Of a stretch of DNA of 64,000 nucleotides, positions 1-64,000 are shown piece by piece. Under the pieces are notes generated by a model. That model ran no database searches and was not told the origin of the DNA. It saw nothing but the letters and a program-made list of their open reading frames with translations. The DNA lies in assembly GCF_029360665.1 (NCBI RefSeq), contig NZ_JARDUB010000003.1:620001-684000 (forward strand). Reading direction: 5' to 3'. Made by a program: the position numbers and the translations under genes. How positions within the stretch are numbered: the first letter of the stretch is position 1; every line of letters begins with the position of its first letter. Source of the stretch: Eudoraea chungangensis (GTDB lineage: Bacteria > Bacteroidota > Bacteroidia > Flavobacteriales > Flavobacteriaceae).

Positions 1-528
1 GTAGGTAATTATGCTGATTACTTGTATAACTATGCCGTTGTTCGGGTAAGTGATGCTGAAATTGCAAAAGATTTGGTTCAGGAAACTTTTCTTGCTGGGC
101 TTAAATCTGCTATTAATTACCAGGGGATTGCCTCTGAACGCACCTGGCTAATTGCTATTTTAAAACGAAAAGTAATTGATCATTACCGAAAAATAAATTC
201 TAAAAAAGGGAAGGCAGAAGTGAGGATGAATTATAGTAACCAGACAGACGCTGAAGGAGATTGGTTAGAAGAACAGGTAGCCGACCCTCTTAGTCTTTTG
301 GAAAATGACAACATTGAAAATGAAGAGCTAGGTTTTGCTATTCAAGAATGCATTGCCCAGCTACCCCAAAAACAGTCGGATGTTTTTACGATGAAAACCA
401 TTAAAGGCCTTTCTACGGAGGATATATGTAATGAATTAGATATTAATCCGTCTAATTTATGGGTAATGATACACCGGGCAAGAACCTCCCTGATGGGATG
501 CCTTAATGAAAATTGGTTTGAATTATGA
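1..528 (+). CDS. ECF-type RNA polymerase sigma factor (5' end cut off by window)
   Basis: Sigma-70 family factor of the extracytoplasmic-function class, which directs RNA polymerase to a small regulon. The reading frame is open from the first base, so the true start lies upstream; the first internal start-like codon is a TTG at 22. Region 2 is seen as DLVQETFLAGLKSA early in the protein, and region 4 as an LPQKQ...GLSTEDICNEL...NLWVMIHRAR helix-turn-helix at the C-terminus. The stop overlaps the ATG of the next small gene (ATGA), the usual arrangement for a sigma factor and its regulator. Its target genes cannot be read from this window. Confidence 0.9.
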   Translation, partial: VGNYADYLYNYAVVRVSDAEIAKDLVQETFLAGLKSAINYQGIASERTWLIAILKRKVIDHYRKINSKKGKAEVRMNYSNQTDAEGDWLEEQVADPLSLLENDNIENEELGFAIQECIAQLPQKQSDVFTMKTIKGLSTEDICNELDINPSNLWVMIHRARTSLMGCLNENWFEL

Positions 529-752
529 TGAATTGTGAAGAAGCAGCCAAAGTGTGCAATAAATTGCAGTATAAAGAGGCTAGTTTATGGGAAAAAATAC
601 AACTCAAATTCCATCTTTTGATTTGTAAAGCCTGTGCCACCTTTTCTAAAAAGAATAACAGACTTACCACTTTAATGGATAAGGCCCCGTTGCAATGCCT
701 ATCTATTCAAGAAAAAAAGATTATGGAAGAAAGTCTGAAAACCGAACCCTAA
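525..752 (+). CDS. Small zinc-finger-like anti-sigma partner
   Basis: A 75-residue cytosolic protein whose start overlaps the stop of the ECF sigma gene by 4 bases, so the two are translationally coupled. It has an N-terminal MNCEEA motif and an H-x3-C-x2-C cluster (HLLICKAC, residues about 30-37), as in the zinc-binding anti-sigma domain (zf-HC2 type). There is no transmembrane segment, unlike classical membrane anti-sigma factors. From position and motif it probably binds and holds the sigma factor; this is inference. The 3' end overlaps the convergent UbiA-like gene by 4 bases. Confidence 0.7.
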   Translation: MMNCEEAAKVCNKLQYKEASLWEKIQLKFHLLICKACATFSKKNNRLTTLMDKAPLQCLSIQEKKIMEESLKTEP

Positions 753-1570
753 TTTACTTCTGAAATAATTACTACGAGTGCCCAAAGAATAGGAATTGCC
801 TCTACATAGAAAGCGGCAAAATATTTTCGTTGTTTTTTTTTTGTTGCACCTATTACACAAAGCAGCAGAATTGATACAAGTGCCTTCTGGGTCATAAGGG
901 AGTTAGATAAGGCATCTTGCAAATAGATTGAACCAAAATAACAGAATACCAATATAACTCCTCCTATTTTTGTTTTTTGTACACCAAATCTTTGTGGGAT
1001 GGTTTTTAAATTGGGCTTATCCGTATTCAAATCTCTTATCTCAAAAGGAATCATTAGAATCAGCACTAATATAATTCGTTGAAACATCGCTAATCCAAGA
1101 TCCCAACTGAGTTGCAAACGTGCATCCAGTATCGGTATTACAACCGTGGTCCCAGCCCAAACCAATGCAACTAACAACACCTTTGTGATTCCTAGGCTTC
1201 TTAAATTCTGACCCTTATTTGTAACCGGTAAGGTATAGCTACCTACTAAAATGAGTAGTAAAAAAACAAACAACCAGGTATTCTTATTCAGAAAACTAAA
1301 AAAATAAGCGCTTACAATTAGAGAAATTATACTAAGAAAAAAAATGATATTGCCATACGGGTAGTTATCATTTTGTTGAGGTCTTAGCTGCACCCCATAT
1401 TTGATATAATTATAGGACCAAATGGTGCCAAAAAACACAAAATACAGAACTTCCTTTTTTAGGACTATGCCTATATTACTATAAGTAATAAGGGTAAGGC
1501 TTAATACCGCCAGAGCTACATGAATACTTGCATCTAGATAAAAATTTAGAAGAATTTTCGCTCTCGACAT
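749..1570 (-). CDS. UbiA-like prenyltransferase-family membrane protein
   Basis: A 273-residue polytopic membrane protein with about eight hydrophobic segments. The opening (LDASIHVALAVLSL) and the spacing of a charged loop (PFEIRDLNTDKPNLKTIPQRFG, about residues 175-195) recall UbiA-superfamily prenyltransferases, which condense a prenyl diphosphate with an aromatic or other acceptor. The full first Asp-rich motif (NDxxDxxxD) is not evident, so activity and substrate are uncertain. It is transcribed away from gcvP and converges on the sigma/anti-sigma pair. Confidence 0.6.
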   Translation of the reverse strand: MSRAKILLNFYLDASIHVALAVLSLTLITYSNIGIVLKKEVLYFVFFGTIWSYNYIKYGVQLRPQQNDNYPYGNIIFFLSIISLIVSAYFFSFLNKNTWLFVFLLLILVGSYTLPVTNKGQNLRSLGITKVLLVALVWAGTTVVIPILDARLQLSWDLGLAMFQRIILVLILMIPFEIRDLNTDKPNLKTIPQRFGVQKTKIGGVILVFCYFGSIYLQDALSNSLMTQKALVSILLLCVIGATKKKQRKYFAAFYVEAIPILWALVVIISEVN

Positions 1571-1667
1571 TAAACAAAATTAAGGAAAGTGTTTATAACC
1601 ATACATTTCGGTTAAAAACTTTAATCCAGAGTCTTCAAAATTCTATATAAAATCGAGATTTAATCGT

Positions 1668-1675
1668 TAATTTTG
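1668..1675 (+). promoter_or_regulatory. Bacteroidota -7 box for gcvP
   Basis: TAATTTTG matches the TAnnTTTG -7 consensus of Bacteroidota primary sigma factors and lies 31 bases before the gcvP ATG. No clear -33 TTTG is seen at the expected distance. Confidence 0.45.
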
Positions 1676-1706
1676 TGAGCTAAATTTTTAGATAAATTCA
1701 AGACTT

Positions 1707-4559
1707 ATGAGCACTGAATTATTTGCTTCCAGACATATTGGAATAACAGAAAATGATCTTCCAAAAATGCTTGATATTGTTGGTTCTAATAGCTTGGAAC
1801 AGTTAATAACAGAAACCATCCCGGATGATATTCGACTTAACAAGCAGCTTCCTTTAGATAAGGCAATGAGCGAGCATGAATTCTTACTCCACACCAATAG
1901 TCTTGCTAAAAGAAATAAGATTTTCAAAACCTATATAGGCCTTGGGTATCATGAGAGCATAACTCCTTCTGTAATTAAACGAAACATACTGGAGAACCCA
2001 GGTTGGTATACAGCCTACACACCGTACCAGGCAGAAATAGCTCAGGGAAGACTAGAAGCGTTATTAAATTTTCAGACTATGGTTTGTGATTTAACGGCTA
2101 TGGAATTAGCCAATGCTTCACTCTTAGACGAAAGTACAGCGGCTGCAGAAGCGATGACGATGCTCTTCGATGTTCGGAGCCGAGAACAAAAGAAAAATCA
2201 GGTGGCATGTTTTTTTGTCTCAGAAGAAGTCCTGCCTCAAACCATTGCATTATTAAAAACAAGATCCGAACCCTTGGGTATAAAATTAGTTATTGGTAGT
2301 CATGAGGAATTCGATTTTAGCCAAGATTTTTTTGGAGCACTTCTTCAGTACCCGGGAAAGTACGGACAGATATATGACTACCAAAGCTTTGTAAGCAAAG
2401 CTAAAGAGCAAAATATTAAAGTAGCAGTTGCTGCCGACATCCTAAGTTTAGTACTTCTAACCCCTCCAGGGGAAATGGGTGTTGACGTCGTGGTAGGTAC
2501 TACACAGCGTTTTGGGATACCCTTGGGCTACGGAGGGCCTCATGCGGCATTTTTTGCCACAAAAGAAGCCTTTAAGCGAAGTATTCCAGGTAGAATTATT
2601 GGCGTAACCAAAGATACCAATGGGGATTTTGCACTCCGAATGGCACTTCAAACTAGGGAACAACATATTAAAAGAGACAAGGCCACTAGCAATATTTGTA
2701 CTGCTCAAGTACTTTTGGCGGTTATGGCCGGGGCATATGCCGTGTATCACGGTCCAGAAGGCTTGAAGCGAATTGCTAAAAACATTCATACAAAAACCAA
2801 AGTATTATCCAGAAGCTTAGAAGAAATTGGATTTAAGTTAATCAATGATTCTTTCTTTGACACAATAGAAGTAGACCTAAATAATACTTCCGGTTTACAG
2901 CGTATTGCAGAAGGGAAAAACATTAACTTTTATTATACAGATAAAGGAAGTGTATCTCTTTCCATCAATGAGACTACTTCAGAGAAGGACTTATTAGACA
3001 TATATAGTTGTTTTACGGAGCTCCAAAATATTGAACACCCTCTAAATTGGAATTCTGACGACTTAAATGTTATTCCCTTCGCACTGAACAGAAACTCTGC
3101 ATTTCTGGAGAACGAGGTATTTAATTCCTACTATTCAGAAACGGAGTTAATGAGATATCTTAAGAAACTAGAGCGTAAAGACATGGCCTTAAACCATTCT
3201 ATGATTTCTTTGGGCTCTTGCACCATGAAATTGAATGCAGCTACAGAAATGCTTCCTTTAAGCATGGCAGAATGGGGTAATATACACCCATTTGTACCTC
3301 TAGACCAGGCAGAAGGATATCAAATAGTCTTAAAAGAACTAGAAAAGGACCTAAACATCATTACAGGTTTTGCGGGCACCTCTTTACAACCCAATTCTGG
3401 AGCGCAAGGAGAATACAGCGGTCTAATGACCATAAGAGCATTTCATAGGTCTAAGGGAGAAGGGCATAGAAATATTTGTCTTATACCAGCTTCAGCTCAT
3501 GGAACAAATCCCGCATCTGCTGTTATGGCCGGCATGAAAGTGGTGGTTACCAAAACAGATGAAAAAGGGAATATAGATTTTAAGGACTTAGAGGAAAAAG
3601 TATTAATTCACGCTGAGAATCTAGCTGCCTTAATGGTTACCTATCCAAGTACGCATGGCGTTTTTGAATCTTCCATTATTAGGATTACTTCCTTAATTCA
3701 CGAACACGGGGGGATGGTATACATGGACGGTGCTAATATGAACGCTCAAGTAGGACTTACAAACCCTGCTACGATAGGGGCCGATGTTTGCCATTTAAAT
3801 TTGCACAAAACTTTTGCCATCCCTCATGGAGGCGGTGGTCCGGGTGTTGGACCCATATGTGTTGTCAAAGAGCTTGTACCTTTTTTACCAGGTAATCCGA
3901 TTATTAAGACGGGTGGGGAAGATGCCATTTCATCTATTTCAGCTGCCCCTTGGGGCAGTTCTTTGGTCTGTTTGATTTCCTATGGATACATTAAAATGTT
4001 AGGGGCTCACGGGCTAACACGGGCAACAGAAATAGCTATACTAAACGCCAATTATATAAAAAATCGCCTAAATGGTTCTTACGATGTACTGTACACCGGA
4101 GAAAAAGGTAGAGCAGCCCATGAAATGATTATAGACTGCAGGCCATTTAAACAAAAAGGCATAGAAGTAACAGATATTGCTAAACGTTTAATGGACTATG
4201 GGTTCCATGCCCCAACGGTATCTTTTCCTGTGGCTGGTACACTTATGATAGAGCCTACGGAAAGTGAGAGCCTAGCGGAACTGGACCGTTTTTGTGATGC
4301 TATGATTTCCATAAGAAAAGAAATTGAAGCAGCAGATACTAATCTCCTAAATAATCCTCTAAAAAATGCCCCTCATACATTAGCCATGGTAACAAACGAC
4401 CAATGGGAATTCGCTTATTCAAGGGAAAAAGCTGCCTACCCATTGGCATACGTCAGAGAAAATAAGTTTTGGCCAAGTGTAAGAAGGGTTGACGATGCCT
4501 ATGGCGATCGTAATTTAATATGTACCTGTGCACCCATCGAAGCCTATGCGGAAGCATAA
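1707..4559 (+). CDS. gcvP: Glycine dehydrogenase (decarboxylating), P-protein
   Basis: PLP-dependent P-protein of the glycine cleavage system. It decarboxylates glycine and passes the aminomethyl group to lipoyl-H protein in the cytosol. At 950 residues it is the full-length single-chain form, with both the N-terminal (GcvPA-like) and C-terminal (GcvPB-like) halves. The PLP lysine is K701 in HLNLHKTFAIPHGGGG, followed by the glycine-rich GGGGPGVGP loop. It starts with MSTELFASRHIG, typical of the family. The gcvT and gcvH genes are not in the window. No glycine riboswitch is apparent in the short 136-base leader. Confidence 0.97.
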   Translation: MSTELFASRHIGITENDLPKMLDIVGSNSLEQLITETIPDDIRLNKQLPLDKAMSEHEFLLHTNSLAKRNKIFKTYIGLGYHESITPSVIKRNILENPGWYTAYTPYQAEIAQGRLEALLNFQTMVCDLTAMELANASLLDESTAAAEAMTMLFDVRSREQKKNQVACFFVSEEVLPQTIALLKTRSEPLGIKLVIGSHEEFDFSQDFFGALLQYPGKYGQIYDYQSFVSKAKEQNIKVAVAADILSLVLLTPPGEMGVDVVVGTTQRFGIPLGYGGPHAAFFATKEAFKRSIPGRIIGVTKDTNGDFALRMALQTREQHIKRDKATSNICTAQVLLAVMAGAYAVYHGPEGLKRIAKNIHTKTKVLSRSLEEIGFKLINDSFFDTIEVDLNNTSGLQRIAEGKNINFYYTDKGSVSLSINETTSEKDLLDIYSCFTELQNIEHPLNWNSDDLNVIPFALNRNSAFLENEVFNSYYSETELMRYLKKLERKDMALNHSMISLGSCTMKLNAATEMLPLSMAEWGNIHPFVPLDQAEGYQIVLKELEKDLNIITGFAGTSLQPNSGAQGEYSGLMTIRAFHRSKGEGHRNICLIPASAHGTNPASAVMAGMKVVVTKTDEKGNIDFKDLEEKVLIHAENLAALMVTYPSTHGVFESSIIRITSLIHEHGGMVYMDGANMNAQVGLTNPATIGADVCHLNLHKTFAIPHGGGGPGVGPICVVKELVPFLPGNPIIKTGGEDAISSISAAPWGSSLVCLISYGYIKMLGAHGLTRATEIAILNANYIKNRLNGSYDVLYTGEKGRAAHEMIIDCRPFKQKGIEVTDIAKRLMDYGFHAPTVSFPVAGTLMIEPTESESLAELDRFCDAMISIRKEIEAADTNLLNNPLKNAPHTLAMVTNDQWEFAYSREKAAYPLAYVRENKFWPSVRRVDDAYGDRNLICTCAPIEAYAEA

Positions 4560-4716
4560 CTAATTGTTATTAAGTTAGTTACCACTAGTCGGAGATTAAA
4601 AACATAAATATATTTCAGTTAAAAATACCACTGACCATCGTATTCGTTTAAGGGTTCAGAATACAAAAGGGTTAAATTTTTAAGACATTCGTTTTAGACC
4701 AGCAGATGTATCAAAT

Positions 4717-5775
4717 ATGAGTATTGGAATAAGTGGAATAGGAAGTTACATCCCTAAAATTACAAGTGCAAATAAAGATTTTGAAACGAACATGTTTCTA
4801 AATACCGACGGCTCACCCTTAGGTTATTCTAACGAAGTTATTATCGAAAAGTTTAAAGCTATCACAGGAATAGAGGAGAGAAGATATGCGGATAAAGAAT
4901 TAAATACGTCAGACCTTGGTTATTACGCAGCCAAGGAGGCAATAAAAGATTCCGGAGTAAATGCAGAGGATTTAGATTACATCATCTTTGCTCATAACTT
5001 TGGAAATGTTTCCTATGGGCAGTCACAGGGAGATACCGTCCCAAGTCTTGCTACTAGAGTAAAACACCGCCTTAAGATAAAAAACCCCAAATGTGTAGCC
5101 TACGATATGCTTTTTGGATGTCCGGGATGGATTGAAGGTGTAATACAGGCCAAAGCCTTCATTAAAAGTGGTATAGCCAAAAAATGTCTGGTTATAGGTG
5201 CAGAAACCCTTTCCCGGGTAGTAGACGAACATGATAGAGATTCTATGATCTATTCTGATGGCGCTGGAGCATGCATTATTGAAGACAGTGAAAAAGCAGG
5301 GGAGATTTTAGAACATATCTCTGCCACCTATACTAACGATGAGGCTTATTATTTGTTTTTCGGCAATTCCTATAATAAAGACAAAAAAGACAATATACAG
5401 TTTATAAAAATGTATGGTCGAAAAATTTATGAATTTGCATTAAACCACGTACCCCAAGCAATGAAAACCTGTTTAGATAATAGTGGAATCCCAATATCAG
5501 AATTAAAAAAAATCTTCATCCATCAGGCAAACGAAAAAATGGACGAGGCCATAGTTAAGAGGTTTTATCAACTCTACAAGCTGCCCGTGCCGGCTAATGT
5601 GATGCCCATGAACATAAAAGAACTGGGCAACAGCTCTGTGGCTACGGTACCAACACTGTTCGACATGGTGACTAGCGGAAAAATAAAAAATCAGCATATA
5701 GAAAAAGGGGATGTTGTTATCTTTGCAAGTGTTGGCGCAGGAATGAATATTAATGCCATCGTTTATAGATGCTGA
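4717..5775 (+). CDS. 3-oxoacyl-ACP synthase III family protein (FabH-like)
   Basis: Thiolase-fold condensing enzyme of 352 residues. The Cys-His-Asn triad is visible as C135 in LFGCPGW, H269 in IHQANEK and N305 in GNSSVATVP. FabH proper starts fatty-acid synthesis from acetyl-CoA and malonyl-ACP. This divergent homologue, followed by a methyltransferase and a glycosyltransferase, may instead act in a secondary lipid or surface-molecule pathway (inference). The stop lies 4 bases before the preferred start of the methyltransferase, so the two are probably co-transcribed. Confidence 0.85.
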   Translation: MSIGISGIGSYIPKITSANKDFETNMFLNTDGSPLGYSNEVIIEKFKAITGIEERRYADKELNTSDLGYYAAKEAIKDSGVNAEDLDYIIFAHNFGNVSYGQSQGDTVPSLATRVKHRLKIKNPKCVAYDMLFGCPGWIEGVIQAKAFIKSGIAKKCLVIGAETLSRVVDEHDRDSMIYSDGAGACIIEDSEKAGEILEHISATYTNDEAYYLFFGNSYNKDKKDNIQFIKMYGRKIYEFALNHVPQAMKTCLDNSGIPISELKKIFIHQANEKMDEAIVKRFYQLYKLPVPANVMPMNIKELGNSSVATVPTLFDMVTSGKIKNQHIEKGDVVIFASVGAGMNINAIVYRC

Positions 5776-5779
5776 AAAT

Positions 5780-6310
5780 ATGTACGAAAAAACCTATCCC
5801 AGTAAAAGGTATATAAATACACTGGAATTTCTACAAAAACATATTTCGAAAGACGAAACCATTCTCGATCTAGGCGTGAACAATCCCTTTTCCGAGTTAA
5901 TGAAGGCAAATGGTTATGTGGTTACCAATACCAATGGAGAAGACTTAGACCTGGAGTTCAGCAGAGTTACCAAAGGAACGGAAGATGTTGTAACCGCCTT
6001 TGAAATATTTGAGCATATGCTGGCTCCATTTAATGTCTTAAGGGCAGTTAGGTCTAATAAATTAGTAGTGAGTATTCCGTTAAAACTATGGTTTGCCTCT
6101 GCCTACAGAAGTAAAACTGATCCCTGGGATAGACATTATCACGAATTTGAAGCCTGGCAATTCGATTGGCTGTTAGAAAAATCTGGCTGGAGAATAATAG
6201 ATAGATCTACATTTACAAACCCAGTTAAAAAATTAGGTATCAGACCGCTATTACGATTATTTACCCCAAGATATTACTTAGTCTACGCCGAGAGAAAAAA
6301 GAAAGATTAA
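5780..6310 (+). CDS. Class I SAM-dependent methyltransferase
   Basis: A 176-residue protein with a Rossmann-type SAM-binding opening (ETILDLGVNNPFSELMKANGY) and a Methyltransf_11-like acidic motif (TAFEIFEHMLAP). The C-terminus has the LxxYAER strand usual for these enzymes. An ATG at 5753 lies in frame inside the KAS III gene. I prefer the ATG at 5780, just after that gene's stop, because the region before it looks non-conserved. The acceptor is unknown; the context is the second gene of a KAS III-methyltransferase-glycosyltransferase set. Confidence 0.75.
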   Translation: MYEKTYPSKRYINTLEFLQKHISKDETILDLGVNNPFSELMKANGYVVTNTNGEDLDLEFSRVTKGTEDVVTAFEIFEHMLAPFNVLRAVRSNKLVVSIPLKLWFASAYRSKTDPWDRHYHEFEAWQFDWLLEKSGWRIIDRSTFTNPVKKLGIRPLLRLFTPRYYLVYAERKKKD

Positions 6311-6335
6311 AAAACACTCACAATTACAACTCGTT

Positions 6336-7187
6336 TTGAGATATTTCATTGTTATCTGCGCGCATAATGAAGAAGAGTTTTTAGAACAGACTTTAAAGTC
6401 TGTTCTAGATCAAAGCATATTACCACAACAAGCAGTGGTCGTAAACGACAACTCTGTAGACAATACAGAAGGTATTATTGATCTTTTTGCAACTGAGTCC
6501 GCAGTCATTCACAAAATTAATCACAATTCTACGGAATTGCATATGCCTGGATCCAAGGTGATCGATGCCTTTTATGCTGGCTTATCTGTCATTCCAAAAG
6601 AGTACGACTTTATAGTAAAGCTAGACGCAGACATCATTTTACCCGAGAATTATTTTGAAAAAATTATTGAACTAATCCGGTCCAATCCAAAAGCCGGAAT
6701 CCTGGGAGGATTTGCATATGAAGCAGATAACCATGGAAGTTGGGTGCTAAACCACCCAATGAACAAAGATCACGTCAGGGGAGCTTTTAAAGCATATACA
6801 AAAAACTGTTTTACAGCAATAGGTGGATTAAAAAAGGCCATGGGATGGGATACTGTAGATGAACTTTTGGCAAGATATCACGGGTTTACCGTCATCACCG
6901 ATGCAAGTCTAAAAATAAAACACCTAAGACCGTTAGGTAGCTCCTATTCCAAAAAGGCCAGGTATTTACAAGGAAAGGCCATGTATAGAATGCGCTATGG
7001 TTTTGTTTTAACAGCCTTATCCTCTCTAAAGATGGCTTTCGCCCGTAAGAAAGTTGCTCTCTTTATGGACAGTATTAGTGGGTATTTTATGGCTAGCAAA
7101 GACAAAACTTCATTTTTAGTAGATAGTGATGAAGGTGCTTACATACGAAAATACCGTTGGAACTCTATCCGGAACAAGCTATTCTAA
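6336..7187 (+). CDS. Glycosyltransferase family 2, TTG start
   Basis: A 283-residue GT-A fold enzyme. The N-terminal strand (RYFIVICAHNEEEFLEQTLKS), NDNSVDNTEG and the DxD-like motif KLDADIILP (about residues 90-100) place it in GT2, which transfers a sugar from a nucleotide-sugar to lipid or polysaccharide acceptors at the inner membrane. Translation appears to start at TTG 6336; the next Met would remove the first beta strand and the nucleotide-binding loop. Third gene of the 4717-7187 set. The 3' end overlaps the convergent pafA gene by 9 bases. Confidence 0.82.
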   Translation: MRYFIVICAHNEEEFLEQTLKSVLDQSILPQQAVVVNDNSVDNTEGIIDLFATESAVIHKINHNSTELHMPGSKVIDAFYAGLSVIPKEYDFIVKLDADIILPENYFEKIIELIRSNPKAGILGGFAYEADNHGSWVLNHPMNKDHVRGAFKAYTKNCFTAIGGLKKAMGWDTVDELLARYHGFTVITDASLKIKHLRPLGSSYSKKARYLQGKAMYRMRYGFVLTALSSLKMAFARKKVALFMDSISGYFMASKDKTSFLVDSDEGAYIRKYRWNSIRNKLF

Positions 7188-8861
7188 GGCCTTTACCACC
7201 GGTTCTCCAGTACTCCCATTAGGAAATGCAATACCCAAAAGAACAGCTATCGTAGGAGCAATATCAGTTATTTCAGTTCTTTCAATAGTTGCACCTTGAA
7301 GGATTCCCTTCCCATATAATATCAATGGAACATGAGTATCATATATATTAGAAGACCCATGGGTAGATCCTGTTTTGCTATAGTCAATATATCCAGTATT
7401 TGGCACTAGCATTATATCCCCTGATCGCATTCTATTGTATCCATTTTGTAGTATATACGGCAGTCCCTTGGTAAATTCCCCGTTTTGTAGTTGGTATGCT
7501 GTATAGACATTACGATAATGCCCTTGTTTTAAGAGCTCTTCCGCCAAAGAAGACTGCACTTCTTGAAGAGATAAATCCAGATTCTTTATAACCATATGAT
7601 CTAAAAATATCTGATTATTGGAAACGTTCCTAATGAGCTCTGCAGCCCCATACGTATACTTTATATTTTCTTTCAGAGACTTTATCGCCGTTTGTTTATT
7701 CAAATACCCAGCTGGGATTTTATTATCTTCTAAAAATGCCGGAACATGTACTGCTCCATGATCTGCTGTTAAGAAAACGGTATAATTACCCTCACCAACT
7801 CCTTCATCTAAATAGTCTAAAAGGCGAATCAATTCCCCATCCAAACGCATATAAGTATCTTGGACTTCTTTAGAATTAACGCCATATTTATGCCCAACAT
7901 AATCCGTACTTGAATAGGATATGGCTAAAAAGTCTGTGATCTGATCCTTCCCCAGATTTTCTGCCTCAATGGCCGCCAAAGCAAAATCGGTAGTTATACT
8001 ATTTCCATATGGGGTACTTCTTAATATATTATAATCGCCGTTTGCATTCCAAATTTCATCTAGATTATGAGGAAATATCGGTGCCTTTTCCTCTTTAAAA
8101 ACACCCTCGTACTTTGTATTATCCGGACCACTTTCTACATACGAATTAATATCTTCCAAGGTTGTCCAAGCTTTTTTATACTGGGAAACACTTCCTGCCT
8201 GATTAAAGGTCTGTACCCAATCAGGAAGCTTATTCATGTAATAGGAACTACTTATCCATCTGCCATCTTTTCCTCCTTCAAACCAATATGCAGCATTAGC
8301 TGTATGTCCGCCCGGTAATACGGCACCCCTATCTTTAAGTGCAATCGAAATAACTTTAGATCGCATTTGACTATGCAATCTTAATTGATCCGTTACAGTA
8401 CTGACTAACATACGTCCTGGCGACATTTTCCCTGCTTCAGAAGATGAACCTATTGTATTGTATGCAGGATCCCCTGCACAATACACAGATTCCCCTGAAA
8501 GCTTATCGTACCAATTGTTACCTATAACCCCGTGAACAGAAGGAGTTGTTCCGGTATAAATAGATGCATGCCCTGGACCTGTACTGGTAGGAGCATAGTT
8601 ATAATGGTTATTCTTACAATTAAAACCACCGTTTACCAATCGCTTAAATCCCCCATCCTGAAACCGGTTCCAATACCTAGTTAAATAGTCATAACGCATC
8701 TGATCCACCACAATACCAACCATTAGTTTAGGCTGAGTGTATAGGGAAACCTTATCGGGCAAAACTTCAGATTTTTTTGACTTTCGCTGGCCTTGAACTG
8801 TAGTGATACACAAAAGCAAGCATATGAACGAGAAAGAAAGAAAAGAAAGTCTAAAAGGCAT
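7179..8861 (-). CDS. pafA: PafA-type alkaline phosphatase
   Basis: A secreted or periplasmic phosphomonoesterase of the alkaline-phosphatase superfamily. It has an N-terminal signal peptide ending near VQGQ. It carries the metal-binding GIVVDQMRYDYL motif, the nucleophile threonine in APTSTGPGHASIYTG (about residues 92-94), and later metal ligands in STDYVGHKYG and FLTADHGAVHVP. The length (560) and these motifs match Bacteroidota PafA, which is calcium-activated and not repressed by phosphate in known cases. It releases phosphate from organic phosphates, valuable in marine settings. Confidence 0.92.
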   Translation of the reverse strand: MPFRLSFLSFSFICLLLCITTVQGQRKSKKSEVLPDKVSLYTQPKLMVGIVVDQMRYDYLTRYWNRFQDGGFKRLVNGGFNCKNNHYNYAPTSTGPGHASIYTGTTPSVHGVIGNNWYDKLSGESVYCAGDPAYNTIGSSSEAGKMSPGRMLVSTVTDQLRLHSQMRSKVISIALKDRGAVLPGGHTANAAYWFEGGKDGRWISSSYYMNKLPDWVQTFNQAGSVSQYKKAWTTLEDINSYVESGPDNTKYEGVFKEEKAPIFPHNLDEIWNANGDYNILRSTPYGNSITTDFALAAIEAENLGKDQITDFLAISYSSTDYVGHKYGVNSKEVQDTYMRLDGELIRLLDYLDEGVGEGNYTVFLTADHGAVHVPAFLEDNKIPAGYLNKQTAIKSLKENIKYTYGAAELIRNVSNNQIFLDHMVIKNLDLSLQEVQSSLAEELLKQGHYRNVYTAYQLQNGEFTKGLPYILQNGYNRMRSGDIMLVPNTGYIDYSKTGSTHGSSNIYDTHVPLILYGKGILQGATIERTEITDIAPTIAVLLGIAFPNGSTGEPVVKALE

Positions 8862-8974
8862 AAATACAATATTAATTAGTCAAAAATACTTAATTAAAGT
8901 TTTTAAAATATGAAATCAAGGTCAAATCAATGCTAATATTACTATTTTTACGATTAGAATCGCAGAACGTTTTC

Positions 8975-9712
8975 ATGGGATATTTAGCGTCAATTGGGAA
9001 TTACTCTATTATGGTCAAAGAGGTTTTTAAAAAACCAACCAAATGGTCGATCATGAAGAATTTAATTCTAAAGGAGATAGACGAGTTAATCTATGGTTCG
9101 TTAGGGATAATAATATTTATTTCAATTTTTATTGGTGGAGTTGTTGCCATTCAAACGGCTCTAAACATGACCAATCCACTTATTCCAAAAAATTTAATTG
9201 GTTTCGCTACTAGACAATCCGTAATCTTAGAATTTGCCCCGACCTTTACTTCTATTATCATGGCGGGTAAAGTAGGCTCTTATATCACTTCTAGTATTGG
9301 CACCATGCGAGTTACAGAGCAAATAGATGCCCTGGAGGTAATGGGCGTAAATTCCTTAAACTACCTTATTTTTCCAAAAATAATTGCCATGCTTTTTTAT
9401 CCTTTTGCCATAGCCATAGCCATGTATTTAGGTGTTTTGGGAGGTTTAATTGCAAATGTAATGGGAGAACATAGTACCACAGCAGAATTTATTGAGGGAA
9501 TACAAATAGATTTTATCCCTTTTCATGTCACTTATTCATTTATTAAAACTTTGGTATTTGCTTTTTTAATTGCTACTATTCCCTCTTTCCATGGGTATTA
9601 TATGAAAGGTGGAGCTTTAGACGTAGGAAAAGCCAGTACTACTTCGTTTGTTTGGACTAGTGTGGCAATAATTATTGCAAACTTTGTACTGACACAACTA
9701 TTACTTGGCTGA
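8975..9712 (+). CDS. mlaE: MlaE-family ABC transporter permease
   Basis: Inner-membrane permease of a phospholipid-transport (Mla-type) ABC system. It is about 245 residues from the preferred ATG at 8975 (MGYLASIGNYSIMVKEVF). An upstream ATG at 8930 adds 15 residues not expected for the family. Family features include GGVVAIQTALNM, FAPTFTSIIMAGKVGS and GTMRVTEQIDALEVMG, with about five membrane segments. The stop overlaps the start of the ATPase gene (TGATG), so the two form an operon. No MlaD-type substrate-binding gene follows here. Confidence 0.9.
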   Translation: MGYLASIGNYSIMVKEVFKKPTKWSIMKNLILKEIDELIYGSLGIIIFISIFIGGVVAIQTALNMTNPLIPKNLIGFATRQSVILEFAPTFTSIIMAGKVGSYITSSIGTMRVTEQIDALEVMGVNSLNYLIFPKIIAMLFYPFAIAIAMYLGVLGGLIANVMGEHSTTAEFIEGIQIDFIPFHVTYSFIKTLVFAFLIATIPSFHGYYMKGGALDVGKASTTSFVWTSVAIIIANFVLTQLLLG

Positions 9713-10479
9713 TGATTGAAGTTAATAATTTACATAAATCATTTGGAGAAACCCATGTTTTAAAAGGGATTACCACTTCCTTTGAAAAGGGTAAAACCAA
9801 TTTGATCATTGGACAAAGTGGCTCGGGTAAGACGGTTTTTCTTAAATGCCTCTTAGGCCTTTTAATTCCGGATGAAGGAGAGATAATCTATGATGGTCGT
9901 TTTCTCTCCAAATTATCCATTACCGACAAAAGAGATCTTAGACAAGAAATTGGGATGGTTTTTCAAGGGAGTGCCCTCTTCGATTCTATGACGGTAGAAG
10001 AAAATGTAATGTTCCCACTAGATATGTTTACCAAGCAGGCGAAATCTGAAATGGAGGATCGCGTTAATGAAGTATTAATGCGGGTAAATCTAGAAGAGGC
10101 AAAAGATAAATTCCCATCAGAAATATCTGGGGGCATGCAGAAAAGAGTAGCCATCGCCAGAGCTATCGTGATGAAGCCCAAATACCTCTTTTGTGATGAG
10201 CCTAATTCGGGATTAGATCCCAAAACCGCCATCCTTATAGACAATCTGATTCAGGAATTAACCCAGGAAAACGATATTATTACGGTGATAAATAGTCATG
10301 ATATGAATTCCGTCATGGAAATTGGGGAGAAAATTGTTTTTCTAAAAAACGGCCTCAAAGAGTGGGAAGGCACAAATAAAGAGATTTTTAAAACCGACAA
10401 TAAAGCGGTGACTGATTTTGTTTATTCTTCCGAATTATTCAAAAAAGTAAGGCAAATGTATATTGAAGAGCGTAACTAA
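9712..10479 (+). CDS. mlaF: MlaF-type ABC transporter ATP-binding protein
   Basis: Cytosolic ATPase that pairs with the MlaE-like permease just upstream, with which it overlaps. Walker A is GQSGSGKT (about residues 34-41), the Q-loop lies in GMVFQGSALFDS, the ABC signature is SGGMQKRVAIARA, Walker B is YLFCDEPNSGLDP, and the H-loop is NSHDM. It probably energises lipid movement between the inner membrane and periplasm. The gene converges on the DUF389 gene with a 4-base overlap of the ends. Confidence 0.93.
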   Translation: MIEVNNLHKSFGETHVLKGITTSFEKGKTNLIIGQSGSGKTVFLKCLLGLLIPDEGEIIYDGRFLSKLSITDKRDLRQEIGMVFQGSALFDSMTVEENVMFPLDMFTKQAKSEMEDRVNEVLMRVNLEEAKDKFPSEISGGMQKRVAIARAIVMKPKYLFCDEPNSGLDPKTAILIDNLIQELTQENDIITVINSHDMNSVMEIGEKIVFLKNGLKEWEGTNKEIFKTDNKAVTDFVYSSELFKKVRQMYIEERN

Positions 10480-11936
10480 GACTGCCGCTGTTTTACCTGT
10501 GCCTTTTTATCATTAATTCGCAGTTTTAACCATTCTTGCAACTTTTCACTATCTTTTCTCACCTCTCGCTTTTTCGCTCCTTTTTTCCACACTACTTCAA
10601 AAATGGGAATAGTGTCCATTTTATTAAAATCTGTCACCAAGGTATAGGCGAATCCTAGACTTTCTAAATTTTCATAATTGGCCTTTGCCTCGGCACTTAT
10701 CTGTTGAAAAGGTACTTGTCTGGTTGTTAGCTTACTAAGTTTGGCAATTTCATTTTCAAGCAACCTTATTCTTTCATCTTTGTTTTGGATTTCCACTTTT
10801 TTGGATTCATATAGTTCAGTAATGTAATTAAACTTCTCTTCAGAATCATCTCTTCCCCCCTGAACTATTTTCATTTCTGTATTCTTCAATCTGCTGTAGG
10901 TATTCTTCTTGGCAATCCAGGTTTCAATTACGTTGCTAGGTATCTCCTCATTACCCATACAAACAATTTCTATATTAGAGGTTCCCTTTCTGCTATAATT
11001 GATTTGGGTTAGATTATCCAAAAACCTTCCTTGTCCTTGAAATTTATAGGCCCCAATAGTAGTATTAACCAAGTCTTGTGCCTGCACCATAAATCGGGAT
11101 TGCTCAAAAACATTGTAAAAAGTTATTATCGCCGGGATCATCACCAATACTGCAACCAAAGACGCTATTCTTGCGAAAATCATTCGTTTCTTAGAATTCA
11201 CATACCTAACCATAGGAAAGCGCAAAAACTTGAGAACAATGACGGTGGCTAGGGCTATAAAAATGGTGTTGATGGTAAAAAGGTAAATAGCTCCTAAAGC
11301 GTATTCCATATTCCCAATTGCAAGACCAAAGCCAACGGTACAAAGAGGTGGCATCAAAGCGGTAGCAATAGCAACTCCGAATATTACTGTTGCCACAGTT
11401 CCTCTCTTTGCCCTGGCTATAACTAATGCAAAACCACCAAAAAAAGCAATAAGTACGTCTCTTATATCCGGCGCTGTACGCGCTAGAAGTTCAGAAGATT
11501 CGTCGCGGAGTGGGAAAAAAGTAAAAAACAAATAGGCAGTCAGAATACTGATAACTACCATTACAACAAAATTCTTTAAAGATCTTCTTAAGGTATCAAT
11601 ATCATTGATAGCAATAGACATCCCAATTCCCAGAATTGGTCCCATTAGGGGTGAAATAAGCATGGCTCCAATTACCACTGCAGTAGAATTGGCATTTAAT
11701 CCAACCGAAGCAATAAAAATTGAACAAATCAATATCCATATGGTATGGCCCTTAAATGGAATATCGGCAATTATCGCAGCCTTGGTAGCTTCTTGATCCG
11801 TATCATTTCTAATATTAAGTAATTCCCATAAAAACTTTCTAGCGCTTCCTAAAAAACCCTGAAAGTCTTTTTGAACCTTTTCTCTGCTCTCTTTGGTTTC
11901 TTCTGATTGCAGGTCTTTTTGTTGTTCGTCTTTCAT
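10476..11936 (-). CDS. DUF389 (TIGR00341-type) membrane protein
   Basis: A 486-residue membrane protein. The central part (about residues 65-290) carries the DUF389 core, with helices around SVGLNANSTAVVIGAMLISPLMGPILGIG and FGVAIATALMPPLCTVG. A long C-terminal soluble half includes a coiled-coil-like ESKKVEIQNKDERIRLLENEI stretch. The family's function is not established. It lies 3 bases downstream of manC in the same direction and may be co-transcribed with it. Confidence 0.8.
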   Translation of the reverse strand: MKDEQQKDLQSEETKESREKVQKDFQGFLGSARKFLWELLNIRNDTDQEATKAAIIADIPFKGHTIWILICSIFIASVGLNANSTAVVIGAMLISPLMGPILGIGMSIAINDIDTLRRSLKNFVVMVVISILTAYLFFTFFPLRDESSELLARTAPDIRDVLIAFFGGFALVIARAKRGTVATVIFGVAIATALMPPLCTVGFGLAIGNMEYALGAIYLFTINTIFIALATVIVLKFLRFPMVRYVNSKKRMIFARIASLVAVLVMIPAIITFYNVFEQSRFMVQAQDLVNTTIGAYKFQGQGRFLDNLTQINYSRKGTSNIEIVCMGNEEIPSNVIETWIAKKNTYSRLKNTEMKIVQGGRDDSEEKFNYITELYESKKVEIQNKDERIRLLENEIAKLSKLTTRQVPFQQISAEAKANYENLESLGFAYTLVTDFNKMDTIPIFEVVWKKGAKKREVRKDSEKLQEWLKLRINDKKAQVKQRQS

Positions 11937-11939
11937 AAC

Positions 11940-13025
11940 TTAGGTATAGTCTTCTCCAAAAGTAGTTTTCACTTTGGCCAAAATCTTTTTTATGTCCTGT
12001 TCTTTAGACTTAGGATAGATCATTAACACATCATCCTTGTCCACAATAATATAATCTGATATCCCATCAATAACAGCAACTTTGTTCTTTGGCAGGCGTA
12101 TCATATTACCACTTGCGTCTTCTGTTAGAACTTGGCCATTTACTATGGCATTGTTCTGAGCGTCTTTCTGCAATTTATCAAATAACGAGCCCCATGTGCC
12201 AAGATCATTCCAATCAAAAGTTGCCGGTATTACATAGATAGTCTTTGCCTTTTCTAATATTGCATAATCTATAGAGACGTCCTCTGCTTTAGGGTAACTT
12301 TCTTCTATAAATGGGGCTTCCTCAGCTGTATTAAAAACTTCCATGCCTTGTACAAGTAAATTATAAATGTCTAATTGGTACTGTCGAAACTCTTCTAAAA
12401 TAGTAGCGACACTCCAAATAAAAATACCCGCATTCCAGAGAAAATTACCTTGATCCAAAAACAACTTGGCGGTTTCATAATCCGGTTTTTCTCTGAATCG
12501 CTCTACCGGGTAAAAACCACTATCGAGCATTTTTTCGCGATATTCTATATAACCAAATCCGGTATTTGGAAAGCTAGGTCTTATCCCCAAAGTACAAATT
12601 GCACCCGGTTGAAGGGCCTGTTTAAAACTACTTAAAATATTTCTTTCAAACTCCTGCTCATCCTCAATCCAATGATCGCATGGGGCAACAATCATTAGAG
12701 CATCTGGATTTAATTTATGAACCTTTAATGCCGCATAGAGTATACATGGAGCAGTATTTCGCATTACTGGTTCCAATACCACCTGCGAAGCCGTTATCAT
12801 TGGTAGCTGTTGCAAACATAAATCCTTGTATTTCCTGTTGGTAAGTATTAGAATATTCTCAGCAGGAATAAAACGATTTAAACGGGCAAAGGTTTTCTGA
12901 ATTAAGGTATCCCCGGTGCCCAGCATATCGTGGAACTGTTTGGGGTAGTTTTTTGTGCTAACTGGCCAAAATCTTGAACCAACTCCACCTGCCATTAAAA
13001 CGGCATAAAAATTACTGTTGTTCAT
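11940..13025 (-). CDS. manC: Mannose-1-phosphate guanylyltransferase
   Basis: Makes GDP-mannose from mannose-1-phosphate and GTP in the cytosol, feeding exopolysaccharide, lipopolysaccharide and glycoprotein sugars. The nucleotidyltransferase signature AGGVGSRFWPVS is at the N-terminus, and FREKPDYETAKLFL plus WNAGIFIW are typical of the family. At 361 residues it is the monofunctional form without the fused isomerase domain. It abuts the SprT-like gene (1 base apart) and the DUF389 gene. Confidence 0.9.
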   Translation of the reverse strand: MNNSNFYAVLMAGGVGSRFWPVSTKNYPKQFHDMLGTGDTLIQKTFARLNRFIPAENILILTNRKYKDLCLQQLPMITASQVVLEPVMRNTAPCILYAALKVHKLNPDALMIVAPCDHWIEDEQEFERNILSSFKQALQPGAICTLGIRPSFPNTGFGYIEYREKMLDSGFYPVERFREKPDYETAKLFLDQGNFLWNAGIFIWSVATILEEFRQYQLDIYNLLVQGMEVFNTAEEAPFIEESYPKAEDVSIDYAILEKAKTIYVIPATFDWNDLGTWGSLFDKLQKDAQNNAIVNGQVLTEDASGNMIRLPKNKVAVIDGISDYIIVDKDDVLMIYPKSKEQDIKKILAKVKTTFGEDYT

Positions 13026-13625
13026 CTATTCTTTTATTAATTCTACTTCGGCATGGGGTTGAAACAGATATACCCTGCCTGTTTTTAGTTCCACACACTG
13101 GATTCTTTTTACCTTTTTTAAACCTCTCCTAAAGAGTTTCCCATTGTAAAGTCTAAATATACTGCCATAAGGTAGTTCAAAAACAGGAATTAAATCGGAT
13201 GGCAAATCATATTTTTTAAGAGCTAGGGCCAAAAGTGTATCTGTACTACTACTAGCTTTTGGGTTCTTAAAATGTCTGGCAATTAACGGCAAAAGGCTGT
13301 TTGGAAAAATCTCAGGTCTTATAAAGGGTAGCATAAGACTTTGGAAGGTCCGTTTCCATTCTAATCCATGTGGTTTAATATGCCTTCCATATTGCTCAAA
13401 AGCCATTAAATGAGCTACCTCATGGACTAAAGTGATTAAGAACCTATACTTATTTGGGCTAGAATTAATGGTAATTTGATGAGTTCCATCCGGCATTCTC
13501 CTGTAGTCTCCATGTCTTGTAACTCTCTGATTTACGATTTTTAAATGAACTCCATTTATCTTTACCAGTTCTAAACATGGGTTAACAGCATACTCGGGAA
13601 GATAGGAATGTAAGGCGTTATCCAT
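13026..13625 (-). CDS. SprT-like zinc metalloprotease-family protein
   Basis: A 199-residue protein with the zinc motif HEVAH (TLVHEVAHLMAFEQYG, about residues 67-72) and a third ligand candidate in RHIKPHGLEWKRTF, the pattern of SprT/Spartan-like domains. A zinc-ribbon-like C-terminus is not apparent. Spartan relatives act on DNA-protein crosslinks; the bacterial role is not established. It lies immediately before manC on the same strand and is likely co-transcribed. Confidence 0.8.
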   Translation of the reverse strand: MDNALHSYLPEYAVNPCLELVKINGVHLKIVNQRVTRHGDYRRMPDGTHQITINSSPNKYRFLITLVHEVAHLMAFEQYGRHIKPHGLEWKRTFQSLMLPFIRPEIFPNSLLPLIARHFKNPKASSSTDTLLALALKKYDLPSDLIPVFELPYGSIFRLYNGKLFRRGLKKVKRIQCVELKTGRVYLFQPHAEVELIKE

Positions 13626-13807
13626 TATATATCTAGCTAAAATTTATCCATCTTTCTAAATTAGTCTCAAGCCATTCTCTTTCAGCGTATACTTCCCTTT
13701 CCATAACTTAAAAATACTTTATTCTTATAACAAAGCTGACCCTCAGATTATAACTCTAATGGAGTCCTATTGGCAAATGAGAAACGCTATTGGACCTACT
13801 AGGCAAT

Positions 13808-14488
13808 CTAAGGAGTACTCTTACTCACTGGTAAGAGTTTACCGTTGTAATACCTATGTCCATTTAATGCAAATTCCATGATATAAACCGCCATTTCAAC
13901 AGCTGTTAAGGGAGCTTTGTATCCTGGAAAAGCTTCTTCTAACATCTCCGTTTGAACAGCACCTAAGGCAAGAACATTAAAAGAAGGGCCTGTCTCTTTA
14001 AATTCTTCTGCCCATAATTCTGTTAGGGTAATTACAGCAGCCTTACTAGAACTATAAGCCGCAAGTCCCGGAAACTTAGCGCTCCCCTGCACTCCTCCCA
14101 TAGAACTAATCGTTACCACATGTCCTGTTTTTGACATGAATGGCAGAATCCTTCTGGTTACTTCTGCTACTCCAAAAACATTAACTTTATATATTGCCTC
14201 AAAATCTATAGAAGAAGTATCCAGAAATGGTTTATTTAACAACTTCCCGGCATTATTAATGAGTATATCTACCGTTTTCCATTCTTTCGCAATATATTCT
14301 ATCAAATAGTCTACGTCTTCAGACTTGGAAATATCAAAAGGAAAAGTCTCAATATTTGGATTAGCTAAAGACTTAACAGGAACAACATTCCTGGAAATAG
14401 CCAAAACCTTGTTCCCTTCCTGTGCAAACTTTTGTGCCAATTGAAAACCTACGCCACGACTACAACCAGTTATAACTACTCTTTTCAT
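13808..14488 (-). CDS. Short-chain dehydrogenase/reductase (SDR)
   Basis: A 226-residue NAD(P)-dependent oxidoreductase of the classical SDR type. It shows the cofactor motif TGCSRGVGFQLA (variant TGxxxGxG), the NNAG motif in DILINNAGKLL, catalytic serine in TISSMGG and the YxxxK pair in YSSSKAA. Substrate is unknown. It follows the M28 peptidase gene with no gap (ends at 14488, peptidase stop at 14489), so it is probably in the same transcript. Confidence 0.88.
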   Translation of the reverse strand: MKRVVITGCSRGVGFQLAQKFAQEGNKVLAISRNVVPVKSLANPNIETFPFDISKSEDVDYLIEYIAKEWKTVDILINNAGKLLNKPFLDTSSIDFEAIYKVNVFGVAEVTRRILPFMSKTGHVVTISSMGGVQGSAKFPGLAAYSSSKAAVITLTELWAEEFKETGPSFNVLALGAVQTEMLEEAFPGYKAPLTAVEMAVYIMEFALNGHRYYNGKLLPVSKSTP

Positions 14489-15430
14489 TTAATTATATTT
14501 TATCTCCCTGTTCTCAGCATTTGTAATCTTTTCTACTACGGGAATCATTTTATTAATAACATTAGTCATATGCTCAAAATCCATAAGCTCAACCTCGTCC
14601 CCGGGTTGATGATAAAAATTAAAATTGGTAAAATCAAAGGATGAAAATGTCTGGGAGGGTGCATTAAAAACATTGTGAAATGGAAAATTATCAGACCTCT
14701 GAAAAAGACTGAACTCTTTTGCTTTCGGTAAAAAGCCTACAACTTTCTCACCGGCATAGCCATTGCCTACAGCGGCAAGATTTGATCGTTCATATCCGGA
14801 TAAGTACAGCAGGTAGTCTTTATCTACCATTGGCACGCCAATCATTTCAAAATTAAGCATCACATACAGATCCAAATTTTGGCCTTTGAGTTTTTGCGCA
14901 AGATGTTTTGAGCCCAACAGTCCCTTTTCTTCAGCACTAAATAACACAAAAAGCATGCTTCGTTTATTACTCTTGGTCTTACCGAAATATTTCGCCATTT
15001 CCAAAACAGCGGTAGTTCCTGAAGCATTGTCGTTTGCTCCATTTGCTATTTGATCTTCTATGGCAGTGGTATCTACCCCTATATGATCATAATGGGCCCC
15101 AATAATAATGAATTCGTTTCTCAGGGATTTATCCTTCCCTTTAAGGTAACCTACTATATTATAGGCTGGTTGTTCATAGTTCGTCAAGGTATCTTTGTAA
15201 GTTTCAAAAAATGGCTTTACACCATTCGTCTTAAAAATCTGCTCGGTAAAAGTAGCCGCCTTTTCTATTCCATCAGAACCAGTATCTCTCCCCTGAAGTG
15301 CATCAGAGGCCAAAAAATTCATATCCACTGCTACTTCCTCCTTTGAGGTGTAATACAGTTCTTTATTTTTTTTAAAAGATCCGCAGGCGGTAAATAATAC
15401 TAGAAACAAAATTATACTGCTGTATTTCAT
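14489..15430 (-). CDS. M28-family zinc peptidase, lipoprotein
   Basis: Aminopeptidase-type hydrolase anchored in the envelope. I choose the ATG at 15430 (MKYSSIILFLVLFTACG), which gives a lipoprotein signal with Cys near residue 16. The earlier ATG at 15460 lies inside the pdhC terminator hairpin. Zinc-ligand motifs are GAHYDHIG, GANDNASGT and SAEEKGLLGS, in the family order. It probably trims peptides in the periplasm. It shares a direction with the SDR gene downstream. Confidence 0.88.
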   Translation of the reverse strand: MKYSSIILFLVLFTACGSFKKNKELYYTSKEEVAVDMNFLASDALQGRDTGSDGIEKAATFTEQIFKTNGVKPFFETYKDTLTNYEQPAYNIVGYLKGKDKSLRNEFIIIGAHYDHIGVDTTAIEDQIANGANDNASGTTAVLEMAKYFGKTKSNKRSMLFVLFSAEEKGLLGSKHLAQKLKGQNLDLYVMLNFEMIGVPMVDKDYLLYLSGYERSNLAAVGNGYAGEKVVGFLPKAKEFSLFQRSDNFPFHNVFNAPSQTFSSFDFTNFNFYHQPGDEVELMDFEHMTNVINKMIPVVEKITNAENREIKYN

Positions 15431-15446
15431 ATAAGTGTTTTTAAAG

Positions 15447-15474
15447 TAAAAGGCATCCAAAAATATGGATGCCT
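15447..15474 (-). terminator. Rho-independent terminator after pdhC
   Basis: A 9-bp perfect stem, AGGCATCCA/TGGATGCCT, with a 6-base loop, followed on the minus strand by a T-rich run. It lies between pdhC and the M28 peptidase gene and supports the downstream peptidase start at 15430. Confidence 0.75.
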
Positions 15475-15514
15475 CTGTTTATTTTAGTTATAATACATGT
15501 AAATCAATAGGCAT

Positions 15515-17143
15515 TTAGGCCAACATGGTAACTGGATTCTCTAAATAGGATCTTAGAGTCTGTAAAAATTGAGCTCCAGTAGCCCCGTCTACTGTTCGAT
15601 GATCGCAAGCAAGGCTAACTTTCATAGTACTACCCACGACAATTTCACCGTTTTTAACCACTGGTTTATCAATTATCGCCCCAACGGATAAAATAGCAGA
15701 ATTGGGCTGGTTTATAATGGAAGTGAACTCCAAAATACCAAACATCCCTAAATTAGATACTGTAAAAGTACTCCCCTCCATTTCGGCCGGAGTAAGCTTT
15801 TTTATTCTGGCACGTCCGGCTAAATCTTTCACCTGAGCACCAATCTGAGTTAGGCTTAGCTGATCTGTAAACTTCAATACCGGAACTACCAATCCATCCT
15901 CAACTGCTACTGCAACCCCGACATGGATGTGTTGATTATATCTTGTGGTGTCGCCATTCCAACTTGTGTTAACCTGAGGATGTTTCTTTAGTGCCATAGC
16001 ACAAGCCTTAACAACCATATCGTTAAAAGATATTTTAGTATCAGGTAGTCCATTAATCTGAACCCTAGAAGCCTTGGCATTATCCATATCTACCTCAATC
16101 ATCAGGTAATAATGAGGAGCCGTAAATTTAGATTCGCTAAGTCTTTTCGCAATAACCTTGCGCATTTGAGAATTTTTCACTTCTTCGAAATGCTCTTCTC
16201 CAACAGCTAAAACTGACTGCTGCACTACTGGAGTTGTTTCTCCTTTAGTTGGACTTTCTCCTACTTCTCGGACAGAGGCTGCGACGGGTTTGTAATTTTC
16301 TATATCACGCTTAACAATTCTCCCTTGATCTCCAGAACCTTGTACCTCCTTTAGATTGATTCCCTTTTCTTCAGCAATTTTTCGCGCTAGCGGAGAAACA
16401 AAAATTCGTTGCCCTTCTGCTACCGTCTTAGTTTCAAGAGTTTCTGTATTCTCTACCGCCGTTTCTTTGGCAGGCAGATTGTCGCTGGCTTTGGAAGCCT
16501 CTTCGGTTTTGGGCTTTGCGTTTAAGACAGAATCTACATCTGTACCTTTTGGCCCTATTATCGCCAACACTTCATCTACAGGAGCCGACTCTCCCTCCTT
16601 AATTCCAATGTAAAGAAGATGTCCGGCATAAAAAGATTCAAACTCCATTGTTGCCTTATCCGTCTCTATTTCCGCAAGAATATCACCTTCTTCTACCTCA
16701 TCGCCAACTTGCTTTAACCAAGTAGCCACAGTACCTTCCTCCATGGTATCACTTAAACGTGGCATTTTAATAATCTCCACATCGTCGGGAATAGAAACTT
16801 CAGCTTGGGAAGTACTTACCACTACTTCAGCCGGCTCGGGAACTGTTGCTTCTTCAACTGCCTGAGTACTTGATCCTCCTGAGATTAGACCAGTAATGTC
16901 CTCCCCTTCCTCACCAATAATGGCTAATAATGTATCCACAGGAGCTCCGTCACCTTCAGGAATTCCAATATGGAGGAGTGTTCCTTCATGAAACGACTCG
17001 AATTCCATAGTAGCCTTATCTGTTTCAATTTCGGCTAGAATATCCCCCTCCTCAATTTTATCTCCAACATTTTTTAGCCATTTAGCAACGGTACCTTCTT
17101 CCATGGTATCGCTTAATCTGGGCATATTAATAACTTCGGCCAT
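15515..17143 (-). CDS. pdhC: Pyruvate dehydrogenase E2 (dihydrolipoamide acetyltransferase)
   Basis: E2 core of the pyruvate dehydrogenase complex; moves acetyl groups from lipoamide to CoA. It has two lipoyl domains, each with the lysine motif EIETDKATMEFESF (about residues 37-50 and 160-173), joined by acidic and Ala/Pro-rich linkers. An E3/E1-binding domain follows (VSPLARKIAEEKGINL, about 248-285), then the catalytic domain ending in HRTVDG (H515). The double lipoyl domain and 542-residue length are usual in flavobacteria. It lies 4 bases downstream of pdhA. E1-beta and E3 are not in the window. Confidence 0.96.
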   Translation of the reverse strand: MAEVINMPRLSDTMEEGTVAKWLKNVGDKIEEGDILAEIETDKATMEFESFHEGTLLHIGIPEGDGAPVDTLLAIIGEEGEDITGLISGGSSTQAVEEATVPEPAEVVVSTSQAEVSIPDDVEIIKMPRLSDTMEEGTVATWLKQVGDEVEEGDILAEIETDKATMEFESFYAGHLLYIGIKEGESAPVDEVLAIIGPKGTDVDSVLNAKPKTEEASKASDNLPAKETAVENTETLETKTVAEGQRIFVSPLARKIAEEKGINLKEVQGSGDQGRIVKRDIENYKPVAASVREVGESPTKGETTPVVQQSVLAVGEEHFEEVKNSQMRKVIAKRLSESKFTAPHYYLMIEVDMDNAKASRVQINGLPDTKISFNDMVVKACAMALKKHPQVNTSWNGDTTRYNQHIHVGVAVAVEDGLVVPVLKFTDQLSLTQIGAQVKDLAGRARIKKLTPAEMEGSTFTVSNLGMFGILEFTSIINQPNSAILSVGAIIDKPVVKNGEIVVGSTMKVSLACDHRTVDGATGAQFLQTLRSYLENPVTMLA

Positions 17144-17147
17144 TTAC

Positions 17148-18146
17148 TTATATTTTATGTTCAATAAAGGGATAGTCTTCCTGTTCATATACCATATCGT
17201 ATAGTTGTTCCACCGGAGGGTAGTCAGATTCTTCTGCAAACTTCTCACACTCCTTAACCAGGTTCTTTACACGATCATTGATTTCCTTAATCTCCTCTTC
17301 AGTGGCATACTTCTTATCCTGAATCACATCAAGAACTTGAGTTATAGGATCAATCTTTTTATACTCTTCAACTTCTTCTTTCGTCCTGTAATGCTGTGCA
17401 TCCGACATGGAATGACCTCTGTATCGATAGGTTTTCATTTCTAAAAATGTAGGCCCCCCCCCACTTCTTGCTCTTTCTATAGCCTTGCTCATTGCCTCAG
17501 CAACTACGACGGGGTCCATCCCATCTACAGGAGCGCAAGGCATTTCATATCCCAGTCCAAGTTTCCATATATCAGTCGTATAAGCAGTCCGTGCTACAGA
17601 AGTACCCATTGCATAGCCATTGTTCTCACATATAAATACCACTGGTAATTGCCAAAGCATTGCTAAATTAAAAGTCTCGTGGAGCGATCCTTGTCTTACT
17701 GCTCCATCACCCATATAACAAAGTGTAACAGAATCTCTTTTAAAATATTTATCCGCATAGGCCAGGCCTGCGCCTAGAGGTATTTGGCCTCCAACAATAC
17801 CATGGCCTCCATAAAATCTGTGTTCTTTTGAAAAAATATGCATAGATCCTCCCATACCCTTTGAGGTCCCTGTTACCTTCCCATACAGCTCCGCCATTAC
17901 CCTTTTGGGGTCTTCTCCCATACCGATAGGTTGTACGTGATTACGATAAGCCGTAATCATTCTATCCTTGGATAAATCCATGGCGTGCAATGCACCAGCC
18001 AAAACGGCTTCCTGTCCGTTATACAAATGCAAAAATCCTCTTACCTTTTGTTGGATGTAGACAGCTGCTAGCTTATCTTCAAATTTTCTCCAAAACAGCA
18101 TGTCTTCATACCATTTTAAATATACCTCTTTCGTGATTTTTTTCAT
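17148..18146 (-). CDS. pdhA: Pyruvate dehydrogenase E1 alpha subunit
   Basis: Thiamine-diphosphate-dependent alpha subunit of 332 residues. The TPP-binding motif runs from GDGAVRQG to ENN (about 30 residues apart), and the phosphorylation-loop-like segment YRYRGHSMSDAQHYRTKEEV is present. It forms an alpha2-beta2 E1 with a beta subunit encoded elsewhere, which is common in this family. It leads a pdhA-pdhC operon ending at the hairpin at 15.45 kb. Confidence 0.95.
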   Translation of the reverse strand: MKKITKEVYLKWYEDMLFWRKFEDKLAAVYIQQKVRGFLHLYNGQEAVLAGALHAMDLSKDRMITAYRNHVQPIGMGEDPKRVMAELYGKVTGTSKGMGGSMHIFSKEHRFYGGHGIVGGQIPLGAGLAYADKYFKRDSVTLCYMGDGAVRQGSLHETFNLAMLWQLPVVFICENNGYAMGTSVARTAYTTDIWKLGLGYEMPCAPVDGMDPVVVAEAMSKAIERARSGGGPTFLEMKTYRYRGHSMSDAQHYRTKEEVEEYKKIDPITQVLDVIQDKKYATEEEIKEINDRVKNLVKECEKFAEESDYPPVEQLYDMVYEQEDYPFIEHKI

Positions 18147-18319
18147 TAATTACGTTTCTTTTAATGTCCCTTTGGTTGATTCCCTAGGCCTCTGCTTAGA
18201 ATGGATATTTTTAAAGGAAAAACAAAAATACACATTAAATCAATAGTGTAAAAAAAATGACTAAAAAGGTATTGAATAGCTTTAAATAAATATTTGATCC
18301 GCAATAAGTTATTGAAATA

Positions 18320-18805
18320 TTATTTTAAATAACTCGATTCAAAACCCAGTGGAAGAATGTCCGCTAGTGAATTAATCTTATAAACCGGACCTGTACTTCC
18401 CATCATTAAAATACGAATAGGAGATTTTTGTTTATGCTCATACTCCGCAATTGATTGACGACAATTACCGCAAGGTGCCGCAGGTTTATTCAGAATATAT
18501 AATTCAGATGCTGCGGAAATGGCGATTGCCTTTATAGCAATTCCTGGAAAACAAGCTCCTGCCTGAAATACGGCTACTCGTTCAGCACACAAACCCGAGG
18601 GATAGGATGCATTTTCTTGGTTATTACCAAGTACAACTTCTCCATTTTCCAGTAATACTGCCGCCCCAACTTTAAAACTCGAGTAGGGAGCGTACGCCTT
18701 ATTCCGACTCTTAATGGCCTTCTGTAATAAGCTTTGATCTTCTAAAGGCAACTTCACCAATGATTCATATGTATACAAATCAAATGAGATAGATAACTTT
18801 TCCAT
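18320..18805 (-). CDS. cdd: Cytidine deaminase
   Basis: Zinc enzyme deaminating cytidine and deoxycytidine to uridine forms in pyrimidine salvage. The catalytic motifs are CAERVAVF (the CAE motif with the proton-shuttle Glu) and PCGNCRQ (two zinc Cys). The 161-residue length fits the tetrameric class. It sits between porV and pdhA, the common flavobacterial order. Confidence 0.94.
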   Translation of the reverse strand: MEKLSISFDLYTYESLVKLPLEDQSLLQKAIKSRNKAYAPYSSFKVGAAVLLENGEVVLGNNQENASYPSGLCAERVAVFQAGACFPGIAIKAIAISAASELYILNKPAAPCGNCRQSIAEYEHKQKSPIRILMMGSTGPVYKINSLADILPLGFESSYLK

Positions 18806-18876
18806 AAGTAAGCCAATTGATATATAGGTAAATATACTTACAATTCTCCCAAAGAGGTGTTTCAGAAAAAATGAGC

Positions 18877-18901
18877 AAAAAAAAACCCGTCAATTGACGG
18901 G
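18877..18901 (-). terminator. Rho-independent terminator after porV
   Basis: The palindrome CCCGTCAATTGACGGG is followed on the minus strand by a run of nine T, 26 bases past the porV stop. It insulates porV from cdd. Confidence 0.8.
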
Positions 18902-18926
18902 CATATAGGTTTTGTAATCATGTCTT

Positions 18927-20087
18927 TTAATCATTGTAATACTCTTCACCAAGATTAAATGTCAATGAAAAACGCAAAGTATTTTCTAACGGATTTTTTA
19001 CTTGAGATGTTGCAAAAAGATAGGATAAATCTACCTGCGCAGATTTAAATTTAAAACCGGCTCCTAAAGTAAAGAACTGTCGAGCCCCTTTATTTGGACT
19101 TTCGTGAAAATAACCTGTCCTAAAGAAAAATGCGTTTTGGAACGCATACTCTGCACTCAATGCCCATGTAACCTCCTGTAATTCTTCACTTAAACCGCCT
19201 GGCGCATCTCCAAAGGATTTAAAAACTCCTTCGAACCAACCAATTTGTTGGTAAATATCGTTGTCTTCCGAATCAATTACCCCATCACCATTAAAATCTT
19301 GCGGAGTAGGAACCAATAGTTTATTAAACTCTAGGCCTAGTGCCAGAACATTGTCTTGATCGAAAATAAAGTCAAATCCACCCCCTAGACCCAGGTTGGC
19401 AGGTAGAAAGTTCTGTTGTCCTCCTTCTTCGTATTGTATTTTTCCTCCAAGATTGGAAATGTTAAAACCACCTTTCCATCGACCATCAAAACTATTGTAG
19501 GCAATTTCCCTTGATCTAAAATACCCGGCAACATCTACAGCAAACGAGCTGGCAGACTGCGAATCAACACTGCCGTCATCAGGCAGTCTTAGATTAGAGT
19601 TGATATACCTACCTCCAACAGCCATGGAGAATTGATCGCTTAATTTAAGTGAATAAGAGCCGTCAATAGCTAATTCATTTGGCTTAACAATGGTGCCGGG
19701 GTCTCCAGCAAACTGTCTAAGTTCAATTTCTCCTAAAGTAAAATAACGTAACCCAAAGGCAAATGCACTTCTATCATTGAGTTTATTATAATAACTACCG
19801 TTTAATAGGGCTATATCCGTAATGATACTTTCTAAGTATGGTGTGTAACCTATACCAATTCCCATTTTTCGCTCCGCAAATGCAAATTTGGCGGGGTTCC
19901 ACTGCTGGGAAAAAGCATCAACAGAGGTTGCCACTCCCATATCAGCCAGACCACCGGCTCTAGCGTCCGCTGCGATTCTTAAAAATGGTACGGCTGTAGT
20001 GATAACCCTATCCTGGTTATCTTGGGCCGATATTTTACAAAAACCCGCCAGCAGGATTAAAACGGTCAATTTTCTCATTTTTCTCAT
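18927..20087 (-). CDS. porV: Type IX secretion outer-membrane protein PorV (LptO)
   Basis: Outer-membrane beta-barrel of the type IX secretion system. It carries secreted cargo from the SprA translocon to the PorU sortase. The protein (386 residues) has a signal peptide ending in KISAQ, and then the PorV opening RVITTAVPFLRIAADARAGG. It ends with the family's FSLTFNLGEE strand. It contains a calcium-loop-like DFNGDGVIDSEDND insert. In relatives porU lies next to it on the gldJ side; here the 446 bases up to gldJ hold no gene. Confidence 0.93.
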   Translation of the reverse strand: MRKMRKLTVLILLAGFCKISAQDNQDRVITTAVPFLRIAADARAGGLADMGVATSVDAFSQQWNPAKFAFAERKMGIGIGYTPYLESIITDIALLNGSYYNKLNDRSAFAFGLRYFTLGEIELRQFAGDPGTIVKPNELAIDGSYSLKLSDQFSMAVGGRYINSNLRLPDDGSVDSQSASSFAVDVAGYFRSREIAYNSFDGRWKGGFNISNLGGKIQYEEGGQQNFLPANLGLGGGFDFIFDQDNVLALGLEFNKLLVPTPQDFNGDGVIDSEDNDIYQQIGWFEGVFKSFGDAPGGLSEELQEVTWALSAEYAFQNAFFFRTGYFHESPNKGARQFFTLGAGFKFKSAQVDLSYLFATSQVKNPLENTLRFSLTFNLGEEYYND

Positions 20088-20533
20088 AAAAATAGAATTA
20101 GTGCAAAAATGTATATTATTCTGTAATAATTGCTATAAAAATCGTTGAATACTTGATTAGTAACGATGATTTAAAAAATATCTTGCCTAAAGACCAACTT
20201 TATTTACATATTATACCTTAATAATAAGCTCTAATAAATAAACTTGCCACAAACAGGGTTTAGGATTCAGGAGTTTCATGAAGAATTGCCCTCTAAATTT
20301 AATTCTTATCAAAAAACAATCATGTACATACTATATAGCTAAATACAGCGTTATGTTCATGAATATTTACCGTTGAAATACCGATGGTAAGTGATCCTAA
20401 AAAATTTTAATCGGCAATAAAATATAATGTTTAAAACATCGTTTAATTAGCCGAAAGAAATACATTTTTATTTAAATATCTTATCAAATTAACGCTAGGT
20501 TAGTTTGATTTGGAACCTAAGTCCTAAATACAG
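20088..20533 (+). other. Non-coding gap between divergent porV and gldJ
   Basis: A 446-base AT-rich stretch that must carry the promoters of both divergent genes. I see no open frame worth calling, no strict TAnnTTTG box, no hairpin terminator and no recognisable piece of porU on either strand. The sequence just before gldJ (TTAGTTTGATTTGG, about 20500-20513) is the closest -7-like match. Confidence 0.6.
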
Positions 20534-22207
20534 ATGAAAAAACAGTTGATCAAAGTTGTACTTTCTTGTGCCGTGGTAGCCGGAAGTTTTACACTAAATA
20601 GTTGTAACAAGTCTTCCTCTTCTTCTTCCAAGAATGTTTCAAGAGCAACAGGATGGAAAATCAATGCCAAAGAAGGTGGTTTTCAGTATAATTCCGACTT
20701 TAAAGAACAAGAAACCGCACCAGGTCTTGTTTTTATTGAAGGTGGAACCTTTACAAAAGGTAAAGTGCAAGATGATGTTATGCATGATTGGAATAATACG
20801 CCAACGTCACAACATGTTCAGTCTTTTTACATGGATGAAACCGAGGTTACCAATGTTATGTATTTGGAATACCTAGATTATTTAAAGGCGGTATATCCAC
20901 CTGAAAATCCTAAATATGCCAATATATATAAGGGTGCCTTACCAGACACCTTAGTATGGAGGAATAGATTGGGTTTCAATGAAACAATGACCAACAACTA
21001 CCTGAGACATCCGGCTTATGCTGAATATCCTGTGGTTGGTGTTAACTGGATTCAGGCTGTACAATTTGCTGAATGGAGAACAGACCGAGTAAATGAAGCG
21101 ATGTTAGAAAGAGAGGGTTATTTAGCACAGGATGCCAAATACAAGGCCTTAAATGGAGATTTAGAAGGCACCTTTAGTACAGAGGCTTATTTAAATAGAC
21201 CAGAATCTGTCTATGACGGACAAATTGATTCTCTTCAAGGAAAGAAAAAACAAGACTCTATTTCTTCTTTTGCTAAAAGGAGTAGTGGTATTATAATGCC
21301 AGAATACAGACTGCCTACAGAGACCGAATGGGAATACGCAGCTGCTGCCCTTCAAGGTAGTAGAGAATACAATAACTATCGAGGTAGGAAAAAGTATCCA
21401 TGGGAAGGTGATTATACTAGAAATGGACAGCGTGTTGGCCGAGGAGATCAGCTTGCAAACTTTAAACAAGGTAAAGGTGACTATGGCGGAATAGCTGGAT
21501 GGTCAGATGATGGTGCCGATATTACTGCAGAAGTTAAGTCTTACAAACCCAACGATCTTGGATTATATGACATGGCTGGTAATGTTGCAGAATGGGTAGC
21601 TGATGTTTACCGACCAATTGTGGATGATGAAATAAGTGATTTCAATTACTATAGAGGTAATATATATATGAAGAATGCAATAGGAGAAGATGGAAAAGTA
21701 ACCGTCTTAAGGGATAGCGTTATTTTTGACACCCTACCTAATGGTAAAGTTGTAGCGGTAAATTTACCGGGAGAACTAAAAATGGTGCCAGTAGATGAAG
21801 AAGAAACGTATTTGCGTACAAATTTCTCTAGTAGTGATAATAGAGGGTATAGAGATGGAGATCCGGGTTCTTCACGATTCTTTGACAGATTTGCAGATGA
21901 AGAAGATGCAACAGCCGCAAGAAAAATGTACGACGCTCCGAAACATAAGGTAGAAAGAGACTCCTCTGGAACGCTTATCAGAGAATACGATAAGAACAAT
22001 AATAGAACCAGTTTAATCAATGATGAAGTTAGGGTGTATAAAGGTGGCTCTTGGAGAGATAGAGCTTATTGGTTAGATCCTGCCCAAAGACGATTCTTAC
22101 CGCAATATATGGCCACGGACTATATCGGATTTAGATGTGCAATGTCTAGAGTTGGTTCTAAGTCTAAAACAAAAAACAAAACGGTTAGAGGCAAAAAAGC
22201 CAAATAA
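20534..22207 (+). CDS. gldJ: Gliding motility lipoprotein GldJ
   Basis: Lipoprotein needed for gliding and stable assembly of GldK and other type IX secretion parts in Flavobacterium. The signal peptide has a lipobox ending at Cys24 (TLNSC), followed by a Ser-rich spacer. The body is an FGE/SUMF1-like fold: PGLVFIEGGTF near residue 64, MDETEVTN, PVVGVNWIQAVQFAEWR, YRLPTETEWEYAA, DMAGNVAEWVADVY and the C-terminal GGSWRDRAYW...IGFRCAM. The 557-residue length and basic C-terminal tail are typical. It is followed by a strong terminator and murF. Confidence 0.96.
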   Translation: MKKQLIKVVLSCAVVAGSFTLNSCNKSSSSSSKNVSRATGWKINAKEGGFQYNSDFKEQETAPGLVFIEGGTFTKGKVQDDVMHDWNNTPTSQHVQSFYMDETEVTNVMYLEYLDYLKAVYPPENPKYANIYKGALPDTLVWRNRLGFNETMTNNYLRHPAYAEYPVVGVNWIQAVQFAEWRTDRVNEAMLEREGYLAQDAKYKALNGDLEGTFSTEAYLNRPESVYDGQIDSLQGKKKQDSISSFAKRSSGIIMPEYRLPTETEWEYAAAALQGSREYNNYRGRKKYPWEGDYTRNGQRVGRGDQLANFKQGKGDYGGIAGWSDDGADITAEVKSYKPNDLGLYDMAGNVAEWVADVYRPIVDDEISDFNYYRGNIYMKNAIGEDGKVTVLRDSVIFDTLPNGKVVAVNLPGELKMVPVDEEETYLRTNFSSSDNRGYRDGDPGSSRFFDRFADEEDATAARKMYDAPKHKVERDSSGTLIREYDKNNNRTSLINDEVRVYKGGSWRDRAYWLDPAQRRFLPQYMATDYIGFRCAMSRVGSKSKTKNKTVRGKKAK

Positions 22208-22231
22208 ATCTAATCCTACTAACAACCATAC

Positions 22232-22260
22232 AGCCCCGATGATTTTCATCGGGGCTTTTT
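22232..22260 (+). terminator. Strong terminator after gldJ
   Basis: An 11-bp perfect stem, AGCCCCGATGA/TCATCGGGGCT, with a TTT loop and a T tail. It ends 13 bases before the murF ATG, so murF has either its own promoter inside this region or partial read-through. Confidence 0.9.
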
Positions 22261-22273
22261 ATATATTTGACAC

Positions 22274-23548
22274 ATGAACATCGAAGAACTTCACAAGCTT
22301 TTTCTACAACATCCTTCCGTGTCTACAGACACTAGAAGTATTGCTAAGGGAGGAATCTTTTTTGCTTTAAAAGGCGAGAATTTTAATGGAAATGCTTTCA
22401 GTTCTCAGGCTTTAGAAAAAGGTGCCGCCTATGCCGTCATTGACTCCCCAGAATACAAGCTAGGCAAAAAAACTATTCTTGTAAAAGATGTCTTAATAAC
22501 ACTGCAGGAATTGGCAACATTTCATAGGCATTATTGTGATGCGAAAATAATTGCTCTTACTGGTAGCAATGGGAAAACAACCACCAAGACATTAATCAAC
22601 GCAGTTTTATCTCAAAAATATAATACCATTGCCACCCATGGAAACCTGAATAACCATATTGGTGTTCCTTTAAGTCTTTTAAGGTTAAAGGAAGAAACAG
22701 AAATTGGAATTATTGAAATGGGTGCCAATCATCAAAAAGAAATAGAATTTTTATGTGACATCGCTCAACCAGACTATGGCTATATTACTAATTTTGGAAA
22801 AGCCCATTTGGAAGGGTTCGGAGGTGTGGAAGGAGTAATAAGAGGTAAAAGTGAATTGTACACTCATATTATTGACCATAAGGGTCTGATATTTTATAAC
22901 GCCGACGATCCCATCCAGGTAGAAAAGACAAGAGATTACCAGTATAAGTTTGCGTACAGCGCATCAGACAAGGCAAACTTTAGTATCAAGCTGTTAGAAG
23001 TTAATCCTTTTGTTGTTCTAAAGACCCAAGGAACTATCATAAACACCCAACTAATTGGTTCCTATAATTTTCCCAACTGCTGTGCTGCTATACTCATGGG
23101 TGAGTATTTTAAAGTTCCCTTAAAATCAATTAAAAAAGCCATTGAGGAGTATAAACCAGATAACAATAGATCTCAAATCCTCGAAACAAATGGCCATAAA
23201 ATCATTTTAGATGCCTACAATGCAAACCCCAGCAGTATGGAAGTTGCCCTGGAGTATTTTAATCTATTAGACGAGCCAAATAAAACTGTTTTTCTGGGAG
23301 ATATGTTCGAACTGGGAGAGGACGCAAAAATTGAACATCAAAAAATTGCAGAATTAGCCCAGTCCATGAAGTTTGATATGGTGTTTCTTATTGGAGAAAA
23401 TTTCAGCAAAACCACTGTTAAACTTAAAAAATACAGTTCTTTTGAATCGCTTGCTGCCCATTTAAAAAAGTCGCCTATTACTTCTTCTACCCTACTAATA
23501 AAAGGTTCTCGAGGAATGGCTTTGGAAAAAATCCTCGACTACCTTTAG
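22274..23548 (+). CDS. murF: UDP-MurNAc-tripeptide-D-alanyl-D-alanine ligase
   Basis: Adds D-Ala-D-Ala to the peptidoglycan precursor in the cytosol using ATP. The protein is 424 residues. The N-terminal part has the STDTRSIAKGGIFFALKG motif, the P-loop is TGSNGKTTTK (about residues 96-105), and the central motifs EMGANHQKEI and YNANPSSM are typical of MurF. Its closeness to gldJ is a common flavobacterial arrangement. Confidence 0.95.
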   Translation: MNIEELHKLFLQHPSVSTDTRSIAKGGIFFALKGENFNGNAFSSQALEKGAAYAVIDSPEYKLGKKTILVKDVLITLQELATFHRHYCDAKIIALTGSNGKTTTKTLINAVLSQKYNTIATHGNLNNHIGVPLSLLRLKEETEIGIIEMGANHQKEIEFLCDIAQPDYGYITNFGKAHLEGFGGVEGVIRGKSELYTHIIDHKGLIFYNADDPIQVEKTRDYQYKFAYSASDKANFSIKLLEVNPFVVLKTQGTIINTQLIGSYNFPNCCAAILMGEYFKVPLKSIKKAIEEYKPDNNRSQILETNGHKIILDAYNANPSSMEVALEYFNLLDEPNKTVFLGDMFELGEDAKIEHQKIAELAQSMKFDMVFLIGENFSKTTVKLKKYSSFESLAAHLKKSPITSSTLLIKGSRGMALEKILDYL

Positions 23549-23566
23549 AAGCAGCAAGAAAGTGGA

Positions 23567-23830
23567 TTGCAATTGGGTTTTTCATCTAAGAGGATATTCT
23601 TTGGGCTGATCTTAACCTCAGATTTTTATTGGTTTGATCAGCCCGAAAGAGTTTTTATTGAAAATAACCGGTTTTATGGAAAACTGTATTTCGATTATCG
23701 GTTTAACAGCCCCGGATTTATAGCTAGACCCTATTCTAAGTTTGCCAAAAAAAGTGGGAATCTAAGGGATAAAATAAATGGTTTATTCGGGTCTTTTAAG
23801 GCAGACATGGAAAGGCAAAGACATTTGTAA
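23567..23830 (+). CDS. Doubtful small ORF after murF
   Basis: An 87-codon open frame with a TTG start, 18 bases past murF. The translation (WFDQPERVFIENNRFYG..., basic C-terminus) is not recognised. A 9-bp inverted repeat, GGGCTGATC/GATCAGCCC (23603-23644), lies inside it and could be a weak murF terminator, which argues against coding. Listed because nothing else occupies the stretch. Confidence 0.22.
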   Translation: MQLGFSSKRIFFGLILTSDFYWFDQPERVFIENNRFYGKLYFDYRFNSPGFIARPYSKFAKKSGNLRDKINGLFGSFKADMERQRHL

Positions 23831-23850
23831 TATCATGATTTCATACGACC

Positions 23851-24723
23851 TTAGAACTCGGCCCAATCCATAATCCAGTTTTCAATTAGCTTGTTCTGTT
23901 CCTTGCTGGGGACGTGTTTAGTATTTTTAAGAAGTTTACTGTTTAACAGTGTAGGAAATATTTTAGAGGCTCTGTTAAGCAACTTTTTTCCAGGAAACAT
24001 AAGGTCATTCTGAGAAGCAAAAATGGTAATTGGCGTATTTATTGTTTTTGCCTTATTTCTAGTGATAACTGGTACTGGTCTAAAGTCCATTCTAAATTCT
24101 AAAAAAACTTTCGAAAGATATTTTATGGCGAACTCATCTCGTTCTGAAAAAAGCTCTGATAGAAACTTCTCAACATATTTCAACTTTTTGGTGGCCATAT
24201 ATCTTTTTATTGGAATAAAGACTTTGAACAAGGCCATTATGGGGTTTCCATTAACAATATAAGCTGGGGAAGTCAAAAAGACCTCTTTAATTTTACTGTC
24301 ATTATATTCAAGAGTTTTCAGAATTACTAAACCTCCAAAAGAAAATCCTGCCATAGTCACCTTTTCAATTTTCAGTTGCCCAATTATTTCATCCATCCAT
24401 TCTCCGTACGAATCGTCTTTCATATCTAACCTGGTTTCCGCGCTTTTATTTGGCTGGGCTAAGACATCAATGGCGTAAACACAGAATAAAGCACTCAGAT
24501 TCGGGTAGGTTTCAAGGGCTATAGGAGCGCAACCATTTGACCCGTGGACAAGAATAATTGGTGGTTTTTGTTTATCTCCGGTCCTTATGACAGTTGTTTG
24601 TCCAAATCTTGTATTAACTTCTATATATTGAAATTTTATGGCAAGCTCCTTCAACTTTTGATCGTATAGATTCAAAATTTCAACTTTAGCTGTTTCTGTT
24701 TTAAAGAGTGATTGCTTAGACAT
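23851..24723 (-). CDS. Alpha/beta hydrolase
   Basis: A 290-residue alpha/beta-hydrolase-fold protein. The oxyanion-region motif is LVHGSNGCAP, the nucleophile elbow is MAGFSFGGLV (serine near residue 148), and a late histidine appears in NTKHVPSKEQN. No signal peptide is present, so it is probably cytosolic. The substrate is unknown; carboxylesterase-like or lactonase-like activity is possible. It has no clear operon partner and lies just downstream of the tRNA-Val gene on the same strand. Confidence 0.78.
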   Translation of the reverse strand: MSKQSLFKTETAKVEILNLYDQKLKELAIKFQYIEVNTRFGQTTVIRTGDKQKPPIILVHGSNGCAPIALETYPNLSALFCVYAIDVLAQPNKSAETRLDMKDDSYGEWMDEIIGQLKIEKVTMAGFSFGGLVILKTLEYNDSKIKEVFLTSPAYIVNGNPIMALFKVFIPIKRYMATKKLKYVEKFLSELFSERDEFAIKYLSKVFLEFRMDFRPVPVITRNKAKTINTPITIFASQNDLMFPGKKLLNRASKIFPTLLNSKLLKNTKHVPSKEQNKLIENWIMDWAEF

Positions 24724-24880
24724 AACTTGTGCGATGAGTGTACCAAGAATAAAAATGTTCTCTTACGGCTGGGAATTATAATTATATACGGAGTTTGAAA
24801 TAGTATTAGGACAATTGATTGCTTTTCCGATAAAAAGATGAAACAACTGTGCTGAAAAAGAAAACTATCCAAATAACAAG

Positions 24881-24955
24881 TGGAGTGTATTGGATTCGAA
24901 CCAACGACCCCCGCCCTGTCAAGGCGGTGCTCTAAACCAACTGAGCTAACACTCC
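24881..24955 (-). tRNA. tRNA-Val (anticodon GAC)
   Basis: Read on the minus strand this is a 75-base cloverleaf. The acceptor stem is GGAGTGT/ACACTCC with discriminator A; no CCA is encoded. The D arm has AGCTCAGTTGGTTTAGAGC. The anticodon stem is CCGCC/GGCGG with loop TTGACAG, giving anticodon GAC (Val codons GUC/GUU). The T arm has GGTTCGAATCC. The body closely resembles known bacterial tRNA-Val(GAC). Confidence 0.95.
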
Positions 24956-25149
24956 TTAAAACCACAATTCAAAAATCATTTTCTGAATCGGGCTGCAATA
25001 TCGGAAAAAACTATAACACCACCCAAGAGATGGCCCAATGGAATGCCCTATTTCAAGGAATTTAAAGCAAAACATTTTTACAGTCTTTTATGTTCTTTAC
25101 TTTAAGCTTCGTATTTTGTGTTTTGCTTTTAACTACAAAAGATAATTTT

Positions 25150-25914
25150 ATGAGAATAGTATCCTGGAACGTGAATGGTATTCGGGCCATTATGAAAAAA
25201 GATTTTCAAAATTCCATTGAAAAAATAGGCTTTGATATTATTTGTCTCCAAGAAACCAAAGCACAAGACCAGGAAGTAGAAAAGGCTTTATCTGTTTTTC
25301 CAGATTTATATCTCTTCGTTAATTCTGCGGAAAAGAAAGGATATTCTGGCACAGCTATTCTAAGCAAACGTAAACCACTGGAGGTGTCTTACGGGATAGG
25401 GCAAAGCGAATTTGACAATGAAGGTAGAGTTCTCTGCGCTGAATATCAAGACTTTTTTTTAGTAAATGTTTATGTCCCTAATTCGGGTCAAAAACTAGAC
25501 AGATTGTCTTATCGGGCTAAATGGGATACTGCCTTTCTGAAGTATCTCAAGGCCAAAGAAAAGAAGAAACCTGTAATCGTTTGTGGGGACTTTAATGTCG
25601 CCCATAGAGCCATCGACCTTAAAAATGACAAATCTAACTACAACAAAACTGCGGGCTATACACAGGTAGAAATTGATGGTATGAATAACTTTACCTCCAG
25701 TGGTTTTATTGATTCTTTTAGAACATTACACCCGGACGAAGTCTTATACAGTTATTGGAGCTACCGATTCAAGGCGAGAGAGCGCAATACGGGCTGGAGA
25801 ATAGACTACTTTTTGGTAAGCAAAAATCTTTTTAAAGAGGTAAAAAGGGCAGATATTTTAACGACTTATTTGGGCTCTGATCATTGTCCGGTTTTGTTAG
25901 AACTTAAGCCTTAA
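25150..25914 (+). CDS. xth: Exonuclease III
   Basis: AP endonuclease/3'-5' exonuclease for base-excision repair. It starts at the ATG at 25150 (MRIVSWNVNGIRA), the canonical N-terminus; an in-frame ATG at 25090 would add a spurious hydrophobic stretch. Catalytic motifs are WNVNGIRA, LQETKA (metal-binding Glu), GDFNVAH and GSDHCPV (terminal Asp-His). Its length of 254 residues is normal. Confidence 0.95.
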   Translation: MRIVSWNVNGIRAIMKKDFQNSIEKIGFDIICLQETKAQDQEVEKALSVFPDLYLFVNSAEKKGYSGTAILSKRKPLEVSYGIGQSEFDNEGRVLCAEYQDFFLVNVYVPNSGQKLDRLSYRAKWDTAFLKYLKAKEKKKPVIVCGDFNVAHRAIDLKNDKSNYNKTAGYTQVEIDGMNNFTSSGFIDSFRTLHPDEVLYSYWSYRFKARERNTGWRIDYFLVSKNLFKEVKRADILTTYLGSDHCPVLLELKP

Positions 25915-25939
25915 TATCAATAGAACACAAAGGGTTCGT

Positions 25940-27175
25940 TCATCGTAGTCTTTCAACTAATTTACCCACTGTGAGCCCTTGCACGATGATTGAAAAGATT
26001 ACTACCACATAGGTCATCACCAAAAAAAGATCCCTGTGCATCTCCACGGTTAGTCCAAGTGCCAAGGCAATGGAAATAGCCCCTCGTAGCCCCCCCCAGG
26101 TCATAATTATATTTGTATATGGAACAAAATCTAACTTTTTCTTAAATATTGCTACCGGGCCCGATAACGAAATAAACCTGCATAAAAGGGCTATTGGAAT
26201 TGTTAATACCCCTGCCAAAATAAACTCAGATTCTAGGTCTAGGACTAATAGCTCCATACCAATTAAAACAAATAGTATAGTGTTCAATAAAATATCTATC
26301 AACTCCCAAAACTTATCAACGTATCCCTGCGTTTGCTCTGACATGGCCTGCGCGCGTACTTTGTGCCCGCCTATCATTAATCCGGCAACGACCATCGCCA
26401 ATGGTCCTGATATATGCAAATAAGACGCAATAGCGCTACCGGTCATCACTGCCGAAAGGGTTAGTATCACTTCTATATTGTAATCATTAATAGACTTCAT
26501 TAACTGGTATGTAATCCATCCAAGTAAAGCCCCTAACAGTATTCCACCGCCAACTTCAACAACAAACAATTCCAATACACTTATAAGGGAAAACTCTTGG
26601 TTAGAACCACTTGCAAGACCATAAATAGTTAAAAAGATTACTACCCCAACCCCGTCGTTAAATAACGATTCCCCAACAATTTTCATTTCCAACTTCTTGG
26701 GTACCTCGGCCTTCTTTAGAATTCCTAAGACGGCAATTGGGTCGGTAGGAGAAATTAATGCCCCAAACAGAAAACAGTAAATTAAATCGACTTGCAGACC
26801 TATTCCCTCCAACATGAGAAACACTACTCCGCCTATTAGAAAAGTAGACACCAAGACTCCAAAAGTGGCAAATAAAAGTACCGGCCAACGCAGTGTTCGA
26901 AGTTGTTGCAAATCTGTATGCAAAGCTCCGGCGAAAAGTAAAAAACTAAGCATAATATCTAGAAGTACTGCTCTAAAATCTATATGACTAATGATATAGC
27001 GCTCGGCATTTAACAAGGTATCATCAAAATAGCTCAATGCAAAAATAAAAAAGGTAAAAACAATGGTAATTACTGTGAGGCCAATGGTACTAGGCAGCTT
27101 AATAAATCGAGTGTTTAAATATCCAAAGGTCGCTGAAATAAACACTAAAGCAGTTGTAATAAGATAATAGTCCAT
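25940..27175 (-). CDS. Sodium:proton antiporter, CPA1 family
   Basis: A 411-residue inner-membrane exchanger with about 12 hydrophobic segments. Motifs typical of CPA1 (NhaP/NHE-like) carriers are FGALISPTDPIAVLGIL and GESLFNDGVGVVIF; the latter carries the conserved Asn-Asp pair. WGGLRGAISIALALG near the C-terminus is also diagnostic. It exports Na+ in exchange for H+, fitting a marine lifestyle. There is no large cytosolic C-terminal domain. Confidence 0.92.
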   Translation of the reverse strand: MDYYLITTALVFISATFGYLNTRFIKLPSTIGLTVITIVFTFFIFALSYFDDTLLNAERYIISHIDFRAVLLDIMLSFLLFAGALHTDLQQLRTLRWPVLLFATFGVLVSTFLIGGVVFLMLEGIGLQVDLIYCFLFGALISPTDPIAVLGILKKAEVPKKLEMKIVGESLFNDGVGVVIFLTIYGLASGSNQEFSLISVLELFVVEVGGGILLGALLGWITYQLMKSINDYNIEVILTLSAVMTGSAIASYLHISGPLAMVVAGLMIGGHKVRAQAMSEQTQGYVDKFWELIDILLNTILFVLIGMELLVLDLESEFILAGVLTIPIALLCRFISLSGPVAIFKKKLDFVPYTNIIMTWGGLRGAISIALALGLTVEMHRDLFLVMTYVVVIFSIIVQGLTVGKLVERLR

Positions 27176-27296
27176 AGGCTGCGAATATATCCAAAAATGT
27201 CTTAAATAAAAACCGCTAGATTAATCTAAAAGACCAACTAACCATTGGAAACAGGCGACATCATATAACTTCCTCTAGGAAAGTGGTTTCCTAAGC

Positions 27297-27308
27297 TGAT
27301 TTAAATCA
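27297..27308. promoter_or_regulatory. Palindrome before hsp20
   Basis: TGATTTAAATCA is a perfect 12-base palindrome ending 16 bases before the first possible hsp20 ATG. It resembles the half-sites of an FNR-type box (TTGATnnnnATCAA). A regulator is not proven. Confidence 0.3.
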
Positions 27309-27375
27309 TTTCAAGGGAGTTATAATGACCTTACTTTTAAGCTTAAATAAAGTTGAACCCAAAAAATTTACTACT

Positions 27376-27849
27376 ATGTCACGTATTAAAATGAATAAAA
27401 AAAGAAAGCCATTTGTGACGGACTTAGTCACTTCCGATTTTTTTGATATGGAAGATTTTTTTGACAATCGATTTTGGAGCAATCGATGGTTAAATGACAA
27501 TTTCTGGAATGGCAGAAAAGGAGAACCTGCTCTAAACATTAAAGAAACAGAGGATAAATTTGAAATTGAAATAGCGGCCCCAGGTTTCGAAAAAAAAGAC
27601 TTCGTAGTTACTCTGGAGGAGGGCACCTTAATTGTTAAAGCTGAAAAATCTTCTGAAGAGGACGAAAAGGATGAAAGTTTTACTCGCAAAGAATTTAGCT
27701 ACAGGGCTTTTGAAAGAAGGTTAGTCTTACCCGAAAATTTAAAAGAAGAAGAAATCAAGGCGGTTTATGAAAATGGCATTTTACGCTTTAATCTTCTAAA
27801 AAAAGAAGAAATTGAAAAATCCAAACCTACCATCGTAGAAATTAAATAA
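27376..27849 (+). CDS. Hsp20/alpha-crystallin small heat-shock protein
   Basis: ATP-independent chaperone holding unfolded proteins in the cytosol. About 157 residues from the ATG at 27376 (MSRIKMNKK); an ATG at 27325 preceded by AGGGAG would add 17 residues. The alpha-crystallin domain runs from PALNIKETEDKFEIEIAAPGF to the AVYENGILRF motif (the A-x-x-x-N-G-[IV]-L signature), with a short C-terminal tail rich in K/E. The stop is followed by a terminator shared with the convergent patatin gene. Confidence 0.92.
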   Translation: MSRIKMNKKRKPFVTDLVTSDFFDMEDFFDNRFWSNRWLNDNFWNGRKGEPALNIKETEDKFEIEIAAPGFEKKDFVVTLEEGTLIVKAEKSSEEDEKDESFTRKEFSYRAFERRLVLPENLKEEEIKAVYENGILRFNLLKKEEIEKSKPTIVEIK

Positions 27850-27865
27850 ATCCCTTGGATTTTCT

Positions 27866-27929
27866 GGGTGTTCCTCATACAACTAAACTCGTCCATGTAG
27901 TAAGGTCTTGAGGGGCACCCTATTTTTTT
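27866..27929 (+). terminator. Terminator after hsp20
   Basis: A 12-bp stem (GGGTGTTCCTCA with TGAGGGGCACCC, two G-U pairs) with a 31-base loop, followed by TATTTTTTT. The convergent patatin gene ends just beyond it. Confidence 0.6.
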
Positions 27930-27947
27930 AAGTTCTCCTACTTATTT

Positions 27948-28712
27948 TTAAAATATCAAATGCTTATGCTGCTCTAGAGACTCTACCGCTGCCTGATATC
28001 CAAGATTAAAAACAGCATCCATATCTTTTACGGTAAAAGTACCATGATTCACCAAGTCTTTTGGTGAAATAACAAGACTACAATCATTAAATTTTTCCAA
28101 AGAAGTCTTAGCGGCCCTTATTTGGTATGCCCTTTCCAATACATTGTAGGAATACTTTAAATCGTTCATGGTGACTTTCACAAAGGGATTAACATAAGCC
28201 CCAATTATCTTATCACAGTGGTCTTTAATGAGATCTACCGGAAAATTATTCAGTACTCCTCCATCTACGTAGAACTCCTTATCTATTTCTACCGGAGTAA
28301 ACATACCTGGAAAAGCGGCAGAAGCCAACAAGGGTTTAATTAATGGGCCACTTGAAAATACACGCAAATTACCTTCTAATATATTTGTAGCGGTAATATA
28401 TAGGGGAATGTTTAAAGACTCAAAGCTATCTTCTTTAAATAAGTGGGTAAACTCCTTGTGAAACTTTTCTGAATCAACAAGACCTGGTTTCGTAAGGGCA
28501 AACTTCTTTAAACTAAAAACATCTACTGTTTTAAAAAAATGAAGTATTTCTTTCCAGTTTAATCCAGCCGCAAACAAGGCACCTACTATTGCTCCTGCAC
28601 TTGTCCCAGCAATAGAAGAAGGAACTATTTCTCTTTCTTCTAAAGCTTTTAGAATTCCTATATGGGCTAACCCCCTAAAACCTCCTCCGGAAAGCACCAA
28701 GCCTGTTTTCAT
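27948..28712 (-). CDS. Patatin-like phospholipase
   Basis: A 254-residue lipid acyl hydrolase with a Ser-Asp dyad. The oxyanion motif is GGGFRGLAHIGIL at the N-terminus, the nucleophile lies in GTSAGAIVG (Ser near residue 39), and the Asp is in DGGVLNNFP (about 150). No signal peptide is seen, so it is probably cytosolic or membrane-associated. It lies 7 bases downstream of ackA and is likely the last gene of a pta-ackA-patatin transcript. Confidence 0.88.
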   Translation of the reverse strand: MKTGLVLSGGGFRGLAHIGILKALEEREIVPSSIAGTSAGAIVGALFAAGLNWKEILHFFKTVDVFSLKKFALTKPGLVDSEKFHKEFTHLFKEDSFESLNIPLYITATNILEGNLRVFSSGPLIKPLLASAAFPGMFTPVEIDKEFYVDGGVLNNFPVDLIKDHCDKIIGAYVNPFVKVTMNDLKYSYNVLERAYQIRAAKTSLEKFNDCSLVISPKDLVNHGTFTVKDMDAVFNLGYQAAVESLEQHKHLIF

Positions 28713-28719
28713 CTCTCAA

Positions 28720-29916
28720 TTAAATTTTATTCTCTTTTACTAAGGCATAGGTTTGTTTGGCAATTTCTGCTTCTTCATTAGTAGGCACCACCAAAATTTT
28801 AACTTTAGAATCAACCTCCTGTATTTCCCTTAAATGATGCCTATGCTCACTGTTTTTCTCTCGATCTAAACTTATCCCAAAAAAAGACATATCCCTGCAT
28901 ACCATTTCTCTTATCAGGGAAGAATTTTCTCCTATCCCTGCTGTAAATATAATGGCGTCTAAACCATTTAAGACCGCAGTGTAGCTACCTATATACTTCT
29001 TTATCCGATAGGCATTCATTTCCAGGGCCATTATGCAATTTAAATCCCCTTCTTTAGCAGTCCTTTGAATATCTCGTAAATCTGTTAATCCACTTAAACC
29101 AAGCATTCCGCTACTTTTGTTCAACAACGCTTCTACTTCCTCTAATTTATAACCTAAATTCCTAACCATATAAAAAATGATGGAATGATCAATATCGCCA
29201 CTACGACTACCCATTATTAAGCCGTTAGAAGGGGCAAAACCTAAACTATGATCGATACTCTTACCATTCTTAACCGCCGTAATACTGCAACCATTCCCCA
29301 AGTGAATTGAAATTATATTTTCTAAAGAATTTCCAAAATAACCATTTACTTTTTCGGTAACATATTTATGACTTGTACCGTGAAACCCATAGAGTTGAAT
29401 TCCATTTTCGTCGTATAATACATTTGAAATAGCATATTTTTTTGCCTTTTCAGGAATGGTTTGATGAAAGGCCGTATCAAAAACAGCGACTTGTTTTGCC
29501 TTTGGAAATAATTTTTCTGCAACAGTAATCCCGGCTAAATTATGTGGATTATGCAGAGGAGCCAGTGTTCCCAATCTATCTATGGCTTCTTTTACCTCTC
29601 GATTTATCAAAGTAGTATCACTAAAATCATTTCCTCCATGCACCACCCTATGACCAATTGCGGATACATCTTCAGCGCTAGATATGCTACCCTTTTCTGT
29701 ATCTAATAAAAGGGCAACTATAGCTTCCAAGCCCTCAAGATGGGTTTTTATAGCTATTTCCTCCTTTATTTTAACATTCTTATTTTGATAAGTCAACTGA
29801 GAAGTTTTCCCACCAATTCGCTCTATAATCCCGTGAGAAAGTACTATTTCTCCCGGCATTTCAACTAATTGAAATTTTATGGATGAACTCCCAGAATTTA
29901 TAATAAGTATTAGCAT
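28720..29916 (-). CDS. ackA: Acetate kinase
   Basis: Interconverts acetyl phosphate plus ADP and acetate plus ATP. It is 398 residues. Family motifs are LIINSGSSSIKFQL at the N-terminus, VFDTAFHQTIP, HLGNGCSITAV and FTAGIGENSSLIR. It lies 2 bases downstream of pta, giving the usual pta-ackA overflow pathway for ATP generation from acetyl-CoA. Confidence 0.96.
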   Translation of the reverse strand: MLILIINSGSSSIKFQLVEMPGEIVLSHGIIERIGGKTSQLTYQNKNVKIKEEIAIKTHLEGLEAIVALLLDTEKGSISSAEDVSAIGHRVVHGGNDFSDTTLINREVKEAIDRLGTLAPLHNPHNLAGITVAEKLFPKAKQVAVFDTAFHQTIPEKAKKYAISNVLYDENGIQLYGFHGTSHKYVTEKVNGYFGNSLENIISIHLGNGCSITAVKNGKSIDHSLGFAPSNGLIMGSRSGDIDHSIIFYMVRNLGYKLEEVEALLNKSSGMLGLSGLTDLRDIQRTAKEGDLNCIMALEMNAYRIKKYIGSYTAVLNGLDAIIFTAGIGENSSLIREMVCRDMSFFGISLDREKNSEHRHHLREIQEVDSKVKILVVPTNEEAEIAKQTYALVKENKI

Positions 29917-29918
29917 TT

Positions 29919-32021
29919 TTAACTCTCTTCCATTGCTTGTGCCTGAATGGCGGTGATGATAACTGTATTAAATATATCTCTGGTGGTACTCCCCCTGCTT
30001 AAGTCATTAACAGGTTTGTTTAGACCTTGAAGTATAGGGCCAATAGCCAAGGCACCTGTTTCTCTTTGCACCGCCTTATAGGTGTTATTCCCTGTATTTA
30101 AATCCGGGAAGATAAAAACCGTTGCCTCCCCGGCTACATCCGACTCAGGCATTTTAGACTTCCCTACCTTTTTGTCAACTGCCGCGTCGTATTGTATAGG
30201 CCCTTCAATTTTTATTTTCGGAGCTCTGTCCTTAACTATGGCTGTTGCCTCCCTTACCTTCTCTACATCCTCCCCTACACCAGATGTTCCCGAGGAGTAA
30301 GACAGCATGGCAATTTTTGGCTCAATGCCAAAAGCAATACTCGTCTTAGCCGAAGTAATGGCAATTTCGGCCAACTGTATGGCGGTTGGATTGGGATTAA
30401 TAGCACAGTCACCGTAAACCGTAACCCTATCCTCTAGGCACATAAAAAATACTGAGGAGACAATGGAAACACTGGTCTGAGTCTTTATAATTTGTAAGGC
30501 CGGTCTTATGGTATGCTGGGTGGTATGAATAGCTCCGGAAACCATCCCATCTGCATGCCCTTTATAAACCATCATGGTTCCGAAATAGGAGATATCCGCC
30601 ATTAGGTCTCTGGCCATAGACAAGTCAACATTCTTGTTTTTCCTTAGCTCGAATAATGTAACAGCATAATCATCGAAATATTCAGAATGTATCGGATCAA
30701 TAATAGAAATCTTGCTAAAATCGAGGCGTATATCTAATTGTTTTGCCCTCTCTTCAATCTGTTCTTTCTTACCCAATAAAGTAATTTTTACAGCATTGGC
30801 ATTGGTTAGGTCATGGGCCGCTATAAGAACCCGATCGTCTGTGCCTTCTGGCAAAACGATGTGTTTAATGTTTTTTTGAGCCCGTTTTAATAAATTGTAT
30901 TGGAACATCCTCGGAGTTATCCCGTTAGCCTGCGAGGTAATTAGCCTTGCTGCTAATTCATTTACGGGTACATATTTTGTAAAATCATTGATAGATGTTT
31001 CTATCTTCTGTTTGTTTTCCGCATAAATCTTAGGTCGTATAGCACCTGTTCTGTTCGCCACGGCAAAGGTGCCTTCAGAAACAGAGATAATCGGTACTAC
31101 GTCGGACAAGCCTTCAATAAGCCTAATAACAGGTTCTTCAGGAATAAGTCCCCCGGTGAGAATAATGCCAGACGCTGTTGGGTAATTAGATGAAAGGTTG
31201 GCCTGTAAGGCTCCCAATACAATATCTGATCTATCTCCAGGGGTAATTATTAATCCATTTTCTTTAAAGTGCGTAAGATAGTTACGCAGTTGCATGGCCC
31301 CAACGCTAAAATTACTCACTTGATTGTTAAGGTACTGTTCCCCAAAAAGCACTTTCCCTTCCAACTCTTTTACAATTTCCTTCACACTTGGATTTCCCAA
31401 TACAGGATTTAAAGGGATAACTCCGACCAAAACGTTTCTTTTTAAGGCCTTAACTAGCCCTTGATTAACCAAGTCTATATTTTCTGGCTGAACCATATTG
31501 GCTATTACCATCAAGACTTCAACTCCTTTTTCTATAAATGAATCGTAAGCTAAATAGAGGTTGTCTACTAATTCTTCCAAAGTCTTCCCCACCCCTGTAT
31601 TAATAATTACAGTAGGTATCCCTAAATTTTTTGCCGTTAACACATTAATATCCCACTCAATTATAGAACCTTCTCCTGAGAAATCCGTACCCTCAACAAG
31701 AATAAAATCGAACTTAGATTCTATCGCTTTATATTTTTCAATTATCTTATCGAGTACCTCGTCGTTTTTGTCTTGGTTATGCTTTTGAATTACTTCAGAC
31801 CTGGTAACGGCAAAGGTCTCCGGATACTCCATTTTTATATCGAAGTAATTAAGAATAGTGTAAATATGATTATCCATTTCCCCATCGGGATAGTCATCAA
31901 TAATTGGCCTAAAGTACCCAACCTTGGCTGCTTTGCCCAACAACATATTCATAAGACCTATGGAGAGAATAGATTTTCCGCTGTTTGATTCTGTTGTGGC
32001 AATGTAAATAGCTTTACTCAT
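29919..32021 (-). CDS. pta: Phosphate acetyltransferase
   Basis: Makes acetyl phosphate from acetyl-CoA. The 700-residue protein is the long form. The N-terminal part (TESNSGKSILSIGL) is a BioD/cobyric-acid-synthase-like P-loop domain, followed by a DRTGG-type domain (about 210-320). The catalytic PTA_PTB domain fills the C-terminal half (VLPEGTDDRVLIAA, SYSSGTSGVGEDV, GPIQYDAAVD, FPDLNTGNN). It is the first gene of the pta-ackA-patatin set and has a -7 box just upstream. Confidence 0.95.
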   Translation of the reverse strand: MSKAIYIATTESNSGKSILSIGLMNMLLGKAAKVGYFRPIIDDYPDGEMDNHIYTILNYFDIKMEYPETFAVTRSEVIQKHNQDKNDEVLDKIIEKYKAIESKFDFILVEGTDFSGEGSIIEWDINVLTAKNLGIPTVIINTGVGKTLEELVDNLYLAYDSFIEKGVEVLMVIANMVQPENIDLVNQGLVKALKRNVLVGVIPLNPVLGNPSVKEIVKELEGKVLFGEQYLNNQVSNFSVGAMQLRNYLTHFKENGLIITPGDRSDIVLGALQANLSSNYPTASGIILTGGLIPEEPVIRLIEGLSDVVPIISVSEGTFAVANRTGAIRPKIYAENKQKIETSINDFTKYVPVNELAARLITSQANGITPRMFQYNLLKRAQKNIKHIVLPEGTDDRVLIAAHDLTNANAVKITLLGKKEQIEERAKQLDIRLDFSKISIIDPIHSEYFDDYAVTLFELRKNKNVDLSMARDLMADISYFGTMMVYKGHADGMVSGAIHTTQHTIRPALQIIKTQTSVSIVSSVFFMCLEDRVTVYGDCAINPNPTAIQLAEIAITSAKTSIAFGIEPKIAMLSYSSGTSGVGEDVEKVREATAIVKDRAPKIKIEGPIQYDAAVDKKVGKSKMPESDVAGEATVFIFPDLNTGNNTYKAVQRETGALAIGPILQGLNKPVNDLSRGSTTRDIFNTVIITAIQAQAMEES

Positions 32022-32044
32022 AGCAAGAAAAAAATATACGATTA

Positions 32045-32052
32045 CAAATTTA
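32045..32052 (-). promoter_or_regulatory. -7 box for pta
   Basis: On the minus strand TAAATTTG fits TAnnTTTG exactly, 24 bases before the pta ATG. No good -33 element is seen. Confidence 0.45.
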
Positions 32053-32442
32053 TAGTATTCCTTTTGTTTATGCGTTAACTAGAAACTATTTTAAAAATAT
32101 GTAGCCATGAAGAGATTGGTACTGCAGCATGTTAAGCAAGATAGTCTGTATTTTGAGGTAATAGAACTGCATATAATACTCTCATAGGTGAAGAACATTT
32201 AGTTTTACCCTAGATTCTTTTAAAATTTCCAAACCTAGATCTAACTCTTACTCTTATAATTATACCCAAAAATACCTTTCTTCGAACTTCGCGAATTATC
32301 TGTTCCAAACACGGTATGCCCAGATAGAGATAAAAGCTAATTCACTTCGAAACATGTGCTCTGACAAAATTCAGGATCGATCTACCAACCCAAATAAAGG
32401 ACTAATAGAATACTACAAAAGTTAAGGGGGTGGCAACTAGAT
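32053..32442. other. Gap between divergent pta and WG-repeat gene
   Basis: The first 390 of about 500 bases without a confident gene. The plus strand has an open frame from about 32190 to a stop ending at 32425 (about 78 codons). It has no upstream start codon, and its translation reads plausibly (SNFANYLFQTRYAQIEIKAN). It may be an eroded coding remnant or chance. The promoter and palindrome for the WG-repeat gene follow after 32442. Confidence 0.35.
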
Positions 32443-32447
32443 AATGG

Positions 32448-32461
32448 ATGACCAAGGTCAT
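32448..32461. promoter_or_regulatory. Palindromic operator upstream of WG-repeat gene
   Basis: ATGACCAAGGTCAT is an inverted repeat (ATGACC-AA-GGTCAT). It ends exactly 22 bases before the -7 box of the WG-repeat gene, so its centre is near -42 from the predicted start, the usual place for a class II Crp/Fnr-type activator. Nearly the same 14-mer lies at the same spacing before the UspA gene (35067-35080). Confidence 0.5.
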
Positions 32462-32491
32462 TGCAGTACTCCCGATGCTATAATAGTTTTG
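32461..32491 (+). promoter_or_regulatory. Promoter of WG-repeat gene
   Basis: TTG at 32461-32463 and TAGTTTTG at 32484-32491 (TAnnTTTG) are 20 bases apart, as expected for a Bacteroidota -33/-7 promoter. The predicted start is about 23 bases before the ATG. Confidence 0.6.
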
Positions 32492-32520
32492 TGCTATAAT
32501 AAATCCCAAAATTAAACATC

Positions 32521-33153
32521 ATGAAAAAGTCAGTTTTATTTCTTTCGGTTTTCCTTTTCCCTTTTATCATTTTTGCTCAGAATCTTTCTGGTCTTGATGA
32601 AATTGCTCCATTTAATGAAGGTTTAGCCGCCGTTCGTAAGGGGGAAACCTGGGGGTTCATCAATAAAAAAGGAGAACTTGTAATTGATTTTCGAAATGAT
32701 TTGGTTTGGCAAGAAAAATCCATGATTACCGAAAAAGACTTCATTTCTTCTTCATACCCTAGGTTTGTAGATGGAAGGTGTATGATAAAAAGTACTATGT
32801 CCGAAGAGGGGATTACTGTCTATGGCTTTATTGATAAAAATGGCAAGGAAGTCATAAAACCAGAGTATTTAAATATCACCGAATTTCAAGAAGGTTATGC
32901 TCTTGGTATTTTAGTTACCAAGTCTTTTAGAGGTAAAAATAATTTTCAATTAAATATCTACGATTATAGTTTTAGTGAGGTTCTCCTTGATACCAAAGGG
33001 GAGATAATGCTATTGATTAAAAAGAGAGATGGTATATCAATGTCTACAAGGCGATACGAAAGACCACCGCTCACGACTAAATTTTTATCGCCTAAATCAT
33101 TGGCATTGAAATCTTCTGAAAACACTTGGGAAATAAAACCACTTGATTTATGA
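32521..33153 (+). CDS. WG-repeat protein, exported
   Basis: A 210-residue protein with a signal peptide (LFPFIIFAQN) followed by WG repeats: FNEGLAAVRKGETWGFINKKGELVID and a second unit, ITVYGFIDKNGKEVIKPEY, about 60 residues later. WG repeats form beta folds of unknown function in many Bacteroidota surface or periplasmic proteins. It is monocistronic, with a clear promoter and palindrome shared in layout with the UspA gene, suggesting stress-linked expression (inference). Confidence 0.78.
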   Translation: MKKSVLFLSVFLFPFIIFAQNLSGLDEIAPFNEGLAAVRKGETWGFINKKGELVIDFRNDLVWQEKSMITEKDFISSSYPRFVDGRCMIKSTMSEEGITVYGFIDKNGKEVIKPEYLNITEFQEGYALGILVTKSFRGKNNFQLNIYDYSFSEVLLDTKGEIMLLIKKRDGISMSTRRYERPPLTTKFLSPKSLALKSSENTWEIKPLDL

Positions 33154-33188
33154 ATATAATACTTTGGTGTTATAGGCAATACTTTTGT

Positions 33189-33938
33189 TTAGCTGGAAGA
33201 ATCATCCTTATTAATTCTAGGAAGCACTTCTTCTGGAAATGGAAACAAGATGGTGGAATTTTTTTCTGCTGCAATATTCGACAAGGTTTGGTATAGTCTC
33301 AATTTAATGGCCGAAGGAGACTTATCCATCTGCAATCCTGCTTCTAGGAGTTTTCCAGCAGCTTGTTCTTCAGCCTGAGCCAGGATTATTCTAGCTCTTC
33401 TAGAACGTTCCGCTTCTGCTTGATTTGCCATCATTCGCCTCATGTTTTCAGGAAGTTGAATGTCCTTAATCTTCACATCAATAATTTCTATTCCCCATTC
33501 GTGTGTCTCCTGTTCTACAATGGCCTTGATATTTTTGCCCATTTCCTCTCTTTTTGATAGGATTGTATCTAATTCTACTTTTCCGCAAACATCCCGCAGT
33601 GCCGCCTGAGCAAGCTGGGTAATAGCAAATGAAAATTCCTCTACTTCCAACACTGCCTTTTCGGGATTGTTAATTTTAAAAAAGACCACCCCATCAATAC
33701 TACAGGGCACATTATCTTCAGTCATTACCTCTTGTGAAATAATATTAATAGTAATTACTCTTATGTCTACTACCTGAATAGATTCAACAATAGGAATTAT
33801 CCATCTCAACCCTGGCTGTAAGATTTTAATATACTTCCCAAAGCGAAATTTTAGAGCTCTTTTGTACTCAAAAACTATTCGTATTCCGGACAACAAAAAC
33901 ATCGTGAGAACAAGAAAAAATATCAAAAGTGGATTCAT
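33189..33938 (-). CDS. Slipin/SPFH (stomatin-like) membrane protein
   Basis: A 249-residue protein with one N-terminal membrane segment (LLIFFLVLTMFLLSGIRIVF) and then an SPFH/Band 7 domain (EYKRALKFRFGKYIKILQPG, VEQETHEWGIEIIDVKIKDIQLP). It ends with a helical AEAERSRRARIILAQAEEQAA stretch. Slipins form membrane scaffolds and often pair with an NfeD protease partner; none is seen beside it here. It converges on the WG-repeat gene. Confidence 0.88.
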   Translation of the reverse strand: MNPLLIFFLVLTMFLLSGIRIVFEYKRALKFRFGKYIKILQPGLRWIIPIVESIQVVDIRVITINIISQEVMTEDNVPCSIDGVVFFKINNPEKAVLEVEEFSFAITQLAQAALRDVCGKVELDTILSKREEMGKNIKAIVEQETHEWGIEIIDVKIKDIQLPENMRRMMANQAEAERSRRARIILAQAEEQAAGKLLEAGLQMDKSPSAIKLRLYQTLSNIAAEKNSTILFPFPEEVLPRINKDDSSS

Positions 33939-34143
33939 AATAAATGTATTTAAGTTTTAAACAACTTTGAGCTATGGGATATAACTATTTATAATATGAG
34001 CTGACAAAAAGAAAGACGCTTTTTTTTTGTCAACACCCTACCCTCCTTTATAAATTACAAATAAAATCAATCGTTTCAAAATAAAAACAAGACCCTATTT
34101 GAATCCAAACCTTTATGAATATTACAAGAATTAAATCGTTTTC

Positions 34144-35016
34144 TTACTTTGATTCTTTCCGTAGAAACTCTCGCAGACTTTCTTTTTTAAAACTCCATAG
34201 CGGGTATATTCTTTCGAGCTTCATTTTTTCAACCATATCGAGGCGCCAGAAATTAAGAAAACTATCTTTATCCTCTCTCTCTAACATCACCAATATAGCG
34301 TTAGTAACATTATTTAAGTAAGTGTTTAAGGCGATTTGAATATTGTTGGAAAGGATTAGTTCAAAACTAATTCTAGAATAAGAAACCTGTTCTTTCAGCA
34401 TTTCCTTAAACCACTCTAACTGCTGCATACCGGCATATTCTTTTTCGGTTGAAATATGAATTAATTTTATTGGCTTCTCAAGACATCTGGCAATTTCTGC
34501 TAGAGATTTTATAGCGAGTATATCCGCTTCTTCAAAATCCGTTGCGTAAACAAAAGATTTTAGGTCCTGCAGGATAAATTCATCGGGAACGGCAAGGAGA
34601 GGAACCAAAGATCCTTTTATTAGGTTGGTGGCAGTGCTCCCCATAAAAAATTCTTTCCACCTATTTCCACGATGCATGCCAACAATAATAAGATCGGCCT
34701 TTATTTCTTCTGCCAGCTTTATAATTGCTTCAGAAGCGATGCTGTGTTCTTTTAAATGTACATTAGAAATTTCCCAGCCTGCATTCTCTTGGCTTTTACG
34801 CGCACAAAAATTTATCAGTCGCTCTCTATTTTCCTGTATAAGCCTTTTTTCCTTTTGGGCATAGCCCAAACTAAGTGTACTCATATACGATGGGGTCATT
34901 TCAAAAACGTTTACAGCCTGTACCTCCGCTTCTAATTTCTCAGCCAGAAAACATGCGGTATGAAGTGCTGTTTCAGCTGCTTTAGAATAATCTGTAGCAA
35001 TTAATATCCTTTTCAT
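34144..35016 (-). CDS. Double-domain universal stress protein (UspA family)
   Basis: About 290 residues from the ATG at 35016 (MKRILIATDYSKAAETAL); an upstream ATG at 35040 adds 8 atypical residues. Domain 1 (residues 1-140) has the UspA ATP-loop-like GMHRGNRWKEFFMGSTATNLI. Domain 2 (about 145-275) is degenerate, with FVYATDFEEADILA. It is a cytosolic stress-response protein with an unknown partner. Its promoter carries the ATGACCAAAGTCAT palindrome shared with the WG-repeat gene. Confidence 0.85.
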   Translation of the reverse strand: MKRILIATDYSKAAETALHTACFLAEKLEAEVQAVNVFEMTPSYMSTLSLGYAQKEKRLIQENRERLINFCARKSQENAGWEISNVHLKEHSIASEAIIKLAEEIKADLIIVGMHRGNRWKEFFMGSTATNLIKGSLVPLLAVPDEFILQDLKSFVYATDFEEADILAIKSLAEIARCLEKPIKLIHISTEKEYAGMQQLEWFKEMLKEQVSYSRISFELILSNNIQIALNTYLNNVTNAILVMLEREDKDSFLNFWRLDMVEKMKLERIYPLWSFKKESLREFLRKESK

Positions 35017-35036
35017 AATGGTATTGGTAGAGAATT

Positions 35037-35044
35037 TCAATTTA
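35037..35044 (-). promoter_or_regulatory. Possible -7 box of UspA gene
   Basis: TAAATTGA on the minus strand is an imperfect TAnnTTTG, 20 bases before the ATG and exactly 22 bases after the palindrome. The spacing matches the WG-repeat promoter. Confidence 0.4.
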
Positions 35045-35066
35045 ATCAGAGAATACGTAAAGTCCT

Positions 35067-35080
35067 ATGACCAAAGTCAT
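35067..35080. promoter_or_regulatory. Palindromic operator upstream of UspA gene
   Basis: ATGACCAAAGTCAT, extended to the 8-bp inverted repeat CCTATGAC/GTCATAGG (35064-35083). It is near-identical to the 32448-32461 site and has the same 22-base spacing to the -7 box. Likely a binding site for one shared activator, perhaps of Crp/Fnr type. Confidence 0.5.
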
Positions 35081-35221
35081 AGGTCTAATACATATAATTA
35101 ATGACATTATATCCTCAAAAGTTCTGACAGTAGGGCCATGGCAAACCTAAAATAGGTGACGGATTGTTTTAGATAATCCTAATTCAAAGCTGTGTCTATT
35201 GTCTATATTGAAATAGGGAAA

Positions 35222-35815
35222 ATGTCTTTTTTTAAGAATTTTAATATTGCAGATTGGTTCTCCTTTTACCGCATAGCAGCCGTACCCATTCTATTAACTT
35301 TTATTCTCATAGATCAGAAAGATTGGTTTAGTTGGTTTTTGCTAATCAGTTATAGTACAGACGCCATTGATGGCTTTCTGGCAAGAAAATTAAAAATTTC
35401 CAGCGCAAGAGGCTCACAGCTCGATTCCTATGGAGATCAGCTTACTTTCGTAATGGGTCTTATAGGAATATTCTATTTTGAACCAGGCTTTATAAAAGGG
35501 AACTATCTCCTGCTCACTATCGCCTTTACTCCTTACCTAGTTCAGATGGTACTGGCATTCAAAAAATACGGAAAAGCTACAGCCTTTCATACTTATCTAG
35601 CTAAAATATCCGCAATTATACAAGCCTTATTTATCCTTATGCTACTCTTTTTTGGACCAATATATTGGCTTTTCTATACCATGTTGATCATAGGAGTTCT
35701 GGAAACCATTGAAGAAATCAGCTTAATTTTTCTTTTTGATCATTGGGTAGAAGGCGTTAAAGGCCTTTATTGGGCATTGAAAGACAAAAAACGCAATACT
35801 GGATCAAATAAGTAA
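35222..35815 (+). CDS. CDP-alcohol phosphatidyltransferase family protein
   Basis: A 197-residue membrane enzyme starting at the ATG at 35222 (MSFFKNFNIADWFSFYRI). The CDP-alcohol motif D-x2-D-G-x2-A-R-x8-G-x3-D-x3-D is complete (DAIDGFLARKLKISSARG, then D, then D). Such enzymes join a CDP-activated lipid to an alcohol, as in PgsA or cardiolipin synthesis; the substrate here is not determined. About five hydrophobic segments follow. Confidence 0.88.
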   Translation: MSFFKNFNIADWFSFYRIAAVPILLTFILIDQKDWFSWFLLISYSTDAIDGFLARKLKISSARGSQLDSYGDQLTFVMGLIGIFYFEPGFIKGNYLLLTIAFTPYLVQMVLAFKKYGKATAFHTYLAKISAIIQALFILMLLFFGPIYWLFYTMLIIGVLETIEEISLIFLFDHWVEGVKGLYWALKDKKRNTGSNK

Positions 35816-35867
35816 TCCTTTATTTATAAGCTTAGTCTTTAAAAATTAAAGCCTAAAAGGAACATGG

Positions 35868-35875
35868 TAATTTTG
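35868..35875 (+). promoter_or_regulatory. -7 box for nucleoside hydrolase gene
   Basis: TAATTTTG fits TAnnTTTG exactly, 46 bases before the ATG. The -33 element is not clear. Confidence 0.4.
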
Positions 35876-35921
35876 ATTAATTTCGGAAGAGCTATATCTT
35901 TAACTGAAATACCAAAAAAAT

Positions 35922-36815
35922 ATGAAAGTCTTTCATTTTCTGTGTATTCTCGGCTTTAGTATAGGGCTGTCTGCACAAGTAAAAACCAAAGTTATATTAG
36001 ACGCAGATACTGCTAATGAGGTAGATGATCCTTATGCCATTGTAAGAGCTTTTGCAGTTCCCGACTGGGATATTCAAGCACTGAGTGCGGCCCAATGGCA
36101 AGGAAGTCAATGGTCTACAGCTCGCAGCATGGAAGATAGCCATCGTCTCAATCAGGTATTAACAGCCTATTTAAAACCAGAAAACACCAAGGTAATTAGG
36201 GGAGGCCATAGACGCATGTACGACTGGGGTGACATGGCAGTGCATTCGGCGGCCGCCTATAATTTAATAAAGCAGGCACATCTTCAAAAAAATGGTGAAA
36301 AACTAACTGTAATCGCCTTAGGGGCACTTACCAACATTGCTTCTGCCATTTTTATAGACCCCAGTATAACCCCAAAAATTAAACTCTATTGGTTAGGCAC
36401 ACAATACGACTTTGAAAATGCAGTTTCTACTCGAACGGATTTTAATCCTATGATGGATCCACAAGCCATAGAAATGCTCCTGGCTACCCAATTAGAAATG
36501 CATATAATTCCGGTAAGTGAAGTAAATCAGATGAAGTCTAATTTTGAGGAGACTAAACAAATTCTTTCAGGAATTCATCCTTTAGGGGAATATCTAATCC
36601 AGCACTGGTACAATCATGACGATGGGGGAAGAGAAGAAAGAGTCTTATGGGATATCGCAATAATTGAAGTCATGTTGCATCCTGAATGGGTTACAGAAGT
36701 AGAAGTAGACAACTTTAAGAACAAAAATGTTTACTTATACAAAGACATGAAAAAAGAAAAAATCCTTGAGAACTGTTTTAAAGAGATAGTAAGAAAACTT
36801 AACGAACTGGAATAG
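35922..36815 (+). CDS. Nucleoside hydrolase-family protein, exported
   Basis: A 297-residue protein with a signal peptide ending at GLSAQ and then the calcium-binding signature of IunH-type hydrolases, KVILDADTANEVDDPYAIVRA. LTVIALGALTNIA and TDFNPMMDPQA are further family motifs. It would cleave the N-glycosidic bond of nucleosides or related glycosides in the periplasm. The substrate is not predictable. Confidence 0.87.
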   Translation: MKVFHFLCILGFSIGLSAQVKTKVILDADTANEVDDPYAIVRAFAVPDWDIQALSAAQWQGSQWSTARSMEDSHRLNQVLTAYLKPENTKVIRGGHRRMYDWGDMAVHSAAAYNLIKQAHLQKNGEKLTVIALGALTNIASAIFIDPSITPKIKLYWLGTQYDFENAVSTRTDFNPMMDPQAIEMLLATQLEMHIIPVSEVNQMKSNFEETKQILSGIHPLGEYLIQHWYNHDDGGREERVLWDIAIIEVMLHPEWVTEVEVDNFKNKNVYLYKDMKKEKILENCFKEIVRKLNELE

Positions 36816-36851
36816 AAACTTTCTTATTCCATTCTCAGTATACAACACAGC

Positions 36852-37706
36852 TTAAAAGTTTGCCGTTACCCCAAAAGAAGGTCCGGTAAATGCCATGTCA
36901 AAATTGCCTTTCCAGTTTTTATTGTTGAATTCGGCATAATAGTTAAGATAATGATAAGCAACACTTAAACCTAGATTATCTATAATCTGAAAATTTACTC
37001 TGGGACTTATATTCCACAAACCTCCTGAAATATCTCCAATGTTAATAAACAGCCAATCTACATTGGCCATAAAAGACCATCTTTTAGACGGGGCCCATGT
37101 GTACCATGCACCAATATTTGGAAGCGGCAACAGTATGTCCACGTCTTGTCTTCGAAAGCCAACATCTTGACCATTTATTGTGGCATTCCCTTCCACAAAG
37201 GCATCAGGTCTTACCGCGTGGATTCCAAGACCTGCTCCCAGCTCATGCTTATCTCCAGTGCTAATAACTCGTCCAAAGAAGGCGCGGAATAATGAAAAGC
37301 CAAAACCAGCACTTACACCACTTCCAGCCTCAAAAGTTACGTCTTCCCAAACAACATCTTCTTCTAAAACTGCCTCTCCTCTCGCACTAACCCTAAAATA
37401 TTGCCCTGTAACGGACCATAACTTAGATTTAGAAAAACGCCATGTAAAATCCATATTAAAAGTTGTTTGCGCACCCCCTATACCAAAGGTTCTATCGAAA
37501 TCAATACCTCCTAATTCCGTAATTTCTAGATTGGCATCTACCCCTACCTCCACCTGCCTGTCTGGAACAAACAAGGCCGCCCTAGCCAAAAACCGGTCTG
37601 TCAACAACTTATTCTTGTCTTCTTGAGCAGATAGTTTTACCCCAGTCATTAGAAAACCCACTAATAGTAAGAAGGAGATACCCTTAAGGGATGTAATTTT
37701 TTTCAT
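36852..37706 (-). CDS. Outer-membrane beta-barrel protein, function unknown
   Basis: A 284-residue protein with a signal peptide ending in KLSAQE. Alternating polar/aromatic strands run throughout (TFNMDFTWRFSKSKLWSVTGQYF, WYTWAPSKRWSFMANVDWLF), and the C-terminal strand ends in Phe (FGVTANF), the beta-barrel signature. No specific family is recognised. It is transcribed away from the RND efflux operon and converges on the nucleoside hydrolase gene. Confidence 0.7.
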   Translation of the reverse strand: MKKITSLKGISFLLLVGFLMTGVKLSAQEDKNKLLTDRFLARAALFVPDRQVEVGVDANLEITELGGIDFDRTFGIGGAQTTFNMDFTWRFSKSKLWSVTGQYFRVSARGEAVLEEDVVWEDVTFEAGSGVSAGFGFSLFRAFFGRVISTGDKHELGAGLGIHAVRPDAFVEGNATINGQDVGFRRQDVDILLPLPNIGAWYTWAPSKRWSFMANVDWLFINIGDISGGLWNISPRVNFQIIDNLGLSVAYHYLNYYAEFNNKNWKGNFDMAFTGPSFGVTANF

Positions 37707-37990
37707 ATTTACATTTTTAACGCCTCGAAATAGTTTGGTATAACAGGGAGAGACATCCTGTTTATAATTCCAACCACTTTAACAGGAACCTTTCACGTTA
37801 TAAAGACCAAGATACAATAATCTATCAAATAGCAATCAACTATTAAACGCGACCACGAGAAGTATTAGAATAATTCTTTCAGGATTAAAAACCTCAACTA
37901 ATCTGTTTTATCTTATTATTTATTCCTCAATAATCATTAAATTACCCGTTTAAATTGTATTTCCAATAGTAATTTTATTAGCATATCATT

Positions 37991-39166
37991 ATGGATCAAA
38001 AATTCTTCTTCCAAATCATGGTCCTTGTAATAGGGAGTTTTATACTGACCACTTCATGCAAAGACAAAGATCCTACAACCAAACCCATTCCACCTATAAA
38101 TGTTTTAGAAGTGCTGGTAAAAGACGTGCCCTTGGAAAGAGAGTTTGTTGGCCAGGTTTACGGATTTCAGGATATCCCTATAAGAGCAAGGGTAGAAGGC
38201 TATTTAGAGGGTTTACATTTTGAAGAGGGCTACCCGGTTAAAAAAGGTCAGCTTCTTTATACTATAGATGCCCAACCTTTTGTTGAAAAGGTAGCCTCCC
38301 AAGAAAGCATGGTGGCAGAAGCACAGACTTATTTGGTCAATGCCGAAAACGAGTTGACTAGATACAAACCTTTGGCAGAAATCAACGCGGTTAGTAAGAG
38401 TGACTTGGATGCAGCACAAGCAAGCAGAGATGCAGCGGCCGCATCTCTTGAAGCAGCTAAGGCAAATTTACGTATGGCGGAAATTAATCTTAGTTATACC
38501 CGAATAGTATCTCCAATTAATGGACTTATTGGAAAGACTGAAGCCAGGAAAGGAGAATTTGTAGGCAGAGATCCTAATCCTGTGATTCTAAATATTGTAT
38601 CTGATATTAATAGAATGCGCGTGGAATTTTTTCTTACGGAGTCGGAGTATTTATCTGTTGCTCGCGACTATAACGATAGGATTGCTGAAGATGGCACGAT
38701 TAAAAGAGAAAATCCAAAAAATGAAAACAATCTCACTCTAGTACTAGCAGATGGAACGGTCTATGACGAAGAAGGAAATGTAGAATTTTTAGGCAGGGCG
38801 ATTGATGCCAATACAGGTTCCATTTTAGTTCAGGCCTCCTTCAATAATAGTAAAGGTCTACTTAGACCTGGAATGTATGCAAAAATAAGGGTGGAGTTTG
38901 AAACTGCGAAAGATGCCATCTTGGTTCCCCAAAAATGCGTAACCGAACTGCAAGGACAATATTCTGTATTTGTTGTTGAAGAAGGTAATATTCTAAAATC
39001 TAGACAAGTGTCCATAGGTAATAAAATTGAGGACCTTTGGATAATCACAGAAGGCTTAAAACCAAAAGATAAAGTAGTAATCGATGGATTGCAAAAGGTA
39101 GCATCGGGCATGGAAATTAATCCTGTAGAGACTACTTACAGTGCTGAAAAAGATATAAAAGAATAG
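37991..39166 (+). CDS. RND efflux periplasmic adaptor (membrane fusion) lipoprotein
   Basis: A 391-residue MexA/AcrA-type adaptor linking the inner-membrane pump to the outer-membrane channel. The lipoprotein signal ends at the Cys in LTTSCKDK. A lipoyl/barrel-sandwich half follows (PIRARVEGYLEGLHFEEGYPVKKGQLLYTID), then an alpha hairpin (about 100-165) and the second half LSYTRIVSPINGLIGKTEARKGEFV. It is the first gene of a three-gene operon with 4- and 1-base gaps. Confidence 0.95.
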   Translation: MDQKFFFQIMVLVIGSFILTTSCKDKDPTTKPIPPINVLEVLVKDVPLEREFVGQVYGFQDIPIRARVEGYLEGLHFEEGYPVKKGQLLYTIDAQPFVEKVASQESMVAEAQTYLVNAENELTRYKPLAEINAVSKSDLDAAQASRDAAAASLEAAKANLRMAEINLSYTRIVSPINGLIGKTEARKGEFVGRDPNPVILNIVSDINRMRVEFFLTESEYLSVARDYNDRIAEDGTIKRENPKNENNLTLVLADGTVYDEEGNVEFLGRAIDANTGSILVQASFNNSKGLLRPGMYAKIRVEFETAKDAILVPQKCVTELQGQYSVFVVEEGNILKSRQVSIGNKIEDLWIITEGLKPKDKVVIDGLQKVASGMEINPVETTYSAEKDIKE

Positions 39167-39170
39167 AAAT

Positions 39171-42100
39171 ATGGCGGACAGTTCCGGAAATTTTTTTGTG
39201 CATCGGCCTATTGTGGCCATAGTTATAGCCATAGTCATCGTAATAGTAGGTAGCGTATCCCTTTTAGGACTTCCTATTGAACAGTATCCTAATCTTACAC
39301 CACCAATTGTTCAGGTACGTGGCACGTATACAGGAGCAAATGCCATAAGTGTAGAAGAGTCTGTTGCCACACCATTGGAACAAGAAATAAATGGGGTTGA
39401 TAATATGATCTACATGAAGTCGACCAACGCCAATGATGGAACTATGGTCATTGATATTTCCTTTGATGTTGGTACGGATCCGGATATGAATACGGTTTTG
39501 GCTCAAAACAGAGTCTCCGCAGCCTCAGCCAAATTACCACAAGAAGTTACAAAATTCGGTGTTTCCACTAAAAAGTCGTTGCCGAATATAATGATGGCCA
39601 TGACCTTAACCTCTGACGGACGTTATGACCAGGAATTTTTGGGTAATTATGCCTTAATTAACATAAAAGATCAGTTATCGAGGATTAAAGGAATCGGGAG
39701 AGTAGATATAATGGGAACCTCCGATTATTCTATGAGAATTTGGGTAAAACCTGATTTACTTTCAAAAATGGGAATAACGGTTCCGGAAATTTTGAATGCC
39801 ATTAACGAACAAAATGTGATTGTTCCCGGCGGGAAGTTTGGAGCAGAACCTGCACCTCCCGGCACAGAATTTACTTATACGGTGCGCTTACCCGAACGGT
39901 TTAATTCTGCAGAAGCATTTGAGGATATTGTGGTTAGAACAAATGAAGACGGGTCTCAGGTAAAAATTAGAGATATTGCTTCAGTAAATCTAGGGGTTGA
40001 AACTTATGCTATGATACCCAGGATGAACAAAGAAACATGTGCCATAATTTCCGTATACCAGGCCCCAGGATCAAATGCTGTAGAATTAGCTCAAAATTTA
40101 ATTAGCGAAATGGACAATCTTTCGAAAAATTTTCCGGAAGGTATTAAATACGAAGTAGCTTTAGATTCTACATTACCCATAACTGCTGGTATAAAAGATA
40201 TAGTGGTTACCCTTGTTATAGCCTTACTTCTTGTGGTTTTAGTTGTGTTTATCTTTATTCAGGATTGGCGTGCCACCCTTATTCCTACCTTAGCGATTCC
40301 TGTCTCCTTGATTGGAGCTTTTATATTTTTTCCAATTTTAGGATTTACTATAAATGTACTTTCCTTACTTGGACTGGTCCTTGCAATAGGAATCGTGGTA
40401 GATGATGCTATTGTTGTGGTTGAGGCAGTGCAGGTAAATATTGCCAAAGGTATGGGTTCAAAGGAAGCTACTTTAGACGCAATGCGAAAAGTTTCCGCAC
40501 CGGTTATTGCTACCACCCTTGTACTGGTTGCCGTTTTTATCCCAGTGGCGGGAATGGCGGGAATTACTGGCTTACTATATCAACAATTTGCGATAACAAT
40601 TGTAGTATCCGTTTTGGTATCTTCAGTCAACGCATTAACCTTAAGCCCTGCTCTTTCTTCCTTGTTGCTAAAAGAGCCTAAACCATATAAAGGCTTACTT
40701 GGAAAATTCTTTGGAAAATTCAACCAGGGAATGGATAAATCTACTGAGGCTTATATGAGTTTTACAAATATAGTAACACGAAAACTAAAGAGGGGAGTTG
40801 TGTTTATTGTCCTAATGACGATAGGAGCAGGAATATTTGGCAGTTTGGTCCCCGGCGGATTTATTCCGGAAGAGGATATGGGATATTTTTTTGTTAATAT
40901 CCAGCTTCCCAATGCCGCATCTATTCAACGAACAGATGCCATTGCCAAGGCGGCTGAAGAAATAGTCTTAGACAATCCAGACATTGAATACCTAACTACG
41001 GTAGTTGGTTATAGTATCCTAGCAGGATCTGCCGTTCCGAATAACGGACTAATGTTCGTAACCTTAAGCGAATGGGGAGAAAGAGAGCGAACAGCCAGAG
41101 AAGTAATCGCAGAACTAAACAAAACATTTGCCCAGAAATTGGAAGGGGCCCAAATTTTTGCATTTGGACCACCCGCCTTACCCGGGCTCGGTAATGGTTC
41201 CGGATTTAGTCTTATGGTTCAAGACCGTGGTGGTAACACCGCGAATTATCTTGGTGAAAATACCATGAAGTTTATTCAAGCTGCAAACCAACGCCCGGAA
41301 GTGGGAGCTGCATTTACCACTTTTCAGGCAAACGTACCTCAGCGATATTTGGATATCGACAAAGAAAAAGCTTTAAAATTAGGGGTATCCCTAAATGATC
41401 TATATACTACGATCGGAGCGTTTATGGGTGGAGCCTATGTAAATAATTTCACCCGTTTTGGTCGTTTATATAAAACCTATATACAGGCAGAACCAGAGTA
41501 CAGGGTAAATGAAGAGCAGATAAATAATTTCTTTGTGAAGAACAATCAGGGCAATATGGTCCCTCTAAGGACCATTGCAACCGTAAAACCAATTTCTGGT
41601 CCGGACTACACCACTCGATTTAATCTATATAGATCTGTAGAGGTAACTGGCAGTCCTGCACCCGGTTATACCTCTGCAGAAGTAATGACAGCTTTAGAAG
41701 AAGTAGGTGATGAAGTACTTCCTCCCGATATGACTTATGCCTGGAATGCCATGTCGTACCAAGAGAAACAAGCCTCGGGCTCCTTAATGATTATCCTTAC
41801 TTTTTCCTTAGTATTTGTTTTCTTAATCCTAGCGGCCCAATATGAAAGTTGGTCTTTACCTTTCTCCATTTTAATGGGAACTCCATTCGCCATATTTGGT
41901 GCTTTAATTTTTCTTTGGATAGCCAGAATATTCAGTCCTACTTTTGAAAACAATATTTTTGCTCAGGTATCTTTTGTTATGCTTATAGGAATGGCGGCAA
42001 AGAATGCCATTTTGATTGTCGAATTTGCAAATGATGAATTTAAAAAAGGAGCAAGTCTTTATGAGGCGGCCTTAGAGGCTGCGAAGTCTAGATTTAGACC

Positions 42101-42335
42101 AATACTAATGACTGCTTTTTCATTTATTCTAGGTGTCTTCCCTTTGGTAATTGCATCCGGTTCTGGTGCTGAAGCGCGGAAAGTTATGGGGATGGCTCTA
42201 TTAGGAGGAATGACTTTGGCCACTCTCTTAGGAGTGTTTTTCTATCCCATGTTATATATCCTTGTTGGCAAGATTTCGGGATACGAAAAAAAGAGAGAAA
42301 AAGCAGTAGCATTATTAAAAGAAACATCAAAATAA
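39171..42335 (+). CDS. RND efflux pump inner-membrane permease (HAE1 family)
   Basis: A 1054-residue proton-driven AcrB/MexB-like exporter with 12 membrane segments and two large periplasmic loops. The start is FFVHRPIVAIVIAIVIVIVG and the TM4 proton-relay motif is GIVVDDAIVVVEAV (Asp pair near 410). Its mate in the second half is around GMAAKNAILIVEFAND. Substrates are likely hydrophobic drugs, dyes or detergents, not determinable from sequence. Confidence 0.96.
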   Translation: MADSSGNFFVHRPIVAIVIAIVIVIVGSVSLLGLPIEQYPNLTPPIVQVRGTYTGANAISVEESVATPLEQEINGVDNMIYMKSTNANDGTMVIDISFDVGTDPDMNTVLAQNRVSAASAKLPQEVTKFGVSTKKSLPNIMMAMTLTSDGRYDQEFLGNYALINIKDQLSRIKGIGRVDIMGTSDYSMRIWVKPDLLSKMGITVPEILNAINEQNVIVPGGKFGAEPAPPGTEFTYTVRLPERFNSAEAFEDIVVRTNEDGSQVKIRDIASVNLGVETYAMIPRMNKETCAIISVYQAPGSNAVELAQNLISEMDNLSKNFPEGIKYEVALDSTLPITAGIKDIVVTLVIALLLVVLVVFIFIQDWRATLIPTLAIPVSLIGAFIFFPILGFTINVLSLLGLVLAIGIVVDDAIVVVEAVQVNIAKGMGSKEATLDAMRKVSAPVIATTLVLVAVFIPVAGMAGITGLLYQQFAITIVVSVLVSSVNALTLSPALSSLLLKEPKPYKGLLGKFFGKFNQGMDKSTEAYMSFTNIVTRKLKRGVVFIVLMTIGAGIFGSLVPGGFIPEEDMGYFFVNIQLPNAASIQRTDAIAKAAEEIVLDNPDIEYLTTVVGYSILAGSAVPNNGLMFVTLSEWGERERTAREVIAELNKTFAQKLEGAQIFAFGPPALPGLGNGSGFSLMVQDRGGNTANYLGENTMKFIQAANQRPEVGAAFTTFQANVPQRYLDIDKEKALKLGVSLNDLYTTIGAFMGGAYVNNFTRFGRLYKTYIQAEPEYRVNEEQINNFFVKNNQGNMVPLRTIATVKPISGPDYTTRFNLYRSVEVTGSPAPGYTSAEVMTALEEVGDEVLPPDMTYAWNAMSYQEKQASGSLMIILTFSLVFVFLILAAQYESWSLPFSILMGTPFAIFGALIFLWIARIFSPTFENNIFAQVSFVMLIGMAAKNAILIVEFANDEFKKGASLYEAALEAAKSRFRPILMTAFSFILGVFPLVIASGSGAEARKVMGMALLGGMTLATLLGVFFYPMLYILVGKISGYEKKREKAVALLKETSK

Positions 42336-42336
42336 A

Positions 42337-43794
42337 ATGAAAAAAATTCAAGGCTTAACATGGAAGACTTGTATTATCCTATTAGCGATAGGCAGTCTCA
42401 TTTTATTTGATAGCTGCAAGGTAGGTCCAAGTTTTAAAACCCAACGTACAGAAATCGATTCTACAGCAGTTTATCGATATGATAGTATCCAATTAGCTAT
42501 GACCGATTCTGTGCTAAACATAAGTTGGTGGGAGCTTTTTGACGATCCCGTATTAGCAGATTTAATCGAAATCGGGTTGGTAGAAAACAAAGATGCCCTA
42601 ATCGCTTCTTCAAGAATAGAACAAGCCATGGCCCAATTAGGTTTCACAAAAGCCGATATGGGACCTAAGATAGAATACAATCTTGGTGCTCAAAGGGGCA
42701 ATGTCATAGGAGGGGCCCCAACCCAAGGGTTTAGTGCTTCAAATTTGTTCACTGGATTTGGTTCCTTAAGCTGGGAATTAGACTTTTGGGGTAAATTTAG
42801 ACGGGCAAATGAAGCAGCCAGAGCTGAACTTCTAGCCACTGAACATGGACAACGAACGGTCCAAATTGCGTTAATTTCGGCAATTGCATCTACATATTAT
42901 GAACTACTAGATTTTAAATGGAGGGAATTTATCTCGAGAAAGACCTTAGATTTAAGACAAGCTTCCCTAGACATTATTCAAGCCCGCTATAATAGCGGAA
43001 TTGTTGCCGAAATAGATTTAAATCAGGCACAAATTCAGAGAGCCATTGCAGCCTCAGCGGTGCCTAGATTTCAACGATCTGTGGCGCAAACGGAAAATGC
43101 GTTGGGAATTTTATTGGGCAGGAGTCCTGGCCCTATAACTACTGGAGCAGAATTAAATGATCAAAACCTTCCCCCAGATATTCCTGTTGGCCTTCCCTCG
43201 ATGTTAATGGAAAGACGTCCGGATATTTTAGAAGCTGAAGCCCTTCTGCACGCACAAAACGCACGAATTGGAATCGCAGTGGCACAACGTTTTCCGTCTA
43301 TAAGTCTTACAGGGCTTTTGGGTGTGGCGAGCAATGATATTTCGAATTTAACCGCTAATCCAGCCGCATTTGCTATTGGTGGCAGTTTGTTGGGACCATT
43401 ATTCGAATTTGGAAAAAATAAGAAGCGAGTTGAAATTGAAAGAAAAATAACAGAACAATTCCTCTATGAATATGAACGAACCGTTATTGTCGCTTTCCAA
43501 GAAGTAGAAGATGCTTTAGTGGCTATTAGTACCCTAAAGGAAGAAAGACAGGCTAGGATGAACCATGTTCTTGCCGCGCAAAATGCACAATACTTATCTG
43601 GAGAACGATACGATAAAGGCGTAACCAGTTTTTTAGAATTAATAGAAAGTCAACGGCAGGCTTTTGAAGCGGAATTAAGCCTTTCTGAAACCACCCAAAA
43701 ACTATTTAATTCCTATGTAAACCTATATAAAGCCCTTGGTGGGGGTTGGCTGTCTCAAGAGGAAATGAATGCTGCAATGAATGAGGATGAATAA
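42337..43794 (+). CDS. TolC-like outer-membrane efflux lipoprotein (NodT family)
   Basis: A 485-residue outer-membrane channel of the RND system. The lipobox ends at the Cys in LFDSCKVGPSF. Two OEP repeats of alpha-helical hairpins follow, with family motifs such as WWELFDDPVL, SWELDFWGKFRRANEAARAELL and LMERRPDILEAEALLHAQNARIGIA. It is the last gene of the operon, followed by a hairpin terminator. Confidence 0.95.
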   Translation: MKKIQGLTWKTCIILLAIGSLILFDSCKVGPSFKTQRTEIDSTAVYRYDSIQLAMTDSVLNISWWELFDDPVLADLIEIGLVENKDALIASSRIEQAMAQLGFTKADMGPKIEYNLGAQRGNVIGGAPTQGFSASNLFTGFGSLSWELDFWGKFRRANEAARAELLATEHGQRTVQIALISAIASTYYELLDFKWREFISRKTLDLRQASLDIIQARYNSGIVAEIDLNQAQIQRAIAASAVPRFQRSVAQTENALGILLGRSPGPITTGAELNDQNLPPDIPVGLPSMLMERRPDILEAEALLHAQNARIGIAVAQRFPSISLTGLLGVASNDISNLTANPAAFAIGGSLLGPLFEFGKNKKRVEIERKITEQFLYEYERTVIVAFQEVEDALVAISTLKEERQARMNHVLAAQNAQYLSGERYDKGVTSFLELIESQRQAFEAELSLSETTQKLFNSYVNLYKALGGGWLSQEEMNAAMNEDE

Positions 43795-43841
43795 TCCTTT
43801 TTCTCTCACCTCCATTAGAAGTTTTTTAAAAAGGGTTTAGT

Positions 43842-43861
43842 CTGCCTAGTTAGGCAGTTTT
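43842..43861 (+). terminator. Terminator after RND operon
   Basis: The inverted repeat CTGCCTA-GT-TAGGCAG followed by TTTT lies about 48 bases beyond the last stop. Confidence 0.6.
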
Positions 43862-44010
43862 ACAATATACCTTCAAATTCTAAGCCAATTGTTTTTAGGT
43901 CTACTTGTCTTATCTAAGAAGCATAATTAAGTCCCATTTTTCGAACCCTAAGCCTAGTTTTTTCCATTAATTATTTTGTAACTTCTTACCATATTCTAAA
44001 TCCATTCTCG

Positions 44011-46011
44011 ATGATCAGGCCAATTTTGAAACTCCTATCCTATTTTATCTTTTTCTTATTTTTTTCCTCTACCATTTATGCACAAGGCAAAGAGAGGGAA
44101 ATTATTTGGTCTGATTACCCTTATCCCATCTCAGAAGAATCCAAAGAGCGCCTACAATTTGGCCATATAGTTGTTCCTGAAACACGAAATTCTGAGAATC
44201 CTCGAAAACTTAAAATTGCCTTTTGTATAATAAAAGGGAACCATAAAAATGAATTAGATAATCCCATTATCTTTCTGCCCGGTGGCCCTGGTGGCGGTAT
44301 GACTCAGGCGGCTGCCTATTATACTTCTCCAACAGACCAGTGGAAAGAACGACTTAAATTTACGGATATCGTTTTTTTCGACCCTCGTGGCTGTGGCAAA
44401 TCCGAACCAGATCTTTGTCCAGCTATGGATAATCCTGAAATCCAATATATGGGGCTTATGGGGAAGACGGAGGAGGAAATAAACCAGGAGGTTGTGAGAA
44501 TTCTCCAGCAATGTTCTGATTCGTTATCGAAAGAAAATGTAGATACAAATGCATATGGATCAGACGAGGTAGCACGGGATATAGAAGATCTTAGAATTAG
44601 TTTGGGTGTAAGACAATGGAATATTCAAGCAGCCTCTTACGGTACAAGATATGGACAGGGATTGATTAGAAATTTTCCGGAAACAGTTAGAAGCGCTCTT
44701 TTTAGTGGTTTAGTACCTACGGTAAGAAACTATAAAGACGACGCCCTAAGATCTTTCTCTAGCTCCTTTCAATTAATCCTAAAGGATTGTAAGGAAGATC
44801 CAAATTGTAATAGCAAATACCCAAATCTGGAAAACCAATTATTTGAGGGCTTGGAATATTACAATAAAAATCCATTGGTAATCGCCCCAGAGGAACAAAA
44901 ACTAGTTAAAAGCAACAATATTATAATAAATGGCGAAGTAATTGCGCAGGGGATTTTTCAGTTATCCTACGGACCTGAAGGGATAGAAATAATCCCCAAA
45001 GTAATCCGGGCAGTAGCAGAGAAAAAAGATTGGGTAATTAAGAATTTTGTTAATTCCATTGGGGATATGTTCTCCGGTAATAGTGATATGTATTTGTTCA
45101 TTAACGCTAATGACAATCCGGAATACGGTGAAAAGATGGATATGACTGGCTATGATAATTTCACAAAAAAACTAGCACCTTATTTCTATTCTCCTATACC
45201 CCTTTCGGAACGAGAACAGGCCCTATATTTAGATATAGAACAGGACAGCCTTCAGGAAATTCCCATTGCCTCAGATATCCCTGTTATTCTACAAACAGGT
45301 GTCTATGATCCAATAACGCCCCCCGGAAATACCTTTATTACGGCAGCATATCTTACAAATTCTATTACACTAAGCTTTCCTGGCCAGAGTCATTGGGCCA
45401 GACCTAATCCCTGTTTCAGTAAGTTAATTACCGAATTTTACAGAACTGGAAAAATCCCAGCAGACGCTGAGGCCTGTCTAGGGGAGGCTATACCCATTCA
45501 GTTTGTTACCAATATAGTATACAATAAAGGAATTGCTGAAATAGGCAGTAAACTGCTAATGGAGAAAGGAAATCAGATTTACATTCCACTAGGAATCAGC
45601 TTAGTCCTAGTACTCATTGGATTTGTTGGCATTCCATTCTATGGCCTTATTAATTGGTTAAAGCGCAGAAAGAAAAAAGAGTTGGCGAAGGAAAAGCAAC
45701 CTTGGTTCATATGGTTAATGACTGCAATGATTGTAACTTTTGGCATCCTCTTTTATCTGGCCATAACAGGCAGTATAGATAGAAATCCTTATATCCTTGG
45801 CTTTGGTATACTATCGAACTGGAATTGGATTTTTTGGCTTGTGTATATAATCCTGGGATTCTTAGTATATACTTTCTTTAAAAGCAGGTCAGCACCCGAA
45901 AGAAACACAACTAAATTCAGTAAATCCCTAGCCTATATCAGTTGGGGTGGGAGCTTAATTTTTGTCTGTTTATTGTTTTATTGGAATCTTCTTTGGCCCT
46001 TATCAAGCTAA
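44011..46011 (+). CDS. S33-type alpha/beta hydrolase with C-terminal membrane domain
   Basis: A 666-residue exported hydrolase. A signal peptide ends at STIYAQ, followed by PIIFLPGGPGGGM, the nucleophile elbow AASYGTRYGQG (serine near residue 209) and late triad parts VYDPITPP and GQSHWARPNPC. This is the TAP/proline iminopeptidase pattern. Unusually, about 130 C-terminal residues form four membrane helices with basic loops, which would anchor the enzyme in the inner membrane. The peptide or ester substrate is unknown. Confidence 0.85.
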   Translation: MIRPILKLLSYFIFFLFFSSTIYAQGKEREIIWSDYPYPISEESKERLQFGHIVVPETRNSENPRKLKIAFCIIKGNHKNELDNPIIFLPGGPGGGMTQAAAYYTSPTDQWKERLKFTDIVFFDPRGCGKSEPDLCPAMDNPEIQYMGLMGKTEEEINQEVVRILQQCSDSLSKENVDTNAYGSDEVARDIEDLRISLGVRQWNIQAASYGTRYGQGLIRNFPETVRSALFSGLVPTVRNYKDDALRSFSSSFQLILKDCKEDPNCNSKYPNLENQLFEGLEYYNKNPLVIAPEEQKLVKSNNIIINGEVIAQGIFQLSYGPEGIEIIPKVIRAVAEKKDWVIKNFVNSIGDMFSGNSDMYLFINANDNPEYGEKMDMTGYDNFTKKLAPYFYSPIPLSEREQALYLDIEQDSLQEIPIASDIPVILQTGVYDPITPPGNTFITAAYLTNSITLSFPGQSHWARPNPCFSKLITEFYRTGKIPADAEACLGEAIPIQFVTNIVYNKGIAEIGSKLLMEKGNQIYIPLGISLVLVLIGFVGIPFYGLINWLKRRKKKELAKEKQPWFIWLMTAMIVTFGILFYLAITGSIDRNPYILGFGILSNWNWIFWLVYIILGFLVYTFFKSRSAPERNTTKFSKSLAYISWGGSLIFVCLLFYWNLLWPLSS

Positions 46012-46149
46012 TTCAAAGTACTGTCAATTCGGTTCAATTTTTACTTGCGCACAACCTTCTTGAAGATAGCTCGTAGCATGTAAACTAGCAATTAGTTTAG
46101 GATTAAGTATAAGCCAGGTTTTTAAATATTACTGTTTATCTTTTTTATA

Positions 46150-46185
46150 AGGAAATCGCTAAATTTTTAAATTTGACGATTTCCT
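46150..46185. repeat. Inverted repeat at left edge of accessory region
   Basis: AGGAAATCG and CGATTTCCT form a 9-bp stem around an AAATTT-rich centre. Part of it (TTTTTAAATTTGACGATTT, then AATACAC) is repeated directly at 47441-47467, on the other side of the Ntn-hydrolase gene. Confidence 0.6.
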
Positions 46186-46245
46186 AATACACCTCTACTT
46201 TTATCAAGCAACTAATTAGCTATATACGCTATTGATTACAGTGAT

Positions 46246-47424
46246 TTAATTGGCATTCTGTTCTCGATTTTCCTGTGATTTTACAATCATTTCAATGGCG
46301 TATTTATTCTGTGGGTTCAAGGAAAGTGACTTTGAGTAGCTAATGATAGCATTATTCCATTCTTTGTTTACAAAATACGCTTCACCCAAACTGTCGTACA
46401 AATTCGCATTATTGGGCATTAACTCTAAACCATATTTAAAGACTTTGATTGCTCCTTTTGGGTTTTTGATTTGTGTTAGCCATTCGTAGCCCAACTCGTT
46501 AATAATATTATCAAAACCTTGATTTAAGAATTCTTGTTCAGTAATTACATTATCACCAAGTAATTCCTCTAAAAGCAAAGTAGGGTGTTCAGGATTATTA
46601 TACTTCTTATAATGCTTAACCCCTTTAGAGTTTTCAGGAAATAGGTCAGCTATCATTACTCGGTGACCACCTTTTCGTAATTCCTTCTTTAAATCCAATT
46701 CAATATAGCTAGCAAAATCTTGAAATAAATGCACACGAATTGTAAGCTCTTTTAAATCATAGACTGTTGTATACTGGGTTGGTGCAATTCTAAATTGTGC
46801 AAAATTTGACATTGCCTCTGAACAATAGTCCAAAGTCTGTGTTTGTTTTGTGCTCTCTATAAAACTTTGTCCTTTCCTAAAATAGGGTAAACTAACATCA
46901 TCTATTGATTGAATTTGTGAATAATAAAAGTTGGAAAAGGTTTTTTCGTTTTCGTCACCAACAAACATCTTATCTCCTTCAACAATAAGATATGTACCCG
47001 ATTCATCTACAAACACAAGTTGTCCATTCTGCAAGGAACTTAGATTAATAGTGCTTAAATAGGACTGTACCTCTTCCACATTTATCTTTGTTTGCATTAC
47101 CTTTTTCAAAGCTTCTTGTATAGGAACTTCTATCTTACCTTCTGAATTTTTTATTTCTAAATAAGGTTCCCAAAATCCGTCAAAAACTAATCCTTTTTCG
47201 TTAATTGCTCCTTGAGCAAAGTTGTTAAGTAATCCCATATACATTACACCAAAACTGTTTGCATCGCCTTTTTCAAACCAAAACTGACTATTTGGGCTAA
47301 TATAATCTTCATTATTACCAACAATTGTTTTTCCGTTCTTAGTCAGTTTATACATACTGCACGCGAAACTTAACTTGGAGAAGAGTAAGGCCATTGTTAA
47401 GAAGATAGTCAGCAAACATTTCAT
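46246..47424 (-). CDS. Ntn-type amide hydrolase with C-terminal TPRs
   Basis: A 392-residue exported protein. The signal peptide ends at SFACSMYK, which would expose an N-terminal Cys, the nucleophile of Ntn hydrolases of the choloylglycine/acyltransferase type. The following KNGKTIVGNNEDY motif fits that family. The last 80 residues contain TPR units (PNNANLYDSLGEAYFVNKEW, YSKSLSLNPQNKYAI). It could cleave linear amides such as N-acyl amino acids or carcinine-like compounds (inference). Direct repeats flank it. Confidence 0.75.
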   Translation of the reverse strand: MKCLLTIFLTMALLFSKLSFACSMYKLTKNGKTIVGNNEDYISPNSQFWFEKGDANSFGVMYMGLLNNFAQGAINEKGLVFDGFWEPYLEIKNSEGKIEVPIQEALKKVMQTKINVEEVQSYLSTINLSSLQNGQLVFVDESGTYLIVEGDKMFVGDENEKTFSNFYYSQIQSIDDVSLPYFRKGQSFIESTKQTQTLDYCSEAMSNFAQFRIAPTQYTTVYDLKELTIRVHLFQDFASYIELDLKKELRKGGHRVMIADLFPENSKGVKHYKKYNNPEHPTLLLEELLGDNVITEQEFLNQGFDNIINELGYEWLTQIKNPKGAIKVFKYGLELMPNNANLYDSLGEAYFVNKEWNNAIISYSKSLSLNPQNKYAIEMIVKSQENREQNAN

Positions 47425-47440
47425 TGATTTAATTTTTGAT

Positions 47441-47467
47441 AATTTTTAATTTGACGATTTAATACAC
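47441..47467. repeat. Direct repeat of 46161-46192
   Basis: AATTTTTAATTTGACGATTT plus AATACAC matches the left copy with a 3-base gap and one single-base difference. The pair brackets one gene. Confidence 0.6.
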
Positions 47468-47606
47468 GTTAATTCTCGCTCTAGCAAAGGCTTTAGCAAT
47501 TCCGCGAAAATTCAGAGATGGTAGAATCTACCGACTAAACTAAGGGACCGACGTACTCCTTTAAAAATAAACATAAATTAGTAAATAGCTGTTATACATT
47601 GTTGGC
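47461..47606. repeat. attC-like intergenic element E2
   Basis: Stretch between the Ntn-hydrolase start and the Pr6Pr stop. It ends with TTATACATTGTTGGC. The other copies of this end box are at 49720-49725 and, as GTTCGC, at 55570-55575. The first end (CACGTTAATTC) is less clear. An inner GGTAG/CTACC hairpin is present. The box overlaps the last codons of the Pr6Pr gene. Confidence 0.45.
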
Positions 47607-48224
47607 AACAGATTTTTTACTTACCATCTTTCCGATATAATAGAATACTAGTAATAAAACTATTATTAAGGATAATAAAAACAAAGAGTTTAGGACTACC
47701 TTTTGAAATCCCAACGTTTGTACATCCAAGAATGGATAAGGGTAGAAGTTCGAAAAGAAACCTCTTATTAAAACAAATGTTATATAACCTATTGGATAAA
47801 ATACCCATTTCAAAAGGCTTTTTAGATCAACAATACTTTTCTTGGTTGAAAGAATCCACAGGACTAAAGTACCTACGGGAACAATTGTATGGTGTATTTC
47901 ACTCAGGATCATTGATAGGCCTTTCGGATCCCAAATAGGCTTCAATGCAATGTGATATACTATTCCAACAACTAGTATAAAGGCTGTTAGTGCAGTTAGT
48001 GTCTCAGGTTTTTGCAGCCTAGGATTTAAATAAGGCCCCATATTTACTAACTGACCGGTACAATAGATAGTGACTAATAGATTGGTAAGTATTGTAAAAT
48101 AACTGAAAAACTGCACTGCTGATTCTAATGGGGAATAGGTTGCTTCTACAATTCGGAGATATAATCTTACAATTAAAGTTAACCATCCAAGAGCTGTAAG
48201 TATTACAAGGATCGCTTTTCTCAT
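47592..48224 (-). CDS. Pr6Pr-family membrane protein
   Basis: A 210-residue protein with six hydrophobic segments. The pattern FSYFTILTNLLVTIYC, IYHIALKPIWDPKG and FYPIGYITFVLIRG resembles the Pr6Pr/FAR-17a family; function is not established. The stop lies inside the downstream repeat element, so the last residues (VANNV) are encoded by the repeat. It lies 32 bases downstream of the esterase gene on the same strand. Confidence 0.72.
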   Translation of the reverse strand: MRKAILVILTALGWLTLIVRLYLRIVEATYSPLESAVQFFSYFTILTNLLVTIYCTGQLVNMGPYLNPRLQKPETLTALTAFILVVGIVYHIALKPIWDPKGLSMILSEIHHTIVPVGTLVLWILSTKKSIVDLKSLLKWVFYPIGYITFVLIRGFFSNFYPYPFLDVQTLGFQKVVLNSLFLLSLIIVLLLVFYYIGKMVSKKSVANNV

Positions 48225-48256
48225 TCTTTTCTAATTGTAGCTAAGGATCTCGGTTA

Positions 48257-49261
48257 TTATTTTAAATGCTTATCTAAAAACGCTATTAACCTTTCTTGAA
48301 GAGATATACGTGTAGCATCATCTCCCAAAGACACAGAATTCCTTGGGTAAAAGTGTCCAAATCCTGGTATCCATATTAGGTTATAATCCGATTCTACCTC
48401 ATGCATTCTTTTCGTCAGTACTCCGGCAAATTCTAACACAGCAGGCTCGTCAAATTGCGATATAACATGTAGCATTGGAGGAATTTCATTATTGCTTACT
48501 GCCTTATTTAAATTCAATCCAGTAACAACTGGCGATAAAGGAAATACAGCACTTACCGGAACATCTAATCCATAGGTAGCGTTTAATACCGTTGTTGCGC
48601 CGGCTGAATGCCCTCCAAGACCAATTTTTCCAGAATCAATATTGAATTGATCCTCAGTGTTCTTAACAAACTCTACAACTTTTTTTATATCCTCAGCTGC
48701 CGATATTAATGTTTTCCAAATCATTGTTTTTGCTTCTGCCGTCTCCAGTGCTTCTTTACCGTCATATGTTCTGGCTAGATTTGCTCGCTTAACAGCTGTT
48801 TCTGTTATCGCATCTTCCATATTTAATAACCATGACGCATCTAAAGCTGTTTCAGGTACTGGTAATTCATCAGACAATCTGTATTCTACAATAAAACAAA
48901 CATATCCTAGCGGTGTTAGCGTTTGCGCATAATCTTCCATTCTAGAATGAAGGGCTCCATCTTCCGTATAGGGTGCTTGTCGTGGGCCGCCACGCTGAAA
49001 TCCACCACCATGGACTAAAATTACTGCAGGGTATGGTGGTTTTTTTTGCAGGTCTTTGGTATAATCTTTATTTGCATTTGAGGGCAAGTATATATCTAAT
49101 AATAAATCCCGCTCAACTATTTTTCCTTCTACCGTTACTTTTCCTTTTCCATATGGCACATCTGTTAGGGTTTCATAACCTAAATTAGGTTTTTCTTGAC
49201 TAAAAGAAAAATTCATAAAAACTATGATAAAAATAAAGGTACACAGGTCTTTTTTATTCAT
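48257..49261 (-). CDS. Exported alpha/beta hydrolase (esterase/lipase, BD-FAE-like)
   Basis: A 334-residue protein with a signal peptide (FMNFSFSQ). ILVHGGGFQRGG is the oxyanion-hole HGGG motif, the nucleophile elbow is GLGGHSAGATT, and the late His lies in IPGFGHFYPRNS. It follows the hormone-sensitive-lipase-like carboxylesterase plan. The substrate may be an acylated sugar or other ester. It could form a two-gene cassette with the Pr6Pr gene. Confidence 0.85.
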   Translation of the reverse strand: MNKKDLCTFIFIIVFMNFSFSQEKPNLGYETLTDVPYGKGKVTVEGKIVERDLLLDIYLPSNANKDYTKDLQKKPPYPAVILVHGGGFQRGGPRQAPYTEDGALHSRMEDYAQTLTPLGYVCFIVEYRLSDELPVPETALDASWLLNMEDAITETAVKRANLARTYDGKEALETAEAKTMIWKTLISAAEDIKKVVEFVKNTEDQFNIDSGKIGLGGHSAGATTVLNATYGLDVPVSAVFPLSPVVTGLNLNKAVSNNEIPPMLHVISQFDEPAVLEFAGVLTKRMHEVESDYNLIWIPGFGHFYPRNSVSLGDDATRISLQERLIAFLDKHLK

Positions 49262-49393
49262 GTTAAACTGTTTGTTATGGGTTTTTATATAATTAGTAAA
49301 GGGGAATCGGTTACGCTTTTTGAACAGAATACTAAGTTAATTACTTCCGAGGGATTTCCGATAAGGAAATTAAAAAGTAATTAATATTACAGT

Positions 49394-49513
49394 TTATTCT
49401 ATAAGAATACCGATAACAACGAGCACTATTTCACCAATTGCATATTTAAAATACTTTATAGTATTACCTTCGGAAAGTAGTTGCTGTCTTATTTGTCTAA
49501 CGAATGTTAGCAT
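49394..49513 (-). pseudogene. Truncated copy of a DUF6090 gene (5' end only)
   Basis: The 133-base block 49406-49538 matches 53855-53987 with four differences. It contains the leader and the first 38 codons of a DUF6090 protein (MLTFVRQIRQQLLSEGNTIK...). The homology then stops and the frame ends after one more codon. This is a 5' fragment left by recombination, lying directly against an attC-like element (49537 onward). Confidence 0.85.
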
Positions 49514-49536
49514 TAGTAGTGGTTGATTTTAATGAA

Positions 49537-49725
49537 GCTAGCATTCGGTATTAGAAGCATAGGGCAATAAATAAGCACCATCGTTTCGATTAAGAACTTA
49601 GTTCTTTATAATGGTTTACATGCTTTTTTACTTAATTGCCAAATTTTATATTTAGCGGACTTTATGAATATACAATGGCGTTTGAATTAACCCCATACGC
49701 CCTATGTTTTTAATACATTGTTGGC
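49537..49725. repeat. attC-like intergenic element E3
   Basis: Ends form an inverted repeat: GCTAGCATTCGGTATTA at the left against GCCAACAATGTATTA (reverse complement of the right end). The right box lies 9 bases beyond the stop codon of the CMD gene, and the left box lies 23 bases upstream of the DUF6090 fragment's ATG. The interior (about 150 bases) shows nothing else. Confidence 0.6.
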
Positions 49726-49733
49726 AATAGTAT

Positions 49734-50186
49734 TTAATTACTTGCCTCGTAGTTTCCTGGAATAAACCGAAATGTTTTCATTAATCTAGTCCAAGTATTT
49801 ATTTGAGAAATCGCTAAAGTCAGCATACAAATTTCTTCTTTTGAAAAGAAATTTAATAATGGATTATAAAATTTATCTGAAATGGGCTCACTAGGTAATT
49901 CTGTTAAAATATCTGTGAATTTAAGTACTGCTCTTTCTTGATCCGTAAAATAGGGGGTTTCTTCCCAAACACATAAAGATGACAATCTCAAGTCATTTTC
50001 GTTAGTTTTTTTTAATTCTTTATGATGCATATCAACGCAATATGCACACCCATTCTTTTGAGCTACTCTTAGTCTCATTATTTCAAGCAATTTAAAATCT
50101 AAGGTAGATTCATTAATGAAGCTTTCAGTTTTCAATAAAATGTCAAACATTCCATTGGGAATATCTTGATAGTTAATTCGTTCCAT
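49734..50186 (-). CDS. Carboxymuconolactone decarboxylase (AhpD-like) family protein
   Basis: A 150-residue protein with the AhpD-type motif NGCAYCVDMHHKE (CxxC plus His, about residues 45-55), used in redox or peroxide-linked chemistry. The fold is all alpha with a LRVAQKNGC lead-in. It lies 64 bases downstream of a Crp/Fnr regulator on the same strand, a frequent pairing. Its substrate is unknown. Confidence 0.85.
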   Translation of the reverse strand: MERINYQDIPNGMFDILLKTESFINESTLDFKLLEIMRLRVAQKNGCAYCVDMHHKELKKTNENDLRLSSLCVWEETPYFTDQERAVLKFTDILTELPSEPISDKFYNPLLNFFSKEEICMLTLAISQINTWTRLMKTFRFIPGNYEASN

Positions 50187-50250
50187 AATTCTGTTTTTAA
50201 ATTATAGCACGAAGGTATATTCAGGCTTAACCATAAATCCTTAAGATATC

Positions 50251-50826
50251 TTAAGAACTGTGTTTTTTTCGAACTTCGCTTAAATACTCTGGTGTAATGT
50301 CAAGGTAAGATGCTATCATGTATTGAGGAACTCTTTGAGAAAAATCAGGTATCTGTTCAATCATGTCGTAATAACGTTCTCTGCTATTTTTTTTCATATA
50401 GATATCGCTTTTTCTTTGAATAGCAATTATCATATTAGCATAGATTTTTCGAAAGGCCTGCTCTAATTTAGGGATTTCTGCATATAAATATTCAAGTTCT
50501 TCTTTCGTAATTTGAAGAACTGTAGTTTCTTCTATCGCTTGAATAGAGTTTATAGAAAGTGTTTGATTTATAAAGCTGTCTAGATTAGAAATCCACCAGT
50601 TTTCTATTGCAAAAACACTAATGTTTTCATTTCCATTATCCTCTACTCTAAATTGGCGAACTAATCCTTTTAGAATAAAGAATTTGTATTTACAGATATT
50701 GTTTTGTTTTAATAAAAAATCCTTTTTCTTATATGTCTTAACAGAACATTTTTTATAGATTGTCTCTATTTCCAGCTTGTTAAAATTGGAATACCGAATT
50801 AAGTATTTTGCCAGTTGTTCCTTCAT
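50251..50826 (-). CDS. Crp/Fnr-family transcriptional regulator
   Basis: A 191-residue protein with an N-terminal cyclic-nucleotide-binding-like beta barrel (FLLKQNNICKYKFFILKGLVRQF) and a C-terminal winged-helix part (RVPQYMIASYLDITPEYLSEVRKKH). The CMD gene just downstream is the likely target (inference). Cargo with its own regulator is notable in a cassette-like region. Confidence 0.85.
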   Translation of the reverse strand: MKEQLAKYLIRYSNFNKLEIETIYKKCSVKTYKKKDFLLKQNNICKYKFFILKGLVRQFRVEDNGNENISVFAIENWWISNLDSFINQTLSINSIQAIEETTVLQITKEELEYLYAEIPKLEQAFRKIYANMIIAIQRKSDIYMKKNSRERYYDMIEQIPDFSQRVPQYMIASYLDITPEYLSEVRKKHSS

Positions 50827-50841
50827 TTAATACGTAAAATT

Positions 50842-50958
50842 GCCAACAACGTCCAATTGTCATCTATAAGCTTAACATTCAGATACCTTTAAAAGTACCT
50901 CCTTACAATAGCCTTTGCAAATAGCTAAATTAACGTATGGGCGTTTGTGTTTGTTATC
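50842..50958. repeat. attC-like intergenic element E4
   Basis: Begins at GCCAACAACG, 16 bases upstream of the Crp/Fnr start, and ends at GTTTGTGTTTGTTATC next to the stop of the TPR-esterase gene. The end pairing is weaker than in other copies. Confidence 0.35.
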
Positions 50959-50964
50959 ACTTGT

Positions 50965-52143
50965 TCATTCTTTATTTACTGAAAGTTCTGCTGCCTTCTT
51001 GAAGTATTTTTCCGATTCTGCCCTGTTGTTTAAGGACTTGTAGACATTCCCAATTCTCTTTAACAAATCACTTGAATCAGGAAACTCCACTAGCATGGTG
51101 TTATATATATCCAAAGCCTTTTCAAAATTCCTGTTTTTCTCATGATACTCTGCAATTTCAAAGCAGCGGTATTTCATGTCCCTAATAAAGTCATCATTTA
51201 CTAGTTCATCTGCGAAGATATTAAAATGGTCGTAGTCATTTGCTTGAATAGCACTTCTAATGATGGTGTATTTAGACCAGTTAGACAACTCTGGTGAAAA
51301 GCCATATTTTCGACCTCTTTCTCTGGCATAGGCATAGGCATAATCCAAGCCACCGGCTCCAATGAACTTTTGAAGATTAGGTGCGTGAAGTTCATAATAA
51401 TATTCAAAATACGACCTAATACCATGGTATAGCGTAGGAAAGCCCGTCGAGTGATGTTCTTCATTAGAGAATTTTGTAAAGGTCCAATCCAAGTCTTTGA
51501 TTGCATTACTGGAAAGCACAGAATCAAGTTTATTTACAGCATGATTGATTTGAAATTCATCATGGCTCACTGAAAAGTACAACTTGGTGTTGAGACTTGA
51601 ATAATCTGCCAATGAATCTGTTTCATCCCAAATTGGAATTGGACTGGCTAGCAGATAGCTATCAAAAGAAATAGTATCGTCGAGCATGATGTCGAAGGCA
51701 AGACCCGCTGCGTATTGCCATCCGAAAAGTAACTTTTCATCATTGGTATGATAACTATCCTCGATAAATGGGAGTACTTCTGAAGTAATAAATTCAATGA
51801 ATTTATCTTCTTGAGCTCCAAAAAGATCATAACGTTCTGGAAAAGGAGTATTGATTCCCACAACAATAAATTCTGGTGTGAGCTTGAATTGTTTAAATGT
51901 TTTACTTAGACTGACCGCATGGTGGAAGAATAGTTGTCCATCAAGCAAATAAAGAACAGGGTAATTCGAACCTGAATCGGTGTAACTAGGAGGCAGAAAG
52001 ATCTGTATTTGTCTTTGTTCTCCCAATATCTTAGAATGAACAACATGATTTATAATATCAACGTCTTCTTGCTGTGAGAATTGACCATTGACTGGAAAAG
52101 AAAGTAAACAGAATATACCAAATAGAATTGTAAAATGTTTCAT
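50965..52143 (-). CDS. Esterase-fold protein with missing nucleophile and C-terminal TPRs
   Basis: A 392-residue exported protein with a signal peptide ending at FPVNGQ. The alpha/beta-hydrolase part is Fes/esterase-D like (RQIQIFLPPSYTDSGSNYPVLYLLDG). The expected GxSxGG elbow reads LFGWQYAAG, with Gln in the serine position, so it may lack esterase activity. TPR repeats follow (about 320-390: EKNRNFEKALDIYNTML, LKRIGNVYKSLNNRAESEKYF). Possible binding or scaffold protein. Confidence 0.75.
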   Translation of the reverse strand: MKHFTILFGIFCLLSFPVNGQFSQQEDVDIINHVVHSKILGEQRQIQIFLPPSYTDSGSNYPVLYLLDGQLFFHHAVSLSKTFKQFKLTPEFIVVGINTPFPERYDLFGAQEDKFIEFITSEVLPFIEDSYHTNDEKLLFGWQYAAGLAFDIMLDDTISFDSYLLASPIPIWDETDSLADYSSLNTKLYFSVSHDEFQINHAVNKLDSVLSSNAIKDLDWTFTKFSNEEHHSTGFPTLYHGIRSYFEYYYELHAPNLQKFIGAGGLDYAYAYARERGRKYGFSPELSNWSKYTIIRSAIQANDYDHFNIFADELVNDDFIRDMKYRCFEIAEYHEKNRNFEKALDIYNTMLVEFPDSSDLLKRIGNVYKSLNNRAESEKYFKKAAELSVNKE

Positions 52144-52473
52144 GATAAAGAATGTGATCTTTTGATTTATCTTTTTGAAAAGACGAGAATAGCTTTAAAA
52201 TTTGGACTTTTACATAACTAAGGAAATTTTAACAATTAATTCGCATTTCAAATAAGTTTTGTAGTGAGCCAAGTTATAAGGTTTGCCTATGCGCAGTACA
52301 GATTGAAAAACCGAAGCTTTCAATCTGCGGCAAACAGCAGCCAAAGCTGGGATTTCTGTTTTTAAATTTATTCAGTAAATATGTTTAAGAGGAGTTTTTC
52401 AGGATAGAAGCACCAACTATTGGACCATCTCTTCAGGCCACATTGCGTACAGGGTTTGTTGTGATTAGTGATT
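52144..52473. other. 330-base gap with nested hairpin (element E5)
   Basis: Between the TPR-esterase and methyltransferase genes. GTTTGCC (52281-52287) pairs with GGCAAAC (52329-52335). Inside it AGATTGAAA (52300-52308) pairs with TTTCAATCT (52318-52326). The arms are unequal (12 versus 2 unpaired bases), as in folded attC sites. GGTTTGTTGTGATTAGTG lies close to the methyltransferase stop. No convincing ORF is seen. Confidence 0.5.
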
Positions 52474-53040
52474 TCATTTTTCAACGACTATCATTCTGCA
52501 GTCCGTTACAGATTTATGTCCAGTGTCACTGTCTTCAAACGAGTATGTAAATTTCTTATCAGTCAATCTTGAAAGTTCTTTTTCATAGTCAAGTGCCTGA
52601 TTTAAAATTTGAGCTTTGTCGCCAGTGTCCTGAATACATACCACTATGAGACAACCCTTTCTAATATCTGAAACTATTCTTTTGACCAGTCCAATTTCCT
52701 TTTCCCTATCTTTCTTTGCAAAATGAAACATACTATCTAAGAGAACTATATCGAACTCGTGATATCGGTCGAATGAATAGATATCTCCGACTTGTCCGTA
52801 CAAATTCAGATTTTCGATTTCAACGATTTTGTTCATTTGTTCGATACCAACTTTTGAGTTGTCAATTCCTGTCACAGCATATCCAAGTCGAGCCAAAGCA
52901 ATTGCATCTCTGCCTTGTCCACAACCTAGGTCAAGCACTTTTCCTTTTTTAGGATAATTCGAAATAAACTCAACCAATTCAGGATAAGGTTCACCAAATA
53001 AGTCTTTAGTTTGATAGTATTTGTCGTAGGTTCCTGTCAT
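52474..53040 (-). CDS. Class I SAM-dependent methyltransferase (TehB-like)
   Basis: A 188-residue methyltransferase with a strong SAM-binding motif (KVLDLGCGQGRDAIALARLGY, about residues 35-55), the acidic VTGIDNSKVG and the motif DIVLLDSMFHF. It resembles TehB and other small detoxifying methyltransferases, but the substrate is unknown. It has a single-gene layout between two structured elements. Confidence 0.85.
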   Translation of the reverse strand: MTGTYDKYYQTKDLFGEPYPELVEFISNYPKKGKVLDLGCGQGRDAIALARLGYAVTGIDNSKVGIEQMNKIVEIENLNLYGQVGDIYSFDRYHEFDIVLLDSMFHFAKKDREKEIGLVKRIVSDIRKGCLIVVCIQDTGDKAQILNQALDYEKELSRLTDKKFTYSFEDSDTGHKSVTDCRMIVVEK

Positions 53041-53060
53041 TTCGTTTTTTTACTTTAAGT

Positions 53061-53155
53061 ACAACGAACGGCTATATGACGTACCAGCAAATTCGGGGAG
53101 TGTGTAGGCTCGCATTGAATTTCCCGTGGCCTGCCTCGCTGGCATGGACGAATAA
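53061..53155. repeat. attC-like intergenic element E6
   Basis: Begins ACAACGAACGGC near the methyltransferase start and ends near the DUF6090 stop. CCAGC...GCTGG and AAATTC...GAATTT are nested inverted repeats inside. Confidence 0.45.
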
Positions 53156-53161
53156 CTATTT

Positions 53162-53962
53162 TTAGCCTCTCGCTTTTTTTATTTCACGATCTAAAGTTTC
53201 AATTATTTTTTGCATTTTTTCCTTAAGTGATTGCCCTTCTAAATTGCAAACTTGAGAAAAAGTGAAAATAAATGTTACCAAGCCTTCAAGACGTGGATCT
53301 TTTAAAATGGATTGAACATCTATTTCTTTAGGACTTTTTCCCATGGTCAATGTTTGGTCGTTTTTCCCTTTATCCAAAAAGCCCATTCTAAGTTCTTGTG
53401 CCTTCCAAAAAACATGGTTCGCATTTCGCATTATTCCAACTTCTTTCATGTAAGGAATGATATCAGAAATATAATGGTCATGTTGGATTAATTCAGACTC
53501 CTTGTATGACCTAATATCTGAAGTCCAATGGGATAGTAATTGCTTTAGGGTGTCATTCCTTATCAATTTAATATTTCCAGAATTTATTATATCAATTTCA
53601 ATTGGATCAAAAGTGGGGTCCATAAAAAAAGTCGCAAATATCATTGAAAGAGAATCTTCACTTATTAGTATTTCTTTTGAAGTAATTTCAAAAACATTAA
53701 GACTTTCTTCAATCAATTTACGTCTCATTTCAATCTTATTTTCCAATTGAAGTAAATTCGCTTTGTAATCGGATTTAAGTTGTTTAAGGATTACTTGCTC
53801 TTGCTCAATGTCCTTTTGTTTTCTATTATAATTATTGATTGCTAGAGCAATTAAAATACCGATAACAACGAGCACTATTTCCCCAATTGCATATTTAAAA
53901 TACTTTATAGTATTACCTTCGGAAAGTAGTTGCTGTCTTATTTGTCTAAAGAATGTTAGCAT
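53162..53962 (-). CDS. DUF6090-family protein, copy 1
   Basis: A 266-residue protein from the ATG at 53962 (MLTFFRQIRQQLLSEG). The N-terminal signature is R-Q-I-R-Q-x-L-L-S-E-x(4)-K-Y-x-K-Y-A-x-G-E, then a single membrane helix (IVLVVIGILIALAIN) and a long helical, charged remainder with predicted coiled coil. Such proteins occur in many copies in flavobacteria; function is unknown. A 133-base near-copy of its start lies at 49.4 kb. Confidence 0.85.
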   Translation of the reverse strand: MLTFFRQIRQQLLSEGNTIKYFKYAIGEIVLVVIGILIALAINNYNRKQKDIEQEQVILKQLKSDYKANLLQLENKIEMRRKLIEESLNVFEITSKEILISEDSLSMIFATFFMDPTFDPIEIDIINSGNIKLIRNDTLKQLLSHWTSDIRSYKESELIQHDHYISDIIPYMKEVGIMRNANHVFWKAQELRMGFLDKGKNDQTLTMGKSPKEIDVQSILKDPRLEGLVTFIFTFSQVCNLEGQSLKEKMQKIIETLDREIKKARG

Positions 53963-53985
53963 TAGTAGTGGTTGGTTATAATGAA
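53963..53985 (-). promoter_or_regulatory. Conserved DUF6090 leader
   Basis: The 23 bases before the ATG (containing AACCAACCACTACTA on the minus strand) recur before the DUF6090 copies at 62.9 kb, 59.4 kb and the fragment at 49.5 kb. In each of the well-preserved cases it sits between an element end box and the ATG. Confidence 0.6.
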
Positions 53986-54042
53986 GCACAACGTTTGTGT
54001 GCAGTGCGTATCCCGCAGGTATGTACTTTATGCTGTGTTGGC
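53986..54042. repeat. attC-like intergenic element E7
   Basis: The shortest and clearest copy (57 bases). GCACAAC at the left and GTTGGC at the right are inverted. Inside, GTGCGTA pairs with TATGTAC (two wobbles) around CCCGCAGG. The right box abuts the stop of the lipoprotein gene, and the left box abuts the DUF6090 leader. Confidence 0.65.
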
Positions 54043-54043
54043 A

Positions 54044-55306
54044 TTAGTGTTTTACTCTTTGATAGTTTAAGGTATTTCCTCTCCCAAGATAAGATAGAGA
54101 TAAATTCTTTTCATCCATGGAAATGATATACCAGCACAATTCACTCTTTAGTCCAGAGATATAATCATCTTCTTTAGATGCTGTGCCCTCACCATTTATA
54201 CAATTGTTAGATAAAATATACGCTTCAATATCTTCAGCACCTGAATTGGTTTCTATTTTGAAACTACTTGTAAATTCAATAAAATTGTTTTCATCATTAG
54301 TGCTTTTCCACTGTCCTATAAGCAGACTTTTGCGTAGACCTTCTTTTACAAACCTTTCACTTGTTATCGGATTATAATGTCCCCCTCTTCCGTCATCAGA
54401 ATAGGAAATGACAGTAGGGTTTTCAGATACTATTTTTAGCTCAAATTTCCCTGAGTTGTATTTTCCTTTAAGAACACCTGAACTTTCAGCTGCGGGAACA
54501 AAATAATCTTCATTACTGAATTTAATAGAATAGCCATTTTCATCTTCCCTTTTTATTTGAAAATATGCAGGATCAATAGGGCTAGATGAATTTTCTTTCT
54601 TCCAGTAACCTATAATACTGCCATCTGAAATATGCTTATCCTCTTTTTTGATACTAAATATTAAATTCTTGCCTTGAAACGCTCCTTTGTTATCAATAGT
54701 AAATTGATCCTCCTTCCAAATTTCCTCTTCTGATGGCTCTTGGTCATAGTTGGCTCTATACATTGTTCTGCTAATACTATCTTTTGAGATTTTTGATTCC
54801 AAATGTGTAAAGCCTTCAATATAATCCCCTTGTGTAATTAAAAGAAAATCAATCATACGCCCTTTTTTATCATAATTAACTAAGTACGATTCATACCAAC
54901 TGTTTCTATCTTCAAAGCCAATAATAAAAGAGTAATAATCAGTTGAAAAATTAACTGATTCAGTAATCAGACAGTTTCGATTTAAATTAACTGTCGGTTT
55001 TATTTTAAATAAATCTAACGTATTGAAAAAAGACTGATTGATAGTTTTCTGTAATTTGACATGCCTATCAATTTCTAAATCAATCGTGTTTTCTTGTATA
55101 TCTTTTTCTATTAAGAATTTTTCAGCATTGTTAAGCTCTCTGTTTTCAATCAAAAAAGGTTTTACCTCAAATGATACTTGTTTAGGTTCTTCAATTATAT
55201 CATCAGTAACCTTAGAAGTTTCAAACTGTTTATTGCCTCCTTTTGAATCGTTGCAAGCGCTTAGCAGTAGTATTGAAAGGCCTATAAGTGGTATTATCTT
55301 ATTCAT
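54044..55306 (-). CDS. Lipoprotein of unknown function
   Basis: A 420-residue protein with a lipoprotein signal (LSILLLSACNDSKGG). The rest is mostly polar, with repeated SIIGYWKKENSS and LLIGQWKSTNDEN segments suggesting two lipocalin-like or similar beta-rich units. No family is recognised with confidence. It is probably attached to the outer membrane. Its stop overlaps the end box of element E7. Confidence 0.65.
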   Translation of the reverse strand: MNKIIPLIGLSILLLSACNDSKGGNKQFETSKVTDDIIEEPKQVSFEVKPFLIENRELNNAEKFLIEKDIQENTIDLEIDRHVKLQKTINQSFFNTLDLFKIKPTVNLNRNCLITESVNFSTDYYSFIIGFEDRNSWYESYLVNYDKKGRMIDFLLITQGDYIEGFTHLESKISKDSISRTMYRANYDQEPSEEEIWKEDQFTIDNKGAFQGKNLIFSIKKEDKHISDGSIIGYWKKENSSSPIDPAYFQIKREDENGYSIKFSNEDYFVPAAESSGVLKGKYNSGKFELKIVSENPTVISYSDDGRGGHYNPITSERFVKEGLRKSLLIGQWKSTNDENNFIEFTSSFKIETNSGAEDIEAYILSNNCINGEGTASKEDDYISGLKSELCWYIISMDEKNLSLSYLGRGNTLNYQRVKH

Positions 55307-55697
55307 TTATCTTTTCTATTGAAAGTTGATGTTAGTTCTCGTCATATTAATGCTAACGTGTTTGCGTATGATTAGTTGCATTGGCTGGAACTAAGTGAGC
55401 AAAGTAAAACGAACCAGAGGAAAACCCTACGGATTCTCCGAGTCCATACAGGCTTTGGCAATTCCGAGTGTAACGCTACGCAAGTTTGCACTTTGTGCTC
55501 GTACCTGAGGCATTCGAATCGGCCGAAACGAGCGAGGCGAACTGACACTTTTAATTGCGGTTATACAATGTTCGCAATAGTATTTCAAGGCTATTCCCTG
55601 TCGGCCCCAATAAAGCTATCAAAATGGACAGACATTAATTTTGCCGCTTCACCTCCTATGGCACTCTTACAAACTTGTGAACAGATTAAAAAATAAA
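55307..55697. other. 391-base gap with long repeat element E8
   Basis: Between the lipoprotein start and the sulfatase stop. The element proper is 55352-55575. TGCTAACGTGT at the left is the inverted partner of ACAATGTTCGCA at the right. The interior is GC-richer than its surroundings (GGCATTCGAATCGGCC and others). The last 120 bases carry a short minus-strand open stretch (GGEAAKLMSVHFDSFIGADRE) with no start, perhaps part of a dispersed repeat or a gene remnant. Confidence 0.5.
55352..55575. repeat. attC-like intergenic element E8
   Basis: The longest copy, 224 bases, with GCTAAC/GTTCGC boxes and extended inverted ends. The left box lies 45 bases from the start of the lipoprotein gene. Confidence 0.55.
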
Positions 55698-58046
55698 CTA
55701 CTCTAATTCAATTACTACCTTATCTATTGTATCGGTAAATCTAAAAGGAGATGAATATTGTGATCTAATTACCGAACCTCCATTATCTACGCCTACATCA
55801 AATGGTTCTGAAAGTGAATATTTACCAAGGACAATATGATCAATTGTTCCACTGCCTACTGCATTACCGTCTACAAAAAGTTTAATATTAGCGGATGCAT
55901 CCATTGGATTTTCACTCTTAACGGCCTCATACACTAGCTTAATCTCATGTTTTCCGGCAGATAGAGGTGAATTTGCCTTAACTTCATAATACTTTTCGTC
56001 ATAGAAATTATAGCCATAAGTAAGAATATTATTCTTTACATATAAGCTATATCCAGCAAAATAACCCCCACTGCAGTTAATCACTCCATTGGTAGAACCA
56101 TCAGTTTCAATAAATGCAGTAATTGAGTGATTGCGATTTTTTAATGGAGGACTTGCAGACTCTGCAATAAACTCTGCCCCTGGGCTATAATAAGTGTATA
56201 CTGTTTCGGAAGGTGGATGAATTCTATCCGTAACATTCTTTAATCGATTAGTAACATTGTCATACAGTGGATAAACATTATACTTCCATGCTAACTCATC
56301 AAACTTTTGTTTAAGCTCTTCTATTTTTTCAGGATTACTATTTGCTAAATTATTTACTTCGGTAGGATCATTTGTAATATCATATAACTCCCATTCATCT
56401 TCTTCAAAATTAAATGTACCACCAAGATTCCATGGCAATCTTCCGCCGTGAAGAGAAACTGCTTTCCATCCATTATCATAGATTGCTCTACTGCCTAATT
56501 GCTCATAATATTGAACAGGATGATTAGTTGGTGCATCAGCATCATTAAATGAATACTGAAAGCTAACACCGTCAAAAGGCATCTGCTCTACACCATCAAT
56601 CTCGTTCTGAAATCCAACACCAGTAACATCCATTATTGTTGGAACGACATCGGTAATATGTTGATACTGCTTTCTTAATTCTCCCTTCGCCTTAATACCA
56701 TTTGGCCAGTGAACAACTAATGGGTCAGCTATGCCCCCATTGTGTACAGTTTGCTTAAAATACTTAAATGGCGTATTCCCCGCCGCCGCCCAGCCTGCAT
56801 GATAATGATTATCTGTCTCAGCAGTTCCCCAAAGCTCATAAAAACGTAAATTCTCTTCGTGAGGAGTTCTACCTATACCATTTAAAACTAACATTTCATT
56901 ATGAGATCCTTCCAATCCACCTTCACCACTACTGCCATTGTCAGATGTAACGATAATAATTGTATTCTCTAGCTCTCCTATTCGTTCAAGAGCATTTATT
57001 ACTCGACCTATTTCATGATCTGCTTGTGTGAGTGCCGCTGCTGCTGCTTCCATTTGCCTGGCATACATTTTCTTTTTTTCTTCTGGAACATCCACCCAAG
57101 CTTGAATATCATCTGGTAACTCTGCGAGTTGAGTTCCAGATTCGTGAATACCTAAGGATATTTGATTTTCCAAAATCTGTCGTCTTACTTCATCCCATCC
57201 CATATCAAATTTGCCTTTATACATATCTAAATACTCTTGTGAGGCATGATGTGGAGCATGTAATGTTGGCGTAGCATAAAACATCATAAATGGCCTGTCT
57301 GGGGAAACAGATTTGTGAGCGGTAAGCCAATAAATGGCTCTATTAGCCAAATCTGTATTTATGTGGTAGTCTTCTTTTCCTTTGGATGGATTTGAAGGCC
57401 AGTGATCGTTATACATAATAGGTTTAAAATTGTGAACATCTGCAGACATAAACCCATAAAAATGATCAAAACCTTCTTCGTTTGCCCAGCCATTAAATGG
57501 GCCTGTACTATTAACCTCCCAAAGAGGTGTATGATCCCACTTACCTAGTGCATAAGTGCTGAATCCATTTTCCTGTAGCATCTTAGCACCACTTGCCGCA
57601 GACTCTGGTATCATACCATTATAGCCAGGAAAGCCCATTGCTGTAAGTGCATGACTACCCAGCCCAATGGAATGATGATTTCTACCAGCCATTATGCTTG
57701 CTCTTGACGGGGAACAAAGGGCGGTTGTGTGAAAGTTGGTATAGTTTAAGCCATTGGCAGCTAAACGATCAATGTTAGGAGTTTCAATTAGTCCTCCGTT
57801 TGCACCGATTTGAGCAAATCCTACGTCATCAAGCAAGATAACCATAACGTTCGGTGCTTCATCAGGTGCTTGCACTCGCTCCGGCCAATCTTCTACGGAT
57901 TCTTCATAAGTTTTGGCAATTTTACCCTTAAACCCGCCAAGTCTCGGGTCTTCTTCAGTGGTATTCCTATCACTTTTTTGGTTACAACCAAAATTTAGAA
58001 GGACTATTCCTGTAAGGAATATCAGCTTCAGGTCTATCTTTTGCAT
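55698..58046 (-). CDS. Cys-type sulfatase, lipoprotein
   Basis: A 782-residue arylsulfatase-superfamily enzyme. The lipoprotein signal ends at FGCNQK. Metal-binding motif VMVILLDDVGFAQIG near residue 68, and formylglycine motif CSPSRASIMAGR with the modified Cys near residue 112. TSDNGSSGEGG supplies later ligands. The last 150 residues are a beta-rich, perhaps carbohydrate-binding, domain. It needs a formylglycine-generating enzyme encoded elsewhere. It probably removes sulfate from polysaccharides or aryl compounds. Confidence 0.92.
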   Translation of the reverse strand: MQKIDLKLIFLTGIVLLNFGCNQKSDRNTTEEDPRLGGFKGKIAKTYEESVEDWPERVQAPDEAPNVMVILLDDVGFAQIGANGGLIETPNIDRLAANGLNYTNFHTTALCSPSRASIMAGRNHHSIGLGSHALTAMGFPGYNGMIPESAASGAKMLQENGFSTYALGKWDHTPLWEVNSTGPFNGWANEEGFDHFYGFMSADVHNFKPIMYNDHWPSNPSKGKEDYHINTDLANRAIYWLTAHKSVSPDRPFMMFYATPTLHAPHHASQEYLDMYKGKFDMGWDEVRRQILENQISLGIHESGTQLAELPDDIQAWVDVPEEKKKMYARQMEAAAAALTQADHEIGRVINALERIGELENTIIIVTSDNGSSGEGGLEGSHNEMLVLNGIGRTPHEENLRFYELWGTAETDNHYHAGWAAAGNTPFKYFKQTVHNGGIADPLVVHWPNGIKAKGELRKQYQHITDVVPTIMDVTGVGFQNEIDGVEQMPFDGVSFQYSFNDADAPTNHPVQYYEQLGSRAIYDNGWKAVSLHGGRLPWNLGGTFNFEEDEWELYDITNDPTEVNNLANSNPEKIEELKQKFDELAWKYNVYPLYDNVTNRLKNVTDRIHPPSETVYTYYSPGAEFIAESASPPLKNRNHSITAFIETDGSTNGVINCSGGYFAGYSLYVKNNILTYGYNFYDEKYYEVKANSPLSAGKHEIKLVYEAVKSENPMDASANIKLFVDGNAVGSGTIDHIVLGKYSLSEPFDVGVDNGGSVIRSQYSSPFRFTDTIDKVVIELE

Positions 58047-58083
58047 ATTTAGATTGATTTAGATGTTATTATTTGTTCACAAT

Positions 58084-58206
58084 GTTCTAGTGTATGGCTC
58101 GTTATGGAAAATGTCCATCGGAATTTTCACCGTTAGTGAAAGATAGTAAATTGTAATGGATTCCGATAAGTAATTCAGCCGCAATGGGCTATGCAGGTTG
58201 TTGCGC
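58084..58206. repeat. attC-like intergenic element E9
   Basis: GTTCTAG lies near the sulfatase start and GGTTGTTGCGC directly beside the stop of the next frame. TGTATGGCTC (58091-58100) pairs with GGGCTATGCA with wobbles. ATCGGAAT and ATTCCGAT form a perfect inner stem. Confidence 0.55.
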
Positions 58207-58643
58207 TTAGTTTTTATTTTCTAAATCATCACTGTTTTTTAAGTGTCTTTTCCTTAGATTTTCTGCGTATTCAATAAATGAACCGTCAAAAAATTGTTTA
58301 TTCGGACTACTTAATAATGTTCCAAAACCGGGAGATGGTATCATGCCATGAACTAATGATTTTCTAGATTCCCAATTTTTTTACTTAACATTTTGTTTTC
58401 GTTCTGTAAAAAGAGATTCTCAAGGTGCCGTATTTCAGCAGCAAATAAGTGAAAACCATGATTGTATTCTTCTTCCGTCAAGGAATCTGGATTCCCTGAG
58501 AAAGTTGAAATTATTCTTGATGATTCTTTAGAAGAACCTAAACTTAGAAGTATATCAATATCTAAGGCAGCAATCTCATAAAAAGTTGAGTTGTATATCA
58601 ATTTTTCGGATAAGCTCATTCGCCCATTTTTCCTTACTTTCAA
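58207..58643 (-). pseudogene. Frameshifted gene remnant, N-terminus missing
   Basis: The frame reads EIAALDIDILLSLGSSKESS...EIRHLENLFLQNENK and stops soon after a run of seven T (58376-58382, A7 on the coding strand). One extra base would join it to a frame continuing NWESRKSLVHGMIPSPGFG...SFIEYAENLRKRHLK and ending at 58207. The joined protein is coherent and looks like the C-terminal part of a small membrane-anchored family. No membrane start is present, and it overlaps the end of DUF6090 copy 2 by 68 bases. A sequencing error at the homopolymer is possible. Confidence 0.6.
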
Positions 58644-59358
58644 GTCCTTTTATGCCTATTTTTAACCTAATGGACAGTTGGTTCAAATAGTTTTCGAGAC
58701 TTATGTCATCCCTAATATCTTGTGGTTGTAAAATAGGTCGGTTATCATTGTTGTACCTAGTAAGAGCATACTGACCCCCTTGTCCGTCAAGGGCCATTAC
58801 ATTTTTAGAAAATATGTTATAATTATTTATAAGATTATTTTCATTATAAACGTTGATAAACCTTTTAGTTTCAGTGACGTGTTGTTCAAGTCCTATGTTA
58901 TTGAAATAATTTGATAAATCTTTGGTCAAACTATCATTTGTAATATTATTCCAATAGCCCGTACTTGTAGCTATATCAAATGAAGTTCTGTTAGAACTTG
59001 GTAATATAAAATAAACTATTAATTGAAAATCATTTATGAATTGATGAGTGTCTTCAAGGGGTTTTGAAGTATCAATTATATAATCCAGAAGCCTTAGTGC
59101 AGACGTATTTTGAGAAGTTTTAAATTCTTTTACGTTTCTAAATTCTTGAATATCACTTTCTAAATCTCTTTTTATATTTTCTAAAAGAGTTTTTTCTATT
59201 TGACGGTCTTTTTTTTCTATTTGCCAAGTATTAATCTGTAAAGCAATCAAAATTCCAATTACCACCAATACAATTTCACCAAGCGCATAAATCAGATATT
59301 TCCTGAAATTGTTTTCAGAGAGTAGTTTTTGTCGGATTTTACGAAAGAATTTTATCAT
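58576..59358 (-). CDS. DUF6090-family protein, copy 2
   Basis: A 260-residue protein with the MIKFFRKIRQKLLSEN opening, a KYLIYALGEIVLVVIGIL membrane helix and a charged helical remainder. It is the same family as the 53.2 and 62.1 kb copies but clearly diverged in the C-terminal part. Function is unknown. Its leader (CTACTAATCA before the ATG) follows the conserved pattern. The 3' end overlaps a broken reading frame. Confidence 0.85.
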   Translation of the reverse strand: MIKFFRKIRQKLLSENNFRKYLIYALGEIVLVVIGILIALQINTWQIEKKDRQIEKTLLENIKRDLESDIQEFRNVKEFKTSQNTSALRLLDYIIDTSKPLEDTHQFINDFQLIVYFILPSSNRTSFDIATSTGYWNNITNDSLTKDLSNYFNNIGLEQHVTETKRFINVYNENNLINNYNIFSKNVMALDGQGGQYALTRYNNDNRPILQPQDIRDDISLENYLNQLSIRLKIGIKGLESKEKWANELIRKIDIQLNFL

Positions 59359-60057
59359 TGATTAGTAGTTGTTCAAAATGAAGTAGAATAATATAGGTTA
59401 AAATTAGTTACATCTGTTAGTATCTTCCTTTAAAAGTCCTCCTGCAAGCAGTTATAACCCAAGTTGGAAATTCCATAGGTATTTCCAAAGTAGGCGAGAA
59501 AGAGAAATGAATTATAGCCATTGTTGTATTTAGTTGTTTTTCTAATCCAGTATATTTTATAGGGTAATTATAAAGTGTTAAGGATTCATCAATCACAAAG
59601 ATGAAAATTCATAAAACGGGACAACGATATTTCTAATTAATTAAGCAATTCAAGACTTAAAAATAATGTCTAACTTTTTGGTAGTAAGCCTAATGATTAT
59701 TTCGTAAGAAATAATACTGATGATTATCTTATTATTTTCGATAATTTCAAAGAATATGAAAAGTTAGCATTTTTTAATGAATTTCAAATCAAAATGCTAA
59801 TAATATGACTATTAGACATCTTCAGTTTACTGCTTTGTAAATGAAACATAAAAGCCATAAAAAGGTAGTAAAAGAATTTAGGTTACTCAAGGTTTGCCTA
59901 AGTCTAAACAAAATATTATCATAAATTAGTACTTCAAAAATAATATTTAATGCAGTTAAAGCAGATGCTATTAAACAATTGTTTTTGATATTGTAAAAAA
60001 CCTGTAAGTAATAAGAAAATAAATAACAGTGACTATGAATTTTAAATATAAATTATT
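59359..60057. other. 699-base gap upstream of divergent genes
   Basis: Near DUF6090 copy 2 lie the conserved leader and element E10. E10 has a perfect 8-bp hairpin TTGGAAAT/ATTTCCAA at 59464-59488 and a GTTGTA end box at 59523-59528. The rest is AT-rich, with a hairpin AGCATTTT/AAAATGCT near 59768-59800. A short plus-strand open stretch without start (NDYFVRNNTDDYLIIFDNF) lies near 59700. No gene is called. Confidence 0.45.
59440..59528. repeat. attC-like intergenic element E10
   Basis: Structured block with the TTGGAAAT/ATTTCCAA stem-loop and ATAGCCATTGTTGTA at the right. The left boundary is uncertain. Confidence 0.35.
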
Positions 60058-61599
60058 TTGAAAAAGGGTTTAAAAATTGTTTTTATTCTATTTATCATAG
60101 TATGTTTTAGTTGTAAATCAGACACTACAAAACCTTCTGTAACCAAAGAGGTTATTAAAACTGATGGTGAAGTATTGGCTAAAAGACATTGTGTGCGTTG
60201 TCATTCTTTTCCAGAACCTACTGTTATGCCTAAGCGCTATTGGAAAGAAGTGCTTCCATTTATGGGATTCCATTTAGGAAAGGCACCTAAAGGAAAAACG
60301 CTAAGTGATTTTAGAAATGAGGTGGCAAAAAAACGTCTAGATCAATCCGGATTATTTCCTTCAGAAGCCATGATTTCTGATAATGAATGGCAAGCTATCA
60401 TTGATTTTTATGACAAAAATTCCCCAGAAAATCTTCCCGTTGAACAAAAGCTATCGCTATATCCTGAAACTAGTGTTTTTGAATATGAAGTCTTACCATG
60501 GAAAACTTTTGGGGGCGGGCTTACATATCTTAATTTCAGTAACAATATTTATCAAGTAGGATTTAATACAGACAAAGGAGCTTCGTACTATGCTAAAATC
60601 CAAAAATCGGGTGCCCCACTAAAAAGCTATCAAATTAATTATCCGTTAGTTGATGTTGCATCTATAGATGGGGTGGAATTTTTGCTAAGTATGGGTCGTA
60701 TTTTCAATATAGATGAACCTACAGGAAGCATATCTGTACTCCAGGATAGTCTAAAACCTTTTATAGAAGACTTGCAAAGACCTGTAGATTTTATTTTAGA
60801 TGATTTAGACAGAGATGGGATTGTTGATGTTTTGGTTTCTGAGTTTGGCAAATACCTTGGAGGAATAAATATTTATTCTAATAAAGGACAGTTTGGAAAA
60901 ACTAATCTACATCCAAAATCAGGAGCAATTAATTTTGTACTAAGAGACATTAATAATGATGGTTTGAAAGATTTTTATGTGCTAGTTGCGCAAGAAGACG
61001 AAAGTATTTATCTTTTTATTAATAAAGGTGATTTTAAATTTGAAAAGCATCAATTATTATCGTTACCGTCTTATTATGGAACAACGCATTTTGAATTATT
61101 AGATTTTGATAACGATGGTGATGAAGATATTATTTGCTCTAGTGGTGATAGTGATGATTTCACTAGTGCACTAAAACCATATCATGGTATTAGGATTTTC
61201 GAAAACTTAGGAAACCATAAATACAATCAGGCATGGTTTCATAAACAAGAAGGGGCTTACGGAACAGCTTGTGCTGATTATGACAATGATGGTGACATAG
61301 ACATAGCATCAATAGGATACTATGCGTCACTTAAGAATAAAGGTAAAGAAGCATTTCTTTATTTTGAAAACATAAGTCCATCTAAAAATAAGTTAGAATT
61401 TAAAGCGTATTCTCCATTGGAAAGTAAGGATAACTGCTTCATGCTTATAAAATCTAAAGACATTGATAATGATGGTGACTTGGATATAATATTAGGAAGT
61501 AATTCTCGTATTTTCTCTGGAAAAAGAAAAGGTTCAATAAATGATAATTGGCAGAAAAACGGTGGTATAATCACTATTCTGAGAAATACTACAAAATAA
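60058..61599 (+). CDS. Cytochrome c/VCBS-repeat lipoprotein, TTG start
   Basis: A 513-residue exported protein. The lipoprotein signal is KKGLKIVFILFIIVCFSCKS, with TTG 60058 as the only sensible start. A heme-binding CVRCHSF motif (about residues 45-51) is followed by FG-GAP/VCBS-type units with Asp-rich calcium loops (DLDRDGIVDVL, DINNDGLKDFY, DFDNDGDEDII, DYDNDGDIDIA, DIDNDGDLDII). This suggests a beta-propeller bearing one c-type heme, perhaps in oxidation of a surface substrate (inference). It is the only plus-strand gene of the accessory region. Confidence 0.8.
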   Translation: MKKGLKIVFILFIIVCFSCKSDTTKPSVTKEVIKTDGEVLAKRHCVRCHSFPEPTVMPKRYWKEVLPFMGFHLGKAPKGKTLSDFRNEVAKKRLDQSGLFPSEAMISDNEWQAIIDFYDKNSPENLPVEQKLSLYPETSVFEYEVLPWKTFGGGLTYLNFSNNIYQVGFNTDKGASYYAKIQKSGAPLKSYQINYPLVDVASIDGVEFLLSMGRIFNIDEPTGSISVLQDSLKPFIEDLQRPVDFILDDLDRDGIVDVLVSEFGKYLGGINIYSNKGQFGKTNLHPKSGAINFVLRDINNDGLKDFYVLVAQEDESIYLFINKGDFKFEKHQLLSLPSYYGTTHFELLDFDNDGDEDIICSSGDSDDFTSALKPYHGIRIFENLGNHKYNQAWFHKQEGAYGTACADYDNDGDIDIASIGYYASLKNKGKEAFLYFENISPSKNKLEFKAYSPLESKDNCFMLIKSKDIDNDGDLDIILGSNSRIFSGKRKGSINDNWQKNGGIITILRNTTK

Positions 61600-61790
61600 A
61601 CTAAGGTGTTTTCTTTTTATGATTTTAGCCTATAAATTATTCTTATTCGTTTAAGGCCCGATTAAATATGGCGCCAGTTTTATTTTATAATTGTAATACT
61701 TACAATTCCTCTACACAAATATCAATGGCGAAGCATATTAATCTGGATGTGGATATAAAAATCCAGATTGGGACATTTTAATTTTTGAGA

Positions 61791-61925
61791 TTAGGATTGG
61801 CTCAGTTCTTCAATGTCAATTATTCGACCTTCAAAAGAATTCTTTGTCAGTCTGTCTATATAAACCGTTATTTGAACACCAATCAAAAGAGTTAAGTTTA
61901 ATATGATTAATAGAATGTAGCACAT
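61791..61925 (-). CDS. Possible 44-residue membrane protein
   Basis: Begins MCYILLIILNLTLLIGVQ, one hydrophobic segment, followed by a short acidic tail ending IDIEELSQS. The ATG lies 13 bases after the GTTGCGTGC end box of element E11, the same layout as the larger cassette genes, and the frame ends before a hairpin. Not recognised as a known family. Confidence 0.4.
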   Translation of the reverse strand: MCYILLIILNLTLLIGVQITVYIDRLTKNSFEGRIIDIEELSQS

Positions 61926-61937
61926 GCTATTTCAAAT

Positions 61938-62133
61938 GCACGCAACAGTCTCGGCTATCATACGGTTGCAATTGTCAGCACAGTATGGCAGCTCTCCCAT
62001 ACACTGCCTGCTTCTAATCGATAGCGAAGCGAGCTGCCGGCGGCAAACGTTCATACCTTGACTATTGATTAAATGTAGCTAATAACCTCCGGCTTAGCGA
62101 ATCAGTAGCAATATTCTATTACCATTGTTGTGC
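61938..62133. repeat. attC-like intergenic element E11
   Basis: GCACGCAAC at the left and GTTGTGC at the right (12 bases from the DUF6090 stop) are inverted. The interior is GC-rich with GGCAGCTCTCCC and GAGCTGCCGGCGG blocks. Confidence 0.55.
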
Positions 62134-62145
62134 TTTCGTTTTTTA

Positions 62146-62928
62146 TTATTTGATTTCAAAATCTATCATTTGAATGACTTCTTTGGCTTTTTCAATTAAC
62201 ATCTCAGTCTCTTGATTGGTGATTATACAAGTTGTAGCCCTTCTGTTCAGTACGTTTAAAAACTCCATATCAGCCAGAAGTGCCGAATAATCACTTGTCA
62301 CAAATGGAGCATCTGGCAGTGTTTCTATAGTAACCTTTTCAAAACGTGCCCTTGGAAAAGTAAAAACTTTAACCAGATCATTCCATGAAACATATTTCCC
62401 CAGCATATCTAAGTATCTTCCTTTATACAATTCATCTTGATTTACTTCATCTTCAATCATATCGGCCACATCACCAGGCCATTCAATTAAAATTTCTTTA
62501 AGGGCGATATTCGAAATCAAATTTATTTTACCTGACGTTAACAAGACATTTAATGATCCAGACTTGTTGTTAAAAGTTGGACCAGATAAAGTTTTGCTGA
62601 ACAGACTGTCTAAATGGGTTTGAGAGTATTCATCAACAGTCTCTGGCGATAGCTTGAAAATTTCAGTTGCTGCCAAAATCAAATCACGTCTTATGAGATT
62701 TAATGTTTCAAATTCTTCGACAGAATTTTTAAAATCTTGTTTCAGGCTCCTTAATATTTTTTTCTCCTCTATTCTGTCCAATCTTTTTTGATTCCAACTG
62801 TTAACCTGTAGTGCAAGTAAAATGCCTATCATGACTAAAATAATTTCGCCAAAAGCATACTTTAAATACTTCCCAGTTTTTCCTTCTGAAAGTAGATTTT
62901 GTCTAATTTTTCTAAAGAATTTTATCAT
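62146..62928 (-). CDS. DUF6090-family protein, copy 3
   Basis: A 260-residue member with the family opening MIKFFRKIRQNLLSEG, then KYLKYAFGEIILVMIGILLAL as the membrane helix, then a Trp-Asn-Gln linker and charged helices. It is flanked by element E12 with the conserved leader on the start side and E11 on the stop side, making a textbook single-gene cassette layout. Function is unknown. Confidence 0.85.
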   Translation of the reverse strand: MIKFFRKIRQNLLSEGKTGKYLKYAFGEIILVMIGILLALQVNSWNQKRLDRIEEKKILRSLKQDFKNSVEEFETLNLIRRDLILAATEIFKLSPETVDEYSQTHLDSLFSKTLSGPTFNNKSGSLNVLLTSGKINLISNIALKEILIEWPGDVADMIEDEVNQDELYKGRYLDMLGKYVSWNDLVKVFTFPRARFEKVTIETLPDAPFVTSDYSALLADMEFLNVLNRRATTCIITNQETEMLIEKAKEVIQMIDFEIK

Positions 62929-62952
62929 TAGTTAGTGGTTTGTCATAATGAA
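62929..62952 (-). promoter_or_regulatory. Conserved DUF6090 leader, second copy
   Basis: Contains AAACCACTAACTA just before the ATG on the minus strand. It matches the leader at 53963-53985 at most positions and lies directly against the GTTGTGC end box. Confidence 0.55.
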
Positions 62953-63083
62953 GCACAACGGTCTTCTATAGGAGTACTAGCGGATTAATTACACTAGTTA
63001 TTCTTGTTACAAGATACTAATTTAATGTAAAAACGGTTCGAGTTTACACCCGAACCGCTACTGCTTTTATACCTTGTTGTAGG
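62953..63083. repeat. attC-like intergenic element E12
   Basis: GCACAACGGTCTTCTATAGG at the left is the imperfect inverted partner of TATACCTTGTTGTAGG at the right. A 7-bp CGGTTCG/CGAACCG hairpin lies inside. It spans from the SnoaL-like gene's stop side to the DUF6090 leader. Confidence 0.6.
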
Positions 63084-63095
63084 TACTATTTTTTC

Positions 63096-63971
63096 CTAAA
63101 AGTTGAATTTCCCGTTATGGTTTTTATGTTCAGTAGCTGGTGCAATCGTCTCCATTACATCCCAATGTTCAGCAATTTTTCCATTTTCAATTCTGAACAA
63201 ATCATAAAAAGAAGTATGTTTTCCTGCAAACTGCCCTTCACTAACAGCAAGTACAAAATTACCTTCTCCTAATACGATATGATTTTTTTCATAAACCATT
63301 GTAATTCCATTTTTTGCCATTTCTTCAAGAGCCTTACCTAAACCAGATAGTCCATCTCCAATCATTGAATTGTGTTGAATATAGTTATCTCCATCAAAGT
63401 AATTTCCCATTTTATCAAAACCGCCATTCACTAAAACAGTATTTACAAAATCTTTTACGAATTCTTTGTTTTTTTCGGTTTTATCCAAATCAGTTAAAGT
63501 AGTACTTCCATCTGTTTGCGTTCGGTTACTTGGGTTAACATCTGTAATCTCAGATAGATTGTCCCAATGCTCAACTATTAGCCCATTTTCATATCTGAAT
63601 ATATCAAATCCAACTTTTGGTCCGAAAAAATCATAAATAGTTTGCGAAAAGGTATAATCTCCATCTTGAAAAGAACGAACAACTTTTGCTTTAAAACCAC
63701 CTTCTGGAGCATTTTGTAATACAGCTCCAAAACCTTCTAAACCATCAGCAACCCCTAGGTTGTGTTGTTTGTAGTTGGTTGGATTGATATACGCAATGGT
63801 TGATTTGTCTCCATTCTCAAGACTTTCTAGTAATGCTGCTGATTTTTCTTTGTTTGTCAATTCTGTTTTTGATTCCATTTTTTCTGTGTTTTTAGTTTTT
63901 GACTCCTTTTGGTTAGTTGCGCATGTAGCAATTAAAAGTGCTATTACAACTGTAGCTATTGTTTGTTTCAT
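63096..63971 (-). CDS. Tandem SnoaL-like (NTF2-fold) lipoprotein
   Basis: About 291 residues from the ATG at 63971 (MKQTIATVVIALLIATCA), a probable lipoprotein signal. Two repeats follow: residues about 40-150 (YINPTNYKQHNLGVADGLEG, FDIFRYENGLIVEHWDNL) and 165-280 (YFDGDNYIQHNSMIGDGLSG, YDLFRIENGKIAEHWDVM). This is the SnoaL-like fold. The ligand or reaction is unknown. An ATG at 63995 would add 8 residues before the signal. Confidence 0.85.
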   Translation of the reverse strand: MKQTIATVVIALLIATCATNQKESKTKNTEKMESKTELTNKEKSAALLESLENGDKSTIAYINPTNYKQHNLGVADGLEGFGAVLQNAPEGGFKAKVVRSFQDGDYTFSQTIYDFFGPKVGFDIFRYENGLIVEHWDNLSEITDVNPSNRTQTDGSTTLTDLDKTEKNKEFVKDFVNTVLVNGGFDKMGNYFDGDNYIQHNSMIGDGLSGLGKALEEMAKNGITMVYEKNHIVLGEGNFVLAVSEGQFAGKHTSFYDLFRIENGKIAEHWDVMETIAPATEHKNHNGKFNF

Positions 63972-64000
63972 TTCTTTAATTTTTATTGAATACAAAGTTG

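Follow-up and report, generated by a model that had tools for sequence, protein, structure and literature searches.

Several described systems resemble the one presented here, and regulons of the FNR/FixK class II kind are as such already known. The FNR regulon of Escherichia coli and Aliivibrio fischeri uses a 14-bp palindrome with a 4-nt centre whose midpoint is at -41.5, where class II activators of Crp/FNR promoters canonically sit, and its targets include cbb3 oxidase and anaerobic respiration. In the FixL-FixJ-FixK pathway of rhizobia, a heme-PAS kinase, a receiver and the FixK DNA-binding protein act on low-oxygen targets that again include cbb3. Mycobacterial DosR and Pseudomonas Anr place UspA, Hsp20, a hibernation factor, acetate fermentation and respiration under oxygen-sensing control. 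The operators of HcpR and DNR carry a TGAC/GTCA core with an outer T (TTGAC/TTGAT) and serve NO-linked targets (PMC1274295).

The locus described here shares elements with each of these systems. Its palindromes match FNR sites in length, centre and position, its predicted targets likewise include cbb3 oxidase and anaerobic respiration, and one of two candidate regulators retains part of the Fe-S-type cysteines of FNR. However, the outer base of the operator is A or C rather than T (MTGAY versus TTGAT), the promoters carry the flavobacterial -7 box in place of a -10 element, and the targets have a strong stress and dormancy content. The likeness to the Fix pathway lies in a heme-PAS-like kinase, a receiver and FixK-like DNA binding, but the receiver and the FixK-like output are one protein with no separate FixJ or FixK, and the sites of this fusion look identical in kind to those of a co-resident Fnr. 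DosR and Anr correspond in the categories of genes controlled; they differ in operator and promoter class, DosR being another regulator and Anr another clade. HcpR and DNR have the operator core in common, but the outer T that marks their sites is not found here, and neither candidate regulator is an HcpR or a DNR. In the open-access literature searched, the operator, the fusion regulator and the convergence of two oxygen sensors look undescribed; we found there no description of the operator or of the fusion, most subscription journals lying outside this body of work. Within this limited scope, the term ‘undescribed’ that a preliminary description of the DNA had applied to the regulon holds.

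The window, meaning the whole stretch of 64,000 nucleotides that was analysed, contains two palindromes on opposite strands, each of which ends exactly 22 bases before a -7 box, an arrangement pointed out in the preliminary description and read directly in the sequence (Table 1). The flavobacterial -7 box is known from F. psychrophilum to span -12 to -5 (PMC9723704). Because each operator ends 22 bases before such a box, it occupies -48 to -35 with its centre at -41.5, which bears out the earlier placement near -42, as for a class II activator. The same spacing is exact in hundreds of sites in the family. From this geometry we infer that a dimeric FNR/FixK-type activator bound at -41.5 would touch RNA polymerase and raise transcription at the window promoters, which keep the flavobacterial -7 box but have no conserved -33 element. 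A third site, before the Hsp20 gene, was overlooked in the preliminary description and is found when the 64-kb window is scanned with a matrix derived from outside the genus. The -7 box of the UspA gene is a weak match with two mismatches. The UspA gene likely starts at the ATG at 35016, because transcription is inferred to begin downstream of the mechanically assigned TTG at 35040, and for the same reason the Hsp20 gene probably starts at 27376 rather than at the mechanical ATG at 27325.

Table 1. Predicted regulatory elements, genes and candidate regulators. Positions without a prefix are those of the window; C and L prefixes denote contigs and loci outside it.
Feature	Sequence	Position	Strand	Remarks
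Third operator, FNR-type (predicted), before Hsp20	CTGATTTAAATCAT	27296..27309	+	Matrix score 26.2
Hsp20 -7 box	TACTTTTA	27332..27339	+	22 nt past third operator
Hsp20/alpha-crystallin chaperone		27376..27849	+	PF00011 E=3e-23
ackA		28720-29916	-	Regulon member in relatives, uncertain in window
pta		29919-32021	-	Regulon member in relatives, uncertain in window
Degenerate palindrome	CTGAATTTTGTCAG	32361..32374	-	21 nt before TAGCTTTT; 310 nt upstream of pta
WG-gene operator, FNR-type (predicted)	ATGACCAAGGTCAT	32448..32461	+	Centre ~ -41.5; matrix score 27.5
WG-gene -7 box	TAGTTTTG	32484..32491	+	22 nt past operator; transcription start inferred ~32496
WG-repeat protein, 210 aa		32521..33153	+	Signal peptide-like N-terminus; PF14903 E=1e-19
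UspA-family protein, 290 aa		34144..35016	-	PF00582 E=1.8e-25
UspA-gene -7 box, weak	TAAATTGA	35037..35044	-	22 nt past operator; transcription start inferred ~35032
UspA-gene operator, FNR-type (predicted)	ATGACTTTGGTCAT	35067..35080	-	Matrix score 18.7
Fnr, P0001, 231 aa		C2:158070-158762 (L054:8071-8763)		Between copper-ATPase/cbb3 operon and uspA gene
REC-Crp fusion, P0002		C5:29322-30374		Receiver domain joined directly to Crp/FixK-like output
PAS histidine kinase, FixL-like		C5:30396-32294		Adjoins REC-Crp gene (L141; C5:29200-33000); in UspA island

The palindrome proves nothing by itself, because with up to one mismatch it has 90 matches in the genome compared to 100 for a reversed control and is therefore not enriched. 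This is the one point in favour of chance palindromes, a reading that the spacing, conservation and co-occurrence data leave with a negligible probability. The preliminary description had named beforehand, as a result that would speak against its proposal, hits lacking any spacing preference across the genome; such a preference is found, as evident by the fact that seven of the 12 exact matches with spacings from 7 to 37 in the window's own genome fall at exactly 22. In 19 related loci, chosen by UspA similarity only and belonging to Arenibacter, Maribacter, Ulvibacterium and others, 71 matches occur at a spacing of 22, against no more than six at any other spacing between 5 and 39. A weight matrix built exclusively from 69 sites of genera other than that of the window yields the consensus MTGAYnnnnRTCAK, N22 without a conserved -33 element, and TAnnTTTR, wherein the first operator position is A in 50%, C in 42% and T in 6% of the training sites. 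The next best match in the window after the three operators scores 9.8, and in 100 dinucleotide shuffles the best score averaged 11.9 and never reached 27.5. When applied to 41 Flavobacteriaceae genomes, the fixed pattern gives 462 matches versus 5 for the reversed control, which refutes the chance explanation. Most of the related uspA genes in other genera have a site with spacing 22 upstream.

That these palindromes are activator sites of an FNR-type low-oxygen network found throughout the Flavobacteriaceae seems almost certain, and we consider it likely that they are the operators of two FNR/FixK-type class II oxygen regulators that drive low-oxygen and stress genes. Upon a fall in oxygen, Fnr, the REC-Crp fusion or both would bind the operators and would turn on the WG-repeat, UspA and Hsp20 genes in the window and, elsewhere, those for the cbb3 oxidase, the NosZ operon, additional UspA proteins, the hibernation factor, thioredoxin, PPDK and others. 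The sequences themselves show the sites with their spacing and conservation, the genes behind them, the domains of the regulators and the joint occurrence of regulators and sites; from these we infer direct binding, the pairing of regulators with sites, their Fe-S and heme content, oxygen as the signal and activation as the outcome. A more specific proposal, toward which we lean with less assurance, is that one code, MTGAYnnnnRTCAK-N22-TAnnTTTG, is read by two independently gained or lost oxygen sensors, namely an FNR with altered cysteines and a shortened Fix pathway. In the latter, a FixL-like kinase would phosphorylate a receiver that continues, in the same protein, into a DNA-binding domain of the FixK type.

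Both candidate regulators carry PF00027 and PF13545 above the cut-off, which places them in the Crp-Fnr superfamily, and their recognition helices match (GTATESCIR in P0001 and GMATETLIR in P0002). P0001 counts the FNR structures 5e44 and 9qlt in the PDB among its nearest relatives of solved structure. Its best named match is the curated FNR family NF008365, but it scores 105 bits against a cut-off of 228; given this score and the lack of one FNR ligand, we term the protein FNR-type rather than FNR. Residues C7, C10 and C109 align with C20, C23 and C122 of FNR, whereas FNR C29 has no equivalent and isoleucine occupies the position of FNR S212. An extra cysteine, C56, is located where FNR has none and is invariant in 30 of 30 orthologues; the four residues C7, C10, C56 and C109 are each retained in 29 or 30 of the 30. 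It may or may not be that C56 replaces the missing ligand. Because invariant cysteines reside at the FNR cluster positions, Fnr probably senses oxygen through an Fe-S cluster. Two further regulator candidates, P0003 and P0004, were set aside as unfit in recognition helix or family, as was a weak match at C1:642506 that appears GntR-like by eye.

The REC-Crp fusion begins with a receiver domain (PF00072, E=3e-27) joined to its Crp part and therefore is not a FixK, which is a stand-alone Crp-type protein without a receiver. The first PAS domain of the adjoining kinase, which also has HisKA and HATPase domains, finds its best relatives of solved structure in the heme domains of FixL and DosP. Four kinases, each from a different genus, all have a histidine aligned with the proximal one of FixL, and the distal arginine is present in two of the four. 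Full-length fusions are encoded in 18 of 41 family genomes. In three genomes where no Fnr is detected at a cut-off of 1e-30, a site lies ~20-45 bp beyond the kinase/REC-Crp pair, with uspA after it. In one of these three, ATGACTTTGGTCAT, identical to the UspA palindrome of the window, precedes HPF and UspA. The REC-Crp fusion, next to its FixL-like kinase, would join the roles of FixJ and FixK in one protein.

Site counts follow the presence of these two regulators. Across the 41 genomes, the mean number of sites per genome is 0.4 where neither is present (n=5), 7.5 with Fnr only (n=18), 11.8 with the fusion only (n=5) and 20.5 with both (n=13); the Kruskal p value of 2e-5 for these classes is optimistic, as the species are not phylogenetically independent. 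In a sample of 80 genomes from the phylum, eight have the site and Fnr, five the site only, four Fnr only and 63 neither (Fisher p=1.7e-5, again optimistic because of kinship among the genomes). A regulator was counted as present on the basis of E-value and alignment coverage, and some genomes are incomplete. Among the exceptions, one genome (G026) has Fnr and no exact site, and two (G023 and G004) have neither regulator and one site each. This distribution of the motif would be explained if both regulators, whose recognition helices match, read it. The Crp/Fnr-class activator of the preliminary description thus finds support in spacing, conservation and regulator co-occurrence, although the single regulator that it implied is probably two proteins.

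A model in which Fnr acts alone was set back by the many sites in Fnr-less genomes, which the REC-Crp fusion explains. One could still propose that Fnr is the sole actor at the sites and that the fusion, while linked to the same genes, binds elsewhere. Fnr indeed adjoins the genes for cbb3, a classic FNR target, and in one genome with Fnr and no detected fusion (G008), the WG homologue is preceded by a site. However, the five fusion-only genomes hold 3-18 sites compared to 0-1 in genomes with neither regulator, sites lie directly after the fusion gene, and the recognition helices match, and we regard this proposal as distinctly unlikely. A slightly less doubtful, but still rather improbable, scenario is that the stress genes of the window answer to the kinase and fusion only and the respiratory genes to Fnr, with the inner bases of TGACC/GGTCA discriminating between the two. 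It would account for the UspA islands around the fusion gene in Fnr-less genomes, where the window UspA palindrome recurs, and for inner C/G bases that by eye seem more frequent in stress islands than where Fnr is the only one of the two regulators. That comparison is confounded by base composition and kinship, though, fusion-only genomes also use A/T-centred sites, and the WG site is present in an Fnr-only genome. Since G008 keeps its WG site, the targets are probably common to both regulators at least in part.

A different Crp-type regulator that responds to NO or another signal, whether an HcpR/DNR-like protein or one of the paralogues at C3:535787 and C3:396170, might also be considered. 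The known HcpR and DNR sites are similar (TTGACnnnnGTCAA and TTGATnnnnATCAA; PMC1274295) and a NosZ operon is among the predicted targets, but the recognition helices of P0003 and P0004 differ, the site counts track Fnr and the fusion, and cbb3 oxidase, Usp and Hsp20 targets suit oxygen better than NO. Such a regulator therefore seems very improbable.

The stress or low-oxygen regulon suggested in the preliminary description is supported for the WG-repeat, UspA and Hsp20 genes, each of which has a site, whereas ackA-pta and slipin have no proper site in the window. For slipin, no site was found directly before the gene. The best candidate in the window for pta-ackA, CTGAATTTTGTCAG, is degenerate, has a spacing of 21, does not rise above background and is possibly a weak or decayed site. 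The ATGACCAAGGTCAT palindrome at 32448, read as a two-way operator for pta and the WG gene, was rejected as the main promoter of pta, the minus-strand box being at 23 nt and the reading with spacing 22 scoring 4.6. The neighbourhood of WG, slipin, pta and ackA is conserved in congeners, and the WG palindrome has the exact spacing in five of eight; one more is exact with a box that is imperfect by one base, the box is displaced in another (L122), and the palindrome is absent in the last (L117). In one congener (L131), a site is followed by three uspA genes and then by pta and ackA; pta and a uspA gene that has a site diverge in a Maribacter MAG, and a site lies before pta in Arenibacter (L067/L068/L075). 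As the pta-ackA genes of relatives lie behind strong sites, control of ackA-pta by the regulon is plausible here as well, although the window lacks those uspA genes before pta and only a degenerate palindrome is left. A non-coding stretch of ~425 bp (32022-32447) lies before pta where congeners carry the site and three uspA genes. This looks like a deletion in the window's own lineage that left the decayed site at 32361-32374.

Members of the Flavobacteriaceae are abundant in sea and fresh water, and the open literature found has little on how they sense a fall in oxygen. Oxygen-limited F. psychrophilum induces its cbb3 oxidase (PMC9723704), and the text consulted names no regulator for this induction. 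With so sharp an operator and a fixed spacing, a low-oxygen regulon can be read in any Flavobacteriaceae genome. The class II activation geometry is conserved on an unusual Bacteroidota promoter, and the co-occurrence counts make it directly testable whether a presumed Fe-S FNR and a presumed heme kinase with a receiver-Crp protein divide the work.

Sites elsewhere in the same genome, listed only for stretches around pattern matches and so giving a partial regulon, precede genes for cbb3 CcoS/CcoNO, a copper ATPase, a cytochrome c and NosZ operon, UspA proteins (one beside Fnr), thioredoxin, the hibernation factor S30AE (HPF), PPDK, an Rrf2 protein, a YgaP-like membrane protein, an aquaporin, DoxX, a LytTR regulator, a pyridine-nucleotide-disulphide oxidoreductase (SQR-like) and a metallo-beta-lactamase/rhodanese protein. 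The Rrf2-family gene and the cytochrome c/NosZ operon point away from each other and have one palindrome in common, which scores 19.1 or 23.1 depending on the strand (L053:11270-12323; C3:401269-402322). Inner C/G bases at operator positions 6 and 9 (e.g. 32453 and 32456; TGACC, GGTCA) are seemingly commoner in stress-island sites than in sites of the cbb3 type, and could mark a preference for one regulator, this count being made by eye and confounded by base composition. In two genera, a site is followed by the S30AE hibernation-factor gene and then by a UspA gene (L052:2193-2489; L142:12750-13118), an arrangement that gives the regulon a dormancy flavour, as in DosR.
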